A DNA stretch of 64,000 bases. It comes from an uncultured Oscillospiraceae bacterium. GTDB lineage: Bacteria; Bacillota; Clostridia; Oscillospirales; Oscillospiraceae. Under the pieces are notes generated by a model. It was not told the origin of the DNA. It made no database searches and saw only the letters and a list, made by a program, of their open reading frames with translations. Of the stretch, positions 1 to 64,000 are shown in pieces. The position numbers were made by a program, and so were the translations under genes. Where the stretch lies: the NCBI GenBank assembly GCA_949841355.1, contig CATKZP010000007.1, positions 1-64,000 on the forward strand, given 5' to 3'. Each line of letters starts with the position of its first letter. The stretch's first letter is position 1.

Positions 1-2
1 AG

Positions 3-131
3 AAGGGAACCTCTGTCTGCGGGGAACAGTATATCACCGCCGCTTCCGGCGAGGATACCAAAACACACAGCCGGTGCATACTGGATGCATATTCTTGCAG
101 GTTTGCTCTGTTCGAAAGTATAGCAGGATAA
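3..131 (+). CDS. possible 3' end of an unidentified gene
   Basis: An open frame enters from the left edge and ends with TAA at 129-131. It encodes about 42 residues and contains several cysteines. A strong hairpin follows within 4 bp, as expected at the end of a gene. I do not recognise the product. It may be the tail of a mobile-element gene, because the next 8 kb is element debris. Confidence 0.25.
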   Translation, partial: KGTSVCGEQYITAASGEDTKTHSRCILDAYSCRFALFESIAG

Positions 132-134
132 ACA

Positions 135-158
135 CCGGGCGTCACAAGTGACGCCCGG
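135..158 (+). terminator. 11-bp hairpin, terminator-like
   Basis: CCGGGCGTCAC at 135-145 pairs perfectly with GTGACGCCCGG at 148-158. No clear T-tract follows, so it may be an inefficient terminator or simply an inverted repeat. The stretch 159-310 has no gene that I can support. Confidence 0.4.
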
Positions 159-310
159 CAGATCACATCGGCCCGCAGTGCGGGCGGTTTCCCAGTGCCA
201 CGATTGGGGTCAAAAACAGAAGGAAAGATACGCTGTTGGGGACAGGAATCCCCGAAAAACGCACAACAACAGGCTTTGAACAGGGGTCAAACCTTGGAAA
301 GGAGCAGAAA

Positions 311-717
311 ATGAGCAAAAAAGATAAGCTGGCGGTGTATCTCACACCGAAAAGAAGGCTGAGTTGGAGCGCCGCGGCCACAAGGATGGCAGCAGAAGTA
401 TGACCGCATTCATCGAACACGCGCTGGACTTATACCTAGACTATCTCAGCGCCCAGGATGTGGGGCTGTTCCTCCCAGCGGCTATCCGCTCCTGTATCAA
501 CGGACGGCTGGGCACCACGGAGAACCGCATGGCGTCGCTGATGTTCAAGTTGACGGTGGGGCTGGATACTTTATTGCCCAACTCCACGGAAGAAAGTGTC
601 CACGCCGCCCTCCACCCCCTCCACAAGCAGTATTCTCACGGCTCCTACTGGCCCGCATCCGCCCCTGTGAGACAGTTTGTACCCATCAGATGGCATCTGT
701 ACACTCTGCACCAGTGA
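311..717 (+). pseudogene. frameshifted element accessory protein (ribbon-helix-helix-like)
   Basis: ATG at 311 has a good ribosome binding site (GAAAGGAG). The first 13 codons read MSKKDKLAVYLTP, then the frame is lost near 350, where one G appears to be missing from a CCGGAAAAG-like run. The +1 frame continues with an intact-looking segment (ERRGHKDGSRSMTAFIEHAL and on) and then diverges into unrelated sequence from about 600 to the stop at 717. Small proteins of this type (SRSMTAFIEHA core) are familiar from clostridial integrative elements; the fold resembles short ribbon-helix-helix DNA-binding proteins. Both the frameshift and the altered C-terminus argue that it is dead. Confidence 0.55.
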
Positions 718-776
718 AGCGCAGTGTCGGCCCCTTTGTGTGCCGCTTTGAGAGACTGTGAATTGCACCGCTGTCT
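657..776 (+). repeat. diverged direct repeat, copy A
   Basis: This segment resembles 6612-6739 in the same orientation. Shared blocks include TGGCATCTGTAC and GGCCCCTTTGTGTGCC, in the same order with small gaps. The two copies lie outside the mmgE-LysR-SLC13-dehydrogenase cargo, one on each side. Confidence 0.6.
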
Positions 777-802
777 ATAAACCTCACGTGAGTCGCACCC
801 CC

Positions 803-1139
803 ACACTGCGGCGGAATATGCCCAGGCTCTGGAGGCTATCGATGAGATACCCCGGCATTACCCGACGCAGCGTCCAGGTGATCCTATCGAAGATTGAGCT
901 GGACATGGGACGGTTCCCCAGTGCCGCCCACCTGTGTTCTTGGGCAGGGGTATCTCCGGGCAACTATCAGAGCGCGGGGAAGCGGAAACATGGCAGGACA
1001 AGCAAAGGCAATAAAACTCTCAAGTCCGTGCTGGCCCAGTGCGTGAAAGAGGAAAATATCTTATTTTTATGAACAGTACCAACGCATTGCCGTCCGGCGG
1101 GGCGCTTTACTGCGCCCTCCTGCTGGGATCTTTTTTATA
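803..1139 (+). pseudogene. IS110-family transposase, C-terminal remnant
   Basis: Three overlapping frames together encode the C-terminal Transposase_20 part of an IS110-family transposase: YAQALEAIDEI, then PGITRRSVQVILS, FPSAAHLCSWAGVSPGN and SAGKRKHGRTSKGNKTLKS, then FYEQYQRIAVRRGA. There is a frameshift near 853 (one extra C in a C-run) and another near 1055-1065. The N-terminal DEDD catalytic domain is absent. The element cannot encode an active transposase. It is probably debris of the same mobile region as the broken integrase at 7141-8310. Confidence 0.7.
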
Positions 1140-1312
1140 GCAAGAAAAGGGCCGTCAGTACAGGCAAAAAGATATGTGTCTGAACTGATAATGTCGGCAA
1201 GCCCCTTCACACCGGAGAGCTCCTCGTCAGCCTGTTCTGAATGCTTTCGTAGTCAGGTGAGGAGAGAAAACAGCGCAATAAGACAAGCCTGCTGTCATAA
1301 CAACGCTATTGA

Positions 1313-1356
1313 TACAAAAATCCTCCCATACCAGGCGGCATGGGAGGATTTTTGTA
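1313..1356 (-). terminator. terminator after the mmgE/prpD-like gene
   Basis: A 17-bp perfect inverted repeat, 1313-1329 with 1340-1356, has a loop of about 10 nt and an A/T-rich outer stem, giving U-rich RNA on either strand. It sits 35 bp past the stop of the minus-strand gene ending at 1391. The rest of 1140-1390 holds no gene that I can support. Confidence 0.7.
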
Positions 1357-1390
1357 GTCACCGCTTCTGAGCTACTGCTGGTTCCAGCGG

Positions 1391-2776
1391 TTACGGCGCA
1401 ACGTAATCCTTCAGGATGGACAAATCTTTAACTTGTTCCAGCCGGTTGAAAATGAGATCGATGAGTGCCTCAGTCTTATCGTGGCCCAGAATGTCGCCGG
1501 CAGCGCCGCGGAACAGCTCGGCGCTTTCCTCCAGTGTGTAGGGATTCTTCGGATGGCCTTTGGGGAAGCGCATGGAGGTTTCAAAGGTGTGACCGTCCTT
1601 GGTGGTAAGCTTCATGGTATACTCCGGATAGCCACGCTGCTGGAACTTGACAAAGCAATCCCGCAGGGAGTGAAGCGGGCCGGTGGAGTGGATGTGGGAA
1701 GCCATCTCCAGGATGACGGGGTCGGTCATGTACTGGCCGTCCAGCCAAGCACCGCCGGGCTTGGGGCCTTTGAGGTACATGGCGACACAGTAGGGGATAT
1801 TGAACTGGGCGCGAAGGATGGAGTCGAACCCCTCTTTAGGGATGTCCTCGCCGCGGGCAGGGAGGAATGGTGAAACCTCGATGAGATCGATGTCATCGGC
1901 CCGGAGGCCGTTCTCCCGCACAAGGAGGTCAATCATGTCCACCGGTACCTGAACCCACATATTGACGGGCCAGTGCTTGATGAGCGTCTCCATAATGAGA
2001 AATTCCTTCCCCAGATTCCGATCCAGCCAATCCCAGTCGCACTGGTCGGAAACACCGATGTAGTAGCCGCCGCAGGTTTCCAGGGCATCCATCAGGGTAT
2101 AGAAACCGTTCTGGGTGATCATAGCGCACTCGATGCCACTTTTGGCGGTGAGGCCGTGCTGGTAGTGATAAAAGTCGGTGAAGGACTTATTGATGTGATC
2201 GGTGGCGACAGGGGTCATCAGGGCGGCTGCGCCGATGAGCTGGTTGGTCTTGACGGGATCCAGATCCAGCAGTTTGCCACTAACCATGGCGGGGGCGAAG
2301 ATCTGCCAGCTGAACAGGCCCCAGCCCTTCAGGAACCGCTCAGGGGAGGGCTGGACGGCAGAGGAGATGCGCTGGTACACATCATAGCCGCCGATCAGGG
2401 CGGTGAGGTAGTCCTGGCCGCTTTTGTGATGCGCCTCGGCCATGGCCAGGCCGGCGGGTACGGCGCCAGCGGAGGGGTGCCCCGTCCAGGAGCAGTCCTC
2501 CCAGTTCAGCATATCGCACAGCGCGCCGTTGGCCATGGTAGCGTTGGTAATGGAGACGGAAGCGCCGTCCCCCAGAAGGGTGGCGTTCAGACTACCGGAG
2601 CCCAGCGTTTTTGCCATGGAGATAGCTTTCTGGCCAGCGTTGGTGCGGCAGGCAGAAATGCCAGCACCAATAGTGTGAAGGGTAAGAACTTTGGCTCGCT
2701 CAACCACCTCGGGAGGGATGTCCTCGTAGCGCAGGCCGCTGAGATAATCTGCCAGGATTTGGGTGTATTTTTTCAT
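1391..2776 (-). CDS. MmgE/PrpD family protein
   Basis: The 461-residue product matches the MmgE/PrpD family in length and layout: an all-helical N-terminal domain (about 1-270, with GAGISACR, NATMANGALCDMLNWED and GHPSAGAVPAGLA) and a C-terminal alpha/beta domain. The family includes 2-methylcitrate dehydratase, cis-aconitate decarboxylase and iminodisuccinate epimerase, so the substrate is probably a di- or tricarboxylate, but it cannot be fixed by eye. Start ATG 2776 follows AAAGGAG. It is divergent from the LysR gene at 2842, and a DASS-type carboxylate carrier lies just beyond, which suggests a carboxylate uptake and catabolic locus. Confidence 0.8.
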   Translation of the reverse strand: MKKYTQILADYLSGLRYEDIPPEVVERAKVLTLHTIGAGISACRTNAGQKAISMAKTLGSGSLNATLLGDGASVSITNATMANGALCDMLNWEDCSWTGHPSAGAVPAGLAMAEAHHKSGQDYLTALIGGYDVYQRISSAVQPSPERFLKGWGLFSWQIFAPAMVSGKLLDLDPVKTNQLIGAAALMTPVATDHINKSFTDFYHYQHGLTAKSGIECAMITQNGFYTLMDALETCGGYYIGVSDQCDWDWLDRNLGKEFLIMETLIKHWPVNMWVQVPVDMIDLLVRENGLRADDIDLIEVSPFLPARGEDIPKEGFDSILRAQFNIPYCVAMYLKGPKPGGAWLDGQYMTDPVILEMASHIHSTGPLHSLRDCFVKFQQRGYPEYTMKLTTKDGHTFETSMRFPKGHPKNPYTLEESAELFRGAAGDILGHDKTEALIDLIFNRLEQVKDLSILKDYVAP

Positions 2777-2841
2777 AATGGTCTCCTTTCTATTTCGATT
2801 GGTCTTGTTTTAGCGGGTGATCGGTGTTACACTGAGGAAAA

Positions 2842-3777
2842 ATGAACCGAGGGGGAAACGCTTTGAAGATCGAGTATTTGGAGTATCTGGTGGCTGTGGC
2901 AAATGCGCCCTCCATTACGGCAGCGGCCCAGCGGCTTTATATCAGTCAGACCGCGCTGAGTGCGGCCATCCGCTCCTTGGAGAAGGAACTGCGCACAGAG
3001 CTGTTCCAGCGCACATCAAAGGGCGTGAACCTGACGGCAGAGGGGGAACGGGTGATGCAGGTTGCGGAAGAAATTCTAGAGAAATATCGCAGCCTGTTCC
3101 CCGCTGAAGACCCGCGAAAACGCAGCATCACCATCGGGGCATACGCCTACGACTACAATGCGCTGAGCTTTGGTTTGATCCGGCGGCTGGAGGAGGAGTC
3201 CTGCCCAGTGCAACTGAATGTGTATGAGCTGGAGGAGGACGAGGTAGTGCCCAGCGTGGTGCGTGGGGACGCGGACATGGGCGTCGGGCTGGCGTTTGCC
3301 GACCGTCACTTGGCCTACGCCTCACTGGCCAAGGCCAACGGTTTGTGCCGCGAAGAACTGTGCCAGGATCGGGCCTACCTATATGTATCCGCCGCGTCTC
3401 ATCTGGCGGGCCGGCGGTCTGTTCGGGTGGAGGATCTGCGCGAGGAGCGGTTTGTCACCTCAGTGAACAGCATCAAGCCCTTTAAGAACGCAGGACTTCA
3501 CCGGCGGATTCCATGCTACTGTGTGCTGGGCAACAGCGGAGCCGTACTCCGCTCAATACTGGAAAACCGCACCGTCACGCTGATGCCCGAACGTGCCATG
3601 CGGGGGAACCATTATCTCCTCAGCGGGGCTATTCGTCAGGTGGCGGTGGAGGACGTATCCACCACCGCCACCTATTACTTGGTGCGCACGGCGGGGAAAC
3701 CCAGTGGGGCGGAGGAATTCCTGCTGGATACGATCCGGGCGTTTTATTACCAGGATCAGAGCAGGGACGCGCAGTAG
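2842..3777 (+). CDS. LysR-family transcriptional regulator
   Basis: The 311-residue protein has an N-terminal winged helix-turn-helix (about residues 8-65: LEYLVAVANAPSITAAAQRL, SQTALSAAIRSLEKEL, LFQRTSKGVNLTAEG) and a C-terminal effector domain. ATG 2842 has GAGGA 4 nt upstream. A TTG at 2863, with GGGGGA 6 nt upstream, would begin at the more typical LKIEYLEYL and may be the true start. It diverges from mmgE/prpD (65 bp between ATGs) and overlaps the carrier gene tail-to-tail by 22 bp. By family habit it should control the divergent gene and perhaps the carrier and dehydrogenase, responding to their substrate. Confidence 0.85.
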   Translation: MNRGGNALKIEYLEYLVAVANAPSITAAAQRLYISQTALSAAIRSLEKELRTELFQRTSKGVNLTAEGERVMQVAEEILEKYRSLFPAEDPRKRSITIGAYAYDYNALSFGLIRRLEEESCPVQLNVYELEEDEVVPSVVRGDADMGVGLAFADRHLAYASLAKANGLCREELCQDRAYLYVSAASHLAGRRSVRVEDLREERFVTSVNSIKPFKNAGLHRRIPCYCVLGNSGAVLRSILENRTVTLMPERAMRGNHYLLSGAIRQVAVEDVSTTATYYLVRTAGKPSGAEEFLLDTIRAFYYQDQSRDAQ

Positions 3778-5219
3778 AAGAAGGGCAGTGCCAACAGAAG
3801 GTAGACCAGGCAGGCGAAGGAGGTATAGCCGATGATCTGCTTTGGTCGGAGCCAGTTGTTGCCGTAGAGTACAGCGGACACGGCGGAAGCACCGGGCAGA
3901 ATGAAGCCCATACTGGCGGTGTAGATGATAAGAATGCCCATCAGGCTGGTGGAAATCTGGAACTGCTGGCACAGAGGGATGGCCAACGGGATGAGTAGCA
4001 TAGCGATACCGGTGTTGCTACCGAAGTTGGTGAGTACCAGATCCACCAGAATGATAATGGCGATGATGGCGAATACGCCCTTCCCGGCCACCATGGGTTG
4101 GATGAATTGGGCGCAGAGGGTGGTGAACCCGGTCTCTGCGGAGGTGAGGGCGTTGGCAATGGGAATTGCAGCAGCGCAAATGAAAATGCACTCCCACTTG
4201 ACCCCGGCGATAACTGCGCGGTTGAAATCCAACAGAGGTTCGCCGTTCACTTTGACAAAGCAGAGGATGACCACAGCTAGGGCGAATACACCGCCGCCGG
4301 TGAGGCGGGAGAAAAGTTGGACGATCCACCACTCTGCTGGGAGTACTGTGGTGGCCACCGTGGAGGCAATAACTAACAGGAACGTAGAAAAATAGGCCTT
4401 CTGTTTGTAGTTGAGTTTTACGTTTTCCGCGTTGCTCAGGCGGGAGGCGTCAAAAGACTTGATCTTGGACATATCCACCCGGAAAACGAACTTGATGGAC
4501 AGGGACAGAGCCAGGATCATCAGTGAACCCAAGATAATGGCGAAGGCAATGTACTGTACATAGCTTAGATCCGTGCCGGAGGCCTGACTGAAGGCGGCGC
4601 ACAGGGCGATCTGCCATCCTTTGAAGGGAATGACGAAGTCACCCAGCGCCCCGGCAATGGTGGAGAACAGCAACATGATCGTCATATATTTGTCGCCCTT
4701 CTGATAACCCACCATGTCCGCGATGCTGTACAGCACAGCCCAAGAGAGGAAGATGGCTGCAAAGGAATTAGTGATGGCGGAAGTGATGAAAAAGCCGTAG
4801 AGAAATACGGTGCAGAACAACAACGGCCGGCCATTGACAAACTTTTTGGAAATGAGCCACCGGGCGATGTACTCGCCAACGCCACTCTCCGTGATGGCAC
4901 CGGCAATGATGAGGATCATCAGCACCTGCCAGATCACGGGGTTACCGAGGCTGGAGGTGATGGCCTGGTTCATGGTACAGTAGTCGCTCATGCCGAAGGC
5001 CACGATGCCCAGGATGCTGGGCCAGATGATGCCTACCGTTGACCACATAAAGACCACACCGATGAAAATGCCCAGGATCTGCATCCCCACTGGGGTCAGA
5101 GGGGCAATGGGCGGCAGCAGGCCAAAGCCAAAGAGGAAGAAAAAGCCGGTGAGGCAGAGGACGTAATGGCTCAGGTCTTTTTTCTTGGGAGCAGGGGCCT
5201 GGATGGTCTGGTTTTCCAT
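3756..5219 (-). CDS. SLC13/DASS-family anion:cation symporter
   Basis: The 487-residue, strongly hydrophobic protein has about 12 predicted membrane spans. SNT-like signatures expected of the DASS family are visible: FITSAITNSFAAIFLSWAVL in the first half and LTNFGSNTGIAMLLIPLAIP in the second. The family moves di- or tricarboxylates, usually with Na+. Start ATG 5219 has AAGGAGG. It lies 30 bp downstream of the opine-dehydrogenase-like gene in an apparent operon and overlaps the 3' end of the LysR gene. Substrate is inferred only from context (PrpD-like enzyme, amino-acid dehydrogenase-like enzyme). Confidence 0.8.
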   Translation of the reverse strand: MENQTIQAPAPKKKDLSHYVLCLTGFFFLFGFGLLPPIAPLTPVGMQILGIFIGVVFMWSTVGIIWPSILGIVAFGMSDYCTMNQAITSSLGNPVIWQVLMILIIAGAITESGVGEYIARWLISKKFVNGRPLLFCTVFLYGFFITSAITNSFAAIFLSWAVLYSIADMVGYQKGDKYMTIMLLFSTIAGALGDFVIPFKGWQIALCAAFSQASGTDLSYVQYIAFAIILGSLMILALSLSIKFVFRVDMSKIKSFDASRLSNAENVKLNYKQKAYFSTFLLVIASTVATTVLPAEWWIVQLFSRLTGGGVFALAVVILCFVKVNGEPLLDFNRAVIAGVKWECIFICAAAIPIANALTSAETGFTTLCAQFIQPMVAGKGVFAIIAIIILVDLVLTNFGSNTGIAMLLIPLAIPLCQQFQISTSLMGILIIYTASMGFILPGASAVSAVLYGNNWLRPKQIIGYTSFACLVYLLLALPFFYCASLL

Positions 5220-5249
5220 AGCAATGCCTCCTTATTTTTTCTGCGGGGG

Positions 5250-6305
5250 TTATTCGGCGTGTCCGGACTCCAGGTATTGATTGATACGGGTGGCGTCCAG
5301 GTTCTCCAGCCCCAGGGTGCGAAGAGAGAGCCCTTGGGCAGCGTAATCCATTCCATTTAGGGCGGAGGCGATAGAAATCAGCGCCTGCGCCACAGGGGTG
5401 AATGTCCCGGTGGGGGCGGCGAGGGAGGCCAGCAGACTGACTCCTGCATAGGCGTCCTCGGTGATATACCGGTGGTTGGTACTGGTTGGACCGTCCAGAT
5501 CGCGGAACAGCTGTAGCTGCGGTTGCCCCAACATACGCAGGAAATCGACGGCAGGGATGGCGGTATAGCCCATGCCGTCCATGACAGCCTTTTTTTCAAC
5601 TTCCATAGCCTCAATGAGGCGGAATACCGACGGCGTGAGACCGTCCCGGTAAAGGCGGAAGTCGTCCATAGACTCCATCCTGGCCGCATTGAGCAGGGAA
5701 CCCGCCAAATGGATAACGAGGTTGGGCGAATTGAGGGTGGCCTCAAAGATGTTCTTGACAGCTTGGCAGGGATAGACCCGGCCCAGGGAAGCAAGGAAAG
5801 CCGGCGTGTCCTTTCCAGGGAAGGCGGCAGCGTTTTTGACAGCGGCGGGCATAGCGATGAGAACTTTCCTCGGCCCAATTTTGCGGCAGGGATAGATGTT
5901 CCCTTGCAGTTCGCCCACCAGTACTTTTTTCCCGCCCAGCAGGGGGGCGAGCCGCAGGGAGGCGCAGTTTCCCGAAGAGAAACACACAGTCTGTCCGTCA
6001 CACAGGTAGGGTGCCATCAGTTGGGCAAGTTCCTGGTGCCGGTTTGCTACTGCGGACACCAGTACCAGTTCGGCGCCCTCCAGAACCTCAGTGATGTCTT
6101 GGGTGAAGCGGTGGATGTGTGCCGTGCCCACTGCGGCGTTCCCTGTGAGTTCGATAGTAGAGTCGGCCAGCAGATCAGCTGTAGTCTCCTGGTGATAACC
6201 AGGCTGCTCAAAGATTGTGACATGGTGGCCCTTCAACGTGAGGTCGGCAGCCATAGCCATACCGGTCCCACCAGCGCCGATGACTGCAATATTCAGTGGT
6301 GCCAT
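5250..6305 (-). CDS. NAD/NADP octopine/nopaline dehydrogenase-family oxidoreductase
   Basis: The 351-residue product begins with a Rossmann motif (NIAVIGAGGTGMAMAADL) and continues with a helical C-terminal domain of the octopine/nopaline dehydrogenase type (about 185-340, with a conserved His in PNLVIHLAGSLLN). Family members join or split a keto acid and an amino acid, or act on related hydroxy acids. ATG 6305 is preferred over an upstream in-frame ATG at 6326, because AAAGGAGG lies 7 nt before it. It is first in a two-gene operon with the SLC13 carrier. Together with the PrpD-like gene this suggests use of an opine or substituted dicarboxylate. Confidence 0.75.
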   Translation of the reverse strand: MAPLNIAVIGAGGTGMAMAADLTLKGHHVTIFEQPGYHQETTADLLADSTIELTGNAAVGTAHIHRFTQDITEVLEGAELVLVSAVANRHQELAQLMAPYLCDGQTVCFSSGNCASLRLAPLLGGKKVLVGELQGNIYPCRKIGPRKVLIAMPAAVKNAAAFPGKDTPAFLASLGRVYPCQAVKNIFEATLNSPNLVIHLAGSLLNAARMESMDDFRLYRDGLTPSVFRLIEAMEVEKKAVMDGMGYTAIPAVDFLRMLGQPQLQLFRDLDGPTSTNHRYITEDAYAGVSLLASLAAPTGTFTPVAQALISIASALNGMDYAAQGLSLRTLGLENLDATRINQYLESGHAE

Positions 6306-6611
6306 GGTTTTCCTCCTTTGGTGCAAGATGGCGATGGTGCGGCCGCACGCATGACGCGAAAAACTGTCCTGCAGGGAGTTCCTGACAAGTTCATTGTAAC
6401 CGACAGGAGGGGAAAAAATCCAATATGGTTTTCACTTGTGTTGCCAGCAAAAAAATGACTGGCATAGAACTTGTCCCATAGGAAAGGCCACCGCGAAAAT
6501 TTCTGCGGACGGTGGAAAACTCGTTTCGAAATAGGCCCGGGAAAAGTATACTGGAATACAAGCGGTCGGCGCTCTGCATCTGCGGAGCGCCGACCAAGCA
6601 TTTTCCCGCGT

Positions 6612-6739
6612 GTCCGCCATGTGAAGCGGTTTGTGCCCAGTCCTCGGAGCCGGTGGCATCTGTACGTTTCCTACGGATGAAACGCAGTGTTGGCCCCTTT
6701 GTGTGCCACTGTGCGGGGACGCATATTCCACCACTGTCT
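6612..6739 (+). repeat. diverged direct repeat, copy B
   Basis: Partner of 657-776, same strand. It falls in the 553-bp interval 6306-6858, which has no gene I can support. The interval also holds a short inverted repeat, GGCGCTCTGC/GCGGAGCGCC, at about 6569-6590. Confidence 0.55.
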
Positions 6740-6858
6740 CCCAAAAGAAAGACTGCCATCCCAGAAAAAAGATGTGTCTGGATTGATAATTTTTTCTGTT
6801 TGCCATGGCTATTCCCGTTGACCTGTGGTATGGTGTGTTGCTACAGGAGGTGAGAGCA

Positions 6859-7140
6859 ATGCGAAAAACCTTGGAAGATTTCTACTATGGCAACATCACG
6901 TCCAGTACGCAGGACATGACACTCCATCCAGAGCTGAAACGGTCAACAGACCGGGTGGCCTGTTTCGAAAACCAACTCGCAGAGCAGCTCAATGAGGTTA
7001 GGCAAGCAATCTTAGTAAAGCTTATCGAATCACAGCAGGAAATCGACAGAATCACGGCGCTGGAAAACTTCATCCTGGGTTTCCGGCTGGGAGTCAGGAT
7101 GATGGCCGAGTGTATGGATGACAACGATGGTGACATCAAA
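6859..7140 (+). CDS. small element-associated protein (DUF6809-like)
   Basis: ATG 6859 follows a strong AGGAGGTGAG site. About 94 residues (MRKTLEDFYYGNI to MAECMDDNDGDIK) form a helical, charged protein of the kind normally encoded just before tyrosine integrases in clostridial integrative elements. I assign the DUF name from memory only. Here the frame runs without a stop into the integrase sequence, so a fused 168-residue product ending at 7362 would be made. The normal stop between the two genes has probably been lost. Function unknown. Confidence 0.55.
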
Positions 7141-8310
7141 ATGGAGGTGAATGACTCTGACAAAAAAAGAGCAAATGGCGAGGGCAGCCTGCGAAAGCGC
7201 CCCGACGGCTGCTGGGAGGGGCGCTACACAGCGGGCCGCGACCCGGTGGCCGACAAGGCCATCTATAAAAACGTCCCGGCCAAGATGCAGAAAGCGTGTA
7301 CGGAAAAACTGGTTCTGGCTATTGAGAAAAGTGGAAAAATTGATGTGGCCAAGGCAGGGTAGTACACGGTGGAGGAGTGGTGCTGGCTTTGGCATGAGAA
7401 CTATTGCAAGCCCGCCGTCAAGGACACCACGGTGGAGTACTACCGAAGCTACATTGAATACCACATCGCGCCCAATATCAATAAGATCAAGCTGGAAAAG
7501 CTCATCACTCTGGATCTCCAGGAATTCTACAACAAGCCCAAAAAGAGCGGCAGGGTGGAAAAATACGAGGGAATGGAGGACAGGAGCCTGAGTGCCCGGA
7601 CGGTGCGCAGCCTCCACGCCATGCTCCGCACCGCCTTGGATCAGGCGGTGAAAGAGCGCCTGATCCCCTTCAACCCCACCATCGGCTGCCGCCTGCCGCC
7701 CAAGGAGAAAAAGGAGATGAAGTTCCTCCCGGCGGAGCAGATCGGCGCTTACCTCAGAGCGACGGAGGAGCACGGTGTCCTGCCTGTGTTCTACCTGGAG
7801 CTGACCACGGGACTGAGGAGGGGGGAACTGACGGCGCTCCTCTTGGCTGACCTTGATGTAAATCTAAGGCCTTGACTGTATTGAAGTCAACAGGGCATTT
7901 GAAGAGTGAGGTGAGGGTCACCCAGCCGAAGACCGCCAACTCGGTGCGGACGATCTGTCTGCCGCAGGAAACGGTGGACCTGCTGGTGCAGGAACACGAA
8001 AAGCACCCGTCCAACCCCTATATGTTCCCCTCGCCGGTGACTACGGCCCAGACTGCATCGGACGGCTGCACAAGACCCTGCTGAAAAAGGCGGGGATCAC
8101 CAAAAACTGCCCTTCCACGGCCTGCGTCATAGCTGTGCCTCACTCCTGCTGGCGAACGGCGTTCCGATGAAACAGATTCAGGAATGGCTGGGCCATAGTG
8201 ATTTTTCGACCACCGCCAATGTCTACGCACATCTGGATTACAATTCCAAGCTGTCCTCTGGGGATGCTATGATAAACGGGTTGAGTGGTGCTTTGCAGGC
8301 CATCAAATAG
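7141..8310 (+). pseudogene. tyrosine recombinase/integrase, multiply disrupted
   Basis: The reconstructed protein is a typical element integrase: N-terminal RANGEGSLRKRPDG arm, SAM-like core-binding domain (DTTVEYYRSYIEYHI), then the catalytic domain with TTGLRRGEL (first Arg), HGLRHS (His-x-x-Arg), LGHSDFSTTANVYAHLDY (His and the nucleophile Tyr). It is broken by an in-frame TAG at 7360-7362 and by frame changes near 7870, 8038 and 8100. The disruptions leave no full-length product. It points toward the tRNA-Ser at 8499-8587, the presumed attachment gene. From a low-G+C-biased element, now relic. Confidence 0.85.
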
Positions 8311-8447
8311 TCTCACCGGCATATTGTGAACCAAGGAGCCGATACGCCGCTACATAGTGAGTTCGAATCACAGTTTTTATAGGCGCTTTAAGAGAGGACT
8401 ACCCCATTTTAGGAAAGAACTAGCGGTCAAATTGAGGAAGGTCAGGC

Positions 8448-8485
8448 AAAAAAGAAAAGCCCACAAGCGGCGCAAACCCGCTTGT
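8448..8485 (-). terminator. terminator of tRNA-Ser
   Basis: On the minus strand an 8-bp stem (8463-8470 with 8478-8485, 7-nt loop) is followed by a T-rich run (TTTTCTTTTTT complement at 8448-8458). It lies 13 bp past the tRNA 3' end. Confidence 0.75.
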
Positions 8486-8498
8486 AGACTGATCTTTT

Positions 8499-8587
8499 TG
8501 GCGCAGCGGGAGGGATTCGAACCCTCGTGGGATTGCTCCCAAACTGATTTCGAGTCAGCCCCGTTATGACCACTTCGATACCGCTGC
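8499..8587 (-). tRNA. tRNA-Ser(CGA)
   Basis: On the minus strand the acceptor GCAGCGG pairs with CCGCTGC, with T8-A9, a G discriminator (usual for serine) and an encoded CCA at 8499-8501. The anticodon loop CTCGAAA gives anticodon CGA. A long variable arm (TTTGGGAGCAATCCCACG) and the T-loop GGTTCGAATCC are present. The broken integrase ends 190 bp away, making this tRNA the likely integration target. Confidence 0.95.
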
Positions 8588-8729
8588 GTGTATTTTTCGC
8601 AACACCAGTCCTCAACATGTGCCTCAGAAAAAGGAGAGAACTGATGGAGAGAACTACAAAAATTTTTCTCCTTGATGATACCTCCAAAGCCTTGAAAAAT
8701 CAAGGTTTTTCAGAAAAGCAGTTCCAAAG

Positions 8730-8779
8730 TGGTCACTCGTTTTCGAGCCAGTCCACCATGACAGCTTCGCTACCGCCGC
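8730..8779 (-). pseudogene. 5' half of a tRNA-Ser(CGA), truncated at the anticodon loop
   Basis: Reading on the minus strand from 8779: acceptor GCGGCGG, T8-A9, a serine-like D arm, then ACTGG and the anticodon loop CTCGAAA. From there the sequence no longer pairs with the 5' anticodon stem, and no variable arm, T arm or 3' acceptor follows. The break falls at the anticodon loop, a common crossover point for tyrosine integrases. It is 142 bp upstream of the intact tRNA-Ser. The rest of 8588-8969 contains no gene. Confidence 0.5.
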
Positions 8780-8969
8780 TTAATTCATTTTCACCGCTCC
8801 CCCACGCGTGAAGCTGACCGCACAGAGGTCACAAAAGATTTACATGCATAAAGCCGCAGGCGAAAGAACATCCCGCAAGAGTTGACGGCTAACATGTTAC
8901 CTCATATTCGGGAAAATGTCAAGCCGTCGCAGCAAGCCAGCCAGTGAGAAGGACCGAAAACCAGCATCC

Positions 8970-9010
8970 GGCAGTGGAAACGCTCTGTTTCCACTGCCGC
9001 AAATCTTTTA
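8970..9010 (+). terminator. strong hairpin before glgB
   Basis: A 12-bp perfect stem GGCAGTGGAAAC/GTTTCCACTGCC (8970-8981, 8987-8998) with a 5-nt loop is followed by GCAAATCTTTTATT. It insulates glgB from the tRNA/element region. The remaining 9011-9241 holds the glgB promoter and leader only. Confidence 0.65.
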
Positions 9011-9125
9011 TTGAGAATAAATTGAGGCTCGTGTTCCTAAATTTCCCCACTGTTCCCTAAAATTTTCGAAAAATTCAAACAAAGCGACATAAAGACCGGC
9101 TTTTTTCATTTCTTTTTTGTGCACC

Positions 9126-9154
9126 TTGACTTTGATGATGGAACACGTTATAAT
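9126..9154 (+). promoter_or_regulatory. glgB operon promoter
   Basis: TTGACT (9126-9131) and TATAAT (9149-9154) are 17 bp apart, a near-consensus vegetative promoter 88 bp before the glgB start. It probably drives glgBCDA. Confidence 0.8.
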
Positions 9155-9241
9155 TACTGTAATTCCAAAGCATATCTGTGGCATACAAGTTGATACCACA
9201 GCATTTTCCACTGGACACCAGTGGATTATTGGAGGGCACTT

Positions 9242-11371
<2,130 letters not shown>

Positions 11372-11391
11372 AATCTGAGGGGGAGTTCAAC

Positions 11392-12582
11392 TTGTTCCAG
11401 CGTAAAAAAGAATGCATTGCCATGCTTCTGGCGGGCGGCCAGGGCAGCCGTCTGTACGTGCTCACCCAGGACACCGCCAAGCCGGCGGTGCCCTTCGGCG
11501 GCAAGTACCGCATCATTGATTTCCCGTTGTCCAACTGCGTCAACTCCGGCATCGACACCGTGGGCGTGCTCACTCAGTACCAGCCTCTGGAACTCAACGA
11601 CTACATAGGCAACGGCCAGCCCTGGGACCTGAACCGCAACTGGGGCGGCGCCCACGTCCTGCCCCCGTACACCCAGTCCAAGACCGAGTCCTGGTACAAG
11701 GGAACCGCCAACGCCATCTATCAGAACATCCCCTTTGTGGACCGCTATAACCCCGAGTACGTGGTGGTGCTGGGCGGCGACCACATTTATAAGATGAATT
11801 ACAACAAGATGCTCCGCTTCCACAAGGAGAAGGGGGCCGAGTGCACCATCGCCGTCATGCCAGTGAGCATGGAAGAGGCCACCCGCATGGGCATCATGAG
11901 CACCGACGAAAACGGCGCCGTCATCGACTTCGAGGAGAAGCCCAAGCAGCCCAAGAGCAATCTGGCCTCCATGGGCATTTACATCTTCACCTGGTCCGTC
12001 CTGCGGCAGTACCTCATTGCCGACGAGGCCGACCCCAATTCGGAAAACGACTTCGGCAAAAACATCATCCCCAACTTTTTGAAGGACAACCGCCCCATGT
12101 ACGCCTATTCCTTCGAGGGCTACTGGAAGGACGTGGGCACCCTGGACAGCCTGTGGGACGCCAACATGGACCTGCTGGACCCCAAGGACCCCATCAATAT
12201 GCGCGATCCCAGCTTCCGCATCTACGCCCGGAACTACTCCGCCCCCGCCACCCGCATCGGCACCGGGGCCAAGGTGACCAACTCCTTCGTGGCCGAGGGC
12301 TGCACCATCCGGGGCAGCGTGGAGCACTCCGTGCTGTATACCGGCTGTGAGATTGAGGAGGGGGCCATCGTCACCGGCGCGGTGATTATGCCCAACACCA
12401 TCGTGCGCAAGGGCGCCAACGTGAGCTACTGCATCGTGGGCGAGCAGTGCGTGGTGGAGGAGGGCGCCAAGATCGGTGAGCGCCCGGAGAACTACCTGGA
12501 CGGAGACTGGGGCATCGCCGTGGTGGGCCACCAGAGGACCATCGCAGCCGGTTCCGTCATCAAACCCAAGGAAATCGTTTAA
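11392..12582 (+). CDS. glgC: glucose-1-phosphate adenylyltransferase, catalytic subunit
   Basis: It converts glucose 1-phosphate and ATP into ADP-glucose, the donor for glycogen synthesis. The 396-residue protein has the pyrophosphorylase signature [14 protein letters not shown], the substrate regions [19 protein letters not shown] and [12 protein letters not shown], and a C-terminal left-handed beta-helix (about 270-396). Start is TTG at 11392 with GAGGGGGA upstream; the next ATG (11422) would delete the first beta strand of the nucleotide-binding fold. It is followed 13 bp later by glgD, the arrangement known in Firmicutes where GlgC and GlgD work as a pair. Confidence 0.95.
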
Positions 12583-12595
12583 GGGGGTGTCCACC

Positions 12596-13720
12596 ATGAA
12601 AATGACTGGTATTATTTTCTCCGAGATGTACTCCGACGCGCTCAATTCCTTCACGCAGGACCGCAATATGGCCGCTATCCCCTTTGGCGGGCGCTACCGC
12701 CTGGTGGACTTCGTGCTGTCCAATATGGTCAACTCCGGCATCCTCAACGTGGGCGTGTTGGTCAAGCAGCATTACCACTCCCTGATGGACCACCTAGGCA
12801 ACAGCCAGGAGTGGGACCTGAACCGCAAGAACGGCGGGCTCCAGCTCCTGCCCCCCTTTGCCACGGAGGACGCCCACACCGGCGGCAGCCGCGGCAAGCT
12901 GGACGAGCTGCGCAACGCCCTGGATTACCTGGAGACCATCTCCACCACCCCCTATGTCCTGCTGGCGGACGCCTACGTCCTCTGCAACATCGACTACCGC
13001 GCTGCCCTGGAGAACCATATTGCCAGCGGCTGCGACATTACCATGCTGGCCACCAAGGAGACCGAGCCATCCCAGATTGACTTTGCCTCTGTGATGAAGG
13101 CGGACGCCGGCCACCGGGTGACCTCCTACGCGCTGGACTGCCCGGCAAAACCCGGCGACTACGCCAGCATGGGCCATATGATCATCTCCCGGGAGTTCCT
13201 CATCAACGTGATTCGGGACTACACCTCCCGGGGCATCTACGACTTCCTGCGGGACTTTATTCAGCATGAGTTTAACCGGGGCCGCCTGTCCATCAACCTC
13301 TACGAGGTGGATACCAAGGTGCTGCGCGTCCGGGACGTGAACGAATATTTCCAGAGCAGTCTGGCCATCCTGGAGGACGACGTGTCCGCCTCCCTCTTCC
13401 GGGGCGACCGACCCATCCACACCCGAATTACCGACGAGGTTCCCGCTTACTACGGTCTGGACTGCAAGGTGGACCGCTGCGTCATTGCCGACGGCTGTTT
13501 TGTGGATGGCAGCGTGGAGAACAGCGTGCTGTCCCGGGGCGTGAAGATCGGCAAGGGCGCCCGGGTGAAGAACTGCGTCATCATGCAGGGCAGCGTGGTG
13601 GGCGAGGGCGCCTATTTGGAGGACGTCATCGTGGACAAGTGGGTCACCATCAGCGACGGCGCCCAGCTCAAGGGTCTGGAGACCAACCCCGTGGTCATCC
13701 GCAAAGGAGTAACCGTATGA
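12596..13720 (+). CDS. glgD: glucose-1-phosphate adenylyltransferase subunit GlgD
   Basis: A 374-residue GlgC paralogue. The family fold is visible (AAIPFGGRYRLVDFVLSNMVNSGI, then a C-terminal beta-helix with repeated VIADGCFVDGSVENSVLSRG), but the N-terminal GGxGxRL phosphate loop of GlgC is degenerate (IIFSEMYSDALNSFTQDR). GlgD proteins are mostly non-catalytic partners that raise GlgC activity. ATG 12596 follows AAGGGGGTG; an upstream in-frame opening to 12476 lies inside glgC and is ignored. Its TGA overlaps the glgA ATG (ATGA at 13717-13720), so the two are translationally coupled. Confidence 0.95.
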   Translation: MKMTGIIFSEMYSDALNSFTQDRNMAAIPFGGRYRLVDFVLSNMVNSGILNVGVLVKQHYHSLMDHLGNSQEWDLNRKNGGLQLLPPFATEDAHTGGSRGKLDELRNALDYLETISTTPYVLLADAYVLCNIDYRAALENHIASGCDITMLATKETEPSQIDFASVMKADAGHRVTSYALDCPAKPGDYASMGHMIISREFLINVIRDYTSRGIYDFLRDFIQHEFNRGRLSINLYEVDTKVLRVRDVNEYFQSSLAILEDDVSASLFRGDRPIHTRITDEVPAYYGLDCKVDRCVIADGCFVDGSVENSVLSRGVKIGKGARVKNCVIMQGSVVGEGAYLEDVIVDKWVTISDGAQLKGLETNPVVIRKGVTV

Positions 13721-15147
13721 AAATCTTACTTGCCACCAGCGAGGCCGCTCCGTTTATCAAAACGGGCGGCCTGGGCGATGTGGCGGCCGCCCTTCCCAAG
13801 GCTCTGGCCGAGTCGCCCAACACCGAGGTTTACGTGTTCCTGCCCTACTACAAGGCCATCAAGGACAACCCGGAGTTCGAAATCGAGTATATCACCAATT
13901 TCACCGTGCCTCTGTCCTGGCGGAATGTGTATGCCGGGCTGTTCCGCGCGGTGAGCAAGCGCAAAAAGCTCCAATATTACTTCATTGACAACGAGTACTA
14001 TTTTTACCGGGACGGATGCTACGGCCACTATGACGACGGCGAGCGTTTTGCCTTCTACTCCAAGGCCATTTTGGAGGCGCTCCAGCATCTGGACTGGTAC
14101 CCCGACGTGATCCACGCCAACGACTGGCAGACCGCGCTGGTTCCCGTGTTCCTCCGCGCCCACTATATGAAGGTGGAAAAATACCAGCCCATCCGCACCC
14201 TTTTCACCATCCACAACATGGAGTATCAGGGCCGCTTCCCCGACGAGTTTGTGGACGAGGTGCTGGGCCTGCCCGAGGACTGGAAGCCCACCATGCATTT
14301 CGACACCTGCACCAATCTGATGAAGGCCGCCATCCACACCGCCGACCGGGTGAGCACCGTCTCCCGGACCTATGCCTACGAGATCCAGGACCCCTACTAC
14401 GCCCACGGCCTCCACGATGTGCTGCGCCAGCACGCGTACAAGCTCAGCGGCGTGGTCAACGGCATCGACACCGAGGTGTTCGATCCCGCCGCCGACCCGC
14501 TGCTCTACGCCAACTTTGACGCCGCCGCCCTGGAAAAGAAAGCGGAAAACAAGCAGTTCCTCCAGCAGCGGCTGGGCCTGGCCGTCCGGGATGTGCCCAT
14601 GGTCGTCATGATTACCCGTCTGGTGGGCCACAAGGGGGTGGACCTGGTCCAGGCCGTTATGGACGACCTGATGTGGGAGGACCTTCAGCTGGTTGTCATC
14701 GGCACCGGAGAGCGTCAGTACGAGAACATGTTCCGCGCCTACGCCGCCAACTTCCCCGCCAAAATGTCCGCGAACATCGTGTTTGACAACACCCTGGCCC
14801 ATCAGGCTTACGCCGGAGCGGACCTGGTGCTCATGCCCTCCAAGCAGGAGCCCTGCGGCCTGACCCAGCTCATCGCCATGCGCTACGGCGCCATCCCCAT
14901 CGTCCGGGAGACCGGCGGCCTGCTCGACACTGTCCCCGCCTACAATATCGAGACCGGCGATGGCAACGGCTTCACCTTCAAGAGCTATAACGCGCACGAC
15001 ATGCTGGACGCCGTGCGCCGGGCCGTGGGGCTGTTCGGAGACAAGGAGCACTGGACCGCCCTGCAAAAGAGCGTCATGGCCTATGACAGTTCCTGGAAAC
15101 GCTCCGTGCAGGAATACTGGGACATTTATCACTCTTTGGTGGATTAA
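13717..15147 (+). CDS. glgA: glycogen synthase 1 (GT5)
   Basis: The 476-residue enzyme extends alpha-1,4-glucan from ADP-glucose. It has the N-terminal KTGGLGDV motif that binds ADP-glucose, HANDWQTALVP, VNGIDTEVFDP, and the C-terminal SKQEPCGLTQLIAMRYG region typical of GT5. ATG 13717 (AAAGGAG 8 nt upstream) is inside the glgD stop. It is last in glgBCDA. A second synthase at 41431-43302 differs mainly by a long N-terminal tail; this copy is the standard length. Confidence 0.95.
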   Translation: MKILLATSEAAPFIKTGGLGDVAAALPKALAESPNTEVYVFLPYYKAIKDNPEFEIEYITNFTVPLSWRNVYAGLFRAVSKRKKLQYYFIDNEYYFYRDGCYGHYDDGERFAFYSKAILEALQHLDWYPDVIHANDWQTALVPVFLRAHYMKVEKYQPIRTLFTIHNMEYQGRFPDEFVDEVLGLPEDWKPTMHFDTCTNLMKAAIHTADRVSTVSRTYAYEIQDPYYAHGLHDVLRQHAYKLSGVVNGIDTEVFDPAADPLLYANFDAAALEKKAENKQFLQQRLGLAVRDVPMVVMITRLVGHKGVDLVQAVMDDLMWEDLQLVVIGTGERQYENMFRAYAANFPAKMSANIVFDNTLAHQAYAGADLVLMPSKQEPCGLTQLIAMRYGAIPIVRETGGLLDTVPAYNIETGDGNGFTFKSYNAHDMLDAVRRAVGLFGDKEHWTALQKSVMAYDSSWKRSVQEYWDIYHSLVD

Positions 15148-15240
15148 CCCGGGTGTTTCCCCTGTTTTTGTCCAAATTTTCATCTATTTCACTGGAAATG
15201 AAAAAAGTGAAAATTTATAGTGCAAAAGTCTTGACATTTA

Positions 15241-15249
15241 TGCTATAAT
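15241..15249 (+). promoter_or_regulatory. extended -10 promoter in the glgP leader
   Basis: TGC-TATAAT (15241-15249) is an extended -10 element. The only TTGACA nearby (15231) is 7 bp away, far too close to serve with it, and no good -35 lies at 17 bp. Transcription would begin around 15256, just before the terminator hairpin at 15278. Confidence 0.5.
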
Positions 15250-15277
15250 ATAGGGGCGTATCTTGACGTCCCGTGCG

Positions 15278-15311
15278 ATCACAGCCCGCGGGAGCGGGCT
15301 GTGATTTTTTT
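15278..15311 (+). terminator. 12-bp stem terminator, possible glgP attenuator
   Basis: ATCACAGCCCGC (15278-15289) pairs perfectly with GCGGGCTGTGAT (15294-15305) around a GGGA loop, followed by seven T. It can end glgA transcripts. Because the -10 box at 15244 lies upstream, it also sits inside the glgP leader. Confidence 0.85.
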
Positions 15312-15360
15312 CCATTAATTCCCCGGCTTTTTGCCGGTCAAGAAGGAGTTTGCAAATCGT

Positions 15361-17757
15361 ATGGATCAAAAACAAGTTATTTCCCAATTGGAGGAAACCC
15401 TTCTGGTACGCTACGGCTGTCCCATGGAGAGCGCCTCCCCCCAGCAGGTGTACCGCGCCCTGTGCTATGTGGTGAACCGCATGCTGGCCACCAAGAGCGC
15501 CGAGTTCTACCGCAAGAACCAGGGCAAGCAGGTCTACTACATGTCCATGGAGTTCCTGGTGGGCACCTCTCTGCGCAATAACCTGTATAATCTGGGGCTG
15601 GAGGATCTGTTCACCCAGGCGCTGGCCAAGTGCGGCGTGGACATCCATGACCTGTACGAGATGGAGCCGGACGCGGGGCTGGGCAACGGCGGCCTGGGCC
15701 GGCTGGCCTCCTGCTATATGGACTCCGCCTCCACCCTGGACCTGCCCATGACGGGCTACTCCATCCGGTACGAGTTCGGCATCTTCAAGCAGAAGATCGT
15801 GGACGGCTGGCAGATGGAGTTCCCTGACGACTGGCTGAGCAAGGGCGACGTGTGGCTGGTCCCCCACGAGAGCGAGGCGGTGGAGGTCCGCTTTGGCGGA
15901 AACATCCATGGCTGGGAGGACGACGGGATCTACCGTGTGACCCACATGAATTACCAGTCGGTCATGGCGGTGCCCAACGAGATGTATATTTCCGGCCACG
16001 ACAGCAAGGCGGTGAATCCCCTGGTGCTGTGGTCCGCCAAGTCCCCCAACAGCTTCGACATGTCCGCCTTCTCCCGCGGCGACTACGCCAAGGCCCTGGA
16101 GGGCGACACCATGGCCGAGGTCATCTCCAAGGTGCTCTACCCTGCCGACGACCACATTGAGGGCAAGCGCCTGCGCCTGCGCCAGCAGTACCTGCTGGTG
16201 TCCGCCTCGGTGCAGACCATTCTGAAAAAGCACCTGCGGGACAATAAGACCCTGGATAACCTGGCCGACAAGGTGTCCATCCACATCAACGACACCCACC
16301 CCGCCCTGTGCGTGCCCGAGCTGATGCGCCTGCTGGTGGACGAGTACAACTACCCCTGGGACAAGGCGTGGGATATCACCTGCCATACCCTGTCCTACAC
16401 CAACCACACCGTCATGAGCGAGGCGCTGGAGCGCTGGAACGTGGACCTGTTCCAACAGCTGCTGCCCCGTGTGTACCAGATCGTCCAGGAGATCGACCGC
16501 CGCCTGCGCATCGACCTGCACGGTTACTATGGCAACGACATGGGCAAGATCGAGTATATGGCCGTGGTGAGCAAGAACGAGATCCGCATGGCCAACCTGT
16601 GCCTGGCCGCCTGCCACAAGGTGAACGGCGTATCCAAGCTCCACTCCGAGATTTTGACCAACTCTATCTTCCGGGACTACTACCAGATGGAGCCCGACCA
16701 CTTCTGCAACGTCACCAACGGCATCGCCTACCGCCGCTGGCTGTGCCAGTCCAACCCGGAGCTGTCCGCCCTGCTCACCGAGCTGATTGGCGACGGCTTC
16801 ACCACCGACTCCACCCAGCTGGAAAAGCTGCTGAAGTACAAGGACGACAAAAAGGTGCTCCAGCGCCTCCAGGAGATCAAGCTGGCCAACAAAAAGCGCC
16901 TGGCCGACCTGATCCTCAAGCGCAACGGCGTGATCGTGGACCCCAACTCCCTGTTCGACGTGCAGATCAAGCGCCTGCACGAGTACAAGCGCCAGCTGCT
17001 CAACGTGCTCCAGATTCTCCACATGTACCTGGAGATCAAGGCCAACCCCGGCGCGCCCTTCCAGCCCCGCACCTTTGTATTCGCCGCCAAGGCGTCCGCG
17101 GGGTATATCATGGCCAAGCAGATCATCCAGCTCATCGTGTCCGTGTCCAACATGGTCAACCACGACCCGGACGTGCAGGACAAGCTGAAGGTGGTCTTTA
17201 TGGAGGACTATAACGTCTCTCTGGCGGAAATTATCATCCCCGCCGCCGAGATCTCCGAGCAGATTTCCGTGGCCGGCAAGGAGGCCAGCGGCACCGGCAA
17301 CATGAAGCTGATGATCAACGGCGCGGTGACGCTGGGCACGCTGGACGGCGCCAACGTGGAGATCCACGAGCAGGTTGGGGACGACAATATCGTCCTCTTC
17401 GGCCTCAAGACCGAGGAGGTCAACGAGCTGTGGCGCAGCGGCTACAATCCCCTGGACTACGTGCGCAACGACCCCGAGCTCAAGGCGGTGATGGACCTGC
17501 TCATGGGCGGCATCGGCGGACTGCACTTTGACGACATTGTGCGCTCCCTCACCACCAACCACAAGGGGCCCGCCGATCCCTATATGTGCCTGGCCGACTT
17601 CCACGACTATGTCCGCGCCCAGCGGGACGTGTCCGCCATCTACGGCGACAAGGTCCGGTTCAGCAAAATGTCGCTGGTGAACATCGCCAAGGCGGGCTTT
17701 TTCTCCGCCGACCGGGCCGTGGAGGAATATGCCCGGAACATCTGGAATATGAAATGA
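15361..17757 (+). CDS. glgP: glycogen/maltodextrin phosphorylase (GT35)
   Basis: It releases glucose 1-phosphate from glycogen. The 798-residue protein has the full GT35 pattern: GLGNGGLGRLASCYMDS near residue 115, FHINDTHPALCVPELMRLL-type segment (IHINDTHPALCVPELMRL), HEYKRQLLNVLQ, and the pyridoxal phosphate lysine in EASGTGNMKLMINGAVTLGT. ATG 15361 is chosen with AAGGAG about 12 nt upstream; a TTG at 15331 would add ten residues inside the leader. It has its own leader and terminator, separate from glgBCDA, so synthesis and breakdown can be regulated separately. Confidence 0.95.
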   Translation: MDQKQVISQLEETLLVRYGCPMESASPQQVYRALCYVVNRMLATKSAEFYRKNQGKQVYYMSMEFLVGTSLRNNLYNLGLEDLFTQALAKCGVDIHDLYEMEPDAGLGNGGLGRLASCYMDSASTLDLPMTGYSIRYEFGIFKQKIVDGWQMEFPDDWLSKGDVWLVPHESEAVEVRFGGNIHGWEDDGIYRVTHMNYQSVMAVPNEMYISGHDSKAVNPLVLWSAKSPNSFDMSAFSRGDYAKALEGDTMAEVISKVLYPADDHIEGKRLRLRQQYLLVSASVQTILKKHLRDNKTLDNLADKVSIHINDTHPALCVPELMRLLVDEYNYPWDKAWDITCHTLSYTNHTVMSEALERWNVDLFQQLLPRVYQIVQEIDRRLRIDLHGYYGNDMGKIEYMAVVSKNEIRMANLCLAACHKVNGVSKLHSEILTNSIFRDYYQMEPDHFCNVTNGIAYRRWLCQSNPELSALLTELIGDGFTTDSTQLEKLLKYKDDKKVLQRLQEIKLANKKRLADLILKRNGVIVDPNSLFDVQIKRLHEYKRQLLNVLQILHMYLEIKANPGAPFQPRTFVFAAKASAGYIMAKQIIQLIVSVSNMVNHDPDVQDKLKVVFMEDYNVSLAEIIIPAAEISEQISVAGKEASGTGNMKLMINGAVTLGTLDGANVEIHEQVGDDNIVLFGLKTEEVNELWRSGYNPLDYVRNDPELKAVMDLLMGGIGGLHFDDIVRSLTTNHKGPADPYMCLADFHDYVRAQRDVSAIYGDKVRFSKMSLVNIAKAGFFSADRAVEEYARNIWNMK

Positions 17758-17796
17758 CCCGGGCCGTACCGGAAACTAGACACCCATTCTAAAAAA

Positions 17797-17812
17797 TGTT
17801 TCACGTGAAACG
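17797..17812. promoter_or_regulatory. parS-like ParB/Spo0J binding site
   Basis: TGTTTCACGTGAAACG matches the bacterial parS consensus (TGTTTCACGTGAAACA) at 15 of 16 positions and contains a perfect 14-bp palindrome. It lies in the 87-bp gap between glgP and the glucokinase gene. parS sites cluster in the origin-proximal part of chromosomes. Confidence 0.75.
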
Positions 17813-17844
17813 ATAGTTCTAATTTTTTGAAGGAGGTCTGGAGC

Positions 17845-18759
17845 ATGAGAGAGGTCTGTTTTGGCGTTGACGTGGGAGGAACCACGGTCAAGCTGGGTCT
17901 GGTGAGCCGGGAGGGGGACCTGCTGGACAAGCGGGAATTCCCCACCTTCCGGGACGTGGGGGCCACCTTTGACGACATTGCCAGCCATATGCGCCAGGTG
18001 ATGGAGTCCTTCCCCGACTGCATCTGCGTAGGCGCGGGAGTGGGCGTGCCCGGCCCGGTGGTGAACCAGTCGCTGGTGACGCTGTGCGTTAATCTGGGCT
18101 GGGAGAACCTGAACGTGGCCCAGGAGCTGTCCAGCCGGGCGGGAGTGCCCGTCAAGGCGGCCAACGACGCCAACCTCGCCGCCCTGGGCGAGGCGTGGCA
18201 GGGCACCGGCAAGGGCTGCCGCAATCTGGTGCTGTTCACCGTGGGCACCGGCGTGGGCGGCGGCGTGATCTGCGACGGGCGCATCGTGGCCGGCGCCACC
18301 GGAGCCGGCGGAGAGGTGGGGCACATGACCGTCCCCTTCCACCCAGACTGGGACTGTTGCTGCGGCCGGAAGGGCTGCCTGGAGGTCACCTCCTCCGCCA
18401 CCGGCATCATCCGGGCGGCGAAGCAGTTCCCGCCCTTCAAGGAGATGGACAAGGTCACCGCGAAGGACGTGTACGACGCCGCTGCCGCCGGGGACGAGAA
18501 CGCCCAAGCGGTGGTGAAGGAGGCGGGCAGCGCCCTGGGCTATGCCGCCGCCGTGGTCAGCTGCATCGTCAACCCGGAGATCATCCTGCTGGGGGGCGGT
18601 GTGTCCGCCGCGGGCAGCGCCCTTCTGGGCCCCGTGGAGGCCGCGTTCAAGGCCAACGCCCTGTCCGCCTGCTCCGGGGTGCGCTTTGCCCTGGCTCAGC
18701 TGGGCAATAACGCCGGCATCTACGGCGGCGCGGCCCTGTTCTTCTGCGAGGCCGGCTGA
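17845..18759 (+). CDS. glcK: ROK-family glucokinase
   Basis: It phosphorylates glucose to glucose 6-phosphate. The 304-residue protein has the ATP-binding DVGGTTVKLGL at the N-terminus, GVGVPGPV, the second phosphate motif GTGVGGGVI, and the ROK zinc-binding cysteines in DCCCGRKGCLE. A His (GHMTVPFH) expected as the fourth ligand is present. ATG 17845 follows AGGAGGT with 7 nt spacing. Next to glgP and pgi it closes the route from stored or imported glucose into glycolysis. Confidence 0.92.
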   Translation: MREVCFGVDVGGTTVKLGLVSREGDLLDKREFPTFRDVGATFDDIASHMRQVMESFPDCICVGAGVGVPGPVVNQSLVTLCVNLGWENLNVAQELSSRAGVPVKAANDANLAALGEAWQGTGKGCRNLVLFTVGTGVGGGVICDGRIVAGATGAGGEVGHMTVPFHPDWDCCCGRKGCLEVTSSATGIIRAAKQFPPFKEMDKVTAKDVYDAAAAGDENAQAVVKEAGSALGYAAAVVSCIVNPEIILLGGGVSAAGSALLGPVEAAFKANALSACSGVRFALAQLGNNAGIYGGAALFFCEAG

Positions 18760-18799
18760 GAGAAAATGAAACGTATTTGTTGTAAGGAGTGATATCGTC

Positions 18800-20062
18800 A
18801 TGCTCAAGCTCAATCTGTCAAATCTGGAGGGAGTGATTTCCCAGGACCAGATCAACGCCATGGCCCCCGAGGTGGAGGCCGCCCATGCCAAGCTGTATGA
18901 TCCTGCCGCTCCCGGCTCCGACTTTGTGGGCTGGGTACGTCTGCCCGAGAATTACGACCAGGAAGAGTTCGCCCGCGTCCAGAAGGCCGCCGAGAAGATC
19001 CGCAAGGACACTCAGGTGCTGGTGGTCATCGGCATCGGCGGGTCCTACCTGGGCGCCCGGGCCGCCCTGGAGGTGTTCCCCTCCGACGGCCCCGAGATCT
19101 GCTTTGTGGGCTGCTCGCTCAGCCCCAACGAGCTGGACACGGTCATCAAGAAGATCGACGACCGCGAGTGGTCCATCAACGTCATTTCCAAATCCGGCGG
19201 CACCACTGAGCCCGCCGTGGCCTTCCGGGTGTTCCGGGACCTGCTGGTGAAGCAGTACGGCGACAAGGCCAACCAGCGCATTTACGCCACCACCGACAAG
19301 GCCCGAGGCGCCCTCAAAACCCTGGCCGACTCCAACGGCTGGGAGACCTTCGTGGTGCCCGACGACGTGGGCGGCCGGTTCTCCGTGCTGTCCGCCGTGG
19401 GCCTGCTGCCCATCGCCGTGGGCGGGACCAACATTGCCGAGCTGATGGCCGGCGCGCGGGACGCCATGAACGCCTTCGACCAGCGGGACATGTCCAACCC
19501 CGTGTGGCAGTACGTGGCCGCCCGCAATCTGCTCTACCGCCAGGGCAAGAAAATCGAGCTGTTCTGCTCCTACGAGCCGTCCTACTCTTTTGTGGGCGAG
19601 TGGCTCAAGCAGCTGTTTGGCGAATCCGAGGGCAAGGACGGCAAGGGCATTTTCCCCGCCTCCGCCCAGTTCACCACCGACCTGCACTCCCTGGGCCAGT
19701 ATATCCAGGACGGCGAGCGTCACCTGTTTGAGACCGTCATCTATGTGGACGACACCGGCTGCGACATTGCCATCCCCTACAGTGACGACAACGGAGATAA
19801 TCTGAACTATTTGGCGGGCAAACCCCTGAGCTTTGTGCGTGAGATGGCCTTCCAGGGCACTTTGGCCGCCCACAAGGACGGCGGCGCGCCCTCCATGGTG
19901 CTGCGCATGGACAAGATGAGCGCCCGCGCCCTGGGCGAGCTGTTCTACTTCTTCGAGCTGTCCTGCGGCATCAGCGGGCACGTGCTGGGGGTCAATCCCT
20001 TCAATCAGCCCGGCGTGGAGGCTTACAAGAAGAACATGTTCGCCCTGCTAGGCAGACCCTGA
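18800..20062 (+). CDS. pgi: glucose-6-phosphate isomerase
   Basis: It interconverts glucose 6-phosphate and fructose 6-phosphate. The 420-residue protein shows the double SIS fold: VVIGIGGSYLGARAALE, SKSGGTTEPAVAFRVFR, and the C-terminal active region with NPFNQPGVEAYKKNMFALLG. Length fits the short bacterial form. ATG 18800 has TAAGGAGTG upstream. It follows the glucokinase gene by 40 bp, probably in the same transcript. Confidence 0.95.
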   Translation: MLKLNLSNLEGVISQDQINAMAPEVEAAHAKLYDPAAPGSDFVGWVRLPENYDQEEFARVQKAAEKIRKDTQVLVVIGIGGSYLGARAALEVFPSDGPEICFVGCSLSPNELDTVIKKIDDREWSINVISKSGGTTEPAVAFRVFRDLLVKQYGDKANQRIYATTDKARGALKTLADSNGWETFVVPDDVGGRFSVLSAVGLLPIAVGGTNIAELMAGARDAMNAFDQRDMSNPVWQYVAARNLLYRQGKKIELFCSYEPSYSFVGEWLKQLFGESEGKDGKGIFPASAQFTTDLHSLGQYIQDGERHLFETVIYVDDTGCDIAIPYSDDNGDNLNYLAGKPLSFVREMAFQGTLAAHKDGGAPSMVLRMDKMSARALGELFYFFELSCGISGHVLGVNPFNQPGVEAYKKNMFALLGRP

Positions 20063-20071
20063 GCCTCGACC

Positions 20072-20491
20072 ATGATGGACCGGCTGGATCAGAACCACTG
20101 CCCTTCCCTGCTTGAGATCGGGGAGTATGTGGGCGGCCCTCTGTTTTCCCAGTTTTGTGAGGAGGTTATGGGCAGGTATCAGTGCACGGAGCGGATCGAA
20201 TTCAGCGCGTGCAGCATGGAAAAGGGCTGGAACGTGAAGTTTAAGAAATCGGGAAAGGCGCTGTGCACCGTCTACCCCAGGGAGGGCTATTTCACCGCCA
20301 TGGTCGTGGTGGGCCGGAAGGAAAAGGAGCCGGTGGAGGCCATCCTGCCCAGCTGCGACAGCCGTCTGGGGGAGCTCTACGCCCAGACCCGGGAGGGAAA
20401 CGGCCAGCGGTGGCTCATGATCGACCTGGAGGACCGGGACGGCGTGTACCGAGACGTGTTCCGGCTGCTGGATATCCGGGCCAGCCGGTGA
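20072..20491 (+). CDS. DUF3788-like protein
   Basis: A 139-residue soluble protein beginning MMDRLDQNHCPSLLEIGEYV, with a conserved-looking LCTVYPREGYFTAMVVVGRKE core and WLMIDLEDRDGVYRDVFRLLDIR end. This pattern fits the DUF3788 family, whose role is unknown; I recognise it from sequence style only. It starts 9 bp after pgi with no clear ribosome binding site, so translation may depend on coupling to pgi. A terminator follows. Confidence 0.65.
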   Translation: MMDRLDQNHCPSLLEIGEYVGGPLFSQFCEEVMGRYQCTERIEFSACSMEKGWNVKFKKSGKALCTVYPREGYFTAMVVVGRKEKEPVEAILPSCDSRLGELYAQTREGNGQRWLMIDLEDRDGVYRDVFRLLDIRASR

Positions 20492-20565
20492 CGGCAGACT
20501 CAGAGGCAAATCAAAAAGCCCCGCTCTGAAAGCGAGGCGCTGCGGCAAAGTATTTCCGTATGGCA

Positions 20566-20604
20566 AGGGCTGTGACCGGAATAGGTCACAGCCCTGCTTT
20601 TTTA
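20566..20604 (+). terminator. terminator after the glcK-pgi operon
   Basis: AGGGCTGTGACC/GGTCACAGCCCT (20566-20577, 20584-20595) is a 12-bp perfect stem followed by GCTTTTTTA. The rest of the interval to 20754 holds no gene. Confidence 0.85.
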
Positions 20605-20754
20605 GGCTGTTTTTCTTTCTGTCCCCTGCCCTCCCCTGGCGCCCAGAAATCGCAGGATTACAAATGTAGACCTTCTGTCTGAATCTTATCAGAGGCAAGT
20701 AAAAATGTGCCCTTTGGCTTTGGGGAGAAACGGCGGGGGCGCGGCAGGCACGTG

Positions 20755-21834
20755 TTATTTGTCCGTTTTCAAGCTCTGGAAAAAGTTCCGGTTGTGCAGA
20801 ACTGGGGCGGCATTTGGTTTGAAGGATGCCGCCAGCTCGTTCATCCGCTCTGCCCGCTCCAGATCCCCCAGGCGGCTGTAGCACACGCACAACTGGATAG
20901 AGGGCAGATAGCCGTAGCAGTCGGGGGAGATAAAGCCGCCCCGACTGTCGTCCCGGGGACAGGTCAGGGCCAGCGAATACCAGTAGGCGGCCAGGGAGAA
21001 TTGTTCCCGCTGGAAAAACCAACGGCCCAGCTCGCAGCACACCTCGGCGCGGGGCCGGTCATAGGCAAAGCTGCGCAGCAGCGATTGCAGCGCCTGCCCC
21101 GGCTGCTCCAGCCGCTCATAGCAGTAGGCGCAGTGACAGCAGGCGTCAATGTTGTTCTCCACCCAGCCCTGTCCTCCGTCCAAAAAGTGCTCAAAGACCT
21201 GAATGGCCTCCTCATAGCGCCGGTGGTAATACAGCTCCCGCCCGTAATAGAACTGCTGGCGGGGCTCCAGCTCCACCCTCCGCGCCAGCTGGCTTTCATA
21301 GATGCGCAGGTTTCTGTCTGGGTCGGAGGGGCGCAGCTTGCGGTGGGTGACGGCGAACCCGTTGTATACCACCCGGCCCACCGGCGTGACTGCCTCATGC
21401 ACGGCCCCCTCCCACCGCATCCCGGCATGGTTTTTGATGAGCCGCTCCCGGAAGTAAGAAAATGTTACGTTCCCGTCCTCGTCAAACCCCGTATTATATT
21501 TGGCCATGACCACATTGACCTCGGGAGCCAGCGTCTCTTTCAGCGTTTGAAACGCCGCCCGATCCCCGTCCAGGATCACGTCATCCGCGTCCAGCCACAT
21601 ACAATAGTCCTTTTCCGCCAGGGAGAAGGCATAGTTCCGGGCCGCCGCAAAGTCGTTAATCCAAACGAAATCGTACACCCGGCCGGTGAACCGTTCCGCG
21701 ATCTCCCGCGTCCGGTCGGTGGAGCCGGTGTCTACGACGACGATCTCGTCCACCAAGCCTGACACGCTCTCCAGACAGCGGGCCAGCACGTCCTCCTCGT
21801 TTTTTACGATCATGCACAAGCTGACTGTGATCAT
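20755..21834 (-). CDS. family 2 glycosyltransferase with TPR-like C-terminus
   Basis: The 359-residue protein starts with a GT2 (GT-A) domain: SLCMIVKNEEDVLARCLESV, VVVDTGSTDRTREIA, and the metal-binding DADD in MWLDADDVI. Residues about 225-350 are helical repeats rich in Tyr/Trp/Leu (YYGRELYYHRRYEEAI, AYCYERLEQPGQALQSLL) resembling TPRs. ATG 21834 has GAGGAGG upstream; the longer opening to 21894 lacks one. It is last in the operon after two collagen-like genes. GTs of this type beside collagen-like proteins suggest glycosylation of Thr in the GPT repeats, as known for BclA; this is inference. Confidence 0.85.
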   Translation of the reverse strand: MITVSLCMIVKNEEDVLARCLESVSGLVDEIVVVDTGSTDRTREIAERFTGRVYDFVWINDFAAARNYAFSLAEKDYCMWLDADDVILDGDRAAFQTLKETLAPEVNVVMAKYNTGFDEDGNVTFSYFRERLIKNHAGMRWEGAVHEAVTPVGRVVYNGFAVTHRKLRPSDPDRNLRIYESQLARRVELEPRQQFYYGRELYYHRRYEEAIQVFEHFLDGGQGWVENNIDACCHCAYCYERLEQPGQALQSLLRSFAYDRPRAEVCCELGRWFFQREQFSLAAYWYSLALTCPRDDSRGGFISPDCYGYLPSIQLCVCYSRLGDLERAERMNELAASFKPNAAPVLHNRNFFQSLKTDK

Positions 21835-21913
21835 GAATATCCTCCTCAACGATTCGAGACTGCGGGGGGCGCCCTTTCCAGGGCGCCCCCCCATGGAGCC
21901 GAGGGCTTTCCGG

Positions 21914-23029
21914 TCAGCTCAGCCGGACGATCATCAGGGACGCGCCCGCGCCGCCGTTGCGCAGCACCGCCACCCCGGCCAGCAAAATGGGATAGAGCTG
22001 GAGTGTGATGGTGGAGTTGGCGGGCAGGCTGACCTCGATCTCGTTCTCGTAGCTGGAGACGGACAGCACCGGCGCGATGGTGGACGCCGTGTTGTTTCCC
22101 CCGTTGATGACCAGGCGGCTGCCCATCAGCAAGGCCGCCGTGGTGTTCACGTGGTAGGAGATGCGGTAGCGCCCCGCGGTGGCCACGGTGAATACTGTGT
22201 TCCCCGCATTGGGGGTAATGTCCGCCGAAAACAACTGGGCGCTGGGCAGGGGGATGGGCGTGCCGCCCAAGGCCACGGTGAGGCTGGTGCCCACCGTGTT
22301 GGCGGCGAAGCCCGCCGTCGCCGTGGGGTTGGGGCCGTTGGGCCCGGTGGCCCCAGTGGCCCCAGTGGGGCCGGCGCCTCCCGTGGCGCCGCCCGCGCCG
22401 ATCACGCCAACGGCCCCGGCGACCCCAGTGGCGCCGGTGGCGCCCGTGGGACCGGTGGGGCCGGCAGCACCGGTGGGTCCCGTGGCGCCGGTGCTGCCTG
22501 TGACGCCGGTGGGGCCGGTGGGCCCGGTGACGCCGGGCGCTCCGGCAGCGCCTGTGGCCCCGGCAGCGCCGGGCAGGCCGTCCGCGCCGGTAGGCCCGGC
22601 AGGGCCCGCAGCGCCGTCCAGGCCGATGGCGCCGTCTGCCCCGGCAGGGCCTTCGCTGCCGGTGGGGCCGATGGGGCCGGCAGCACCGGTGGAGGGGCCT
22701 GTGGCACCCGTAGCCCCGGTGGCCCCGGTGGGGCCGGTAAACACCGGCGCGTCCATCGCCGCGCTCAGCTTCGCACCCAGCATCAGCTGCTGCTGGGTGA
22801 TCTCGTCCAGCGTCCGCTGGACGCTTTTATTGACGTCCAACACGTCCTGAACCCCCGCGCCGCCGCTGAGGCCGGGCAGCGTGCCCAGGACATATTGCAG
22901 CTTTTCACCCTCGGCGTTCAAAATGTGGCTCAGGCTCAGTTCCTCGGCGGCAATGGAGGCGATGATTTTATTGACGCTCCCGTCCCGGGTCAGGGGGGGA
23001 TCGATGATGGGAAAATTGGGTTGCGACAT
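21914..23029 (-). CDS. collagen-like BclA-type surface protein 1
   Basis: 371 residues in three parts: an N-terminal module (1-95) containing [18 protein letters not shown] and [16 protein letters not shown], a collagen-like Gly-x-y region (about 97-235, mostly GPTG/GATG, one interruption GPSTGAAG), and a C-terminal jelly-roll domain resembling the BclA C-terminal domain ([20 protein letters not shown]). There is no signal peptide or LPxTG motif, as for exosporium proteins anchored by their N-terminus. RBS GAGGAGGTG. It lies 14 bp after the paralogue ending at 23044 and 79 bp before the glycosyltransferase gene. Confidence 0.85.
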
Positions 23030-23043
23030 ACCGTTGCACCTCC

Positions 23044-24156
23044 TCAGCTCAGTCGGGTGATCATCAGGGAAGCGCCCGCGGAGCCGGGAAGCAGCGTCGC
23101 GGCGGACACAATCCCGAACATCTGCAGGGATACGGTGGTGCCGGCGGCAAGGTCCAGCATGACCTCATTGGAGAAGTGGCTGAGGGACACCAGCGGCGCG
23201 ATGGTGGAGGCCGTGTTGGCTGTGCCGTTGATCAGCAGGGTGGTACCGCTGGCCAGGGAGGCGGTGGTGTTCACCTCGTAGGACAGGCGGTAGCGTCCGG
23301 CGGTGTTCACCGTAAAGACGGTGTTGGCCGCGTTGGCGGTGATGTCGGCGGGCAGCACCTGGGCGTCGGGCAGCGGGACGAGCACGCCCGCCAGCACTAC
23401 TGCCAGCACGGAGCCGCTGGTGTTGGCCGCAAAGCTGGAGGTGGCCGTGACGTTGACGCCAGTGGGGCCGGTGGGACCCGTCGCGCCCGTGGCGCCCGTG
23501 GCTCCGGTGGGGCCGGTCGCGCCGGTGGCGCCCGTCGCGCCGGTGGGGCCAGTGGCGCCCGTAGCGCCCGCCAAACCAGCAGGGCCTGCGGCCCCCGTGG
23601 CCCCCGTGGCCCCCGTGCTCCCGGCAGCGCCGGTGGGACCGGTGGCGCCGTTCGCGCCGGTAGCTCCGGTGGCGCCCGTCGCGCCGGTGACGCCGACGGC
23701 GCCGTCAGGGCCGGTGGGACCCGTGGCGCCCGTGGCGCCCGTGGCTCCGGTGGCCCCGGTAGGACCGGTGGGGCCGGTGGCACCGGCAGGACCCGCAGGG
23801 CCGGTGGGGCCGCCCGCAGGGCCGGTAGGGCCGGTGGGGCCAGTGGGGCCGGTAGCTCCCTGCATCTGGGACGCCTCCAGCGCGCCCTGCATCTTCGCCC
23901 TCAAAAAAAGCTGGTTCTGTACAGTGGCCTCCAGCAGGTCGCGCACGCTCTCGTTGGCGGCCAGTACGTCGCTGACGGTGGCCGGGGGGCCGCTGAGTCC
24001 GGGCAGGGTGCCTAGGATATATTGAAGCTTCTCGCCCTCGGCGTTCAAAATATGGCTGAGACCCAGCTCCTCCATAGCGATGGAGGACAGGATCTGATTT
24101 ACCGCGTCTTCCCGGTTGATGGGGGGATCTACAACGGGAAAGCTGGGCATAGACAT
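23044..24156 (-). CDS. collagen-like BclA-type surface protein 2
   Basis: 370 residues with the same plan as its neighbour: N-terminal module ([36 protein letters not shown]), about 135 residues of Gly-x-y repeats dominated by GATGPTG, one interruption (GPAGGPTGP), and a BclA-like C-terminal domain. Three ATGs are close together (24162, 24156, 24150). 24156 is preferred because AGGAG then has 8 nt spacing and the protein begins MSMPSFP exactly like the divergent paralogue at 24376. First gene of the minus-strand operon. A CATAGGATA box typical of late sporulation promoters lies about 80 bp upstream. Confidence 0.85.
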
Positions 24157-24235
24157 GGACATAACTCCTTTCCATTCCACAGAGCGCCATACCGCAGATA
24201 CGGCCGGGCGTCCCGGCCCCGGCAGGCGCTTGGCA

Positions 24236-24263
24236 TATCCTATGTGCCTGCCGCCGGGTGGGT
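24236..24263 (-). promoter_or_regulatory. candidate SigK/SigE-type sporulation promoter, collagen operon
   Basis: On the minus strand AC (24262-24263) is followed after 17 nt by CATAGGATA (24236-24244), fitting the SigK form AC-N16/17-CATANNNTA. The match is short, so chance is possible, but the position 80 bp before an exosporium-like operon supports it. Confidence 0.4.
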
Positions 24264-24299
24264 TCCTCCGTTCGACATTCCCCAACAGGGCGCTGGGCG

Positions 24300-24308
24300 C
24301 ATACAATA
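24300..24308 (+). promoter_or_regulatory. candidate SigE/SigK-type -10 box before the third paralogue
   Basis: CATACAATA matches the SigE -10 (CATACAMT) and the SigK -10 (CATANNNTA). It lies 67 bp before the ATG at 24376. No convincing -35 at the expected distance. Confidence 0.35.
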
Positions 24309-24375
24309 GACCGGCGGCGCGAGCGGCGCGCCGTACATCCGCCGCTTTCCGGAGCGGCGATTGGAGTCGTAAGCT

Positions 24376-25170
24376 ATGTCTATGCCTTCCTTCCCCCCCT
24401 GCGGGGCCGATATGACAAAAGATGAGGCGCTGACGATGATTATTGCCTCCATTGCCATGGAGGAGCTGGCGCTCAGCCACATCATCAACGCCGAGGGTGA
24501 AAAGATTCAATATATTTTGGGCACACTCCCGGGAAGCCGCAGGCCCTGCGCCAGCACGCAGGAAATTCTGGCGGTCAATCAGAGCGCGGCAGCCCTGCTG
24601 GACACCGTAATGCAGAGCCAGATGCTGCTGAAAGGGAAACTAGAAAAAGCGTTGGAGGCCGGCGGCCGCAAGCCCGCGCCAGAGCCACCCTGCCCTCCGG
24701 GCTGCCTGTGTGAACCGCCCTGCCGCGGATCATTCTGCTGCCGGAAAAGTGTCCTCCAACTGGCCAGCCAGTGCGATGGGTTCTCCTGGGGCAATGGCTA
24801 TTTGCTGTCCTGGAAATGCCAGGGGCAGCGGGGCAGCGACATTTGCCTGAATGAGGAAAACCCTGCTCTGGTGAACCTGGATCCCAGAAAAGCCTATGCG
24901 CTGAATTACACCATCAATGTCCGCGGTCCCTATTGCGGGGACGGCGCGGGGGCCGTCTTTGTCAGGCCCACACCTTGCGATGCCTTTCAGGAGGTTTTAC
25001 CCCTCTACTTTTCCGTAAACTGCCTGGGGTGCGCGCCCCTGACGCTGCACTACTCCGCTGTGCTCTTCCCGCGGACACATCCTGCACCCTATGCTGACCT
25101 CTCCCTGCTTCTGAATTATGGAGGCGGCCTTTTCGTTGAACAGGCGCTTCTCAACATTTATGAGATTTAG
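24376..25170 (+). CDS. paralogue with shared N-terminal module, Cys-rich, no collagen repeat
   Basis: 264 residues. Residues 1-95 ([41 protein letters not shown], then a helix ending LEKALEAGG) are clearly homologous to the N-termini of the two collagen-like proteins on the other strand. Instead of Gly-x-y repeats there is a short Pro/Cys linker ([20 protein letters not shown]) and a C-terminal beta-rich domain with further cysteines. The module probably targets or anchors all three proteins to the same structure; the cysteines may crosslink it, as in spore-coat proteins. The precise function is unknown. Confidence 0.75.
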
Positions 25171-25386
25171 TAATTGATTGACCTGGTATCATTTTGAGCC
25201 AAGGCTCCCTCGAATACCGTTCAATTTGCGTATTCCGTTAGTAGGAAGTTTGCGTTTCCCGACTATGATATTGCTCCTCATAACAGGTGCTGACCCTGCA
25301 ACAGGCCGCAACCTGGAGCGGCCATTTCTCTGTAGTCCCCTGCTGTGCTGCTTTGGGAATCTTAGTTACTCTCTTGAGACATAACA

Positions 25387-25431
25387 AAACCTCCATGATA
25401 ATTGCTGAATAGCAGTATATCATGGAGGTTT
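25387..25431. repeat. 14-bp inverted repeat
   Basis: AAACCTCCATGATA (25387-25400) pairs perfectly with TATCATGGAGGTTT (25418-25431); the loop has a further short stem. No T-tract follows on either strand, so a terminator is uncertain. It lies in the gene-free stretch 25171-25490, where small open frames show no family resemblance. Confidence 0.5.
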
Positions 25432-25490
25432 GAAATTAGAAAAGCTACATTTCAGCTCTGTACAGCAGGGCTAAAATATAGCTTTCAGCA

Positions 25491-25566
25491 TGGTGACCCA
25501 GCGGGGACTCGAACCCCGGACCTTCGCCTTAAAAGGGCGTTGCTCTACCAACTGAGCTACTGGGTC
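25491..25566 (-). tRNA. tRNA-Lys(TTT)
   Basis: Minus strand: GACCCAG acceptor, D arm TAGCTCAGTTGGTAGAGC, anticodon loop CTTTTAA, T loop GGTTCGAGTCC, encoded CCA at 25491-25493. Last of five tRNAs in a cluster. Confidence 0.96.
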
Positions 25567-25649
25567 ATATGGAATTTGCTTCCCCGCACGAACCGACGCC
25601 CGGCCCGTGTGGGGAAAGAAGTGCGCAGATCGACTCTGCCCCGACGGTG

Positions 25650-25724
25650 TGGCTGGGATGGCTGGACTCGAACCAGCGAATGCGGGAGTCAAAGTCCCGT
25701 GCCTTACCACTTGGCTACACCCCA
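25650..25724 (-). tRNA. tRNA-Gln(TTG)
   Basis: Minus strand: TGGGGTG acceptor pairing with CATCCCA, TAGCCAAGTGGTAAGGC D arm, anticodon loop TTTTGAC region giving TTG, encoded CCA at 25650-25652. The first base U is usual for glutamine tRNA. Confidence 0.96.
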
Positions 25725-25777
25725 ATGTTAAGGTGAGGCAAGGGCCGGAGCGGACGCTCCGGCCCTCAGCCACGGTA

Positions 25778-25854
25778 TGGGGTGGGTAATGGGGCTCGAA
25801 CCCACGACACCCGGAACCACAATCCGGTGCTCTGCCAGCTGAGCTATACCCACC
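25778..25854 (-). tRNA. tRNA-His(GTG)
   Basis: Minus strand: acceptor GTGGGTA with an extra encoded G at position -1 facing a C discriminator, the hallmark of histidine tRNA. Anticodon GTG; encoded CCA at 25778-25780. Confidence 0.96.
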
Positions 25855-25947
25855 ATATCCAATTTTTGTCTCTGCGGCCCCCCACCAAAACCAGGCAGAC
25901 CGATTTTGGAGGGGAACGCGGACTCTGCGGAAACCACCTGCGGCGGC

Positions 25948-26024
<77 letters not shown>

Positions 26025-26027
26025 ATA

Positions 26028-26101
26028 TGGAGCGGGTGATGGGAATCGAACCCACGCGACCAGCTTGGAAGGCTGGGATTCTACCATTGAACTACACCCG
26101 C
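26028..26101 (-). tRNA. tRNA-Gly(TCC)
   Basis: Minus strand: acceptor GCGGGTG, D arm TAGTTCAATGGTAGAA, anticodon loop CTTCCAA giving TCC, T discriminator, encoded CCA at 26028-26030. It is first in the tRNA cluster transcript. Confidence 0.96.
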
Positions 26102-26684
26102 ATCGTTGGGCGCATCCGCAAATGTCAGCTTGGATAGAATAGCACAAAACCCCATCCTTGTCAATCCCCTTGCGCAGAAAAACCTTCAAGATTCCGCCCG
26201 AAAAATTTATGAGTGCATTGCAGGGCGCCTGCGGCGGGTTCCAGCGGCCGCGCAGCCTGTTGTCGTGCTGCGAAGCCTCCGCGACGGGTCCTAAGCGGCT
26301 GCGCGCGCCGTTTGCCGGGCCTTTTGGCCCGGCAAGCCGTCCACTCCGCTTCGGGCCTTAGCAGCCTGCTCCCGGCTTCTGCGCAACCTGTAGTCGTGCT
26401 GCACCTGTTCGCGACGCGCGGCTCCCCTCCGTCTCGGAGAAAACCCGTCCCCGCTGCGCGGCAACTGAGCCTTTCTCCTCGCTTCGGTCCATCCGCGCCG
26501 TGGGCCGCCCAAGGGCGGCTTAGGTCTATGGCCGCTTTGCGGCCTAACGGCTGCTCACGACGACTCCGCAACCTAAAGTTGCGGAAATTCCAGCCAGATT
26601 TGGTTGACCACCAGCGGAAAAATCGCTAAAATGAGCCTACGCTAGCAGACCCGGCAGGCCACCGGACTTAGGAGGTATATTCAC
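26102..26684. other. G+C-rich gene-free region with internal repeats and hairpins
   Basis: No reading frame here looks like a protein. After about 26215 the sequence is very G+C-rich and contains recurring units (CCTGTTGTCGTGCTGC near 26257 and CCTGTAGTCGTGCTGC near 26388, each followed by a CGCGACG-type block), plus a perfect 8-bp hairpin GCCGGGCC-TTTT-GGCCCGGC at 26314-26333. The left part must contain the promoter for the tRNA cluster (minus strand). The nature of the repeats is unknown. Confidence 0.6.
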
Positions 26685-27371
26685 ATGAAATTCGGAGAAA
26701 AATTGCAAAAGCTGCGCAAGCAAAGCGGCCTGTCCCAGGAACAGCTGGCCGCACAGCTCACCGTGTCCCGGCAGGCGGTGAGCAAGTGGGAGCTGGACGA
26801 CACCATGCCCGACACCGAAAACGTCGTCCAGCTCAGCCGCCTGTTCGGCGTGAGCTGCGACTATCTGCTGCGGGACGAGGTAGATGAACACGGCGCGGCC
26901 TCGGCGGTCCAAGTGCCGCCTCTGCCGGAGCCAGAGCCATCCCAGCCCGCCCCCAGCGAGGTGCATTTGGACCAGCGGGGATGGATGCACAACGCCTTTG
27001 TCCTGTCCTTGGGTGTGTGTGCCATCGGATTGGTGGTCGGCTACATGGGCTTAGTCAGCTTCCACAGCCGCAGGCCGATGGCCGCCGGCTTCATCCTTCA
27101 GATACTTGGCTTGATCCTCTTTGAGCTGGCCGCGCCCCGGATGGGCGGCAGGCAAAATGCCGCTCGCTTGGACTTTTATGCCAGCGCATGCTGGCTGGTA
27201 CTGCCGCTCCTTCTCTTTCTTGTCTTTTCCTGGGTATTGGATGACCTGCTTGGATGGCATGGCGCGGCCTTGCAAGCGATCCTCTATTATTTTGGAGCAT
27301 ATATTCTGTTAGCCGCGGCAATGACGGCGATTCTGCTCATCCTCCGCCGCCGCAACCGCGCCGAAACGTGA
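26685..27371 (+). CDS. XRE-family regulator with membrane domain
   Basis: The 228-residue protein begins with a Cro/CI-type helix-turn-helix (5-62: LQKLRKQSGLSQEQLAAQLT, VSRQAVSKWELDDTMPD), then a Pro/Glu linker (about 66-95) and four hydrophobic segments (about 103-125, 130-150, 165-188, 198-222). Such proteins couple DNA binding to a membrane signal; the signal here is unknown. ATG 26685 follows TAGGAGGT. A terminator follows before the next membrane-protein gene. Confidence 0.8.
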   Translation: MKFGEKLQKLRKQSGLSQEQLAAQLTVSRQAVSKWELDDTMPDTENVVQLSRLFGVSCDYLLRDEVDEHGAASAVQVPPLPEPEPSQPAPSEVHLDQRGWMHNAFVLSLGVCAIGLVVGYMGLVSFHSRRPMAAGFILQILGLILFELAAPRMGGRQNAARLDFYASACWLVLPLLLFLVFSWVLDDLLGWHGAALQAILYYFGAYILLAAAMTAILLILRRRNRAET

Positions 27372-27399
27372 AAAAATTCCTTGCATCAAACCACCCCCG

Positions 27400-27450
27400 C
27401 CTCCCCATCCTATTTTCAGCGCGAGAGAAAACAGGATGGGGGGATTTTTT
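27400..27450 (+). terminator. terminator whose 3' arm doubles as a Shine-Dalgarno
   Basis: CCTCCCCATCC (27400-27410) pairs with the AGGATGGGGGG arm (27433-27443), with further TATTTTC/GAAAACA-type pairing inside, then ATTTTTT (27444-27450). The G-run is 7 nt before ATG 27451, so folding would both stop the upstream transcript and hide the downstream ribosome site. Confidence 0.65.
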
Positions 27451-27972
27451 ATGCGCTGGCTCTGGTATTTCATCATCTACAGCTTCGCGGGCTTTCTGCT
27501 GGAGGTTGCCTTTGCCCGCGCCATCCGCCACCCCAAGCGGGACCGCAAGTGCCTGCTCCTCCTCCCCCTGTGCCCGGTGTACGGCCTGGGGGCGTGCCTG
27601 ATTTTATGGCTGGCCCCTATGGCCCAAGGCCCGCTGCGGCTGGCGCTGGCCGGAGGGCTGGCCGCCACCGGCGCGGAGCTGGCCATGGGCGCGTTCTACC
27701 GCTTCGCCCTGGGGGTGGAGTTCTGGGACTACGCCGGAATGCCGGGCAGCCTAGGCGGGCTGGTGTGCCCGGTGTTCTCCCTGTGCTGGGCGGCGCTGTC
27801 CCTGGCGCTGGTGTACGTGGTCCACCCCTCGGTGGCCGGTCTGGCCGCCCTCATCCCCTCCTGGCTGGGCCCGCCCGCCCTCATCGTGCTGGCGTCGGAT
27901 ATGCTGGTGTCCTGCGCGGCCCTGCGCCGGACGGGCTCCACCGAGGTGCTGCGGTGGTACGCGCCCCGGTGA
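27451..27972 (+). CDS. putative ABC-transporter type IV membrane protein
   Basis: The 173-residue protein has about five hydrophobic segments. The N-terminal WLWYFIIYSFAGFLLEVAFA and the region CPVYGLGACLILWL followed by GVEFWDYAGMPGSLGGLVCPVFS fit the PF06541-type putative ABC-transporter permease family, whose role is not settled. ATG 27451 is preferred over 27436, since the G-run provides a ribosome site only for 27451. No ATPase partner is nearby. Confidence 0.6.
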   Translation: MRWLWYFIIYSFAGFLLEVAFARAIRHPKRDRKCLLLLPLCPVYGLGACLILWLAPMAQGPLRLALAGGLAATGAELAMGAFYRFALGVEFWDYAGMPGSLGGLVCPVFSLCWAALSLALVYVVHPSVAGLAALIPSWLGPPALIVLASDMLVSCAALRRTGSTEVLRWYAPR

Positions 27973-27998
27973 GGGCATTCCCTCTTCCCGTTTGTGTA

Positions 27999-28027
27999 TT
28001 GAACCGGCTGTATTCCTGTGCTAAAAT
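27999..28027 (+). promoter_or_regulatory. promoter of the HExxH-protein gene
   Basis: TTGAAC (27999-28004) and TAAAAT (28022-28027) with 17 bp between, 38 bp before ATG 28066. Confidence 0.6.
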
Positions 28028-28065
28028 GGATGCAGCGGGCAAAATGCGCAAAGGAGCTGAGGCAT

Positions 28066-28845
28066 ATGGACATCACCTTCCTGAATCCCGGCCCGGACGG
28101 CATGCTGGAAAGCATCCTGGCCTTTCAGTCGGAGGGCGAGGCCGCCTTCTGGTCGGACCCCCTCTACCATTTCTATCCCCAGCTGGACAAAACCCACGCC
28201 GCCGCCCTCCCCTTCCCCCAGCGGAAGGACTACATAGCGCGCACCCTGCGGGCCGTTTACGCCCAGCTGGAGGGCGATATTGAGGAAAAAATCCGTCTCT
28301 ACGCCCGCCGCTGGGCAAGCTGCCGGGGACAGATCAACGACGCCCTGACAGACGCCTTCGGCATAGACTGCGGGGCGCTGTTCAACGACCTGCGGTGCCA
28401 TGTGAGCATGAATCCCATCTCGCCCCGGTTTCTGCGGGAGCGGCGGTTCGACGTGTTTTACCGGAACAGTGAGCGGGGCGCGGTGGGCATGGCCATACAC
28501 GAGCTCATTCACTTCGCCTGGTTCCACGTGTGGAACGGCCTGTTCGGGGACAGCTGCGACGAATACGAGCGGCCCTCCCTCAAGTGGATTCTGAGCGAGA
28601 TGGTGGTGGAATCCGTCATGCGCGACCCCCGGCTCAGCTCCATCAACCCCTATTTCCCCCGGGAGGACGGCGGCTGCGTCTATCCCTATTTTTTCGACAT
28701 GGAGGCGGGCGGCGCCCCCATTCTGGACACCCTGGACCGGATGTACCGCGCCCAGCCCATCCAAGACTTCATGAAAAGCAGCTACGCCTACTGCCTGGAG
28801 CACGAGGGGGAGATCCGGGACCACATCCGGCGCTCAGAGGGGTAA
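28066..28845 (+). CDS. HExxH-motif protein, putative zinc metallopeptidase
   Basis: A 259-residue soluble protein without signal peptide. The segment GMAIHELIHFAWF holds an HExxH zinc motif, and SEMVVESVM about 36 residues later offers a Glu that could be the third ligand, as in gluzincin-like enzymes. I do not recognise a named family. ATG 28066 has AAAGGAG 9 nt upstream; the longer GTG start at 28018 overlaps the promoter. It appears to be a single-gene transcript. Proteolytic activity is inferred from the motif only. Confidence 0.6.
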   Translation: MDITFLNPGPDGMLESILAFQSEGEAAFWSDPLYHFYPQLDKTHAAALPFPQRKDYIARTLRAVYAQLEGDIEEKIRLYARRWASCRGQINDALTDAFGIDCGALFNDLRCHVSMNPISPRFLRERRFDVFYRNSERGAVGMAIHELIHFAWFHVWNGLFGDSCDEYERPSLKWILSEMVVESVMRDPRLSSINPYFPREDGGCVYPYFFDMEAGGAPILDTLDRMYRAQPIQDFMKSSYAYCLEHEGEIRDHIRRSEG

Positions 28846-28868
28846 CGCCCCCTTCTCTTCCCGCCAGC

Positions 28869-28897
28869 TTGACAACGCCGGAATTTGAGCATACAAT
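28869..28897 (+). promoter_or_regulatory. metNI promoter
   Basis: TTGACA (28869-28874) and TACAAT (28892-28897), 17 bp apart, 38 bp before the metN ATG. No riboswitch fits in the short leader. Confidence 0.8.
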
Positions 28898-28935
28898 AAA
28901 CCCCAATCCACCCCAAAGAGAGAGGATAAAACTCC

Positions 28936-29932
<997 letters not shown>

Positions 29933-29940
<8 letters not shown>

Positions 29941-30709
29941 GTTTTTCAGCGATCCCAAGGTGGTCAAGCAGCTGACCCACCTGATGGAGAGCATCCCCTT
30001 CGCGGTGTGGGAAACCTTCTACTCCACCGCCGCCGCGGCCCTGTGCGCCTGCCTCATCGGCCTGCCCCTGGGGGTGATTCTGGTCACCGGCGCACAGGAC
30101 GGCATCCATCCCCTCCCCCGCACCCTGATGCAGGGGCTGAACGTGGTGGTCAATCTGCTGCGTTCCGTCCCCTTCCTCATCCTGATGGTGATGGTCATGC
30201 CCCTGTCCCGGATCATCCTGGGCACCACCATCGGCACCCCGGGCATTCTCGTCCCCCTCACCGTGGCCGCCGCCCCCTTCGTAGCCCGGCTGGTGGAGAG
30301 CTCCCTAAGGGAGATGGACCGGGGCCTTGTGGAGGCCGCTCAGGCCATGGGCTGCACCACGTTTCAAATCGTGTGGAAGGTGATGCTCCCGGAAAGCCTG
30401 CCCTCCCTGCTCTCCGCCTTCACCACCGCTTTCGTCACCATCCTGGGCTACGGCGCCATGGCGGGAGCCATCGGCGGCGGCGGCCTGGGCGCTATGGCCA
30501 TGATGGAAGGGTGGACTCAGCGGCAGTGGGTGGTGATGTACGGCGCGGTGATCGTCCTGGTCATCCTGGTGCAGATCTTCCAGAGCATCGGCTCCCGCCT
30601 GTCGGTGCGGGTGGACAGGCGCGTCACCAACCAGCGCGGCGCACGGAAAACCCGCAAAAGACAGCCACAGCCGGACGGCGGCTCCTTTGACCCGCCCGGT
30701 GCCGAGTAA
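29933..30709 (+). CDS. metI: methionine ABC transporter permease
   Basis: The 258-residue membrane protein has about five spans and the permease EAA loop (LVEAAQAMGCTTFQIVWKVMLPES) that docks on MetN. A typical MetI fold ends at about 220; the C-terminal 30 residues are basic and hydrophilic. It overlaps metN by 8 bp and is followed by a terminator, so the binding protein gene metQ is a separate unit. Confidence 0.93.
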
Positions 30710-30725
30710 CCGCAGCATTTTTATG

Positions 30726-30760
30726 AAAAAGGGGCAAAGCAGTTCGCTTTGTCCCTTTTT
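30726..30760 (+). terminator. terminator after metNI
   Basis: AAAAAGGGGCAAAGC and GCTTTGTCCCTTTTT form a 15-bp stem with one G-U pair and an AGTTC loop, ending in a T-run. Confidence 0.85.
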
Positions 30761-30780
30761 CATCTGTGCAAAATCTCCCA

Positions 30781-30809
30781 TTGACAAAAACACTTTGATG
30801 CGCTAAACT
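30781..30809 (+). promoter_or_regulatory. promoter of the T-box leader
   Basis: TTGACA (30781-30786) and TAAACT (30804-30809), 17 bp apart, directly upstream of the T-box element. Confidence 0.65.
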
Positions 30810-31107
30810 AAACTCAACAATTCAATCTCTGCAAAGGCAATGATGGGGAGAGTAAGCGCGTCGGATACGGCACAGAGAGCCCGGGCAGCTGGAAACGGGT
30901 ACGGAAGGCCGCGCTGAACATGGCCCCGGAGCCGCGCGGCTGAGGGACGGCGCAGGTCTCTAGGCCGCGACGGGAGCGCCCGTCACAGCGCCAGGGTGTG
31001 CTGGCACCCGGTAAGGCCCGTTGTCGCGAGGCATGGGTGAAGCAAGGTGGTACCACGAAGCGGTCAGGCCGTTCTCGTCCTTGACAAATAGTCAGGGGCG
31101 TTTTTTT
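30810..31107 (+). promoter_or_regulatory. T-box riboswitch, probably tRNA-Met specific, upstream of metQ
   Basis: The leader contains an AGTA motif (30851-30854), the distal stem I pattern AGAGAGCCCGGGCAGCTGG, the T-box core AAGGTGGTACCACG (31044-31057) that pairs with the uncharged tRNA acceptor, and a terminator (31076-31085 with 31091-31100, then seven T). A likely specifier is ATG at 30920-30922 in CTGAACATGGCC, which would read tRNA-Met. Uncharged tRNA would stabilise the antiterminator and switch metQ on. The T-box identity is firm; the codon is inferred from position. Confidence 0.9.
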
Positions 31108-31193
31108 GTACCCAAAACCGTCCCCCTCATCCCCGGTGGACCCCGCGTGTGCGGTTCACATACACCATCATCAAGCGAAAAGGAGATACGGAA

Positions 31194-32000
31194 ATGAAAA
31201 AGAATGTGTTTGCCCTGGCGCTGTGCGCCGTGCTCTCCCTGTCCCTGCTGTCCGCCTGCGGCGGCAAGAAAGGCGCCACCGTCAAAGTGGGCGCCTCCCC
31301 CACGCCCCACGCGGAAATTCTGGAAGTGGCCAAGGAGCTGCTGGCCAAGCAGGACATCACCCTGGAAATCGTCAAGTATGACGACTACAACCTGCCCAAC
31401 GACAACGTGGAGGACGGCCAGCTGGACGCCAACTATTTCCAGCACATCACTTACATGAACGGCTACAACCGGGACGCCGGCACCCATCTGGTGAGCGTGG
31501 CGGAGCTGCACTATGAGCCCTTCGGCATCTACGCGGGCAAGACCGCCAGTCTGGACGCCCTGCCCGACGGCGCAGAAATCGCCATCCCCAACGACCCCAC
31601 CAACGGCGGCCGCGCCCTGCTGCTGCTCCAGGAGCAGGGGCTGATTACCCTGGCCGACGATGTGGGGCTGGAGCCCTCCGTGGACGATATCGCGGATAAT
31701 CCTCACGACTTCAAAATCCAGGAGCTCACCGCCAACCTGCTGACCACCACCCTTCAGGATGTGGACATCGCGGTCATCAACGGCAATTACGCCATCGGCG
31801 CGGGGCTGAAGGCCAGCGAGGCCCTGGCCATCGAGTCCGCCGACGGCATCGCGGGCACCGCCTACGTGAACGTGCTGGCCGTCAAGGAAGGCCGCGAGAA
31901 CGACGAGGCCATCAAAGCCCTCATCAATGCCCTGAAATCCGACGAGGTAAAGGCGTTCATCGACGAGACCTACGGCGGCGGCGTGGTGGCGGTGTTCTGA
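31194..32000 (+). CDS. metQ: methionine-binding lipoprotein
   Basis: The 268-residue lipoprotein captures methionine outside the cell for MetNI. It has a signal peptide with lipobox LLSAC (Cys about residue 22), then the NlpA/MetQ domain: KVGASPTPHAEILEVAKELL, NYFQHITYMN, and FGIYAGKT. ATG 31194 follows AAAGGAG. It is the gene directly controlled by the T-box leader, while metNI has a separate promoter. Confidence 0.93.
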   Translation: MKKNVFALALCAVLSLSLLSACGGKKGATVKVGASPTPHAEILEVAKELLAKQDITLEIVKYDDYNLPNDNVEDGQLDANYFQHITYMNGYNRDAGTHLVSVAELHYEPFGIYAGKTASLDALPDGAEIAIPNDPTNGGRALLLLQEQGLITLADDVGLEPSVDDIADNPHDFKIQELTANLLTTTLQDVDIAVINGNYAIGAGLKASEALAIESADGIAGTAYVNVLAVKEGRENDEAIKALINALKSDEVKAFIDETYGGGVVAVF

Positions 32001-32040
32001 GCCTGTCCCGGCGCATCATCAATCTAAGCGAGGTATCGCC

Positions 32041-32904
32041 ATGAATACAGTCATTCGCTCCTTCGCCGCCGGCAAGCTGGACGAGCTGGCTCTGCTGGCC
32101 CAGCGGCTCCAAGCCCGCCGGGAAACCAGCTCCTCCTTCTGCTGCGCCAAAGCGGCGGACATCCGGCAGGATTTTTCCTGCTCCATGGAATACGGCTTCG
32201 CCTGCTGGGCGGACGGGCGGCCCCTGGGGCTGGTCAGCTGCTTCCCTGACCCGGAAAAAAGCAACGCCGACTGCTCCCTGCTGCTGGACGCTCAGGGAGC
32301 CGCCTATCAGGATTTGGCCAAAGCACTGCTGGCCGCGGCGCAGGAAAAGCTGGGCCCGGACCTGGCCTGCACCTTTTTCTTCCCCGTGGAAAACGCGGAC
32401 TGCCGCAGCTTTTTGGAGTCCGCCGGGGCCCGCCGGCAGGTGAACGAGTATATTCTCTCCCTGGCGCGGGCGGATTGGAATGCTCCCAGCCATCCGGCAG
32501 CCCAGCCCCATCCCCTCCGGGAGGATGAGCGCGACGCCTTTGCCTCCCTCCACGATGCGGTATTTCCCGGCGTCTACGCCTCCGGGCAGGACATCCTGGC
32601 GGACTTGGGCAAGAGCCGGTTCGTCTATGTCATCCCCGGCGGGGACGGACCGGCGGCCTACGGCGTTTTGAAAACCCAGGGCGGCGCACAGGCCACGGCG
32701 GAAATCCTGGCCGTCCGGCCGGACGCCAGGCGGCGGGGGTATGGACGGGCCATTCTCCACCACCTGGCCCGGGAGGCGTTCACCCAGTTCGGCGCGCAGC
32801 GGCTGGAGCTGGTGGTGGACGCGGACAACCGCAGCGCCCTGGGGCTGTATCTGGACGCCGGGTTTCACATCAAGCAGGAAAATAACTGCTTCATCCTGCG
32901 CTGA
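32041..32904 (+). CDS. GNAT-family N-acetyltransferase
   Basis: The 287-residue protein probably has two GNAT-fold halves. The C-terminal half shows the acetyl-CoA binding pattern AEILAVRPDARRRGYGRAIL (R-x-x-G-x-G/A) followed by LELVVDADNRSALGLYLDAGF. The N-terminal half (about 1-140) is a degenerate version. Substrate unknown. It lies 40 bp after metQ and may share its transcript. A strong terminator follows. Confidence 0.8.
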   Translation: MNTVIRSFAAGKLDELALLAQRLQARRETSSSFCCAKAADIRQDFSCSMEYGFACWADGRPLGLVSCFPDPEKSNADCSLLLDAQGAAYQDLAKALLAAAQEKLGPDLACTFFFPVENADCRSFLESAGARRQVNEYILSLARADWNAPSHPAAQPHPLREDERDAFASLHDAVFPGVYASGQDILADLGKSRFVYVIPGGDGPAAYGVLKTQGGAQATAEILAVRPDARRRGYGRAILHHLAREAFTQFGAQRLELVVDADNRSALGLYLDAGFHIKQENNCFILR

Positions 32905-32905
32905 C

Positions 32906-32940
32906 AAAAAGGCCGGAACCTGATCGGTTCCGGCCTTTTT
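32906..32940 (+). terminator. terminator after the metQ-GNAT unit
   Basis: AAAAAGGCCGGAACC/GGTTCCGGCCTTTTT, a 15-bp perfect stem with TGATC loop and T-run. Confidence 0.9.
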
Positions 32941-33024
32941 CCGCCCAAGATTGGCTGTCTTTGCGGTTTGGGACAAACGTGGACCCCGCCCCGCCGGGCA
33001 TCCGCAGAGCGGGGTCATCACGTG

Positions 33025-33285
33025 TTACAGGTTCTCCTGGAAGAACTTCTCCATGGTCACAAAATCGGCTTCCTCATTGGCGCCCTCCACGGTGACGGTC
33101 ACCGTATCGCCCTGCTTGATTCCCAGGCCCATAAGGGCCATCAGCTTGACGGCCACAGCAGATTTCCCATCCTCTTTGACCACGGTGACGGTACTGTCCA
33201 CCGCCTTGGCGGCCTTGACCAGCATTCCGGCGGGGCGGGCGTGGATGCCCACGGGGTCGGTAATGGTGTAAGTGAACTGCTTCAT
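33025..33285 (-). CDS. ptsH: HPr-family phosphocarrier protein lacking regulatory Ser46
   Basis: The 86-residue protein has the HPr fold and the phosphorylatable His15 in GIHARPAG. In Bacillus HPr the HPr-kinase target Ser46 lies in LKSIMGVMSLGI; the aligned segment here is VKLMALMGLGIKQGD, with Lys47 in place of Ser46. It could carry phosphate for a PTS but not serve as an HPr(Ser-P) corepressor. RBS GAGGAGG. Single-gene unit with its own promoter; no EI or EII genes lie in the window, so a non-PTS role is possible. Confidence 0.85.
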   Translation of the reverse strand: MKQFTYTITDPVGIHARPAGMLVKAAKAVDSTVTVVKEDGKSAVAVKLMALMGLGIKQGDTVTVTVEGANEEADFVTMEKFFQENL

Positions 33286-33396
33286 GACATTTCCTCCTCT
33301 GATTTACATGATTTGTAATGGTGCTTCGCGCTGAGCAGCCGCCCGGCATGGGTCAAGGCCATGGGTCCGCCGGGCCGTTGGACCGCTGATTTTTTT

Positions 33397-33425
33397 ATTA
33401 TAGCTCAGTTTTCCCGCCATTGCAA
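33397..33425 (-). promoter_or_regulatory. promoter of the HPr gene
   Basis: On the minus strand TTGCAA (33420-33425) and TATAAT (33397-33402), 17 bp apart; leader about 105 nt. Confidence 0.75.
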
Positions 33426-33466
33426 CTTTTTCATCCCCTCTCGCCGCCGAAATTTAAAAGACTCCG

Positions 33467-33495
33467 TTGAAGATTTCCCCATTCCAGGCTATACT
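33467..33495 (+). promoter_or_regulatory. promoter of the helicase gene
   Basis: TTGAAG (33467-33472) and TATACT (33490-33495), 17 bp apart, 32 bp before ATG 33528. Confidence 0.7.
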
Positions 33496-33527
33496 ATATA
33501 AAATCCCACCAGAGAGGAGAGACCGCC

Positions 33528-35765
33528 ATGTCCGGACGCAGCCGGGGAAAATATTGGTCCGCGTCGCTGCTCAAGCGCCGGGGCTGGACCAGCGAGCTCA
33601 TCCGGGAGCTTCTGCCCGCGCCCCATTATATCCCCCGCGATGGGTATTCCATCCGCGTCTGGGACAAAGAGGATGTGCGCGCGGCGGAGCGGGACCCCCG
33701 CTTTGCCCACCCCGCCGGAACGAGCGCGGGCGCAAGCCCCTCCCCCGCCTCCCCCGCGCCGGCGGCCCGGCGGGCCCGCGCCCTCCTGGCCCAGATCTGG
33801 GATGGAACGGAACAAGGCGCCTCCCTCCCATGGGTTTTGGCGGGGCACTACCACGCCGCCCTGCTGGCCCGGCTGTCTGGCGGAGGAACCGGTGGCCGGG
33901 GCGTGCGCAGCACTCAGGCCTCCGCCTGGGTGGGGGAATTTCTGGCCCTGGAGCGCCGGTGCGATTCCAAAGTCCTGCCGGAAATCACGAAAAACTTCCT
34001 CCGGGCGGGCTGCTGGCTGGGAGATCACCCGGACCACCCCCTCACCCAGGAGGTGCGCCAGCGCTATCCCCAGGCCCTGCTGGGGGCGGCGGGCCAGGTG
34101 CTGGCGGACTTTTCCGCCGCCCAGCCCGAGGCGGACGCGGAAGCGCTGGTGCGCGCCCCCGGCTTCCCCGCCGGGCAGCTGCTGCGGGAGGGGCTGGGCA
34201 TGGTGTGGTCGGTGTGGTACGTCCCTCAGGCTATCCGCACCAGCCTCTCCCTGCTCATCGCCCTCAACCCCAAGGACGAGTACCCGGAGGCCCGGGCCAT
34301 GCACCGCCGTTTCATTCTCCACCTGGGGGGCACCAACACCGGCAAGACCTACGCCGGGTTCCAGCGGCTGATCCGGGCAAAAACGGGGGTGTATCTGGCC
34401 CCCCTGCGCCTGCTGGCCCTGGAGGCTCAGGAGACCCTGCTGGACGCGGGTGTGGACTGCTCGCTGTCCACCGGCGAGGAGGAGGACTTCCGCGAGGAGG
34501 ACACCCACCTGGCCGCCACGGCGGAAAAGCTGGACCTAAAGCGCCGGTTTGAGGCGGCGGTGATCGACGAGTGCCAGATGATCGCGGACCCCCAGCGGGG
34601 TTACGCCTGGACCCGGGCCATCCTGGGCGTGCTGGCCCCCGAGGTCCACCTGTGCGCCGCGCCGGAGGCCAAGCAGCTGCTCATCCGCCTCATTGAGAGC
34701 TGCGGCGACAGCGTAGAGGTGGTGATCCATGAGCGCACCACGCCCCTGCTGTGCATGTCCCATCCGGTGGACTACCAGCGCATACAGCCCGGGGACGCCC
34801 TCATCACCTTCTCCAAGGTGGGGGTGCTCAGCGTGGCGGAGGACCTGCGCCAGAGCGGCAAGGAGCCCGCTATCATTTACGGCGCCCTGCCCTACGCCAC
34901 CCGGCGCAAGCAGATGGAGGGGTTTCTCAACGGGGATATGGAGTATATCGTGTCCACCGACGCCATCGGCATGGGGCTGAACCTGCCCATCCGGCGGATC
35001 ATCTTCATGGAGACGGAGAAGTTCGACGGTATGGAGCGCCGTCCCCTCCGCCCGGAGGAGATCAAGCAGATCGCAGGCCGGGCGGGCAGGCTGGGGATGT
35101 ACCACAAGGGCTGGGTGGGGGCCACCCAGGACCTGGGCGCCATCCAGGCGGGGCTGGAGGCGGTGGTCCCGCCCTTGGAGTACGCCGTGGCGGGGTTCTC
35201 TGACCTGGTGCTCCAGGTGGATTTCGACCTGCTGGAGGTGCTCACCCAGTGGAACCAAATGCCCACGGCGGAGCCCTACCGCAAGCTGGACATCACCCGG
35301 TATATCGCCGTCATCTCCAAAATGCGGGAGATGGGCTTTACGCTCACCCGGGAGCAGGAGCTGCGCGCCGCCAACATTCCCTTTGACGAGACGGACGACG
35401 CCCTGCGGGAGCTGTTCTTCCAATTCCTCCTCCGCTGGCAGCGGGGGGAGGCCGTGGAGCAGCCCGGCCTGCCCGAGGACGAGCCCACCCTGCCCGAGCT
35501 GGAGCTTTACTACCGGAAGCTGGACCTCTACTTCTCCTTCTCCAAGGCCTTCGGCTGCCCGGTGGACGAGGACCGGCTCTATGACGCCCGGGAGCGGGTG
35601 GCCGACGAGATCAACGAAATTCTGCTCCACCGTCTGCGCAGCAATATCCGCTTCTGCGCCCGGTGCGGCAAGGCCCTGCCCCTGCACCACCGGGGCCGGC
35701 TTTGCGACGGGTGCTTCCGCCGGGAGCGCAAGGGCGCCCGTTTCCTCACCCGTCAGGACCGCTGA
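33528..35765 (+). CDS. SUV3-type RNA helicase
   Basis: A 745-residue superfamily 2 helicase. After about 255 residues of unrecognised N-terminal sequence come Walker A GGTNTGKTYAGFQ, GVYLAPLRLLALEAQE, the Suv3-type Walker B IDECQMIADPQRGYAWTRA, EVHLCAAPEA, then domain 2 with IIYGALPYATRRKQM, VSTDAIGMGLNLPIRRIIFM and motif VI QIAGRAGR. These match the mitochondrial degradosome helicase SUV3 closely. The C-terminus has two CxxC pairs (FCARCGKALP, RLCDGC), a likely zinc ribbon. RNA decay or surveillance is inferred; no nuclease gene is adjacent. Confidence 0.85.
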   Translation: MSGRSRGKYWSASLLKRRGWTSELIRELLPAPHYIPRDGYSIRVWDKEDVRAAERDPRFAHPAGTSAGASPSPASPAPAARRARALLAQIWDGTEQGASLPWVLAGHYHAALLARLSGGGTGGRGVRSTQASAWVGEFLALERRCDSKVLPEITKNFLRAGCWLGDHPDHPLTQEVRQRYPQALLGAAGQVLADFSAAQPEADAEALVRAPGFPAGQLLREGLGMVWSVWYVPQAIRTSLSLLIALNPKDEYPEARAMHRRFILHLGGTNTGKTYAGFQRLIRAKTGVYLAPLRLLALEAQETLLDAGVDCSLSTGEEEDFREEDTHLAATAEKLDLKRRFEAAVIDECQMIADPQRGYAWTRAILGVLAPEVHLCAAPEAKQLLIRLIESCGDSVEVVIHERTTPLLCMSHPVDYQRIQPGDALITFSKVGVLSVAEDLRQSGKEPAIIYGALPYATRRKQMEGFLNGDMEYIVSTDAIGMGLNLPIRRIIFMETEKFDGMERRPLRPEEIKQIAGRAGRLGMYHKGWVGATQDLGAIQAGLEAVVPPLEYAVAGFSDLVLQVDFDLLEVLTQWNQMPTAEPYRKLDITRYIAVISKMREMGFTLTREQELRAANIPFDETDDALRELFFQFLLRWQRGEAVEQPGLPEDEPTLPELELYYRKLDLYFSFSKAFGCPVDEDRLYDARERVADEINEILLHRLRSNIRFCARCGKALPLHHRGRLCDGCFRRERKGARFLTRQDR

Positions 35766-35812
35766 ACACCAAAAAACGGCCCCGCTCGGGCCGCAAAACA
35801 GGAGGCAGAGCC

Positions 35813-36628
35813 ATGAAGATCAAACGAGTCACCGCGCTGTACTTCAGCCCCACCGGCGGCGTTGAGGGCATCGCCCGCTTCGCGGCGGAGGAACTCTCCC
35901 GCCATCTGGGCGCGGAGCTGCGGCTGCTGGACTTCACCGCCCCGGACCGCCGCGCCCACGACCATTCCTTCTCTTCCGACGAGCTGCTGCTGGCCGCCGT
36001 CCCCGTGTACGCGGGGCGGGTACCCAACAAGCTGCTGCCCGACCTGAAAGCCCGGCTTCTGGGGAACGGAGGCCCCGCCGTCGCCCTGTGCGCGTTCGGC
36101 AACCGCAGCCCGGACGAGGCCCCCCGGGAGCTGGCCCTGCTGCTGGAGGAAAACGGCTTCCAGGTGGCGGCCTGCGCCGCCCTGGCCTGCCGCCACGCCT
36201 TCTCCGCCAAGGTGGGCGCGGGCCGTCCGGACGACGCAGACCGGGAACAGCTCCGGCGCTTTCTGAAGCAGGCGGCGGACAAGCTGACCGCCCCCGGCCC
36301 CCTCCCCCCGCTGGACATGGACCGGGGGGAGATCGGCCCCTACTACACGCCTCTCCGCGCCGACGGAGCCCCCGCCAAATTTCTCAAAGCCAGGCCGCAG
36401 ACCCGCTGGGACCGGTGCGTCCACTGCGGCCTGTGCGCCCGGGTCTGTCCCATGGGCAGCATCGACGGGGAAACCGCCCAGCCCATATCGGTCTGTATCA
36501 AGTGCCAGGCCTGTGTGCGCCGCTGCCCCGCCCATGCCAAGTATTTTGAGGACGCTGATTTTCTCTCCCACGTGGCCATGCTGGAGGAGACCTGCACAGA
36601 GCGGGCGGAAAACATCTTTCTCATCTGA
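35813..36628 (+). CDS. EFR1-type flavodoxin-ferredoxin protein
   Basis: The 271-residue protein joins an N-terminal flavodoxin-like domain (ALYFSPTGGVEGIARFAAEEL, VPVYAGRVPN) to a C-terminal bacterial ferredoxin domain with two 4Fe-4S motifs: CVHCGLCARVCP and CIKCQACVRRCP. This is the EFR1 layout, an electron carrier common in anaerobes. ATG 35813 follows AGGAGG. It lies 47 bp after the helicase gene and may be cotranscribed, though no functional link is evident. Confidence 0.88.
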   Translation: MKIKRVTALYFSPTGGVEGIARFAAEELSRHLGAELRLLDFTAPDRRAHDHSFSSDELLLAAVPVYAGRVPNKLLPDLKARLLGNGGPAVALCAFGNRSPDEAPRELALLLEENGFQVAACAALACRHAFSAKVGAGRPDDADREQLRRFLKQAADKLTAPGPLPPLDMDRGEIGPYYTPLRADGAPAKFLKARPQTRWDRCVHCGLCARVCPMGSIDGETAQPISVCIKCQACVRRCPAHAKYFEDADFLSHVAMLEETCTERAENIFLI

Positions 36629-36650
36629 CGCCCCCTCGTCATACATAGCA

Positions 36651-36689
36651 AAAGCGGCGGCACGAAGCAATCCTCCGCGCCGCCGCTTT
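36651..36689. terminator. bidirectional terminator
   Basis: AAAGCGGCGGC (36651-36661) pairs with GCCGCCGCTTT (36679-36689) between the convergent ferredoxin and rubrerythrin genes. Confidence 0.7.
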
Positions 36690-36701
36690 CCGGCAGTATT
36701 C

Positions 36702-37238
36702 TCAATAGTTCTCCGCGCTGATCTCAAAGTAGGACTGGGGATGGGCGCAGGTGGGACAGATCTCGGGGGCGCTGGCGCCCACCACAATGTGGCCGCAGTT
36801 CCGGCACTCCCACACCTTGACCTCGCTCTTCTGAAAGACCTCCTGGGCCTCCACATTGCGCAGCAGGGCGCGGTAGCGCTCCTCGTGGTGCTTCTCAATG
36901 GCGGCCACCAGGCGGAACTTCTTGGCCAGCTCGGGGAAGCCCTCCTCCTCGGCGGTCTTGGCGAAGCCCTCGTACATGTCCGTCCACTCGTAGTTCTCTC
37001 CGTCGGCGGCGGCAGCCAGGTTCTCAGCGGTGCCGCCGATGCCCTCCAGCTCCTTGAACCACATCTTTGCGTGCTCCTTCTCATTGTCCGCCGTCTTTAG
37101 GAAGAGGGCCGCGATCTGCTCAAAGCCCTCCTTCTTCGCCTTGGATGCGAAATAGGTATACTTGTTTCTGGCCTGGGACTCGCCGGCAAACGCGGCCTCC
37201 AGGTTCTTCTCCGTCTGGGTTCCAGCGTACTTAGACAT
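36702..37238 (-). CDS. rbr: rubrerythrin
   Basis: The 178-residue protein reduces hydrogen peroxide in anaerobes. The ferritin-like di-iron domain has the expected Glu residues ([38 protein letters not shown]), and the C-terminal rubredoxin domain has CRNCGHIV and CPTCAHP. The first ATG (37247) touches the AGGAGG directly; the second, at 37238, has 9 nt spacing and is preferred. Own unit, terminated at 36651-36689. Confidence 0.93.
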
Positions 37239-37308
37239 CGCAGACATCCTCCTAATTTTTCTTATTATGTTATGCTCTGGTCGAGCTTTGCGTGACTGAA
37301 TTTTTCTC

Positions 37309-38034
37309 TCAGTTGTCCCAGTTGTGCCAGACGTTCTGCACGTCGTCGTTGTCCTCCATGTTGTCGATGAGCTTCTCCATATTCTTGATGTCCGCCTCAT
37401 CGGAGAGGGCCACGTAGTTCTGGGGCACCATCTCCACCTTAGCGGAGGCGAACACATACCCCTTCTCTTCCATGGCGGCCAGCACCGCGCCGAAGGCATC
37501 CGGGTCGGTGTAGACGGTGAAGCAATCCTCGTCGGCCTCGAAATCCGCCGCGCCGCAGTCCAACGCGTCCATCATGGACACCTCTTCGTCCAGGTCCTCC
37601 CGCTCAATGACCAGCACGCCCTTCTGGTCGAAGGACCAGGACACGCACCCGGTCGCCCCCAGATTGCCGCCGAACTTGTCGAAGTAGTGGCGCACCTCGG
37701 AAGCGGTGCGGTTGCGGTTGTCGGTGAGGGTCTCCACAATCACTGCCACGCCGCCGGGGCCGTACCCCTCGTAGGTGATGGCCTCGTAGTCGTTGGCGTT
37801 GCCGGAGCCTACGGCCTTCTCAATGGTGCGCTTGATATTGTCATTGGGCATGTTGGCCGCCCGGGCCTTGGCAATGACGGTGGCCAGGCGGGAGTTATTG
37901 GCCGGGTCGCCGGAGCCGCCGGTCTTGACGGCCACAATGATCTCTCGGGCGATCTTGGTGAATGCCGCGGAGCGCTTGGCGTCCGCCGCGCCCTTGGTTT
38001 TCTGGATATTATGCCACTTGGAATGTCCTGACAT
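37309..38034 (-). CDS. yebC: YebC/PmpR-family regulator
   Basis: The 241-residue protein begins [20 protein letters not shown], the family hallmark, and keeps the typical [19 protein letters not shown] and [11 protein letters not shown] segments. Members bind DNA as regulators, and some promote translation of proline-rich stretches. ATG 38034 has AAGGGA about 10 nt upstream. It is upstream of rubrerythrin by 70 bp, on the same strand. Confidence 0.92.
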
Positions 38035-38153
38035 GGTGATATCGTTCCCTTCTTGTGAGGTTGTAAGCCCAATGGGCAGAAAATTCATCCAACAATATAG
38101 CATACTTCTGCCCGGTTTTCAACCCCCGAAGCGGAAAACTTGTGTCCGGCGGT

Positions 38154-38399
38154 CTATTTTCCGTCCTCCATCTCCTTGCGGCGCACCGCCAGGAGGGCGT
38201 TCAGGTAGGCGATGAGCTCCTCCCCATCCGGCCTGCCGGAGCTGCGCGCCTTGTCGTACCTGGCCTCGCAGTAAAGCACGTTGAGCTCGGGATATTGAAG
38301 CAGCTCTCTGGGAAAATCCTCCCGCTCGAAATATTGCAGAATGGCCTCGCCAAATCTTTGGGCATACCGGTCGCCAAAGATTCTGCTTAAAATGCTCAT
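38154..38399 (-). CDS. small conserved-looking protein of unknown function
   Basis: 81 residues (MSILSRIFGDRYAQRFGEAI to RRKEMEDGK), soluble, rich in charged and aromatic residues; no family recognised. The ATG at 38399 has AAGGTGAG upstream. Its promoter is a perfect TTGACA-17-TACAAT on the minus strand, and a GAACGAACGTTC palindrome overlaps the start of transcription, suggesting tight repression. Confidence 0.6.
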   Translation of the reverse strand: MSILSRIFGDRYAQRFGEAILQYFEREDFPRELLQYPELNVLYCEARYDKARSSGRPDGEELIAYLNALLAVRRKEMEDGK

Positions 38400-38437
38400 T
38401 GTCTCACCTTCTTGGAATAAACTGAACAAAACTTTCT

Positions 38438-38489
38438 GAACGTTCGTTCATATATGATTGATTGTAAATGTTCATACTCTCTTTGTCAA
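38438..38489 (-). promoter_or_regulatory. promoter with LexA-like operator
   Basis: Minus strand: TTGACA (38484-38489) and TACAAT (38461-38466), 17 bp apart. Just downstream, 38438-38449 reads GAACGAACGTTC, a GAAC-N4-GTTC palindrome like Firmicute SOS boxes (CGAAC-N4-GTTCG core). The outer C and G are not conserved, so another repressor, such as the divergent XRE protein, is possible. Confidence 0.55.
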
Positions 38490-38510
38490 GAAAACATGTG
38501 TGGGTGTTGA

Positions 38511-38741
38511 ATGATAATGAGAGAAATTTTGGCGCAGCGACTGAGAGCGTGCAGGGCAAAGTATCAGTATACCCAGATACAAGCCGCAACTTACGCTGAC
38601 ATAACAGAACGTGCCTACGCGAATTATGAGTCGGCCAAGCAAATGCCCAAGCTGGATATTCTCATCCGAATCGCGAACGTCTATCACGTTTCTTTAGATT
38701 ATCTAGTGGGCCGGACAGATCATTCAGAGCTGAACGAATAA
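38511..38741 (+). CDS. small XRE-family transcriptional regulator
   Basis: A 76-residue, single-domain Cro/CI-type protein: ILAQRLRACRAKYQYTQIQA, ITERAYANYESAKQMPKLDI and the closing VSLDYLVGRTD. ATG 38511 or 38517 may be used; neither has a strong ribosome site. It is divergent from the small gene at 38154-38399 (111 bp apart) and may repress that promoter. Lower G+C than its neighbours, hinting at transfer. Confidence 0.8.
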   Translation: MIMREILAQRLRACRAKYQYTQIQAATYADITERAYANYESAKQMPKLDILIRIANVYHVSLDYLVGRTDHSELNE

Positions 38742-38848
38742 GAGGAATCCTCCGGACGGGATGAGCTTCCGCGGCAAAGGCGGGCCGAACCGCCCGGAGG
38801 CGCATCCATGACAGAATACGGCTTGAACACGGGAAAGAAGGGACCGCC

Positions 38849-39433
38849 ATGTCACAAACCACCAAGCGGGCGCTGGCCGCATCGCTGAAAAACCTGCTGC
38901 TCCAGAAGCCGCTGACCAAAATCACCATCAACGACATCGCTGAGGACTGCGGCATCAGCCGCATGACCTTCTATTACCATTTCAAAGATATCTATGATCT
39001 GGTGGAGTGGGCCTGCGCGGAGGACGCCGCCCGGGCGCTGGCGGGAAGGAAAACCTACGATACCTGGCAGGAGGGATTTCTCAGCATCTTCCACGCGGTG
39101 CAGGCCAACAAGCCCTTTATCATGAACGTCTACCGCTGCGTCAGCCGGGAGCGGATCGAGCAGTATTTAAACCCGCTGATCCACAGCCTGATCCTGGGCG
39201 TGGTGGAGGAGAAGGCCGTGGGCATGGATGTGGGCGAGGCGGACCGGCAGTTCATCGCCAGCTTCTATGAGCACGCCTTCATCGGTGTCATGCTGGAGTG
39301 GATCGGGACCGGCATGAAGGACGACCCCGCCGCCATCGTGGATCGGACCAGCCGAGTAGTCCACGGCAGCATTCTCCGGGCGCTGGAGGCCTTTGGCTCC
39401 GGCAGCCCTTTACATTTGCCCGGCAATGATTAA
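38849..39433 (+). CDS. TetR/AcrR-family regulator
   Basis: The 194-residue protein has an N-terminal TetR helix-turn-helix (LLQKPLTKITINDIAEDCGI, SRMTFYYHFKDIYDLVEW) and a C-terminal domain of the DhaS-like type (VYRCVSRERIEQYLNPLI). RBS AAGAAGGGA. It is followed by a strong terminator and then the oleate hydratase gene. Control of that gene in response to a fatty acid is a reasonable guess, not shown. Confidence 0.85.
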   Translation: MSQTTKRALAASLKNLLLQKPLTKITINDIAEDCGISRMTFYYHFKDIYDLVEWACAEDAARALAGRKTYDTWQEGFLSIFHAVQANKPFIMNVYRCVSRERIEQYLNPLIHSLILGVVEEKAVGMDVGEADRQFIASFYEHAFIGVMLEWIGTGMKDDPAAIVDRTSRVVHGSILRALEAFGSGSPLHLPGND

Positions 39434-39447
39434 ACTATAAACATAAC

Positions 39448-39485
39448 GCCCGCCGTGATGAAAGTTTCATCACGGCGGGCCTTCT
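39448..39485 (+). terminator. terminator between the TetR gene and oleate hydratase
   Basis: GCCCGCCGTGATG pairs with CATCACGGCGGGC around AAAGTTT (39448-39480), followed by CTTCTGTTT. Confidence 0.75.
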
Positions 39486-39570
39486 GTTTATTGTGCGGCG
39501 GCGCAAAGCAGTCTATGATAAGCCCATCAAACAAGAGAACCCCATCAGGGTTCGGGAAAGGATGTTATTT

Positions 39571-41346
39571 ATGTATTATTCCAGCGGTAACTACGAGGCC
39601 TTCGCCCGTCCTCAGAAGCCCGAGGGCGTGGATCACAAGTCGGCCTATATCATCGGCACCGGGCTGGCTGCCCTCACCGCCGCCTGCTACCTGGTGCGGG
39701 ACGGGCAGATGAAAGGGGAACGCATCCACATCTTTGAAAAAGACCCCATCCCCGGCGGCGCCTGCGACGGGTGGAAGTTTGAAAACGTGGGCTACGTCAT
39801 GCGGGGCGGCCGGGAGATGGACAACCATTTCGAGGTCATGTGGGACCTGTTCCGCTCCATTCCCTCCATCGAGACCGAGGGTGTGAGCGTGCTGGACGAG
39901 TACTACTGGCTGAACAAAAAGGACCCCAACTACTCCCTGTGCCGGGCCACCGTCAACCGGGGGCAGGACGCCCACACCGATGGACAGTTCGCCGTCTCCG
40001 ACAAGGCGGCCATGGAGATCATGCGGCTGTTCTTCACCCCCGACGAGGATCTGTATGACAAGCGCATCACCGACTTTTTCGACGACGGGGTGCTGAACTC
40101 CAACTTCTGGCTCTACTGGCGCACCATGTTCGCCTTTGAGAATTGGCACTCCGCTCTGGAGATGAAGCGGTATATCAAGCGCTACATCCACCACATCGGC
40201 GGCCTGCCCGACTTCAAGGCCCTGCGCTTCACCCGGTATAACCAGTACGAGTCCATGATTCTGCCCATGGTGAAGTACCTGGAGGACAGCGGCGTCCAGT
40301 TCCACTACGGCACGCAGGTGGTCAACGTGGAGTTCGACATACAGCCGGGCAGAAAGCAGGCCACCCGCATCGAGCTGCTGCGGGACGGCGGCCAGGAGTT
40401 CGTGGATCTCACCGAAAACGACCTGGTGTTTATCACCAACGGCGGCTGTGTGGAAAACTCCTCCATGGGCTCTCAGCACGAGCCCGCCCCCTATCACACC
40501 GAGATCAAGCCCGGCGGCGGCTGGGATATGTGGCGGAAGATCGCCGCCCAGGACCCGGCTTTCGGCAACCCGGATAAGTTCTGTTATGACCCGGAGCAGA
40601 CCAACTGGATGTCCGCCACCGTGGAGACGCTGGACCAGCGCATCATCCCCTATATCACCAACATCTGCAAGCGTGACCCCTTCTCCGGCGGCGTAGTCAC
40701 CGGCGGCATTGTGACGGTGAAGGACTCCTCCTGGCTGCTCAGCTGGACCATCAACCGCCAGCCTCAGTTCCGGGAGCAGCCCAAAGATCACTGCTTAGTG
40801 TGGGTGTACGCCCTGTTCAGCGACGTGCCCGGCGACTATGTGAAAAAGCCCATGCGGGAATGCACCGGCAAGGAGATCTGCATGGAGTGGCTGTACCACC
40901 TGGGCGTGCCCGAGGACCAGATCGAAGAGCTGGCCGGGCACAGCGCCAACACGGTGCCCGTGATGATGCCCTACATCGACGCCTTCTTCATGCCCCGCAA
41001 CGACACCGACCGGCCCAAGATCGTGCCCGACGGCGCGGTGAACTTCGCCTTCCTGGGCCAGTTTGCCGAGACCGCCCGGGACACCATCTTCACCACCGAA
41101 TACTCCATGCGCACCGGCATGGAAGCGGTTTACACCCTGCTGGATGTGGACCGGGGCGTGCCCGAGGTGTGGGGCAGCACCTACGACGTGCGCGATCTGC
41201 TGGACGCCACCGTGAAGCTCCGGGACGGCAAGGCACTCACCGAGATGGATCTGGGGCTCAAGGAGCGCCTGGCGGTGAAAAAGCTGCTGGAAAAGATCGC
41301 GGGCACAGATATCGAGAAGCTGCTGAAGGAGTACCGCGTCATCTGA
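39571..41346 (+). CDS. ohyA: oleate hydratase (MCRA family)
   Basis: It adds water to the cis-9 double bond of oleate to give 10-hydroxystearate, detoxifying host or dietary fatty acids. The 591-residue FAD protein has the Rossmann motif YIIGTGLAALTAACYLVRDG, the family segment GWKFENVGYVMRGGREMDNH, and the C-terminal NFAFLGQFAETARDTIFTTEYS, at the family's usual length. ATG 39571 is preferred (AAAGGA with 8 nt spacing) to upstream in-frame starts. The terminator at 41387 follows. Confidence 0.93.
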   Translation: MYYSSGNYEAFARPQKPEGVDHKSAYIIGTGLAALTAACYLVRDGQMKGERIHIFEKDPIPGGACDGWKFENVGYVMRGGREMDNHFEVMWDLFRSIPSIETEGVSVLDEYYWLNKKDPNYSLCRATVNRGQDAHTDGQFAVSDKAAMEIMRLFFTPDEDLYDKRITDFFDDGVLNSNFWLYWRTMFAFENWHSALEMKRYIKRYIHHIGGLPDFKALRFTRYNQYESMILPMVKYLEDSGVQFHYGTQVVNVEFDIQPGRKQATRIELLRDGGQEFVDLTENDLVFITNGGCVENSSMGSQHEPAPYHTEIKPGGGWDMWRKIAAQDPAFGNPDKFCYDPEQTNWMSATVETLDQRIIPYITNICKRDPFSGGVVTGGIVTVKDSSWLLSWTINRQPQFREQPKDHCLVWVYALFSDVPGDYVKKPMRECTGKEICMEWLYHLGVPEDQIEELAGHSANTVPVMMPYIDAFFMPRNDTDRPKIVPDGAVNFAFLGQFAETARDTIFTTEYSMRTGMEAVYTLLDVDRGVPEVWGSTYDVRDLLDATVKLRDGKALTEMDLGLKERLAVKKLLEKIAGTDIEKLLKEYRVI

Positions 41347-41386
41347 GTTTTTCAATCCCTCCTGATCCTCTACAAAATAAAACAGC

Positions 41387-41420
41387 GCCGCCGCCCGTTG
41401 ATCGCGGGCGGCGGCATTTT
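41387..41420. terminator. bidirectional terminator
   Basis: GCCGCCGCCCG (41387-41397) pairs with CGGGCGGCGGC (41405-41415), then ATTTT. It separates the convergent ohyA and glgA2 genes. Confidence 0.8.
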
Positions 41421-41430
41421 GCGCAGATTT

Positions 41431-43302
41431 TTACCAGGTCAGCTCCAAATACAGGTCCTTGTACTGCTTGGCGGAGTTCTCCCAGGACAGGTTCTTCTCC
41501 ATATCCCGCCGCACCATCTCGTCCCAGCAGGCGCGGTCGTTGAAGTAGATGGTCTTTGCCCGGTTGATGGCGTCCAGCAGCAAACCGGCGTCATAGCGGT
41601 CAAAGGTAAAGCCGTTCCCCGTATGCGCGTACATATTATACGGCTCCACCGTATCCTTCAGCCCGCCGGTCTCCCGGACAATGGGGACCGTGCCGTAGTG
41701 CATGGCGATCAGCTGCGTCAATCCGCAGGGCTCAAACTGGGAGGGAACCAGCAGGGCGTCCGCGCCGGCGTAGATCCGATGGGCGCGGGTTTCGTCATAC
41801 ATGATGTTGGAGCATACGTTTCCGCCGTACGCGTACTCATAGTAGCGGAAGGAATCCTCATACACCCGGTCCCCGGTGCCCAGCACTACGACCTGCGTGT
41901 GCTCGTCCATCACCTGGGGGAGGATGGCGTTGACCAGGTCCAAGCCCTTCTGGTCTGTCAGCCGGGAGATCAGTCCGATCACAAACTTGTGGCCGTCCTG
42001 AACCAGGCCCAGCTCCTCCTGGAGCTGGCGCTTGTTTTCCTTCTTTTGCTCCAGCACGCTGGCAATGTCATAATTCGCGTACAGCCTGCCGTCGGTGGCC
42101 GGGTTCCAGATGTCGTAGTCAATGCCGTTCACAATGCCCCGCAGCTTGCCGGAATGATAGCGCAGATGGGCGTCCAACGCCTCACCGTAATACGCGCTCT
42201 GAATCTCCCCCGCGTAGGTCTGGCTCACCGTGGTGATGACATTGGAGTACGTCAGGCCGCCCTTCAGCATATTGGCGTCCCGGTAGCCCACCTTGAGGGC
42301 GTCCTTGTTAAAGACGTAATCCGGCAGCCCCGACCAATAGCGAACGGTGGGGATATCATAAACCCCCTGGAAGCGCAGATTGTGGATGGTCAAGATGGTC
42401 TTTGCGGTGGTCAGCTTCGTGTTGGCAAACTGGGTCCTCAGATAGACGGGGACCAGAGCGGCCTGCCAGTCATGGCAGTGGATGATGTCGGGAATCCAGT
42501 CCATATAGTTCAGCGCCGCCAGGGCCGCCTTGGCGAAATAGCAGTATTTCGGAATGTCATCCACCAGGTTGGTGTACGGATTCCCGTTGCTGAAGAATTC
42601 CTCATTGTCGATGAAATCGTACACCACGCCGTCCCAGACATACTCCATAATGCCCACGTAGAAGGAGCGGCCGTCCGCGCACAGGTCCATCTCAAAGGCC
42701 CCGCGGTACACCATCTTCTCCTGATATTCCCAGGGGATGCATTTGTAGCGCGGGAGAATCACCTTCACATCGCAGTTCTGCTTCACCAGCTCCTTGGGCA
42801 GCGCATACATGACGTCGCCCAGCCCGCCGGTTTTGACAAAGGGGTAGCACTCCGACCCGATGAACGCCACGCTTCTTCTGGGGGTCGTGCAGACTATCTC
42901 CGGCGCGGCATCCTCAACCGCCTCCGCCTGGGGCTCCACCTTCGGCTCTTCCACCTTGGGCTCTTCCACAGGCTCCGCCTTTGCAGGCGCCTTTTTTGCC
43001 GCTTTGGCGGTCTTGGCCGTTTTGGCCGTCTTGGTGGTTTTAGCCGCCCTCACAGCCTTCGCCTTGGGCGGCTCGGCCTGGACCGGCTCCTCGGTCTGGA
43101 CCGGTTCCACAGCCTTGACCGCTTCCTCAGCCTGGACTGGTTCCTCGGCCTTGACCGCTTCTACGGCCTTCACTTTTGGCTCCTCCGCCTCGATTTTCTC
43201 CAGCAGCTCTTCCGCTGCGGTCTGTTCAACAGCCTTGGCCCTGCGCTTTGCCGCCGGCGCCCGCTTCTTGCTGCTGACTTTCCCTGTGTCCTTCTTTGGC
43301 AT
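41431..43302 (-). CDS. glgA: glycogen synthase 2 with charged N-terminal tail
   Basis: 623 residues. The C-terminal 480 form a complete GT5 synthase: RRSVAFIGSECYPFVKTGGLGDVMYALP, HCHDWQAALVPVYLRTQ, VNGIDYDIWNP and PSQFEPCGLTQLIAMHYG. Residues 1-141 are low complexity, starting Lys/Arg/Ala-rich, then alternating Glu/Pro/Val (repeated EEPVQAE) with an Ala-Lys-Thr stretch (KTTKTAKTAKTAKAAKK). The tail resembles in style the C-terminal tail of GlgB at 9242-11371. ATG 43302 follows GGGAGGT. It has its own promoter, divergent from rpoB, and is separate from glgBCDA. Confidence 0.92.
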   Translation of the reverse strand: MPKKDTGKVSSKKRAPAAKRRAKAVEQTAAEELLEKIEAEEPKVKAVEAVKAEEPVQAEEAVKAVEPVQTEEPVQAEPPKAKAVRAAKTTKTAKTAKTAKAAKKAPAKAEPVEEPKVEEPKVEPQAEAVEDAAPEIVCTTPRRSVAFIGSECYPFVKTGGLGDVMYALPKELVKQNCDVKVILPRYKCIPWEYQEKMVYRGAFEMDLCADGRSFYVGIMEYVWDGVVYDFIDNEEFFSNGNPYTNLVDDIPKYCYFAKAALAALNYMDWIPDIIHCHDWQAALVPVYLRTQFANTKLTTAKTILTIHNLRFQGVYDIPTVRYWSGLPDYVFNKDALKVGYRDANMLKGGLTYSNVITTVSQTYAGEIQSAYYGEALDAHLRYHSGKLRGIVNGIDYDIWNPATDGRLYANYDIASVLEQKKENKRQLQEELGLVQDGHKFVIGLISRLTDQKGLDLVNAILPQVMDEHTQVVVLGTGDRVYEDSFRYYEYAYGGNVCSNIMYDETRAHRIYAGADALLVPSQFEPCGLTQLIAMHYGTVPIVRETGGLKDTVEPYNMYAHTGNGFTFDRYDAGLLLDAINRAKTIYFNDRACWDEMVRRDMEKNLSWENSAKQYKDLYLELTW

Positions 43303-43414
43303 ACGTCTACCTCCCAAATTGATCCTTGTCGTTTTGCTGCTATACTGGCACAATCGAATGGTCCCCATCCCGGGGTTCGTCTCTCATCAAATTTCTTTTT
43401 GGCATTGCGAGGTC

Positions 43415-43443
43415 ATTTTATCACAAAAAGCGTACAGCGGCAA
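43415..43443 (-). promoter_or_regulatory. promoter of glgA2
   Basis: Minus strand TTGCCG (43438-43443) and TAAAAT (43415-43420), 17 bp apart. It is 43 bp from the rpoB promoter in the 384-bp divergent region 43303-43686, which has no gene. Confidence 0.55.
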
Positions 43444-43485
43444 GGCGGAAATTGATACAAAAAACGCCCAACGCCAAAATTTCTC

Positions 43486-43514
43486 TTGACGCGGGACGGC
43501 AGTTGTGGTATTAT
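43486..43514 (+). promoter_or_regulatory. rpoBC promoter
   Basis: TTGACG (43486-43491) and TATTAT (43509-43514), 17 bp apart, giving a leader of about 165 nt before rpoB. Confidence 0.65.
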
Positions 43515-43686
43515 AAAGTGCTTTTGTGTGCAACGCGGCCCGGATGGCATTCTCCCTTCTCTACACCGCAGTATAGCAGGGCCGCCGGGAAAAGGCAAGA
43601 GGAAATTCCAAAAACATATCAACCGCCCCGGGCGTATCGCAACCGTGCCGCCCGGCATCATCTACGAAGTGGAGCGTGAAGAGCAT

Positions 43687-46600
43687 ATGGCTAGAGCGGT
43701 CAAAGACGTCTGGTACGGCAAAACCAAGCGCAAGAGCTTCGCCCGCAGCGAGGATATCCTGGAAATGCCCTACCTCCTGGAAATCCAGAAGAAGTCCTAC
43801 AAGTGGTTCCTGGAGACCGGCCTTCAGGAGGTGTTCAACGATGTGGACTCCATCACGGACTACGCCGGCAATCTGGAGCTGTCTTTCATCAGCTTCTCCA
43901 TGGACGATCCCCCCAAGTACACCATTGAGGAGTGCAAGGCCCAGGACATGACCTACGCCGCCCCCATGAAGGTGCAGGTCCATCTCCGCAACAAGGCCAC
44001 CAACGAGATCAAGGAGCAGTCCATTTTTATGGGCGACTTCCCCATCATGACCGACTCGGGCACCTTCGTCATCAACGGCGCGGAGCGTGTCATCGTCTCT
44101 CAGCTGGTGCGTTCCCCCGGCGTGTACTTCTCCAAGAACGCGGACAAGGCGGACAACATCACCTTCGCCTCCACCGTCATTCCCTATCGGGGCGCGTGGC
44201 TGGAGTACGAGACCGACCTGTCCGACGTATTCTATGTCCGCATCGACAAGAACCGCAAGCTGCCGGTGACCTGCCTCATCCGCGCCATCGGCCCCCGCAC
44301 CGACGCGGCCATCATCGACATGTTCGGTGAGGACCCCCGCATCCTGGCCACTCTGGAAAAGGACTCCTGCAAGAGCTACGAGGAGTCCCTGCTGGAGATC
44401 TACCGTAAGCTACGTCCCGGCGAGCCCCCCACGGTGGACTCCGCCGAGAGCCTGCTGTCCGCGCTGTTCTTCGACCCCCGGCGATATGACCTGTCCGGCG
44501 TGGGCCGCTATAAGTTCAACAAAAAGCTGGCCATCTGGACCCGTCTGGCCGGGCAGAAGCTGGGCGCCCCTGTGGCCGACCCCTCCACCGGCGAGATCGT
44601 GGCCGAGGCGGGCGAGGTGCTCACCCGGGAGCGCGCCCGGGAGCTGGACGCGCTGGGCGTCAACGAGGCCGTGGTGGAGGTGGACGACCTCCACACCGGC
44701 GTGCATATGGTCAAGGTGTTCTCCAACGGCATGGTGGACATGGCCAACTTCGTGGACTTCGATCCCGCCCAGGCCGGCGTCACTGAAAAGGTGTGCGCCC
44801 GTGTCCTCCAGGAGCTGCTGGACAAGCGGGCCGCCGACGGCATGAGCCAGGAGGATTTCTTCGACCTCATCCACGACCACATGGACGAGCTCATCCCCAA
44901 GCACATCACCGTGGAGGACATTACGGCCTCCATCAACTACCTCAACTGTCTGGCCTTCGGCGTGGGTTCTCCCGACGACATCGACCACCTGGGCAACCGC
45001 CGCCTGCGCTGCGTGGGCGAGCTGCTCCAGAACCAGTTCCGCATCGGCTTCACCCGCATGGAGCGGGTCATCCGCGAGCGCATGACCATTCAGGACCTGG
45101 ACATTGTCACCCCCCAGTCCCTCATCAACATCCGGCCTGTCACCGCCGCCATCAAGGAGTTCTTCGGGTCCTCTCCCCTGTCCCAGTTCATGGACCAGAC
45201 CAACCCCCTGGCCGAGCTGACCCACAAGCGCCGCCTGTCCGCCCTGGGCCCCGGCGGCCTGTCCCGCGACCGGGCCTCCTTCGACGTACGTGATATCCAC
45301 TACTCCCACTACGGCCGGCTGTGCCCCATTGAGACGCCGGAAGGCCCCAACATCGGCCTGATCTCCTATCTGGCCTCTTACGCCCGGGTGAACCGCTACG
45401 GCTTCATCGAGGCCCCCTACCGCAGGACGGAAAAGGTGCTGGACGAGAACGGCAAGTGCGTGGCCGTCAAGGTCACCAGCCAGGTGGAGTATATGACCGC
45501 CGACGTGGAGGACGAGTTCAACGTGGCCCAGGCCACCGAGCCGGTGGACGAGAACGGCTGCCTGGCCAACGCCCGCGTGGCCTGCCGCCACCGCAACGAG
45601 ATCATTGAGGTGGACGCCGAGCGGGTGGACTACGTGGACGTGTCCCCCAAGATGATGGTGTCCGTGGCCTCCGCCCAGATCCCATTCCTCCAGAACGACG
45701 ACGCCAACCGCGCGCTGATGGGCGCCAACATGCAGCGTCAGGCCGTTCCCCTGCTCACCACCGAGGCCCCCGTAGTGGCCACCGGCCAGGAGTATAAAAA
45801 CTGTCAGGACTCCGAGGTGGCCGTGCTGGCCGAGGGCGACGGCGTGGTCACCGCCGTGGACGCCACCCATGTCACCGTGCGCTACGACGGCCAGGGCGAG
45901 AAGGACTACCGGCTCACCAAGTTCCTGCGCTCCAACCACGGCACCTGCATCAATCAGCGGCCCATCGTGGCCGTGGGCGACCGGGTGCAGGCCAGGGACA
46001 CCCTGGCCGACGGTCCCTCCACCGCCGACGGCGAGATCGCCCTGGGCAAGAACATCCTCATGGGCTTCATGACCTGGGAGGGCTATAACTACGAGGACGC
46101 CATCCTGCTCAACGAGCGCATGGTGAAGGAGGATGTGTTCACCTCCATCCACATCGAGGAGTACGAGACCGAGGCCCGCGACACCAAGCTGGGCCCCGAG
46201 GAAATCACCCGCGACATCACCAACGTGGGCGAGGACGCCCTGAAGGACCTGGACGAACGGGGCATCATCCGCGTGGGCGCGGAGGTGCGCGCCGGCGACT
46301 ACCTGGTGGGTAAGGTCACCCCCAAGGGCGAGACCGAGATGACCGCCGAGGAGCGGCTGCTGCGCGCCATCTTCGGTGAGAAGGCCCACGAGACCCGGGA
46401 CACCTCCCTCAAGGTGCCCCACGGCGAGTATGGCATTGTGGTGGACGTGAAGGTGTTCTCCCGGGAGGAGGGCGCGGAGCTGTCCCCCGGCGTCAACCAA
46501 GTGGTGCGGGTCTACATCGCCCAGAAGCGCAAGATCAGCGTGGGCGACAAAATGGCCGGCCGCCACGGCAATAAGGGCGTGGTGTCCCGCATTCTGCCCC

Positions 46601-47439
46601 AGGAGGATATGCCCTTCCTCCCCGACGGCACCCCGCTGGATATCGTGCTGAACCCCCTAGGCGTGCCCTCCCGTATGAACATCGGCCAGGTGCTGGAGGT
46701 CCATCTAGGCTACGCCGCCAAGGCCCTGGGCTGGAAGGTGGCCACCCCCATCTTCAACGGCGCCGACGAGCAGGACATCGCGGACACCCTCAGCCTTGCC
46801 GGCCTGCGGGAGGACGGCAAGAGCTGGCTGTACGACGGGCGCACCGGCGAGCGGTTCGACAACCCCGTCACCGTGGGTTACGTCTACTTCCTCAAGCTCC
46901 ACCATCTGGTGGACGACAAGATTCACGCCCGCTCCACCGGCCCCTACTCCCTGGTCACCCAGCAGCCTCTGGGCGGCAAGGCCCAGTTCGGCGGCCAGCG
47001 CTTCGGTGAGATGGAGGTGTGGGCGCTGGAGGCCTACGGCGCGGCCTACACCCTCCAGGAGATTTTGACCGTCAAGTCCGACGACGTGACGGGCCGCGTG
47101 CGCACCTACGAATCCATCGTCAAGGGCTACAATGTGCCCAAGCCCGGCGTGCCCGAGTCCTTCAAGGTACTGGTGAAAGAGCTCCAGGCCCTGTGCCTGG
47201 ACATCCAGGTGCTGGACGAGCAGGGCCGTCAGATCGAGCTGAAGGACGACGAGGAGGATAACTACCAGCCCGGCCGCTTCCGTGACGACGACTATGAGCG
47301 TTATCAGGATGTGGGTTCTGAGAACGAGTTCTCAGAGGCGGGCTTTACCATGAAGGAAACCAGCGACGACGACGATCTCGCCACGGCCGCTGACGATGAT
47401 GACGCCGGAGAGGACGACCTCTTTGACGGCGAGGACTGA
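43687..47439 (+). CDS. rpoB: DNA-directed RNA polymerase subunit beta
   Basis: The 1250-residue catalytic subunit shows all family landmarks: [24 protein letters not shown], the rifampicin region ([20 protein letters not shown]), the active-site-facing [15 protein letters not shown] and the C-terminal [19 protein letters not shown] 43687 is chosen because [18 protein letters not shown] is the natural N-terminus. In the rifampicin region the residue equivalent to E. coli Gln510 is Pro (SSPLSQF). A C-terminal acidic tail ([15 protein letters not shown]) is present. Not preceded by rplJ-rplL as in most Firmicutes. Confidence 0.97.
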
Positions 47440-47456
47440 GAAGGGAGGGTGAAATT

Positions 47457-51335
<3,879 letters not shown>

Positions 51336-51337
51336 TC

Positions 51338-51377
51338 AAAAGAACGGCTCCCGCTCTGGTGCGGGAGCCGTTCTTTT
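51338..51377 (+). terminator. rpoBC terminator
   Basis: AAAAGAACGGCTCCCGC (51338-51354) pairs perfectly with GCGGGAGCCGTTCTTTT (51361-51377) around TCTGGT, a 17-bp stem. Confidence 0.92.
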
Positions 51378-51412
51378 CTGTACTGCGGGGCAAAATATTT
51401 TCCCCTTCCATC

Positions 51413-51441
51413 TTGTATCTCCCGCCGTTTTTCGGTATGAT
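51413..51441 (+). promoter_or_regulatory. promoter of the desulfidase-like gene
   Basis: TTGTAT (51413-51418) and TATGAT (51436-51441), 17 bp apart, 44 bp before ATG 51486. Confidence 0.65.
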
Positions 51442-51485
51442 ATACCTTGTGAAAATGAGTATCACAGCATGTTGAGGTGAAGCAT

Positions 51486-52781
51486 ATGGCACTGTCAAAC
51501 GAAACCTGCCGGCAGTACGCCGCCATCCTGCGCGAGGAGCTAGTCCCCGCTCTGGGCTGCACCGAGCCCATCGCCGTGGCCTACGCCGCCGCCCGGGCCG
51601 CCCGGGAGCTGGGCGCCGCCGCCCAGGAGGTGGACATCTGCGTCAGCGGGAACATCATCAAAAACGTAAAGAGCGTGGTGGTGCCCAACACCGGCGGGCT
51701 GCGGGGACTGGAGGCGGCCGCCGCGGCGGGCATCGTGGCCGGTGAGGCCGACCGGGAGCTGGAGGTCATCTCCGATGTCACCCCGGAACAGCGGGAGCGG
51801 ATTGCCAGCTACCTGAAGCGCGCCCAGTTCACCGTCACCCGGTCGGGCTCCGGCCTCATCTTTGACATCGGCATCACCCTCAGAGGCGCGGGGCACACCG
51901 CCCGCTGCCGCATCGCCGGACATCACACCCACGTGGTGCTGCTGGAGCGGGACGGCGTCGCCCTCATCGACGAGCCCCCCGCCCAGGAGCAGGGGGAGGA
52001 CTACGCCACCGACCGCTCTCTGCTCAACGTGGCGGACATCGTTACCTTTGCCGACGAGACGCCCCTGGACGGCGTGGCGGAGCTGCTGGACCGCCAGATC
52101 GCCTATAACATGGCCATCGCCCAGGCGGGGCTGGACAAGCCCTTCGGCGCGCGCATCGGCCAGATCCTGCTGGACGCCTACGGCGACACGGTGTTCAACC
52201 GGGCCAAAGCCATGGCCGCCGCCGCGTCCGACGCCCGCATGAACGGCTGCGGCCTGCCCGTGGTCATCAACTCGGGCAGCGGCAACCAGGGCATCACCGC
52301 CTCGGTGCCGGTGGTGGTCTACGCCCGGGAGCTGGGGGTGTCCCAGGCCACCCTGCACCGGGCGCTGCTGGTGTCCAATCTCATCACCATCCACCTCAAA
52401 ACCGGCATCGGCCGCCTGTCCGCCTACTGCGGCGCCATCTCCGCCGGATGCGGCGCGGGCAGCGGCGTGGCCTACCTCTACGGCGGCAGGCAGGACCGCA
52501 TCGCCCACACCATCGTCAACGCCCTGGCCATCAACTCCGGCGTGATCTGCGACGGCGCGAAATCCAGCTGCGCGGCCAAAATCGCCTCGGCGGTGGAGGC
52601 CGGCCTGCTGGGTATGCAGATGGCCCAGCACGGCAGCGAATTTTTCGGCGGGGACGGCATCGTCATCAAGGGCGTGGAGAACACCATCCGCAACGTGGGC
52701 CGCCTGGCCCGGGAGGGCATGGCCCAGACCGACAAAAAGATCATCGACATCATGCTCGACCCCTCCGGCAGCCAGCGCTGA
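51486..52781 (+). CDS. L-cysteine desulfidase / UPF0597-family protein
   Basis: The 431-residue protein matches the CyuA/YhaM (UPF0597) family of iron-sulfur L-cysteine desulfidases related to serine dehydratase alpha chains: PALGCTEPIAVAYAAARA at the N-terminus, VVINSGSGNQGITASVPVV, AYCGAISAGCGAGSGVAYLYGG and ICDGAKSSCAAKI, whose cysteines are likely cluster ligands. The reaction would yield sulfide, ammonia and pyruvate from cysteine. ATG 51486 (GAGGTG upstream) is preferred to GTG 51477. No transporter gene is adjacent. Confidence 0.85.
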   Translation: MALSNETCRQYAAILREELVPALGCTEPIAVAYAAARAARELGAAAQEVDICVSGNIIKNVKSVVVPNTGGLRGLEAAAAAGIVAGEADRELEVISDVTPEQRERIASYLKRAQFTVTRSGSGLIFDIGITLRGAGHTARCRIAGHHTHVVLLERDGVALIDEPPAQEQGEDYATDRSLLNVADIVTFADETPLDGVAELLDRQIAYNMAIAQAGLDKPFGARIGQILLDAYGDTVFNRAKAMAAAASDARMNGCGLPVVINSGSGNQGITASVPVVVYARELGVSQATLHRALLVSNLITIHLKTGIGRLSAYCGAISAGCGAGSGVAYLYGGRQDRIAHTIVNALAINSGVICDGAKSSCAAKIASAVEAGLLGMQMAQHGSEFFGGDGIVIKGVENTIRNVGRLAREGMAQTDKKIIDIMLDPSGSQR

Positions 52782-52812
52782 GCCGGAGGTGCTCAATAAG
52801 GAGGCGAGGCCC

Positions 52813-54642
52813 GTGAAGGCCAGACAAAAACGCCCCGCCCTGTGGTGGGCGCGGCTGACGGCAGTGCTGGCGGCAGCGCTGGCACTGGGCTGGGCGCTGT
52901 TCAATCTCATCGTGGACCCCTTCGGCGTCTTTGGCGACCGGCTGCTGGGCTGGTGGGCCTATAACGAGACCCGCAACCCCCAGACCGCCAAGTTCTCCTA
53001 TCTGGAACAGCACCACGGGGAGTACGACTCCTACGTGGTGGGCGGCCCCTCCGCCGGGGCCTGGGACAAGGCGCTCTTGGACCAATACTTCGGCGCGGAC
53101 TTCTACAACCTCGCCCTAAACACCCAGGATGTGGGAGTTATGGAGCGGTATGTCCGCCACATCGTCGCCCGCTGCGAGGTAAAAAACCTGGTGCTCAGCC
53201 TGTCCATCGACAGCGCCGTCCTCTCCGGCCCGGAAGAGAGCTCCCTCTCCTCCGCCCTGCCCTGCCGGCTGGACGGCAGCTCTCCCCTGGCCTATTACGC
53301 CCGCTACCTGTTCGCCAACCCCCACTATAGCGTGAGCAAGCTGCTGCGCCTGCGCACGGACAGCATCGTCCCCAACGCCTTCGACGTCTTTAACGGGGAC
53401 ACCGGGGCCATCGACTACTCCGCCCAGGATGTGGAGGCCATCGGCACGGTGACGCTGGAGGAGTATTTAGCCGCCCGTCCCGCGTTCACGCAAACGGACG
53501 GTCCGCTGGAGCTGGCGGGGCTGCGCGCCTGTGTGGACAGCGTGGCCGCCATCCGGCAGCTGTGCGAGCAGGAGGGGGTAAATCTGGTGGTGGCTGTCAC
53601 CCCCATCTACGCCCCTTATCTGGCCCGCGTCTCCCAGGGGGAGCGGGAGGAATTCTTCACCGCCCTGGCTCAAACCGGCCCCTGCTGGGACTTCACCGCC
53701 TCCCCGGTGAGCTGGGACCCCCGGTATTTTTACACCCCCGCCAAGTTCCGCACCAGCGTGGCGCGGATGATGCTGGCGCGCATCTTTGACGCCCCCTCGG
53801 TCTACTGTCCCGAGGGATTTGGACGCTATATCACGGCGGACAGCGCGGCCGTTGCGCCCCCCGCCGCCGCGCCGGACCCTGACGCCTACACCGCCCAGGT
53901 GCCCATTCTGATGTACCACCACCTGTCGGAGGAGACCGTGTCCGGCGAGCGGCTGGACGAGCACCTGGCGGCGCTGGCCGGGGCGGGCTATACCTCCGTC
54001 ACCTTCGAGGAGCTGCGGGCCTATGTGGAGCGGGGCGCGCCCCTGCCGGACAAGCCGGTGGTCATCACCTTTGACGACGGATACCTGAGCAATCTGGACA
54101 TCGGCCTGCCCATCCTGGAACAGCACGGCGCGAAGGCCACCATTTACGTCATCGGCTGCTCGGTGGGCAAAGACACCTACAAGGACACCGGCAAGGCCAT
54201 GACGCCCCACTTCTCCCTGGATGAGGCCAAAGAGGCGGCGGACAGCGGCCTCATCACCATCGCCAGCCACGGCTACGACATCCACGAGGTCCAAGGCAGG
54301 GACCCCGATCCCATCCGCACCGGCGTCCTTCAGCGGGAGGACGAGACCGAGGCACAGTACGCCGCCTTCCTGCGCCAGGACTGCGCCCAGTTCAACCAGC
54401 TCATGGAGCCCGTGCTGGGCCGCCCGGCGGACGTTCTGGCCTACCCCTACGGCCGCTGCTCTATTTTGAGCGAAATTTTGTTGGCGCAGGAGGGCTTCTA
54501 CACCACCGTCACCACCATGCCCGGTCAAAACACCGTCATCAAGGGCCTGCCCCAGACCCTGCGCTCCATGAACCGCTATGATCTGGAGGCCATGGACCTC
54601 ACCGGCGAAGAGCTGCTGGACCTGCTGGCGGGCCAGGGCTGA
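52813..54642 (+). CDS. SGNH-like domain fused to polysaccharide deacetylase
   Basis: 609 residues. An N-terminal membrane anchor (about 8-30) leads to an extracellular DltD/AlgX-like SGNH domain with SYVVGGPSAGAWDKALLD carrying the Ser block. From about 360 a NodB-type deacetylase follows: VPILMYHHLSEETVSG, the metal-binding VVITFDDGYLSNLD and ITIASHGYDIH with conserved Asp and His. The protein likely edits acyl groups on cell-wall or surface polysaccharide. GTG 52813 is preferred, with AGGAGG 9 nt upstream; GTG 52789 is an alternative. It starts 31 bp after the desulfidase gene. Confidence 0.78.
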   Translation: MKARQKRPALWWARLTAVLAAALALGWALFNLIVDPFGVFGDRLLGWWAYNETRNPQTAKFSYLEQHHGEYDSYVVGGPSAGAWDKALLDQYFGADFYNLALNTQDVGVMERYVRHIVARCEVKNLVLSLSIDSAVLSGPEESSLSSALPCRLDGSSPLAYYARYLFANPHYSVSKLLRLRTDSIVPNAFDVFNGDTGAIDYSAQDVEAIGTVTLEEYLAARPAFTQTDGPLELAGLRACVDSVAAIRQLCEQEGVNLVVAVTPIYAPYLARVSQGEREEFFTALAQTGPCWDFTASPVSWDPRYFYTPAKFRTSVARMMLARIFDAPSVYCPEGFGRYITADSAAVAPPAAAPDPDAYTAQVPILMYHHLSEETVSGERLDEHLAALAGAGYTSVTFEELRAYVERGAPLPDKPVVITFDDGYLSNLDIGLPILEQHGAKATIYVIGCSVGKDTYKDTGKAMTPHFSLDEAKEAADSGLITIASHGYDIHEVQGRDPDPIRTGVLQREDETEAQYAAFLRQDCAQFNQLMEPVLGRPADVLAYPYGRCSILSEILLAQEGFYTTVTTMPGQNTVIKGLPQTLRSMNRYDLEAMDLTGEELLDLLAGQG

Positions 54643-54691
54643 CCCTGCGAAAAGAATTGACCAACAAACTGGAATTCATGGAGAAGGACAG

Positions 54692-55297
54692 ATGAACAGG
54701 ATCATACCAAGAATCGGCGCGATGATCGTCACAGTGTCGGTATTCCTTTTTGCGGTCTGCTTGATCGCCAACTTTCCCTTTGGCTCCTACTTCGTGTGCA
54801 TGTTTCTGCCCATTGGCTATATCATGATGGCGGCGGGGCTGCATGATGAAAGCTGTGAAAACCGGCGCGTGGCCGCAAATACCGGGATGGCATTCGCGGT
54901 CGTCTATGCCGTGTTGATTTTTCTGGTATATTTTGCGCAGACCACAAGCGTTCGCCAGGGCGGGTTAAGCGAACAGGCGCAGGGCCTTCTGGATTTTCAA
55001 AGAGGGGGGCTGATGTTCAACTACGACCTGTTGGGGTATGGAATGATGGCCCTTTCCACATTTTTTATGGGGCTGTCTGTCCAAGCGGACGGCAAAGCAG
55101 ACAAGTGGATGAAAGCTCTCTTGATGATCCATGGCGGTTTCTTTTTTGGCTGCTTTATCATGCCTATGACCGGCGTGTTCGCCAGTATGTCAGATGGAAA
55201 AACCAATATTGCAGGCACCGCTGCGCTTGTCGCATGGTGCGCATACTTTCTTCCCATTGGGATGCTGGCATACAGGCACTTTGAGAAGAAAAGCTGA
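54692..55297 (+). CDS. integral membrane protein of unknown function
   Basis: The 201-residue protein has six predicted membrane spans (about 8-28, 35-50, 64-85, 110-130, 143-165, 172-192) and few charged residues between them. No family recognised. ATG 54692 follows GAGAAGGA. Its base composition is visibly less G+C-rich than the neighbouring genes, a sign of later acquisition. Two hairpins follow. Confidence 0.6.
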   Translation: MNRIIPRIGAMIVTVSVFLFAVCLIANFPFGSYFVCMFLPIGYIMMAAGLHDESCENRRVAANTGMAFAVVYAVLIFLVYFAQTTSVRQGGLSEQAQGLLDFQRGGLMFNYDLLGYGMMALSTFFMGLSVQADGKADKWMKALLMIHGGFFFGCFIMPMTGVFASMSDGKTNIAGTAALVAWCAYFLPIGMLAYRHFEKKS

Positions 55298-55323
55298 TAA
55301 TTGGCATTGAATGGGTTCCAAAA

Positions 55324-55358
55324 AGGGCAGGACAAACCGCGGCGGTCTGTCCTGCCCT
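55324..55358 (+). terminator. terminator hairpin 1
   Basis: AGGGCAGGACA (55324-55334) pairs with TGTCCTGCCCT (55348-55358), followed by CAGCTTCTTT. Confidence 0.6.
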
Positions 55359-55373
55359 CAGCTTCTTTATAAT

Positions 55374-55417
55374 GCCCTGCCCCTTTCGGACGTATCCGGA
55401 AGGGGCAGGGCTTTCTT
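55374..55417 (+). terminator. terminator hairpin 2
   Basis: GCCCTGCCCCTT (55374-55385) pairs with AAGGGGCAGGGC (55400-55411), then TTTCTTA. It overlaps the end of the convergent PHP gene and may serve both strands. Confidence 0.65.
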
Positions 55418-56237
55418 ACGACTCCAGCAGCCAGTCCAGCTCCAAATCCAGCGCCGCCAACTGGATATCCGGTTTCACCTGTTCCCCGTGGAAATCGCTG
55501 CCACCGGTGGTGTGGAGGTCGTACTTTTCAGCCATGTGGAGATAGCATCCCTGCTGTTCCGGGCTGTACTTGGGGTAATAGCACTCGATGGCGTCCAGTC
55601 CCCAGTCCTTGAGCCGTGCAACCAGCCCCCCCAGCTCGTCCTCCCCCAGCCCCATCTGGTAGGGATGGGCCAGGGACGCCTTCCCACCTGCGGCCTTGAC
55701 GGCCTCCACACAGGTCCGGGCGTCCGCCTTGAACCGCTTCACCTTTTTCCGGAACTCCTCCGTGTCCAGATAGCGGTCAAAGGCCTCCCGGTTGGTGGAG
55801 ACGTACCCCCGCCGCACCAGCACCTGAGCAAAGTGGGGCCGGGCGACCACCTCGCCTCCTACCAGCTCTTCCACCTCGGCAAGGTCGATGTCCACCCCCT
55901 TTTCCCGGAGGAAATTCACAATCTGATACTTTCGCTCATCCCGGCCTATCCGGAACTTCTCGCATAAACGGGCCAGCTCCGTGTCCCCGTCCCGAAAGCC
56001 GTAACCTAGGATGTGGCAGTTGTGATGGTCCTTGGCGCTCAGCTCCACACCCCGGATCACCCGCAGGCCCAGCGCTTCCCCGGCGGCTATGGCCTCCTCC
56101 ACCCCCGCGATGGTGTCGTGGTCGGTGACGGCCAGCACCTGGAGCCCCCGCTCCTTTGCCAGTCTTACCAGCTCCCCGGGCGCGTACTGCCCGTCGGAGG
56201 CGGTGGTGTGGGTGTGCAGGTCGCAGCGTACGCTCAT
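55416..56237 (-). CDS. PHP-domain phosphoesterase
   Basis: The 273-residue protein has the metal-binding pattern of the PHP superfamily: CDLHTHTTASDGQ, VTDHDTIAGVEEA, GVELSA, a central ASLAHPYQ and the closing GGSDFHGEQ. Closest in plan to nucleoside 3',5'-bisphosphate phosphatases of the YciV type. Its ATG overlaps the TGA of the phosphonopyruvate decarboxylase gene (ATGA at 56234-56237), so it is translated as part of the phosphonate operon. It might remove pAp left by sulfotransfer, which would fit the sulfotransferase-like gene upstream, but this is inference. Confidence 0.82.
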   Translation of the reverse strand: MSVRCDLHTHTTASDGQYAPGELVRLAKERGLQVLAVTDHDTIAGVEEAIAAGEALGLRVIRGVELSAKDHHNCHILGYGFRDGDTELARLCEKFRIGRDERKYQIVNFLREKGVDIDLAEVEELVGGEVVARPHFAQVLVRRGYVSTNREAFDRYLDTEEFRKKVKRFKADARTCVEAVKAAGGKASLAHPYQMGLGEDELGGLVARLKDWGLDAIECYYPKYSPEQQGCYLHMAEKYDLHTTGGSDFHGEQVKPDIQLAALDLELDWLLES

Positions 56238-57358
56238 CCGTTGTCCTCCAGCCCGGCCATGAAGGCCGCCTTGTTCTCCGCCGGGGTGGTGGTGGGACGG
56301 CCCAGGTTATCCCGCGCCCCCAGCGCGCACTTTACCTCAATAAAAGTAAGCTCATGGGACGCTTTCGTCCCCTCCAGCGCCTCTTTCAGCCTGGTCGGGC
56401 TGTCCACGGACACCGCCCTTGGATAGCCGCAGGCTCTGGCTAGAGCGGGCAGGTCCAGCAGGCCCGCCACGGTGGGCAGCCCGCCCACGGACTCGTGGGC
56501 CTCGTTGTTCAGCACCACGTGGACCAGGTTGGCGGGCCTGTTCGCCCCGATGAGCGCCATGGCCCCCAGGTGCATCAGCGCCGCCCCGTCCCCGTCCAGG
56601 CACCACACCCGCCGGTTTGGCTTTTGCAGTGCGATGCCCAGCGCGATGGACGAGCTGTGCCCCATGGAGCCCACCGTGAGAAAGTCCCGGCCGTGGCCCT
56701 GGTTTGCAGCCTCCCGCAGCTCATACACCTCCCGGCTGGCCTTGCCGGTGGTGGACACCACCGGATCGTCCCCGGAGGCCGCCAGAATCTGCCCGATGGC
56801 CTCCTCCCGGCCCATGGGATGCCCGTTGGCGAAGCTTGGCTTACTCTTGTAGTCCAACGCTCCCTTGCGCACCACGAACGCCGCCTGACGGCCCTGGGCG
56901 AACAGCGCGTGGAACTCTGCCAGCTTTTCCCTCACCTGCTCCTCCGCGGTGTCTGTTCCGATCACAAAGTACGGGATGTCCAGCGTATCCAATAGGGGCA
57001 GGGTGATTTCCCCCTGGAAGATGTGCTGGGGCTCGTCGTGTACCCCCGGCTCCCCCCGCCAGCCCACGATGAACAGGCAGGGGATGCCGTACACCTTGTC
57101 GTTGAGCAGAGACGCCGCCGGGTTCACGATGTTCCCCAGGCCGCTGTTCTGGAGATACACCACCGGCACCTTCCCCGTGGCCAGGTGGTATCCCGCCGCC
57201 AGCGCCGCCGCGTTCCCCTCGTTGGCCGCGATGATGTGATGGGCCGGGTCCAGCCCGTACCGCTCCATCAGGTAATTACACAGCGCCTTCAGCTGAGAAT
57301 CCGGCACGCCGGCGTAAAAATCCGCCTCCAGCAGCGCGGCAAAGCGCTCTATGTTCAA
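56234..57358 (-). CDS. aepY: phosphonopyruvate decarboxylase
   Basis: The TPP enzyme converts phosphonopyruvate to phosphonoacetaldehyde, pulling the unfavourable PEP mutase reaction forward. The 374-residue protein shows AANEGNAAALAAGYHLATGK with the catalytic Glu, VYLQNSGLGNIVNP, and the TPP-binding GDGAALMHLGAMALIG with following NNEAHESVGG. Length and split pyr/PP layout fit the Ppd family. It lies 24 bp after the PEP mutase gene. Confidence 0.92.
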   Translation of the reverse strand: MNIERFAALLEADFYAGVPDSQLKALCNYLMERYGLDPAHHIIAANEGNAAALAAGYHLATGKVPVVYLQNSGLGNIVNPAASLLNDKVYGIPCLFIVGWRGEPGVHDEPQHIFQGEITLPLLDTLDIPYFVIGTDTAEEQVREKLAEFHALFAQGRQAAFVVRKGALDYKSKPSFANGHPMGREEAIGQILAASGDDPVVSTTGKASREVYELREAANQGHGRDFLTVGSMGHSSSIALGIALQKPNRRVWCLDGDGAALMHLGAMALIGANRPANLVHVVLNNEAHESVGGLPTVAGLLDLPALARACGYPRAVSVDSPTRLKEALEGTKASHELTFIEVKCALGARDNLGRPTTTPAENKAAFMAGLEDNG

Positions 57359-57382
57359 AAGCTGTCCCTCCCCTTCTCCGTA

Positions 57383-58678
57383 TTACAACTCGTCAATCAG
57401 GGTGATGATTTCTTTAATGGGCATCAGCCGGTCATCCACCTCTTTGGCCCGGTGGCAGCGCAGAATGTCCTCCGCCGTTTTCTGCATGGCGGGAAACGCG
57501 CTGCGGGTGAGCTGGTTGGCGTAGATGACGATGTTCACCCCGTGGCTGGCCAGCTCCTCCTCCGTGATGGCGTTGAAGGAGGTGGGCACCACCACGATGG
57601 GCGTGTGCTTGTCCGCCGCCCGGAACCGGTCGCAGAACTCCAAAATCTCCGCCGGGTCCTTCTTCCGGCTGTGGATCATGATACCATCCGCGCCCGCGTT
57701 TGTAAAGGCGGCGGCCCGCTCCAGCGCGTCCTCCATCCCCCGATCCAAAATCAGACTCTCGATCCGGGCGATAATCATGAAGTCGTCGGTGAGCTGAGCC
57801 CGCTTCCCCGCCCGGATCTTGGCGCTGAAGCTCTCAATATCGTCCTGGGTCTGCTCCACCTCGGTGCCGAACAGGCTGTTCTTTTTCAGCCCCTTCTTGT
57901 CCTCAATGATGACGGCGGACACCCCCATGCGCTCCAGAGTGCGCACGTTGTAGACGAAGTGCTCCGCCAGCCCGCCGGTGTCCCCGTCCAGGATGATGGG
58001 CTTGGTGGTGACCTCCATGATGTCGTCGATGGTGCGCAGCCGGGAGGACAGGTCCACCAGCTCAATGTCCGGCTTGCCCTTGGCGGTGGAGTCGCACAGC
58101 GAGCTCACCCACATGGCATCGAACTGGTCCAGCCGCCCATCCTGTGCCACCACGGTCTTTTCCGCGATGAGCCCCGTCAGGCCGCTGTGGGTCTCAATAG
58201 CCTTCACCACCGGACGCAGCCCGAGAAGCTGGCGCAGCCGCCCGCGCCGGTATTCCGGCATGGCCAGCTTTTCCCGCAGCTGCCGGTCCACCTTTCTGAC
58301 CTGCTCGCTGTTGGTGTAGGCCACCTCGATGAGCTCGCCCCCCATGGCCTCCAGCTTTTCCTTCACCTGGGCCCGGATGGCCGACTCCGGCCCCGTGCGC
58401 CAGTTGTCGCCGTGGATCACATAGTCCGGACGGATGAGGGCGAGGACGTCCTCGTAAAACATATCGTCCTGAATGACCACATTGTTAACCCCATCCAGCC
58501 CACGATACAGCCGGACCCGCTCCTCCTGGGAGATGGTGGGAAAGCGGTTGTAGCGGATAAGCGCCCGGTCGGACAGCGCCCCCACAATAACCTTGCCATA
58601 GCGCTGGGCCTGCCGGATGATGTTCAGGTGCCCCTCGTGGATCACCTCTGTGCAGAAGCAGGTATATACCGTTTTCAT
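57383..58678 (-). CDS. aepX: phosphoenolpyruvate mutase with N-terminal cytidylyltransferase-like domain
   Basis: PEP mutase makes the first C-P bond. The 431-residue protein begins with a nucleotidyltransferase domain (1-130: CFCTEVIHEGHLNIIRQA with HxGH, VIVGALSDRALI, IRPDYVIHGDNWRTGP), then the isocitrate-lyase-like mutase domain (about 150-431) with the diagnostic EDKKGLKKNSLFG loop, DGDTGG metal site and IARIESLI. The fused domain is similar to cytidylyltransferases for choline or ethanolamine phosphate. It follows the transaminase gene by 12 bp. Confidence 0.93.
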   Translation of the reverse strand: MKTVYTCFCTEVIHEGHLNIIRQAQRYGKVIVGALSDRALIRYNRFPTISQEERVRLYRGLDGVNNVVIQDDMFYEDVLALIRPDYVIHGDNWRTGPESAIRAQVKEKLEAMGGELIEVAYTNSEQVRKVDRQLREKLAMPEYRRGRLRQLLGLRPVVKAIETHSGLTGLIAEKTVVAQDGRLDQFDAMWVSSLCDSTAKGKPDIELVDLSSRLRTIDDIMEVTTKPIILDGDTGGLAEHFVYNVRTLERMGVSAVIIEDKKGLKKNSLFGTEVEQTQDDIESFSAKIRAGKRAQLTDDFMIIARIESLILDRGMEDALERAAAFTNAGADGIMIHSRKKDPAEILEFCDRFRAADKHTPIVVVPTSFNAITEEELASHGVNIVIYANQLTRSAFPAMQKTAEDILRCHRAKEVDDRLMPIKEIITLIDEL

Positions 58679-58690
58679 GGCCGTCCTCCC

Positions 58691-59821
58691 TCAGCCGCCG
58701 TACTCCACGGGCACCGCCACGCCGCATTGGTCCAGCGCCTGGCGGAACACCTGAAAAAAGGCTTCAATATCCGGCGCGTCGATGGCTCCCAGGGCGCACA
58801 GGCGGAAGGTGCCCGCCGTGCCCACTTTGCCCGGGTAGATGGTGAAGCCCCGGGCGTAGCAGTAGTCGTGCACCTGCTCAAAGTTCCAGTTGGGATCGTC
58901 CGGGCAGCGCACCGCCGCCACAAGTCCCGCCTGCCACTCCCGGCGGACGGCCTCCCGGAAGCCCAGCGCCTCCAAGCCCCGGTGGATGGCGTCCATGGTC
59001 CGGGTGTGCCGGACCCACTTGGCCTGCTCTCCCTCGGCCCAGTACTCCTCCATGGCCTGAAGGGCGGCGTACACCGTCTGCACCGGGGGGGTGAACTCCA
59101 TCTCGCCGGTGCGCTCAAAGTAATCATACTGCCGGTACAGGTTGGCATAGTAGGACCGGCGGGGGTAGTCCCTGGACGCCTCGATGACATCCCGCCGTCC
59201 GACGACAAAAGACAGCCCCGTCATGGCCATCAGCCCCTTTTGGGCGGAGGCCATGCAGAAGTCGATATTGTCCGCCTCGATATCGATGGGCCGCATGGCG
59301 TAGGTACTGGTGGTGTCGGTGACAAAAGCCGCTCCGCAAGCGTGGACCAGCGCGCCCATCTCCCGGATGGGGTTGAGAAGGCCCGTGCCGGTCTCGTTGT
59401 GGGTGGCGTACACCAGGGCGATATCCGGGTTTTCCCGAAGAGATGTCTCCACCGCAGTCAAATCCGCGGGCCGGTCATAGGGCAGTTTCAGATCGACGTG
59501 GGGCAGGCGGTAGGACCGGCAGATCTCCGCAGCCCGGGCACTGTAGGCTCCGTTGTGGACGATAAGCGCCTTTTTGTCCTCCGGCAGCAGAGAGTTGAGG
59601 CACACGTCCATGCACAGCGTGCCGGAGCCGCAGAACAGCACCGCAGCATACTGCTCTGGATCGCCGTGCACCACCCGCACCAGATCACTCCGCAGCTGCG
59701 CCATGCGCCCGGCGAATTCCCGCTCCCGCGGGCAGATGTCGGGCGCCACCTGGGCCAGCTTCACGGTGTCCGTGGTAGTGGCCGGTCCCGGATTGAGCAG
59801 GATGTTCCGTTTGATATCCAT
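58691..59821 (-). CDS. phnW: 2-aminoethylphosphonate-pyruvate transaminase
   Basis: The 376-residue class V aminotransferase interconverts phosphonoacetaldehyde and 2-aminoethylphosphonate; beside the mutase and decarboxylase it runs in the biosynthetic direction. Key segments: NILLNPGPATTTDTVKLAQV, FCGSGTLCMDVCLNSLL, the HNETGTGLLNPI loop, and the PLP lysine in CMASAQKGLMAMTGLSFV. It lies 17 bp after the nucleotidyltransferase gene. Confidence 0.93.
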   Translation of the reverse strand: MDIKRNILLNPGPATTTDTVKLAQVAPDICPREREFAGRMAQLRSDLVRVVHGDPEQYAAVLFCGSGTLCMDVCLNSLLPEDKKALIVHNGAYSARAAEICRSYRLPHVDLKLPYDRPADLTAVETSLRENPDIALVYATHNETGTGLLNPIREMGALVHACGAAFVTDTTSTYAMRPIDIEADNIDFCMASAQKGLMAMTGLSFVVGRRDVIEASRDYPRRSYYANLYRQYDYFERTGEMEFTPPVQTVYAALQAMEEYWAEGEQAKWVRHTRTMDAIHRGLEALGFREAVRREWQAGLVAAVRCPDDPNWNFEQVHDYCYARGFTIYPGKVGTAGTFRLCALGAIDAPDIEAFFQVFRQALDQCGVAVPVEYGG

Positions 59822-59838
59822 AGCGATTCCTCCTCGGC

Positions 59839-60627
59839 TCAGCCGATGTCGTAGCTTCTGTCAAACGCCTTCAGCTCGCGGAAGGTGTCGATTTCGGTGA
59901 CATCCCCGTCCTCGCAGGGCCGTACCGCCACCTGGTAGTTCTCCCGGCAAAATACCAGCGGCACCTGCTCCCAGTACCGCTCCCGCCCGCCGGGCTGTTC
60001 ATAGACCTTCTTCAGGTCCCGGGCCAGCTTTTCCCCGTCCGGCCCATCCCAGTAGGAGATGCCCACCATCTGCCAGCAGTGCTCGCCGCCGATCTTCTCC
60101 TGGGTGATGACGCCATCCTCCACCTCAAAGCACCAGTCGTCGGTGCGCGCCTTGGAAATGGCCAGGAAGTTGGATCGGTACTGGTAGGGCTGGATGAGCC
60201 CAGGGTTGGCCAGCACCAGATCCGCCTCCAGCACATACGCGTTGGACAGCAGGTGCCGGGCGCACAGGGCGGAGGAGATGTTGTTGGTCTCATTGTAGAC
60301 GGGGTTTTCCAGAAACCGGATCATGGGATACTGGTAGAGCAGCTGATCAAACTGCTCTGCCAGATAGCCCCGGACGAGATAGATTTCCTCAATCCCGGCG
60401 GCGAGGCAGGCGTCCAGCAGGCTGTCAATGATCCGCTTGCCGCGGACCCGGACCAAAGGCTTTGGGGTGTTGAAGGTGATGGGGGCCAGGCGGCTGCCGA
60501 AGCCCGCCGCCAGAAATACCGCTCGCCGGACGCGGTAGGGCTCCAGGGCCGCAATCTCTGCGTCCGCAGCCTGTCCACTGGCAAAGCGGGCGTACAGGCG
60601 GCCAAATTCACGTTCGGCTAATTTCAT
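59839..60627 (-). CDS. pntC: 2-aminoethylphosphonate cytidylyltransferase (PntC-like)
   Basis: The 262-residue protein carries a LicC-type nucleotidyltransferase domain from about residue 34: VFLAAGFGSRLAPITFNTPK, PLVRVRGKRIIDSLL, NETNNISSALCARHLL and LEADLVLANP. PntC proteins make CMP-AEP from CTP and AEP for transfer onto lipids or glycans. The 33-residue N-terminal helical lead fits this family. Assignment to AEP rather than choline rests on the operon. Its ATG overlaps the stop of the upstream gene (60624-60627). Confidence 0.82.
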   Translation of the reverse strand: MKLAEREFGRLYARFASGQAADAEIAALEPYRVRRAVFLAAGFGSRLAPITFNTPKPLVRVRGKRIIDSLLDACLAAGIEEIYLVRGYLAEQFDQLLYQYPMIRFLENPVYNETNNISSALCARHLLSNAYVLEADLVLANPGLIQPYQYRSNFLAISKARTDDWCFEVEDGVITQEKIGGEHCWQMVGISYWDGPDGEKLARDLKKVYEQPGGRERYWEQVPLVFCRENYQVAVRPCEDGDVTEIDTFRELKAFDRSYDIG

Positions 60628-61628
60628 AATAATTTACAGATAGATTCATCGGACGGATTTGTTCCCGGTCTGGGAAACCACATCTTCTGCAGCGGTCCTT
60701 CCAAACTTACTTCCATTGCGTTTGGTTTTTGTTTCCATATCTGATTGGCAAAATATACATCATGAATGGCAATGCCAATATTATATACCAGTATTCTCTC
60801 TTGCTTGCTGGTTCGGCCAGGTACATTACCATGGATGACTTCACTGACTTCCGCAAGACTTTTGAACTGGTCAAAATACTGAAAGTCTTTGATATGTCCA
60901 ATATCATCAGTAAATATTTTGTCAAATTCCAGATCGCAGTTCTGAAACCCCATTGTATGGACCGGTATTACCGTACACCCCGGCTGATACATATTTGCTT
61001 CGGCAAAATTTTTCTCTGCGCAGGTTACGCAGGAAAGTATCACCTGACTGCTCCGAATCAATGATTCCGTAGAATCATGCAGGACAAAGCGAAGCTTTTC
61101 AGTGCTCTCATACCGCTTCATAAATTGCCTCTCCTGCCCCTTATAACGCAGAAGATGAATCTCCATAGACCGCTCTTGGTTCACTACAGATAGAATATCC
61201 ATCGTCGCTGTGGCCGTAATTCCAAGGCCCATAATTCCGACCGTAGTAAAATTTTGGACGCCAAATAATTGGGCGGAATATGCCGCGACAGCTCCTGTCC
61301 GCATGGCCGTAATGTAGCTTCCATCCAAAACGGCAATCAGCTGCCCAGAACTCAACTCATATAGCAGAATTTGGCTTGTCAAACTAGGACCCTGCGTTTT
61401 TTTAGGATGCCGCGTAATAATTTTTACGCCCATTCGGTCTTCACTCTGGAGAATACAGGGCATGACGTTGTAAAAAACATTCCCAGCCTGACGCATACTG
61501 ATTTTAGGCGGCAGTATCGCAGTTTCTTTTTCTTGAATTACGTTTTCGACCCAGTGGTAAGCATCCAGGGGTGAAATACCCAAAGATAAGATTGCTGAAT
61601 GGTCAATGATTTTCATAATGTGATACAT
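60624..61628 (-). CDS. ornithine cyclodeaminase/mu-crystallin-family protein
   Basis: The 334-residue protein has the family plan: N-terminal ILPPKISMRQ, SYITAMRTGAVAAYSAQLFG and a Rossmann segment VGIMGLGITATATMDIL, then a C-terminal VIHGNVPGRTSKQERILVYN region. Members are cyclodeaminases, imine or amino-acid dehydrogenases, so it may modify the AEP amino group or a linked amino acid. Start ATG 61628 or 61616. The gene is strikingly AT-rich beside its neighbours, indicating separate acquisition, yet it is coupled to pntC by an ATGA overlap. Confidence 0.8.
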   Translation of the reverse strand: MYHIMKIIDHSAILSLGISPLDAYHWVENVIQEKETAILPPKISMRQAGNVFYNVMPCILQSEDRMGVKIITRHPKKTQGPSLTSQILLYELSSGQLIAVLDGSYITAMRTGAVAAYSAQLFGVQNFTTVGIMGLGITATATMDILSVVNQERSMEIHLLRYKGQERQFMKRYESTEKLRFVLHDSTESLIRSSQVILSCVTCAEKNFAEANMYQPGCTVIPVHTMGFQNCDLEFDKIFTDDIGHIKDFQYFDQFKSLAEVSEVIHGNVPGRTSKQERILVYNIGIAIHDVYFANQIWKQKPNAMEVSLEGPLQKMWFPRPGTNPSDESICKLL

Positions 61629-61727
61629 TCCTCTCCGCTTCCGGTCCTAACAGATTCTTAACGAGTTGATGCTATCGGCTCAAATCTTCCTCTGAACAAC
61701 ACACATAGAGCTATTTCTCGCCCGCTG

Positions 61728-62234
61728 TCAGACAATACCGAACAGCTTCTCCAGCCGCGCCACAATGGCTTCCGGCGTCTCCTGATCGTCATTTTCCACC
61801 ACTACATCTGGCATTTTCGGCTCGTCCCAGGGCAGATCCACCCCTACAACCTCCTTCGCGCCGGATGAGTACAGCTTTTTTTGATCCCGGCGGTAGAGGG
61901 TTTCCCAGGTTACTTTGATATAAATTTCCTTGTAATTGTCGATGTTGGCCCGGTTCCAGTCCCGGATCTCGTCATACATCGAAATGGAGCAAATCACCAC
62001 ATCAATCCCCTGCTCCGCCAGGGCGCGGCACAGGCGGAACCGCGCTTTCGCGTCCTTGAGCCGCGCAGCGGTGGAATAGCCCGTGCGCTCAAATACTACG
62101 CCGTCCATGGCGTCGCCGTCCGTACAGAACACGTTGGGTTTCCTTGCCTTGAGACGGCGGTAGAACAGCCCGCCAATGGTGGTCTTGCCCGCCCCAGCAA
62201 GACCCGTAAAAAAATAAACAGTCCCTTTTTCCAT
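61728..62234 (-). CDS. adenylylsulfate (APS) kinase-like protein
   Basis: The 168-residue P-loop kinase has Walker A FFTGLAGAGKTTIGGLF, TDGDAMDGVVF in place of the usual LDGD, and the PWDEPKMPDVVVEN end typical of CysC proteins. CysC makes PAPS from APS. No ATP sulfurylase lies in the window. Paired with the sulfotransferase-like gene 9 bp upstream it may supply PAPS, though CysC-like kinases in surface-polymer clusters can have other substrates. Confidence 0.78.
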   Translation of the reverse strand: MEKGTVYFFTGLAGAGKTTIGGLFYRRLKARKPNVFCTDGDAMDGVVFERTGYSTAARLKDAKARFRLCRALAEQGIDVVICSISMYDEIRDWNRANIDNYKEIYIKVTWETLYRRDQKKLYSSGAKEVVGVDLPWDEPKMPDVVVENDDQETPEAIVARLEKLFGIV

Positions 62235-62243
62235 AATTCCTCC

Positions 62244-63986
62244 TTAATGATATAGCGGCCGGTTCAGCAGCGCCGGATCCAGCTCCAGTTTCGGCATCAT
62301 CCGCAGCGGCTGGCCGTTTTTGTTGATGAAATACAGATTCCCCATCAGCCGCCTGGCCAGCTTCAGGCGCACCGTGTCATACTTCCCTTTGATTTTGGAA
62401 ATGACTTCCTCCTGTGTGTCCTCATCCATCGCTTTTTTACCGCCGTCCTCTGCTACCTCGGCTTCGGAAAGGATATTGTTTTTCCAACTGAGGGAAATAA
62501 ATTTGTTGATTTTGGTGAAGCCATCCACCCACTTTTCGATTTGTGCCTCATCCACCGGCCCGCCGTCGTAGTAGTGGAAGTCATAGCCGTAAAATTCATA
62601 GGCGTCCCGCAGGCAGAACTCGATGAACGCCCGCTCCTCATCGGTGGCATAGTCGTCGTAGGTGCGGTAGACCGTGGCGGTGTCAAAGCCCACCACGTTG
62701 CCCGCCGCCGTCTCCACGTCGTGGACGCCTTTCTCCGAGCAGTAGGTCATACTCTCGGTATAGGGGAGGTCCAGAAACGCCGCCAGGGCAGTGAAGGTGG
62801 CCTTCGGGTTGGTCTTGCCGTCCTCAAAGCGTACCAGCACGCTGTCCTTATACAGCCGGTCTTCTGGGTCGATCATAAAGCTGCGGTTCAGGGCGCGATC
62901 CATGGCCAAGTCACTGGCAACGGTGCGCTTCCCTCCCTCGGCATGAAGAAGGCTTCGCTTTTCGATCTGCCAGCGAAAGGTGGCGGCTTCACTGGTGGTG
63001 AAGCGGCGCAGGGGGGTAAATGTTTTGATATATTTGAACGCCTGGAATATTGGGGAACTGCGGATCCTGTCATATTGCTCGCACAGCAGAATAGTGCGGT
63101 CCCGTTCGCCGTGGGCCATGTCATAGTCGATATGGCTCAAGTGGGGTTGGAAAAACAGGGCGGGGGCAATGCGGGCAGCGTGGTCCAGTCCGCCCATAAA
63201 TGGGCCCTGGAGCATAAAAAGCATGACCAGAATATCTTTATCCGAGCGGTTCCCGTTCCAATAGCACTGCTGCGTCACTTCGTTATTAAAGTGCGGCAGG
63301 TTGCCTGCGGCGCGATACCTGTCCGCATCTTCAAACACCGCTTTGGCCTTTTGAATAGTTTCCTCCGTATAATCCAGCATGATGGAGGGGATGCAGATCA
63401 GATTTGGATGGTTGTCAAATACCTCGTTGAAGAAGTCGCCGCCGTTGTCGGAGGACAGCTGGGTGTGCCAGATCAACCGGTGAATGTCCCTCACGCCGAT
63501 GGACTTCACCGGATACTGGCTATAGTCGATGCCATACATCTCCTTGAAATCAATGGGGTAGCGGGAGATCTCCTCCCCAAACAGAAAGACAATTTTTTTG
63601 TCCTCCAACATACGGCGCATATTCAGCACCTGCAAATGGGCGCAGAACACCTCCCAGCTTGCGTAGTGAAGGTAAAGATGATTTTCCCGCCCGATATCCT
63701 CGCTGGGGCGGACGTTGTCAGCCAAGTATTCCAGCTCATACTGGGAATAAACATCCTTTGCCAGGATGGGATTGTCCAAGTTTTTGAAAAAGTTTCGGCT
63801 CACCACCGGGTGGTTGTAGTTCACATAGCTGCCAAACTCCCCCTTTTCCAGGTCAAAGGGCAGGTAGCCGTTGTCGTCAAAGGGATAAAAACGCAGGGGC
63901 AAGTCCTCAAATTTTGGGAAGTCCCGCCGGAATAAATAGGAATATTTGGCCAGCGCCGCGCAGTTTTTCTCATACCGGGACTTCAT
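62244..63986 (-). CDS. large sulfotransferase-like protein, start possibly beyond the window
   Basis: At least 580 residues. The C-terminal part (about 360-430) has VLVRFEDGKTNPKATFTALAAFLDLPYTE, which resembles the 3'-phosphate region of sulfotransferases, and a similar fold is possible upstream (KKIVFLFGEEISRYP). The first ATG at 63986 lacks a visible ribosome site in the 14 bp left, and the frame stays open to the edge, so the true start may lie outside. First known gene of the operon with the APS-kinase-like gene. The function is uncertain. Confidence 0.55.
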   Translation of the reverse strand: MKSRYEKNCAALAKYSYLFRRDFPKFEDLPLRFYPFDDNGYLPFDLEKGEFGSYVNYNHPVVSRNFFKNLDNPILAKDVYSQYELEYLADNVRPSEDIGRENHLYLHYASWEVFCAHLQVLNMRRMLEDKKIVFLFGEEISRYPIDFKEMYGIDYSQYPVKSIGVRDIHRLIWHTQLSSDNGGDFFNEVFDNHPNLICIPSIMLDYTEETIQKAKAVFEDADRYRAAGNLPHFNNEVTQQCYWNGNRSDKDILVMLFMLQGPFMGGLDHAARIAPALFFQPHLSHIDYDMAHGERDRTILLCEQYDRIRSSPIFQAFKYIKTFTPLRRFTTSEAATFRWQIEKRSLLHAEGGKRTVASDLAMDRALNRSFMIDPEDRLYKDSVLVRFEDGKTNPKATFTALAAFLDLPYTESMTYCSEKGVHDVETAAGNVVGFDTATVYRTYDDYATDEERAFIEFCLRDAYEFYGYDFHYYDGGPVDEAQIEKWVDGFTKINKFISLSWKNNILSEAEVAEDGGKKAMDEDTQEEVISKIKGKYDTVRLKLARRLMGNLYFINKNGQPLRMMPKLELDPALLNRPLYH

Positions 63987-64000
63987 CAGCTTTACGTTGG

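Follow-up and report, generated by a model that had tools for sequence, protein, structure and literature searches.

A flagellin-linked operon for CMP-aminoethylphosphonate with a candidate sulfotransferase-fold transferase in an uncultured Oscillospiraceae bacterium

An eight-gene operon on contig C7 of an uncultured Oscillospiraceae bacterium (55416..64244, minus strand) probably serves flagellin modification, with a sulfotransferase-like protein, which we denoted FmtX, moving 2-aminoethylphosphonate (AEP) from 3'-phospho-CMP-AEP to flagellin. The operon claimed in the earlier note is real: all eight genes are present and closely spaced, with intergenic gaps from FmtX to the last gene of 9, 99, -4, 17, 12, 24, and -4 nt. 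The window (the whole stretch of 64,000 nucleotides that was analysed) ends inside FmtX, and the 580-aa length assigned to the transferase earlier reflects clipping at this edge. The genes are as follows.

62244..64000 in the window, with the start codon at C7:64244 outside it, minus strand: FmtX, predicted sulfotransferase-fold transferase, 666 aa, with N-terminal helices followed by the catalytic fold
61728..62234, minus strand: APS-kinase-family kinase, proposed 3'-OH kinase of CMP-AEP, lacking the ISP, RExNIxR, and DGDxxR motifs
60624..61628, minus strand: ornithine-cyclodeaminase/mu-crystallin-family oxidoreductase
59839..60627, minus strand: LicC/PntC-like cytidylyltransferase, proposed to make CMP-AEP
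58691..59821, minus strand: AEP aminotransferase (TIGR03301, above cut-off)
57383..58678, minus strand: PEP mutase with an N-terminal PF01467 cytidylyltransferase domain and the motif EDKKGLKKNS
56234..57358, minus strand: phosphonopyruvate decarboxylase (TIGR03297, above cut-off)
55416..56237, minus strand: PHP-family phosphatase, proposed to recycle nucleoside 3',5'-bisphosphate
C7:64478-66202, right of the window edge: flagellin (PF00669)

In the mechanism that we propose, PEP mutase, phosphonopyruvate decarboxylase, and AEP aminotransferase would produce AEP, which the LicC/PntC-like enzyme would convert to CMP-AEP. The APS-kinase-family kinase would then phosphorylate the cytidine 3'-OH, yielding 3'-phospho-CMP-AEP, an analogue of PAPS. 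FmtX would bind flagellin and transfer the AEP phosphonyl group to it or to an acceptor carried by flagellin. The cytidine 3',5'-bisphosphate released in this step may be hydrolysed by the PHP enzyme. A terminator-like hairpin sits between flagellin and FmtX and might hold the modification enzymes below the flagellin level.

Judged from its sequence, the operon encodes a route to CMP-AEP, as the earlier note had proposed. Three of its enzymes scored above the cut-offs of their NCBIfam equivalogs: PEP mutase (TIGR02320, 414 bits, cut-off 320), phosphonopyruvate decarboxylase (TIGR03297, 466 bits, cut-off 312), and AEP aminotransferase (TIGR03301, 435 bits, cut-off 361). The PEP mutase has the EDKxxxxxNS motif, and its N-terminal PF01467 domain, unmentioned in that note, is closest to PDB entry 5x3d. 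Among PDB sequences, the nucleotidyltransferase was closest to 1jyk (103 bits), which we take to be the phosphocholine cytidylyltransferase LicC, followed by 6pd1 (54 bits), presumably PntC; the higher score for the phosphocholine enzyme counts against our explanation. The ornithine-cyclodeaminase-like gene (GC3 0.44) is present in one of nine AEP cassettes and is possibly a recent tailoring insert.

The AEP transferase had been predicted to lie past the right edge of the window. However, the gene there is flagellin, and the best candidate transferase is the sulfotransferase-fold FmtX inside the operon. A surface destination for AEP is supported, most likely on flagellin and not on a polysaccharide. 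A Pfam scan of 20 of the 28 ORFs selected in the 34 kb to the right of flagellin found none of the glycosyltransferases, flippases, or LicD proteins that had been suggested there. It therefore seems quite improbable that an enzyme encoded elsewhere puts AEP on a cell-surface polysaccharide or flagellin glycan and that the flagellin linkage reflects co-regulation only; FmtX moreover adjoins flagellin across donor types. Precedents for such a destination do exist, since AEP is cited on the Bacteroides fragilis capsule and shown on GlcNAc of Clostridioides difficile flagellin in parts of PMC8861647. As for a soluble phosphonate antibiotic cluster, we found no antibiotic-type tailoring or export genes, and the flanks consist of flagellin and unrelated genes (the left flank being assessed partly by eye). 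One ORF in the right-hand 34 kb encodes a GH94 protein.

The linkage of FmtX to flagellin recurs at other loci. At 80 further FmtX loci, the order is mostly flagellin, FmtX, and an APS-kinase-like kinase, after which come a donor module that differs between loci and, in many cases, a PHP phosphatase. Of the 68 loci with 500 nt or more of upstream sequence, 59 had a flagellin match that ended no more than 400 nt before FmtX, and a kinase began within 400 nt after FmtX in 68 of 76; all nine AEP cassettes had both flagellin upstream and the kinase downstream. In the 24 loci with both flanks, the kinase was downstream in 22 and upstream in none, PHP downstream in 14 and upstream in none, and a cytidylyltransferase-type gene downstream in 15 and upstream in one. 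In loci L030 and L036, a gene for a FliB flagellin methylase separates flagellin from FmtX. FmtX was absent from the sole same-genus genome in the sample (G066).

FmtX, searched in full-length and window-clipped forms, belonged to no Pfam or NCBIfam family, and phmmer found no match among PDB sequences. Of 52 homologues, 6 gave weak Sulfotransfer_3 matches (best E 0.0044). The AlphaFold model nevertheless predicts a sulfotransferase fold with an N-terminal helical domain: in a Foldseek search against the PDB, ranks 1-14 were all sulfotransferases, 11 of them with E <= 0.001, and the best match was 3ap3 (TPST2 with PAP, E 1.1e-5). It should be noted that TM-scores were low (about 0.25 by query length), with an rmsd of 7.7-12 A and 10-14% identity in ranks 1-11. 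TPST1/2, the closest solved fold, has protein acceptors and PAP-bound structures. The usual sulfotransferase loop is Pro-Arg-Ser-Gly-Thr-Thr, whereas FmtX has it replaced, mostly by Ser/Thr-[Asp/His]-Asn-Gly-Gly, and most FmtX loci lack PAPS genes.

The nearness to TPST raises the alternative that FmtX is a true flagellin sulfotransferase, with the kinase making PAPS from APS supplied elsewhere and the AEP genes serving another transferase. The kinase does fall in Pfam APS_kinase (PF01583, 77.6 bits, cut-off 21.1), and the only ATP sulfurylase found in the genome lies on contig C34, in a flagellin-FmtX cassette with a PAPS synthesis module. However, that cassette has its own APS kinase. The kinase in the window furthermore lacks ISP[LFY] and RExNIxR, the motifs of ATP-sulfurylase-linked kinases; both were found in 4/4 sulfate-module kinases and in 0/66 non-sulfate kinases. 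As a reference, [IV]SP[LYF] occurred in six of the seven solved APS kinases with alignments displayed, the seventh reading IAP, while RExNIxR was absent from several solved APS kinases as well. No ATP sulfurylase was found in the C7 operon or at any of the 69 loci whose kinase is not of the APS type (downstream sequence of 3 kb or more being available for 62 of them), but one adjoins 4 of 5 APS-type kinases (the contig of the fifth ends 139 nt past FmtX). In addition, apart from methyltransferases in three of the nine AEP cassettes, no other transferase was recognisable among the genes mapped there, and the kinase follows donor type rather than being generic. We thus regard this alternative as unlikely. 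Because the kinase lacks both motifs and no ATP sulfurylase lies beside it, the sulfate co-decoration suggested in the earlier note is also unlikely; the C7 operon bears no sign of sulfate addition, and sulfate has a separate flagellin cassette on C34.

APS-kinase-family enzymes phosphorylate a nucleotide 3'-OH, and residues K407, R413, and T416 of FmtX, which we take (placed by eye from familiar motifs) to be the 3'-phosphate-binding sites of sulfotransferases, are kept in 81/81 rows irrespective of module. Together with the frequent kinase beside FmtX, these features argue against a direct use of CMP-AEP by FmtX and against a kinase that acts on something else, such as the acceptor or a pathway intermediate, either of which would mean that no 3'-phospho-CMP-AEP exists. 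A PHP gene is also common near FmtX, occurring within 9 kb in 34 of 52 loci. We consider the direct use of CMP-AEP improbable, although it is arguably the simpler reading, the portions of PMC6697681 consulted describe no form more activated than a CMP-phosphonate, and locus L079 carries FmtX and a PntC-like gene with no adjacent kinase. The 3'-phospho-CMP-AEP reading is itself weakened by L079 and by the absence of PHP from 18 of the 52 loci, including the AEP loci L025, L027, and L034. The PHP enzyme of the operon has a Pfam PHP domain; its best family, NF041577 (3',5'-nucleoside bisphosphate phosphatase), scored 177 bits, far below the cut-off of 400, and RNase RNM scored nearly equally (170 bits).

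Donor modules vary between loci and include PAPS synthesis, CMP-AEP, other phosphonates, CDP-polyol-type enzymes, and a Campylobacter-type phosphoramidate pathway. The last occurs in six cassettes, inside which lie relatives of the Campylobacter glutamine kinase, cytidylyltransferase, and CDP-amidate hydrolase; we take PRK05849 to pair with Cj1418, and Cj1415 presumably pairs with the kinase step. The kinase tracks the donor module closely and FmtX less so: over 51 shared rows, label changes numbered 11 for the kinase (28-34 in 200 shuffles) and 19 for FmtX (26-34). Kinase-methyltransferase fusions were excluded from this count because the class is defined by the kinase itself, which would be circular; with them, the values were 12 (37-46) and 27 (35-47). 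A point against our explanation is that 13 of the 49 loci whose kinase is not of the APS type and whose downstream sequence reaches 6 kb or more had no cytidylyltransferase-type gene above 50 bits. These are all 10 such fusion loci and L078, L084, and L091, the last with a LicC-like gene at 43 bits.

Two FmtX positions were tested as donor markers. Position 266 is Asp in 9/9 AEP loci and in 2/56 other classified loci (L056 and L047, whose modules are not AEP by the markers used), a strong correlation that counts as one event because the AEP FmtX proteins form a single clade. Pseudoflavonifractor sp. 524-17, an isolate to judge by its name, carries two FmtX genes of this clade (L026 and L029), each truncated at a contig end. 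L079 also has Asp266; its 8.7 kb of sequence includes phnS2/T2/U2-like AEP-importer genes but lacks a PEP mutase. G269 is changed in 5/6 phosphoramidate loci and 0/59 others; in the sixth locus, L091, the raw alignment shows Ile, but the record of this locus contains N bases, and a sign test would need more than the three independent origins available.

Known pathways share parts of this chemistry. The O-methyl phosphoramidate capsule pathway of Campylobacter jejuni (Cj1415-Cj1418) similarly combines cytidylyl activation with a 3'-phospho-cytidine donor, its enzymes making CDP-phosphoramidate 3'-phosphate, termed the likely donor in the parts of PMC11800397 consulted; however, it targets capsule, whereas the C7 operon is flagellin-linked and its group is AEP. 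The PntC and PEP-mutase-fused cytidylyltransferase pathways (Rice et al. 2019, PMC6697681, in the sections consulted) have in common with C7 the PF01467 fusion, a LicC/PntC-like enzyme, and the CMP-phosphonate logic, but the proposed activation in C7 goes one step beyond. The words kinase, sulfotransferase, and flagell- are absent from the main text of that paper, and its abstract calls the tailoring steps of phosphonates enigmatic. The C. difficile type A flagellin glycan likewise places AEP on flagellin, as proposed here, but on GlcNAc, with no pepM found and the origin of AEP unknown according to excerpts of PMC8861647, whereas the AEP route of C7 adjoins flagellin. Among the titles and abstract beginnings listed from the openly licensed PMC literature, none dealt with sulfation of bacterial flagellin by such genes, and none joined a sulfotransferase, an APS kinase, and AEP on flagellin.

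More broadly, we see about an even chance that one FmtX family serves many 3'-phosphonucleotide donors (PAPS, 3'-phospho-CMP-AEP, other CMP-phosphonates, 3'-phospho-CDP-phosphoramidate, and 3'-phospho-CDP-polyols), which would make it a new class of protein modification with modules and matched 3'-kinases exchanged behind flagellins. If so, one genome could show several chemically different flagellins. The transfer of phosphonates from the CMP-activated form to surfaces is an open step, for which the FmtX family offers a candidate transferase, a further round of activation, and a possible acceptor, all directly testable. The family would also account for genes resembling APS kinases and sulfotransferases where sulfate is unused. 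It suggests that flagellin, a target of innate immunity and phages, is diversified in Oscillospiraceae and related bacteria through the exchange of cassettes for small-molecule decoration.

The operon of 2-aminoethylphosphonate (AEP) genes lies in a 2.76-Mb genome of 44 contigs (window, C7:1-64000), on the minus strand and with its 5' end outside the window, where a flagellin gene precedes it.

Features at the 5' end of the operon
C7:66202-64478, minus strand, flagellin, first gene 5' of FmtX, outside the window
C7:64306-64282, minus strand, GC-only stem of 11 bp plus a T run, between flagellin and FmtX
C7:64244-62244, minus strand, the sulfotransferase-like gene, next after the stem; "FmtX" is a name coined for the present analysis only

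FmtX is followed by genes for the APS-kinase-family protein (the kinase), an ornithine-cyclodeaminase-like protein, a LicC/PntC-like cytidylyltransferase, AEP aminotransferase, a cytidylyltransferase-PEP mutase fusion, phosphonopyruvate decarboxylase and a PHP phosphatase. The stretch containing the stem holds five terminator-like sites against 2.7 expected, and a hairpin with a T run occurs in this gap in 35 of 65 loci; none was found in the corresponding gap of contig C34 of the same genome. The ornithine-cyclodeaminase-like gene (window 60624-61628) has low GC3 and is found in one of nine AEP cassettes, that of the window; its product may N-modify AEP, and three of the other AEP cassettes carry a methyltransferase gene. 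The plus strand immediately left of the operon (window 52789-54642) carries a gene for a 617-aa protein with a C-terminal polysaccharide deacetylase (PgaB-like) domain.

A scan of contigs from 84,980 species with two peptide patterns confirmed 86 loci; the best 80 of these, the two cassettes of the window's own genome and that of genome G106 made up the 83 loci analysed, which are not independent (L048 and L055, for example, are closely related). By NCBI family, 44 of the best 80 belonged to Oscillospiraceae, 23 had no family and the others spread across six families. FmtX matches were few (5/120 genomes of the same family and 5/398 of the same phylum, its own genome counted in both), and the FmtX family is therefore narrow. 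Of the 68 loci whose upstream sequence extends to 500 nt or more, 59 had a flagellin match within 400 nt upstream of FmtX. Among the nine misses, three (L030, L033 and L036) have a single intervening ORF of 409-419 aa; that of L030 and of L036 encodes the flagellin lysine methylase FliB (148 and 167 bits, cut-off 85). L054 and L077 have a flagellin ORF next to FmtX, though the homology match stops earlier; L075 has flagellin at 432 nt; and no flagellin match was found in L087, L092 and L093. The kinase followed within 400 nt downstream in 68/76 loci, and PHP lay within 9 kb in 34/52. In the 24 loci with both flanks, downstream versus upstream counts were 22 versus 0 for the kinase, 14 versus 0 for PHP and 15 versus 1 for cytidylyltransferase-type genes.

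The AlphaFold model of FmtX (52-row alignment; pLDDT 91.7, pTM 0.89) is helical over residues 1-100 and of mixed fold thereafter. Its PDB matches at ranks 1-14 were all sulfotransferases (E <= 0.001 for 11), the best being tyrosylprotein sulfotransferases with PAP, at low TM-scores by query length (about 0.25) and high rmsd (7.7-12 A). By eye, we take the strand-loop-helix at 256-276 (loop LSS[D/H]NGGDFF) to resemble the 5'-phosphosulfate loop and residues 405-429 the 3'-phosphate site; K407, R413 and T416 are invariant (81/81 rows). Asp at position 266 occurs in 9/9 AEP loci versus 2/56 other classified loci, and also in the unclassified L026, L029 and L079, the last with a PntC-like gene and phnS2/T2/U2-like importer genes (best matches, under cut-offs). 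Gly at position 269 is replaced in 5/6 phosphoramidate loci versus 0/59 others, with three origins. In a distant relative (G427; L114 6322-8388), a portion of the N-terminal region of FmtX is linked to a glycosyltransferase domain, which agrees with acceptor recognition by that region. The same locus encodes a protein resembling, by eye, a Maf flagellin glycosyltransferase.

The loci differ in the genes behind FmtX and the kinase.

Donor modules at the 83 loci (rough labels, assigned from marker genes by tblastn)
Sulfate: 4 loci
AEP: 9 loci
PEP mutase + iron alcohol dehydrogenase: 4 loci
PEP mutase + radical SAM: 4 loci
Other PEP mutase set: 1 locus
Phosphoramidate (PRK05849 protein, gamma-glutamyl-CDP-amidate hydrolase, LicC-like enzyme, methyltransferase): 6 loci
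IspD/TarI-type cytidylyltransferase: 18 loci
TagD-type cytidylyltransferase: 7 loci
Kinase-methyltransferase fusion: 13 loci
Unclassified or clipped by contig ends: 17 loci

For the phosphoramidate module, the PRK05849 protein of L033 scored 944 bits (cut-off 501), and the hydrolase was the best match in L085, at 106 of the 250 bits required. One assembly may hold several modules: CAJTGJ01 has AEP (L025), radical-SAM phosphonate (L039) and fusion (L050) loci. In the fusion loci (L032, L042, L072, L088, L100 and eight more) the kinase is joined to the same SAM methyltransferase domain in 13/13; PHP lies within 9 kb in 8/13, and no nucleotidyltransferase was found nearby. Some phosphonate cassettes (L019 8395-9822, in G106, by Pfam; L039, L041, L097) encode a radical SAM protein with a cytidylyltransferase-like domain attached, possibly a new phosphonate tailoring enzyme.

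The kinase of the window operon is probably not an APS kinase. ISP and RExNIxR are kept in 4/4 kinases adjoining ATP sulfurylase versus 0/66 others; among the matches listed, 6/7 solved APS kinases keep [IV]SP and RExNIxR is variable, so that ISP is the better mark. In the nine AEP kinases the Arg of DGDxxR is missing as well. ATP sulfurylase stands beside 4/5 APS-type kinases versus 0/69 others, 62 of these 69 loci having at least 3 kb of downstream sequence. On the 51 rows common to both trees (200 shuffles; the fusion class, being defined by the kinase, was excluded), the label of the module changed 11 times on the kinase tree versus 28-34 when shuffled (sulfate, AEP and radical-SAM classes once each), and 19 times on the FmtX tree versus 26-34 (sulfate 4, phosphoramidate 3). 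Both proteins track the module beyond chance, the kinase more tightly. Identity among the four sulfate kinases is 75-96%, whereas that among their FmtX partners is 49-65%. FmtX pairs with unlike modules reach 79%, and the sulfate FmtX of C34 shares 70% identity with the FmtX of the phosphoramidate locus L033. The kinase therefore moves with the donor chemistry, and FmtX is more often retained and re-equipped.

The C34 cassette is a PAPS and sulfotransferase set downstream of flagellin. It comprises flagellin, FmtX (59% identical to that of the window), APS kinase, ATP sulfurylase (303 bits, slightly below the TIGR00339 cut-off of 323; no other was found in the genome), a small Mor-type HTH gene, an antiporter-like gene (assigned by eye) and a pyruvate-kinase-barrel protein. 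The last three (L008 691-3286) lie 3' of ATP sulfurylase in 4/4 sulfate cassettes (C34, L045, L051, L094). On C19 (L020/L117, about 650-785), flagellin is followed by a decayed FmtX start of 44 matching codons and then unrelated sequence, which suggests that the cassette was lost or that recombination took place at the 5' end of FmtX. A fifth flagellin_N match of this genome lies in a 995-aa frame (C9:96890-97135; L112, L118).

Cj1415 is the 3'-kinase of the Campylobacter phosphoramidate pathway. This pathway is the precedent for a 3'-kinase acting on a cytidine conjugate; its product, CDP-phosphoramidate 3'-phosphate, is described as the likely donor in PMC11800397. Among the matches listed in openly licensed literature, no title or abstract start described an FmtX cassette. 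PMC6697681 records CMP activation of phosphonates, PEP mutase fusions to PF01467 or PF12804, and a Fom1 domain that forms CMP-hydroxyethylphosphonate, chemistry that would fit the alcohol-dehydrogenase modules. In C. difficile, AEP is known on flagellin, on a GlcNAc, with no source established there (PMC8861647).

The earlier note's observation, a route to CMP-AEP beside sulfotransferase-like and APS-kinase-like genes, was right; its interpretation holds by half. The main loose ends are that the kinase-methyltransferase fusion loci show no nucleotidyltransferase, that PHP linkage is incomplete, that TM-scores are low and that the cytidylyltransferase scores as LicC-like. AEP decoration of flagellin is very probably the operon's function, and we propose that what sets the operon apart is a PAPS-like 3'-phosphonucleotide donor logic with swappable modules.
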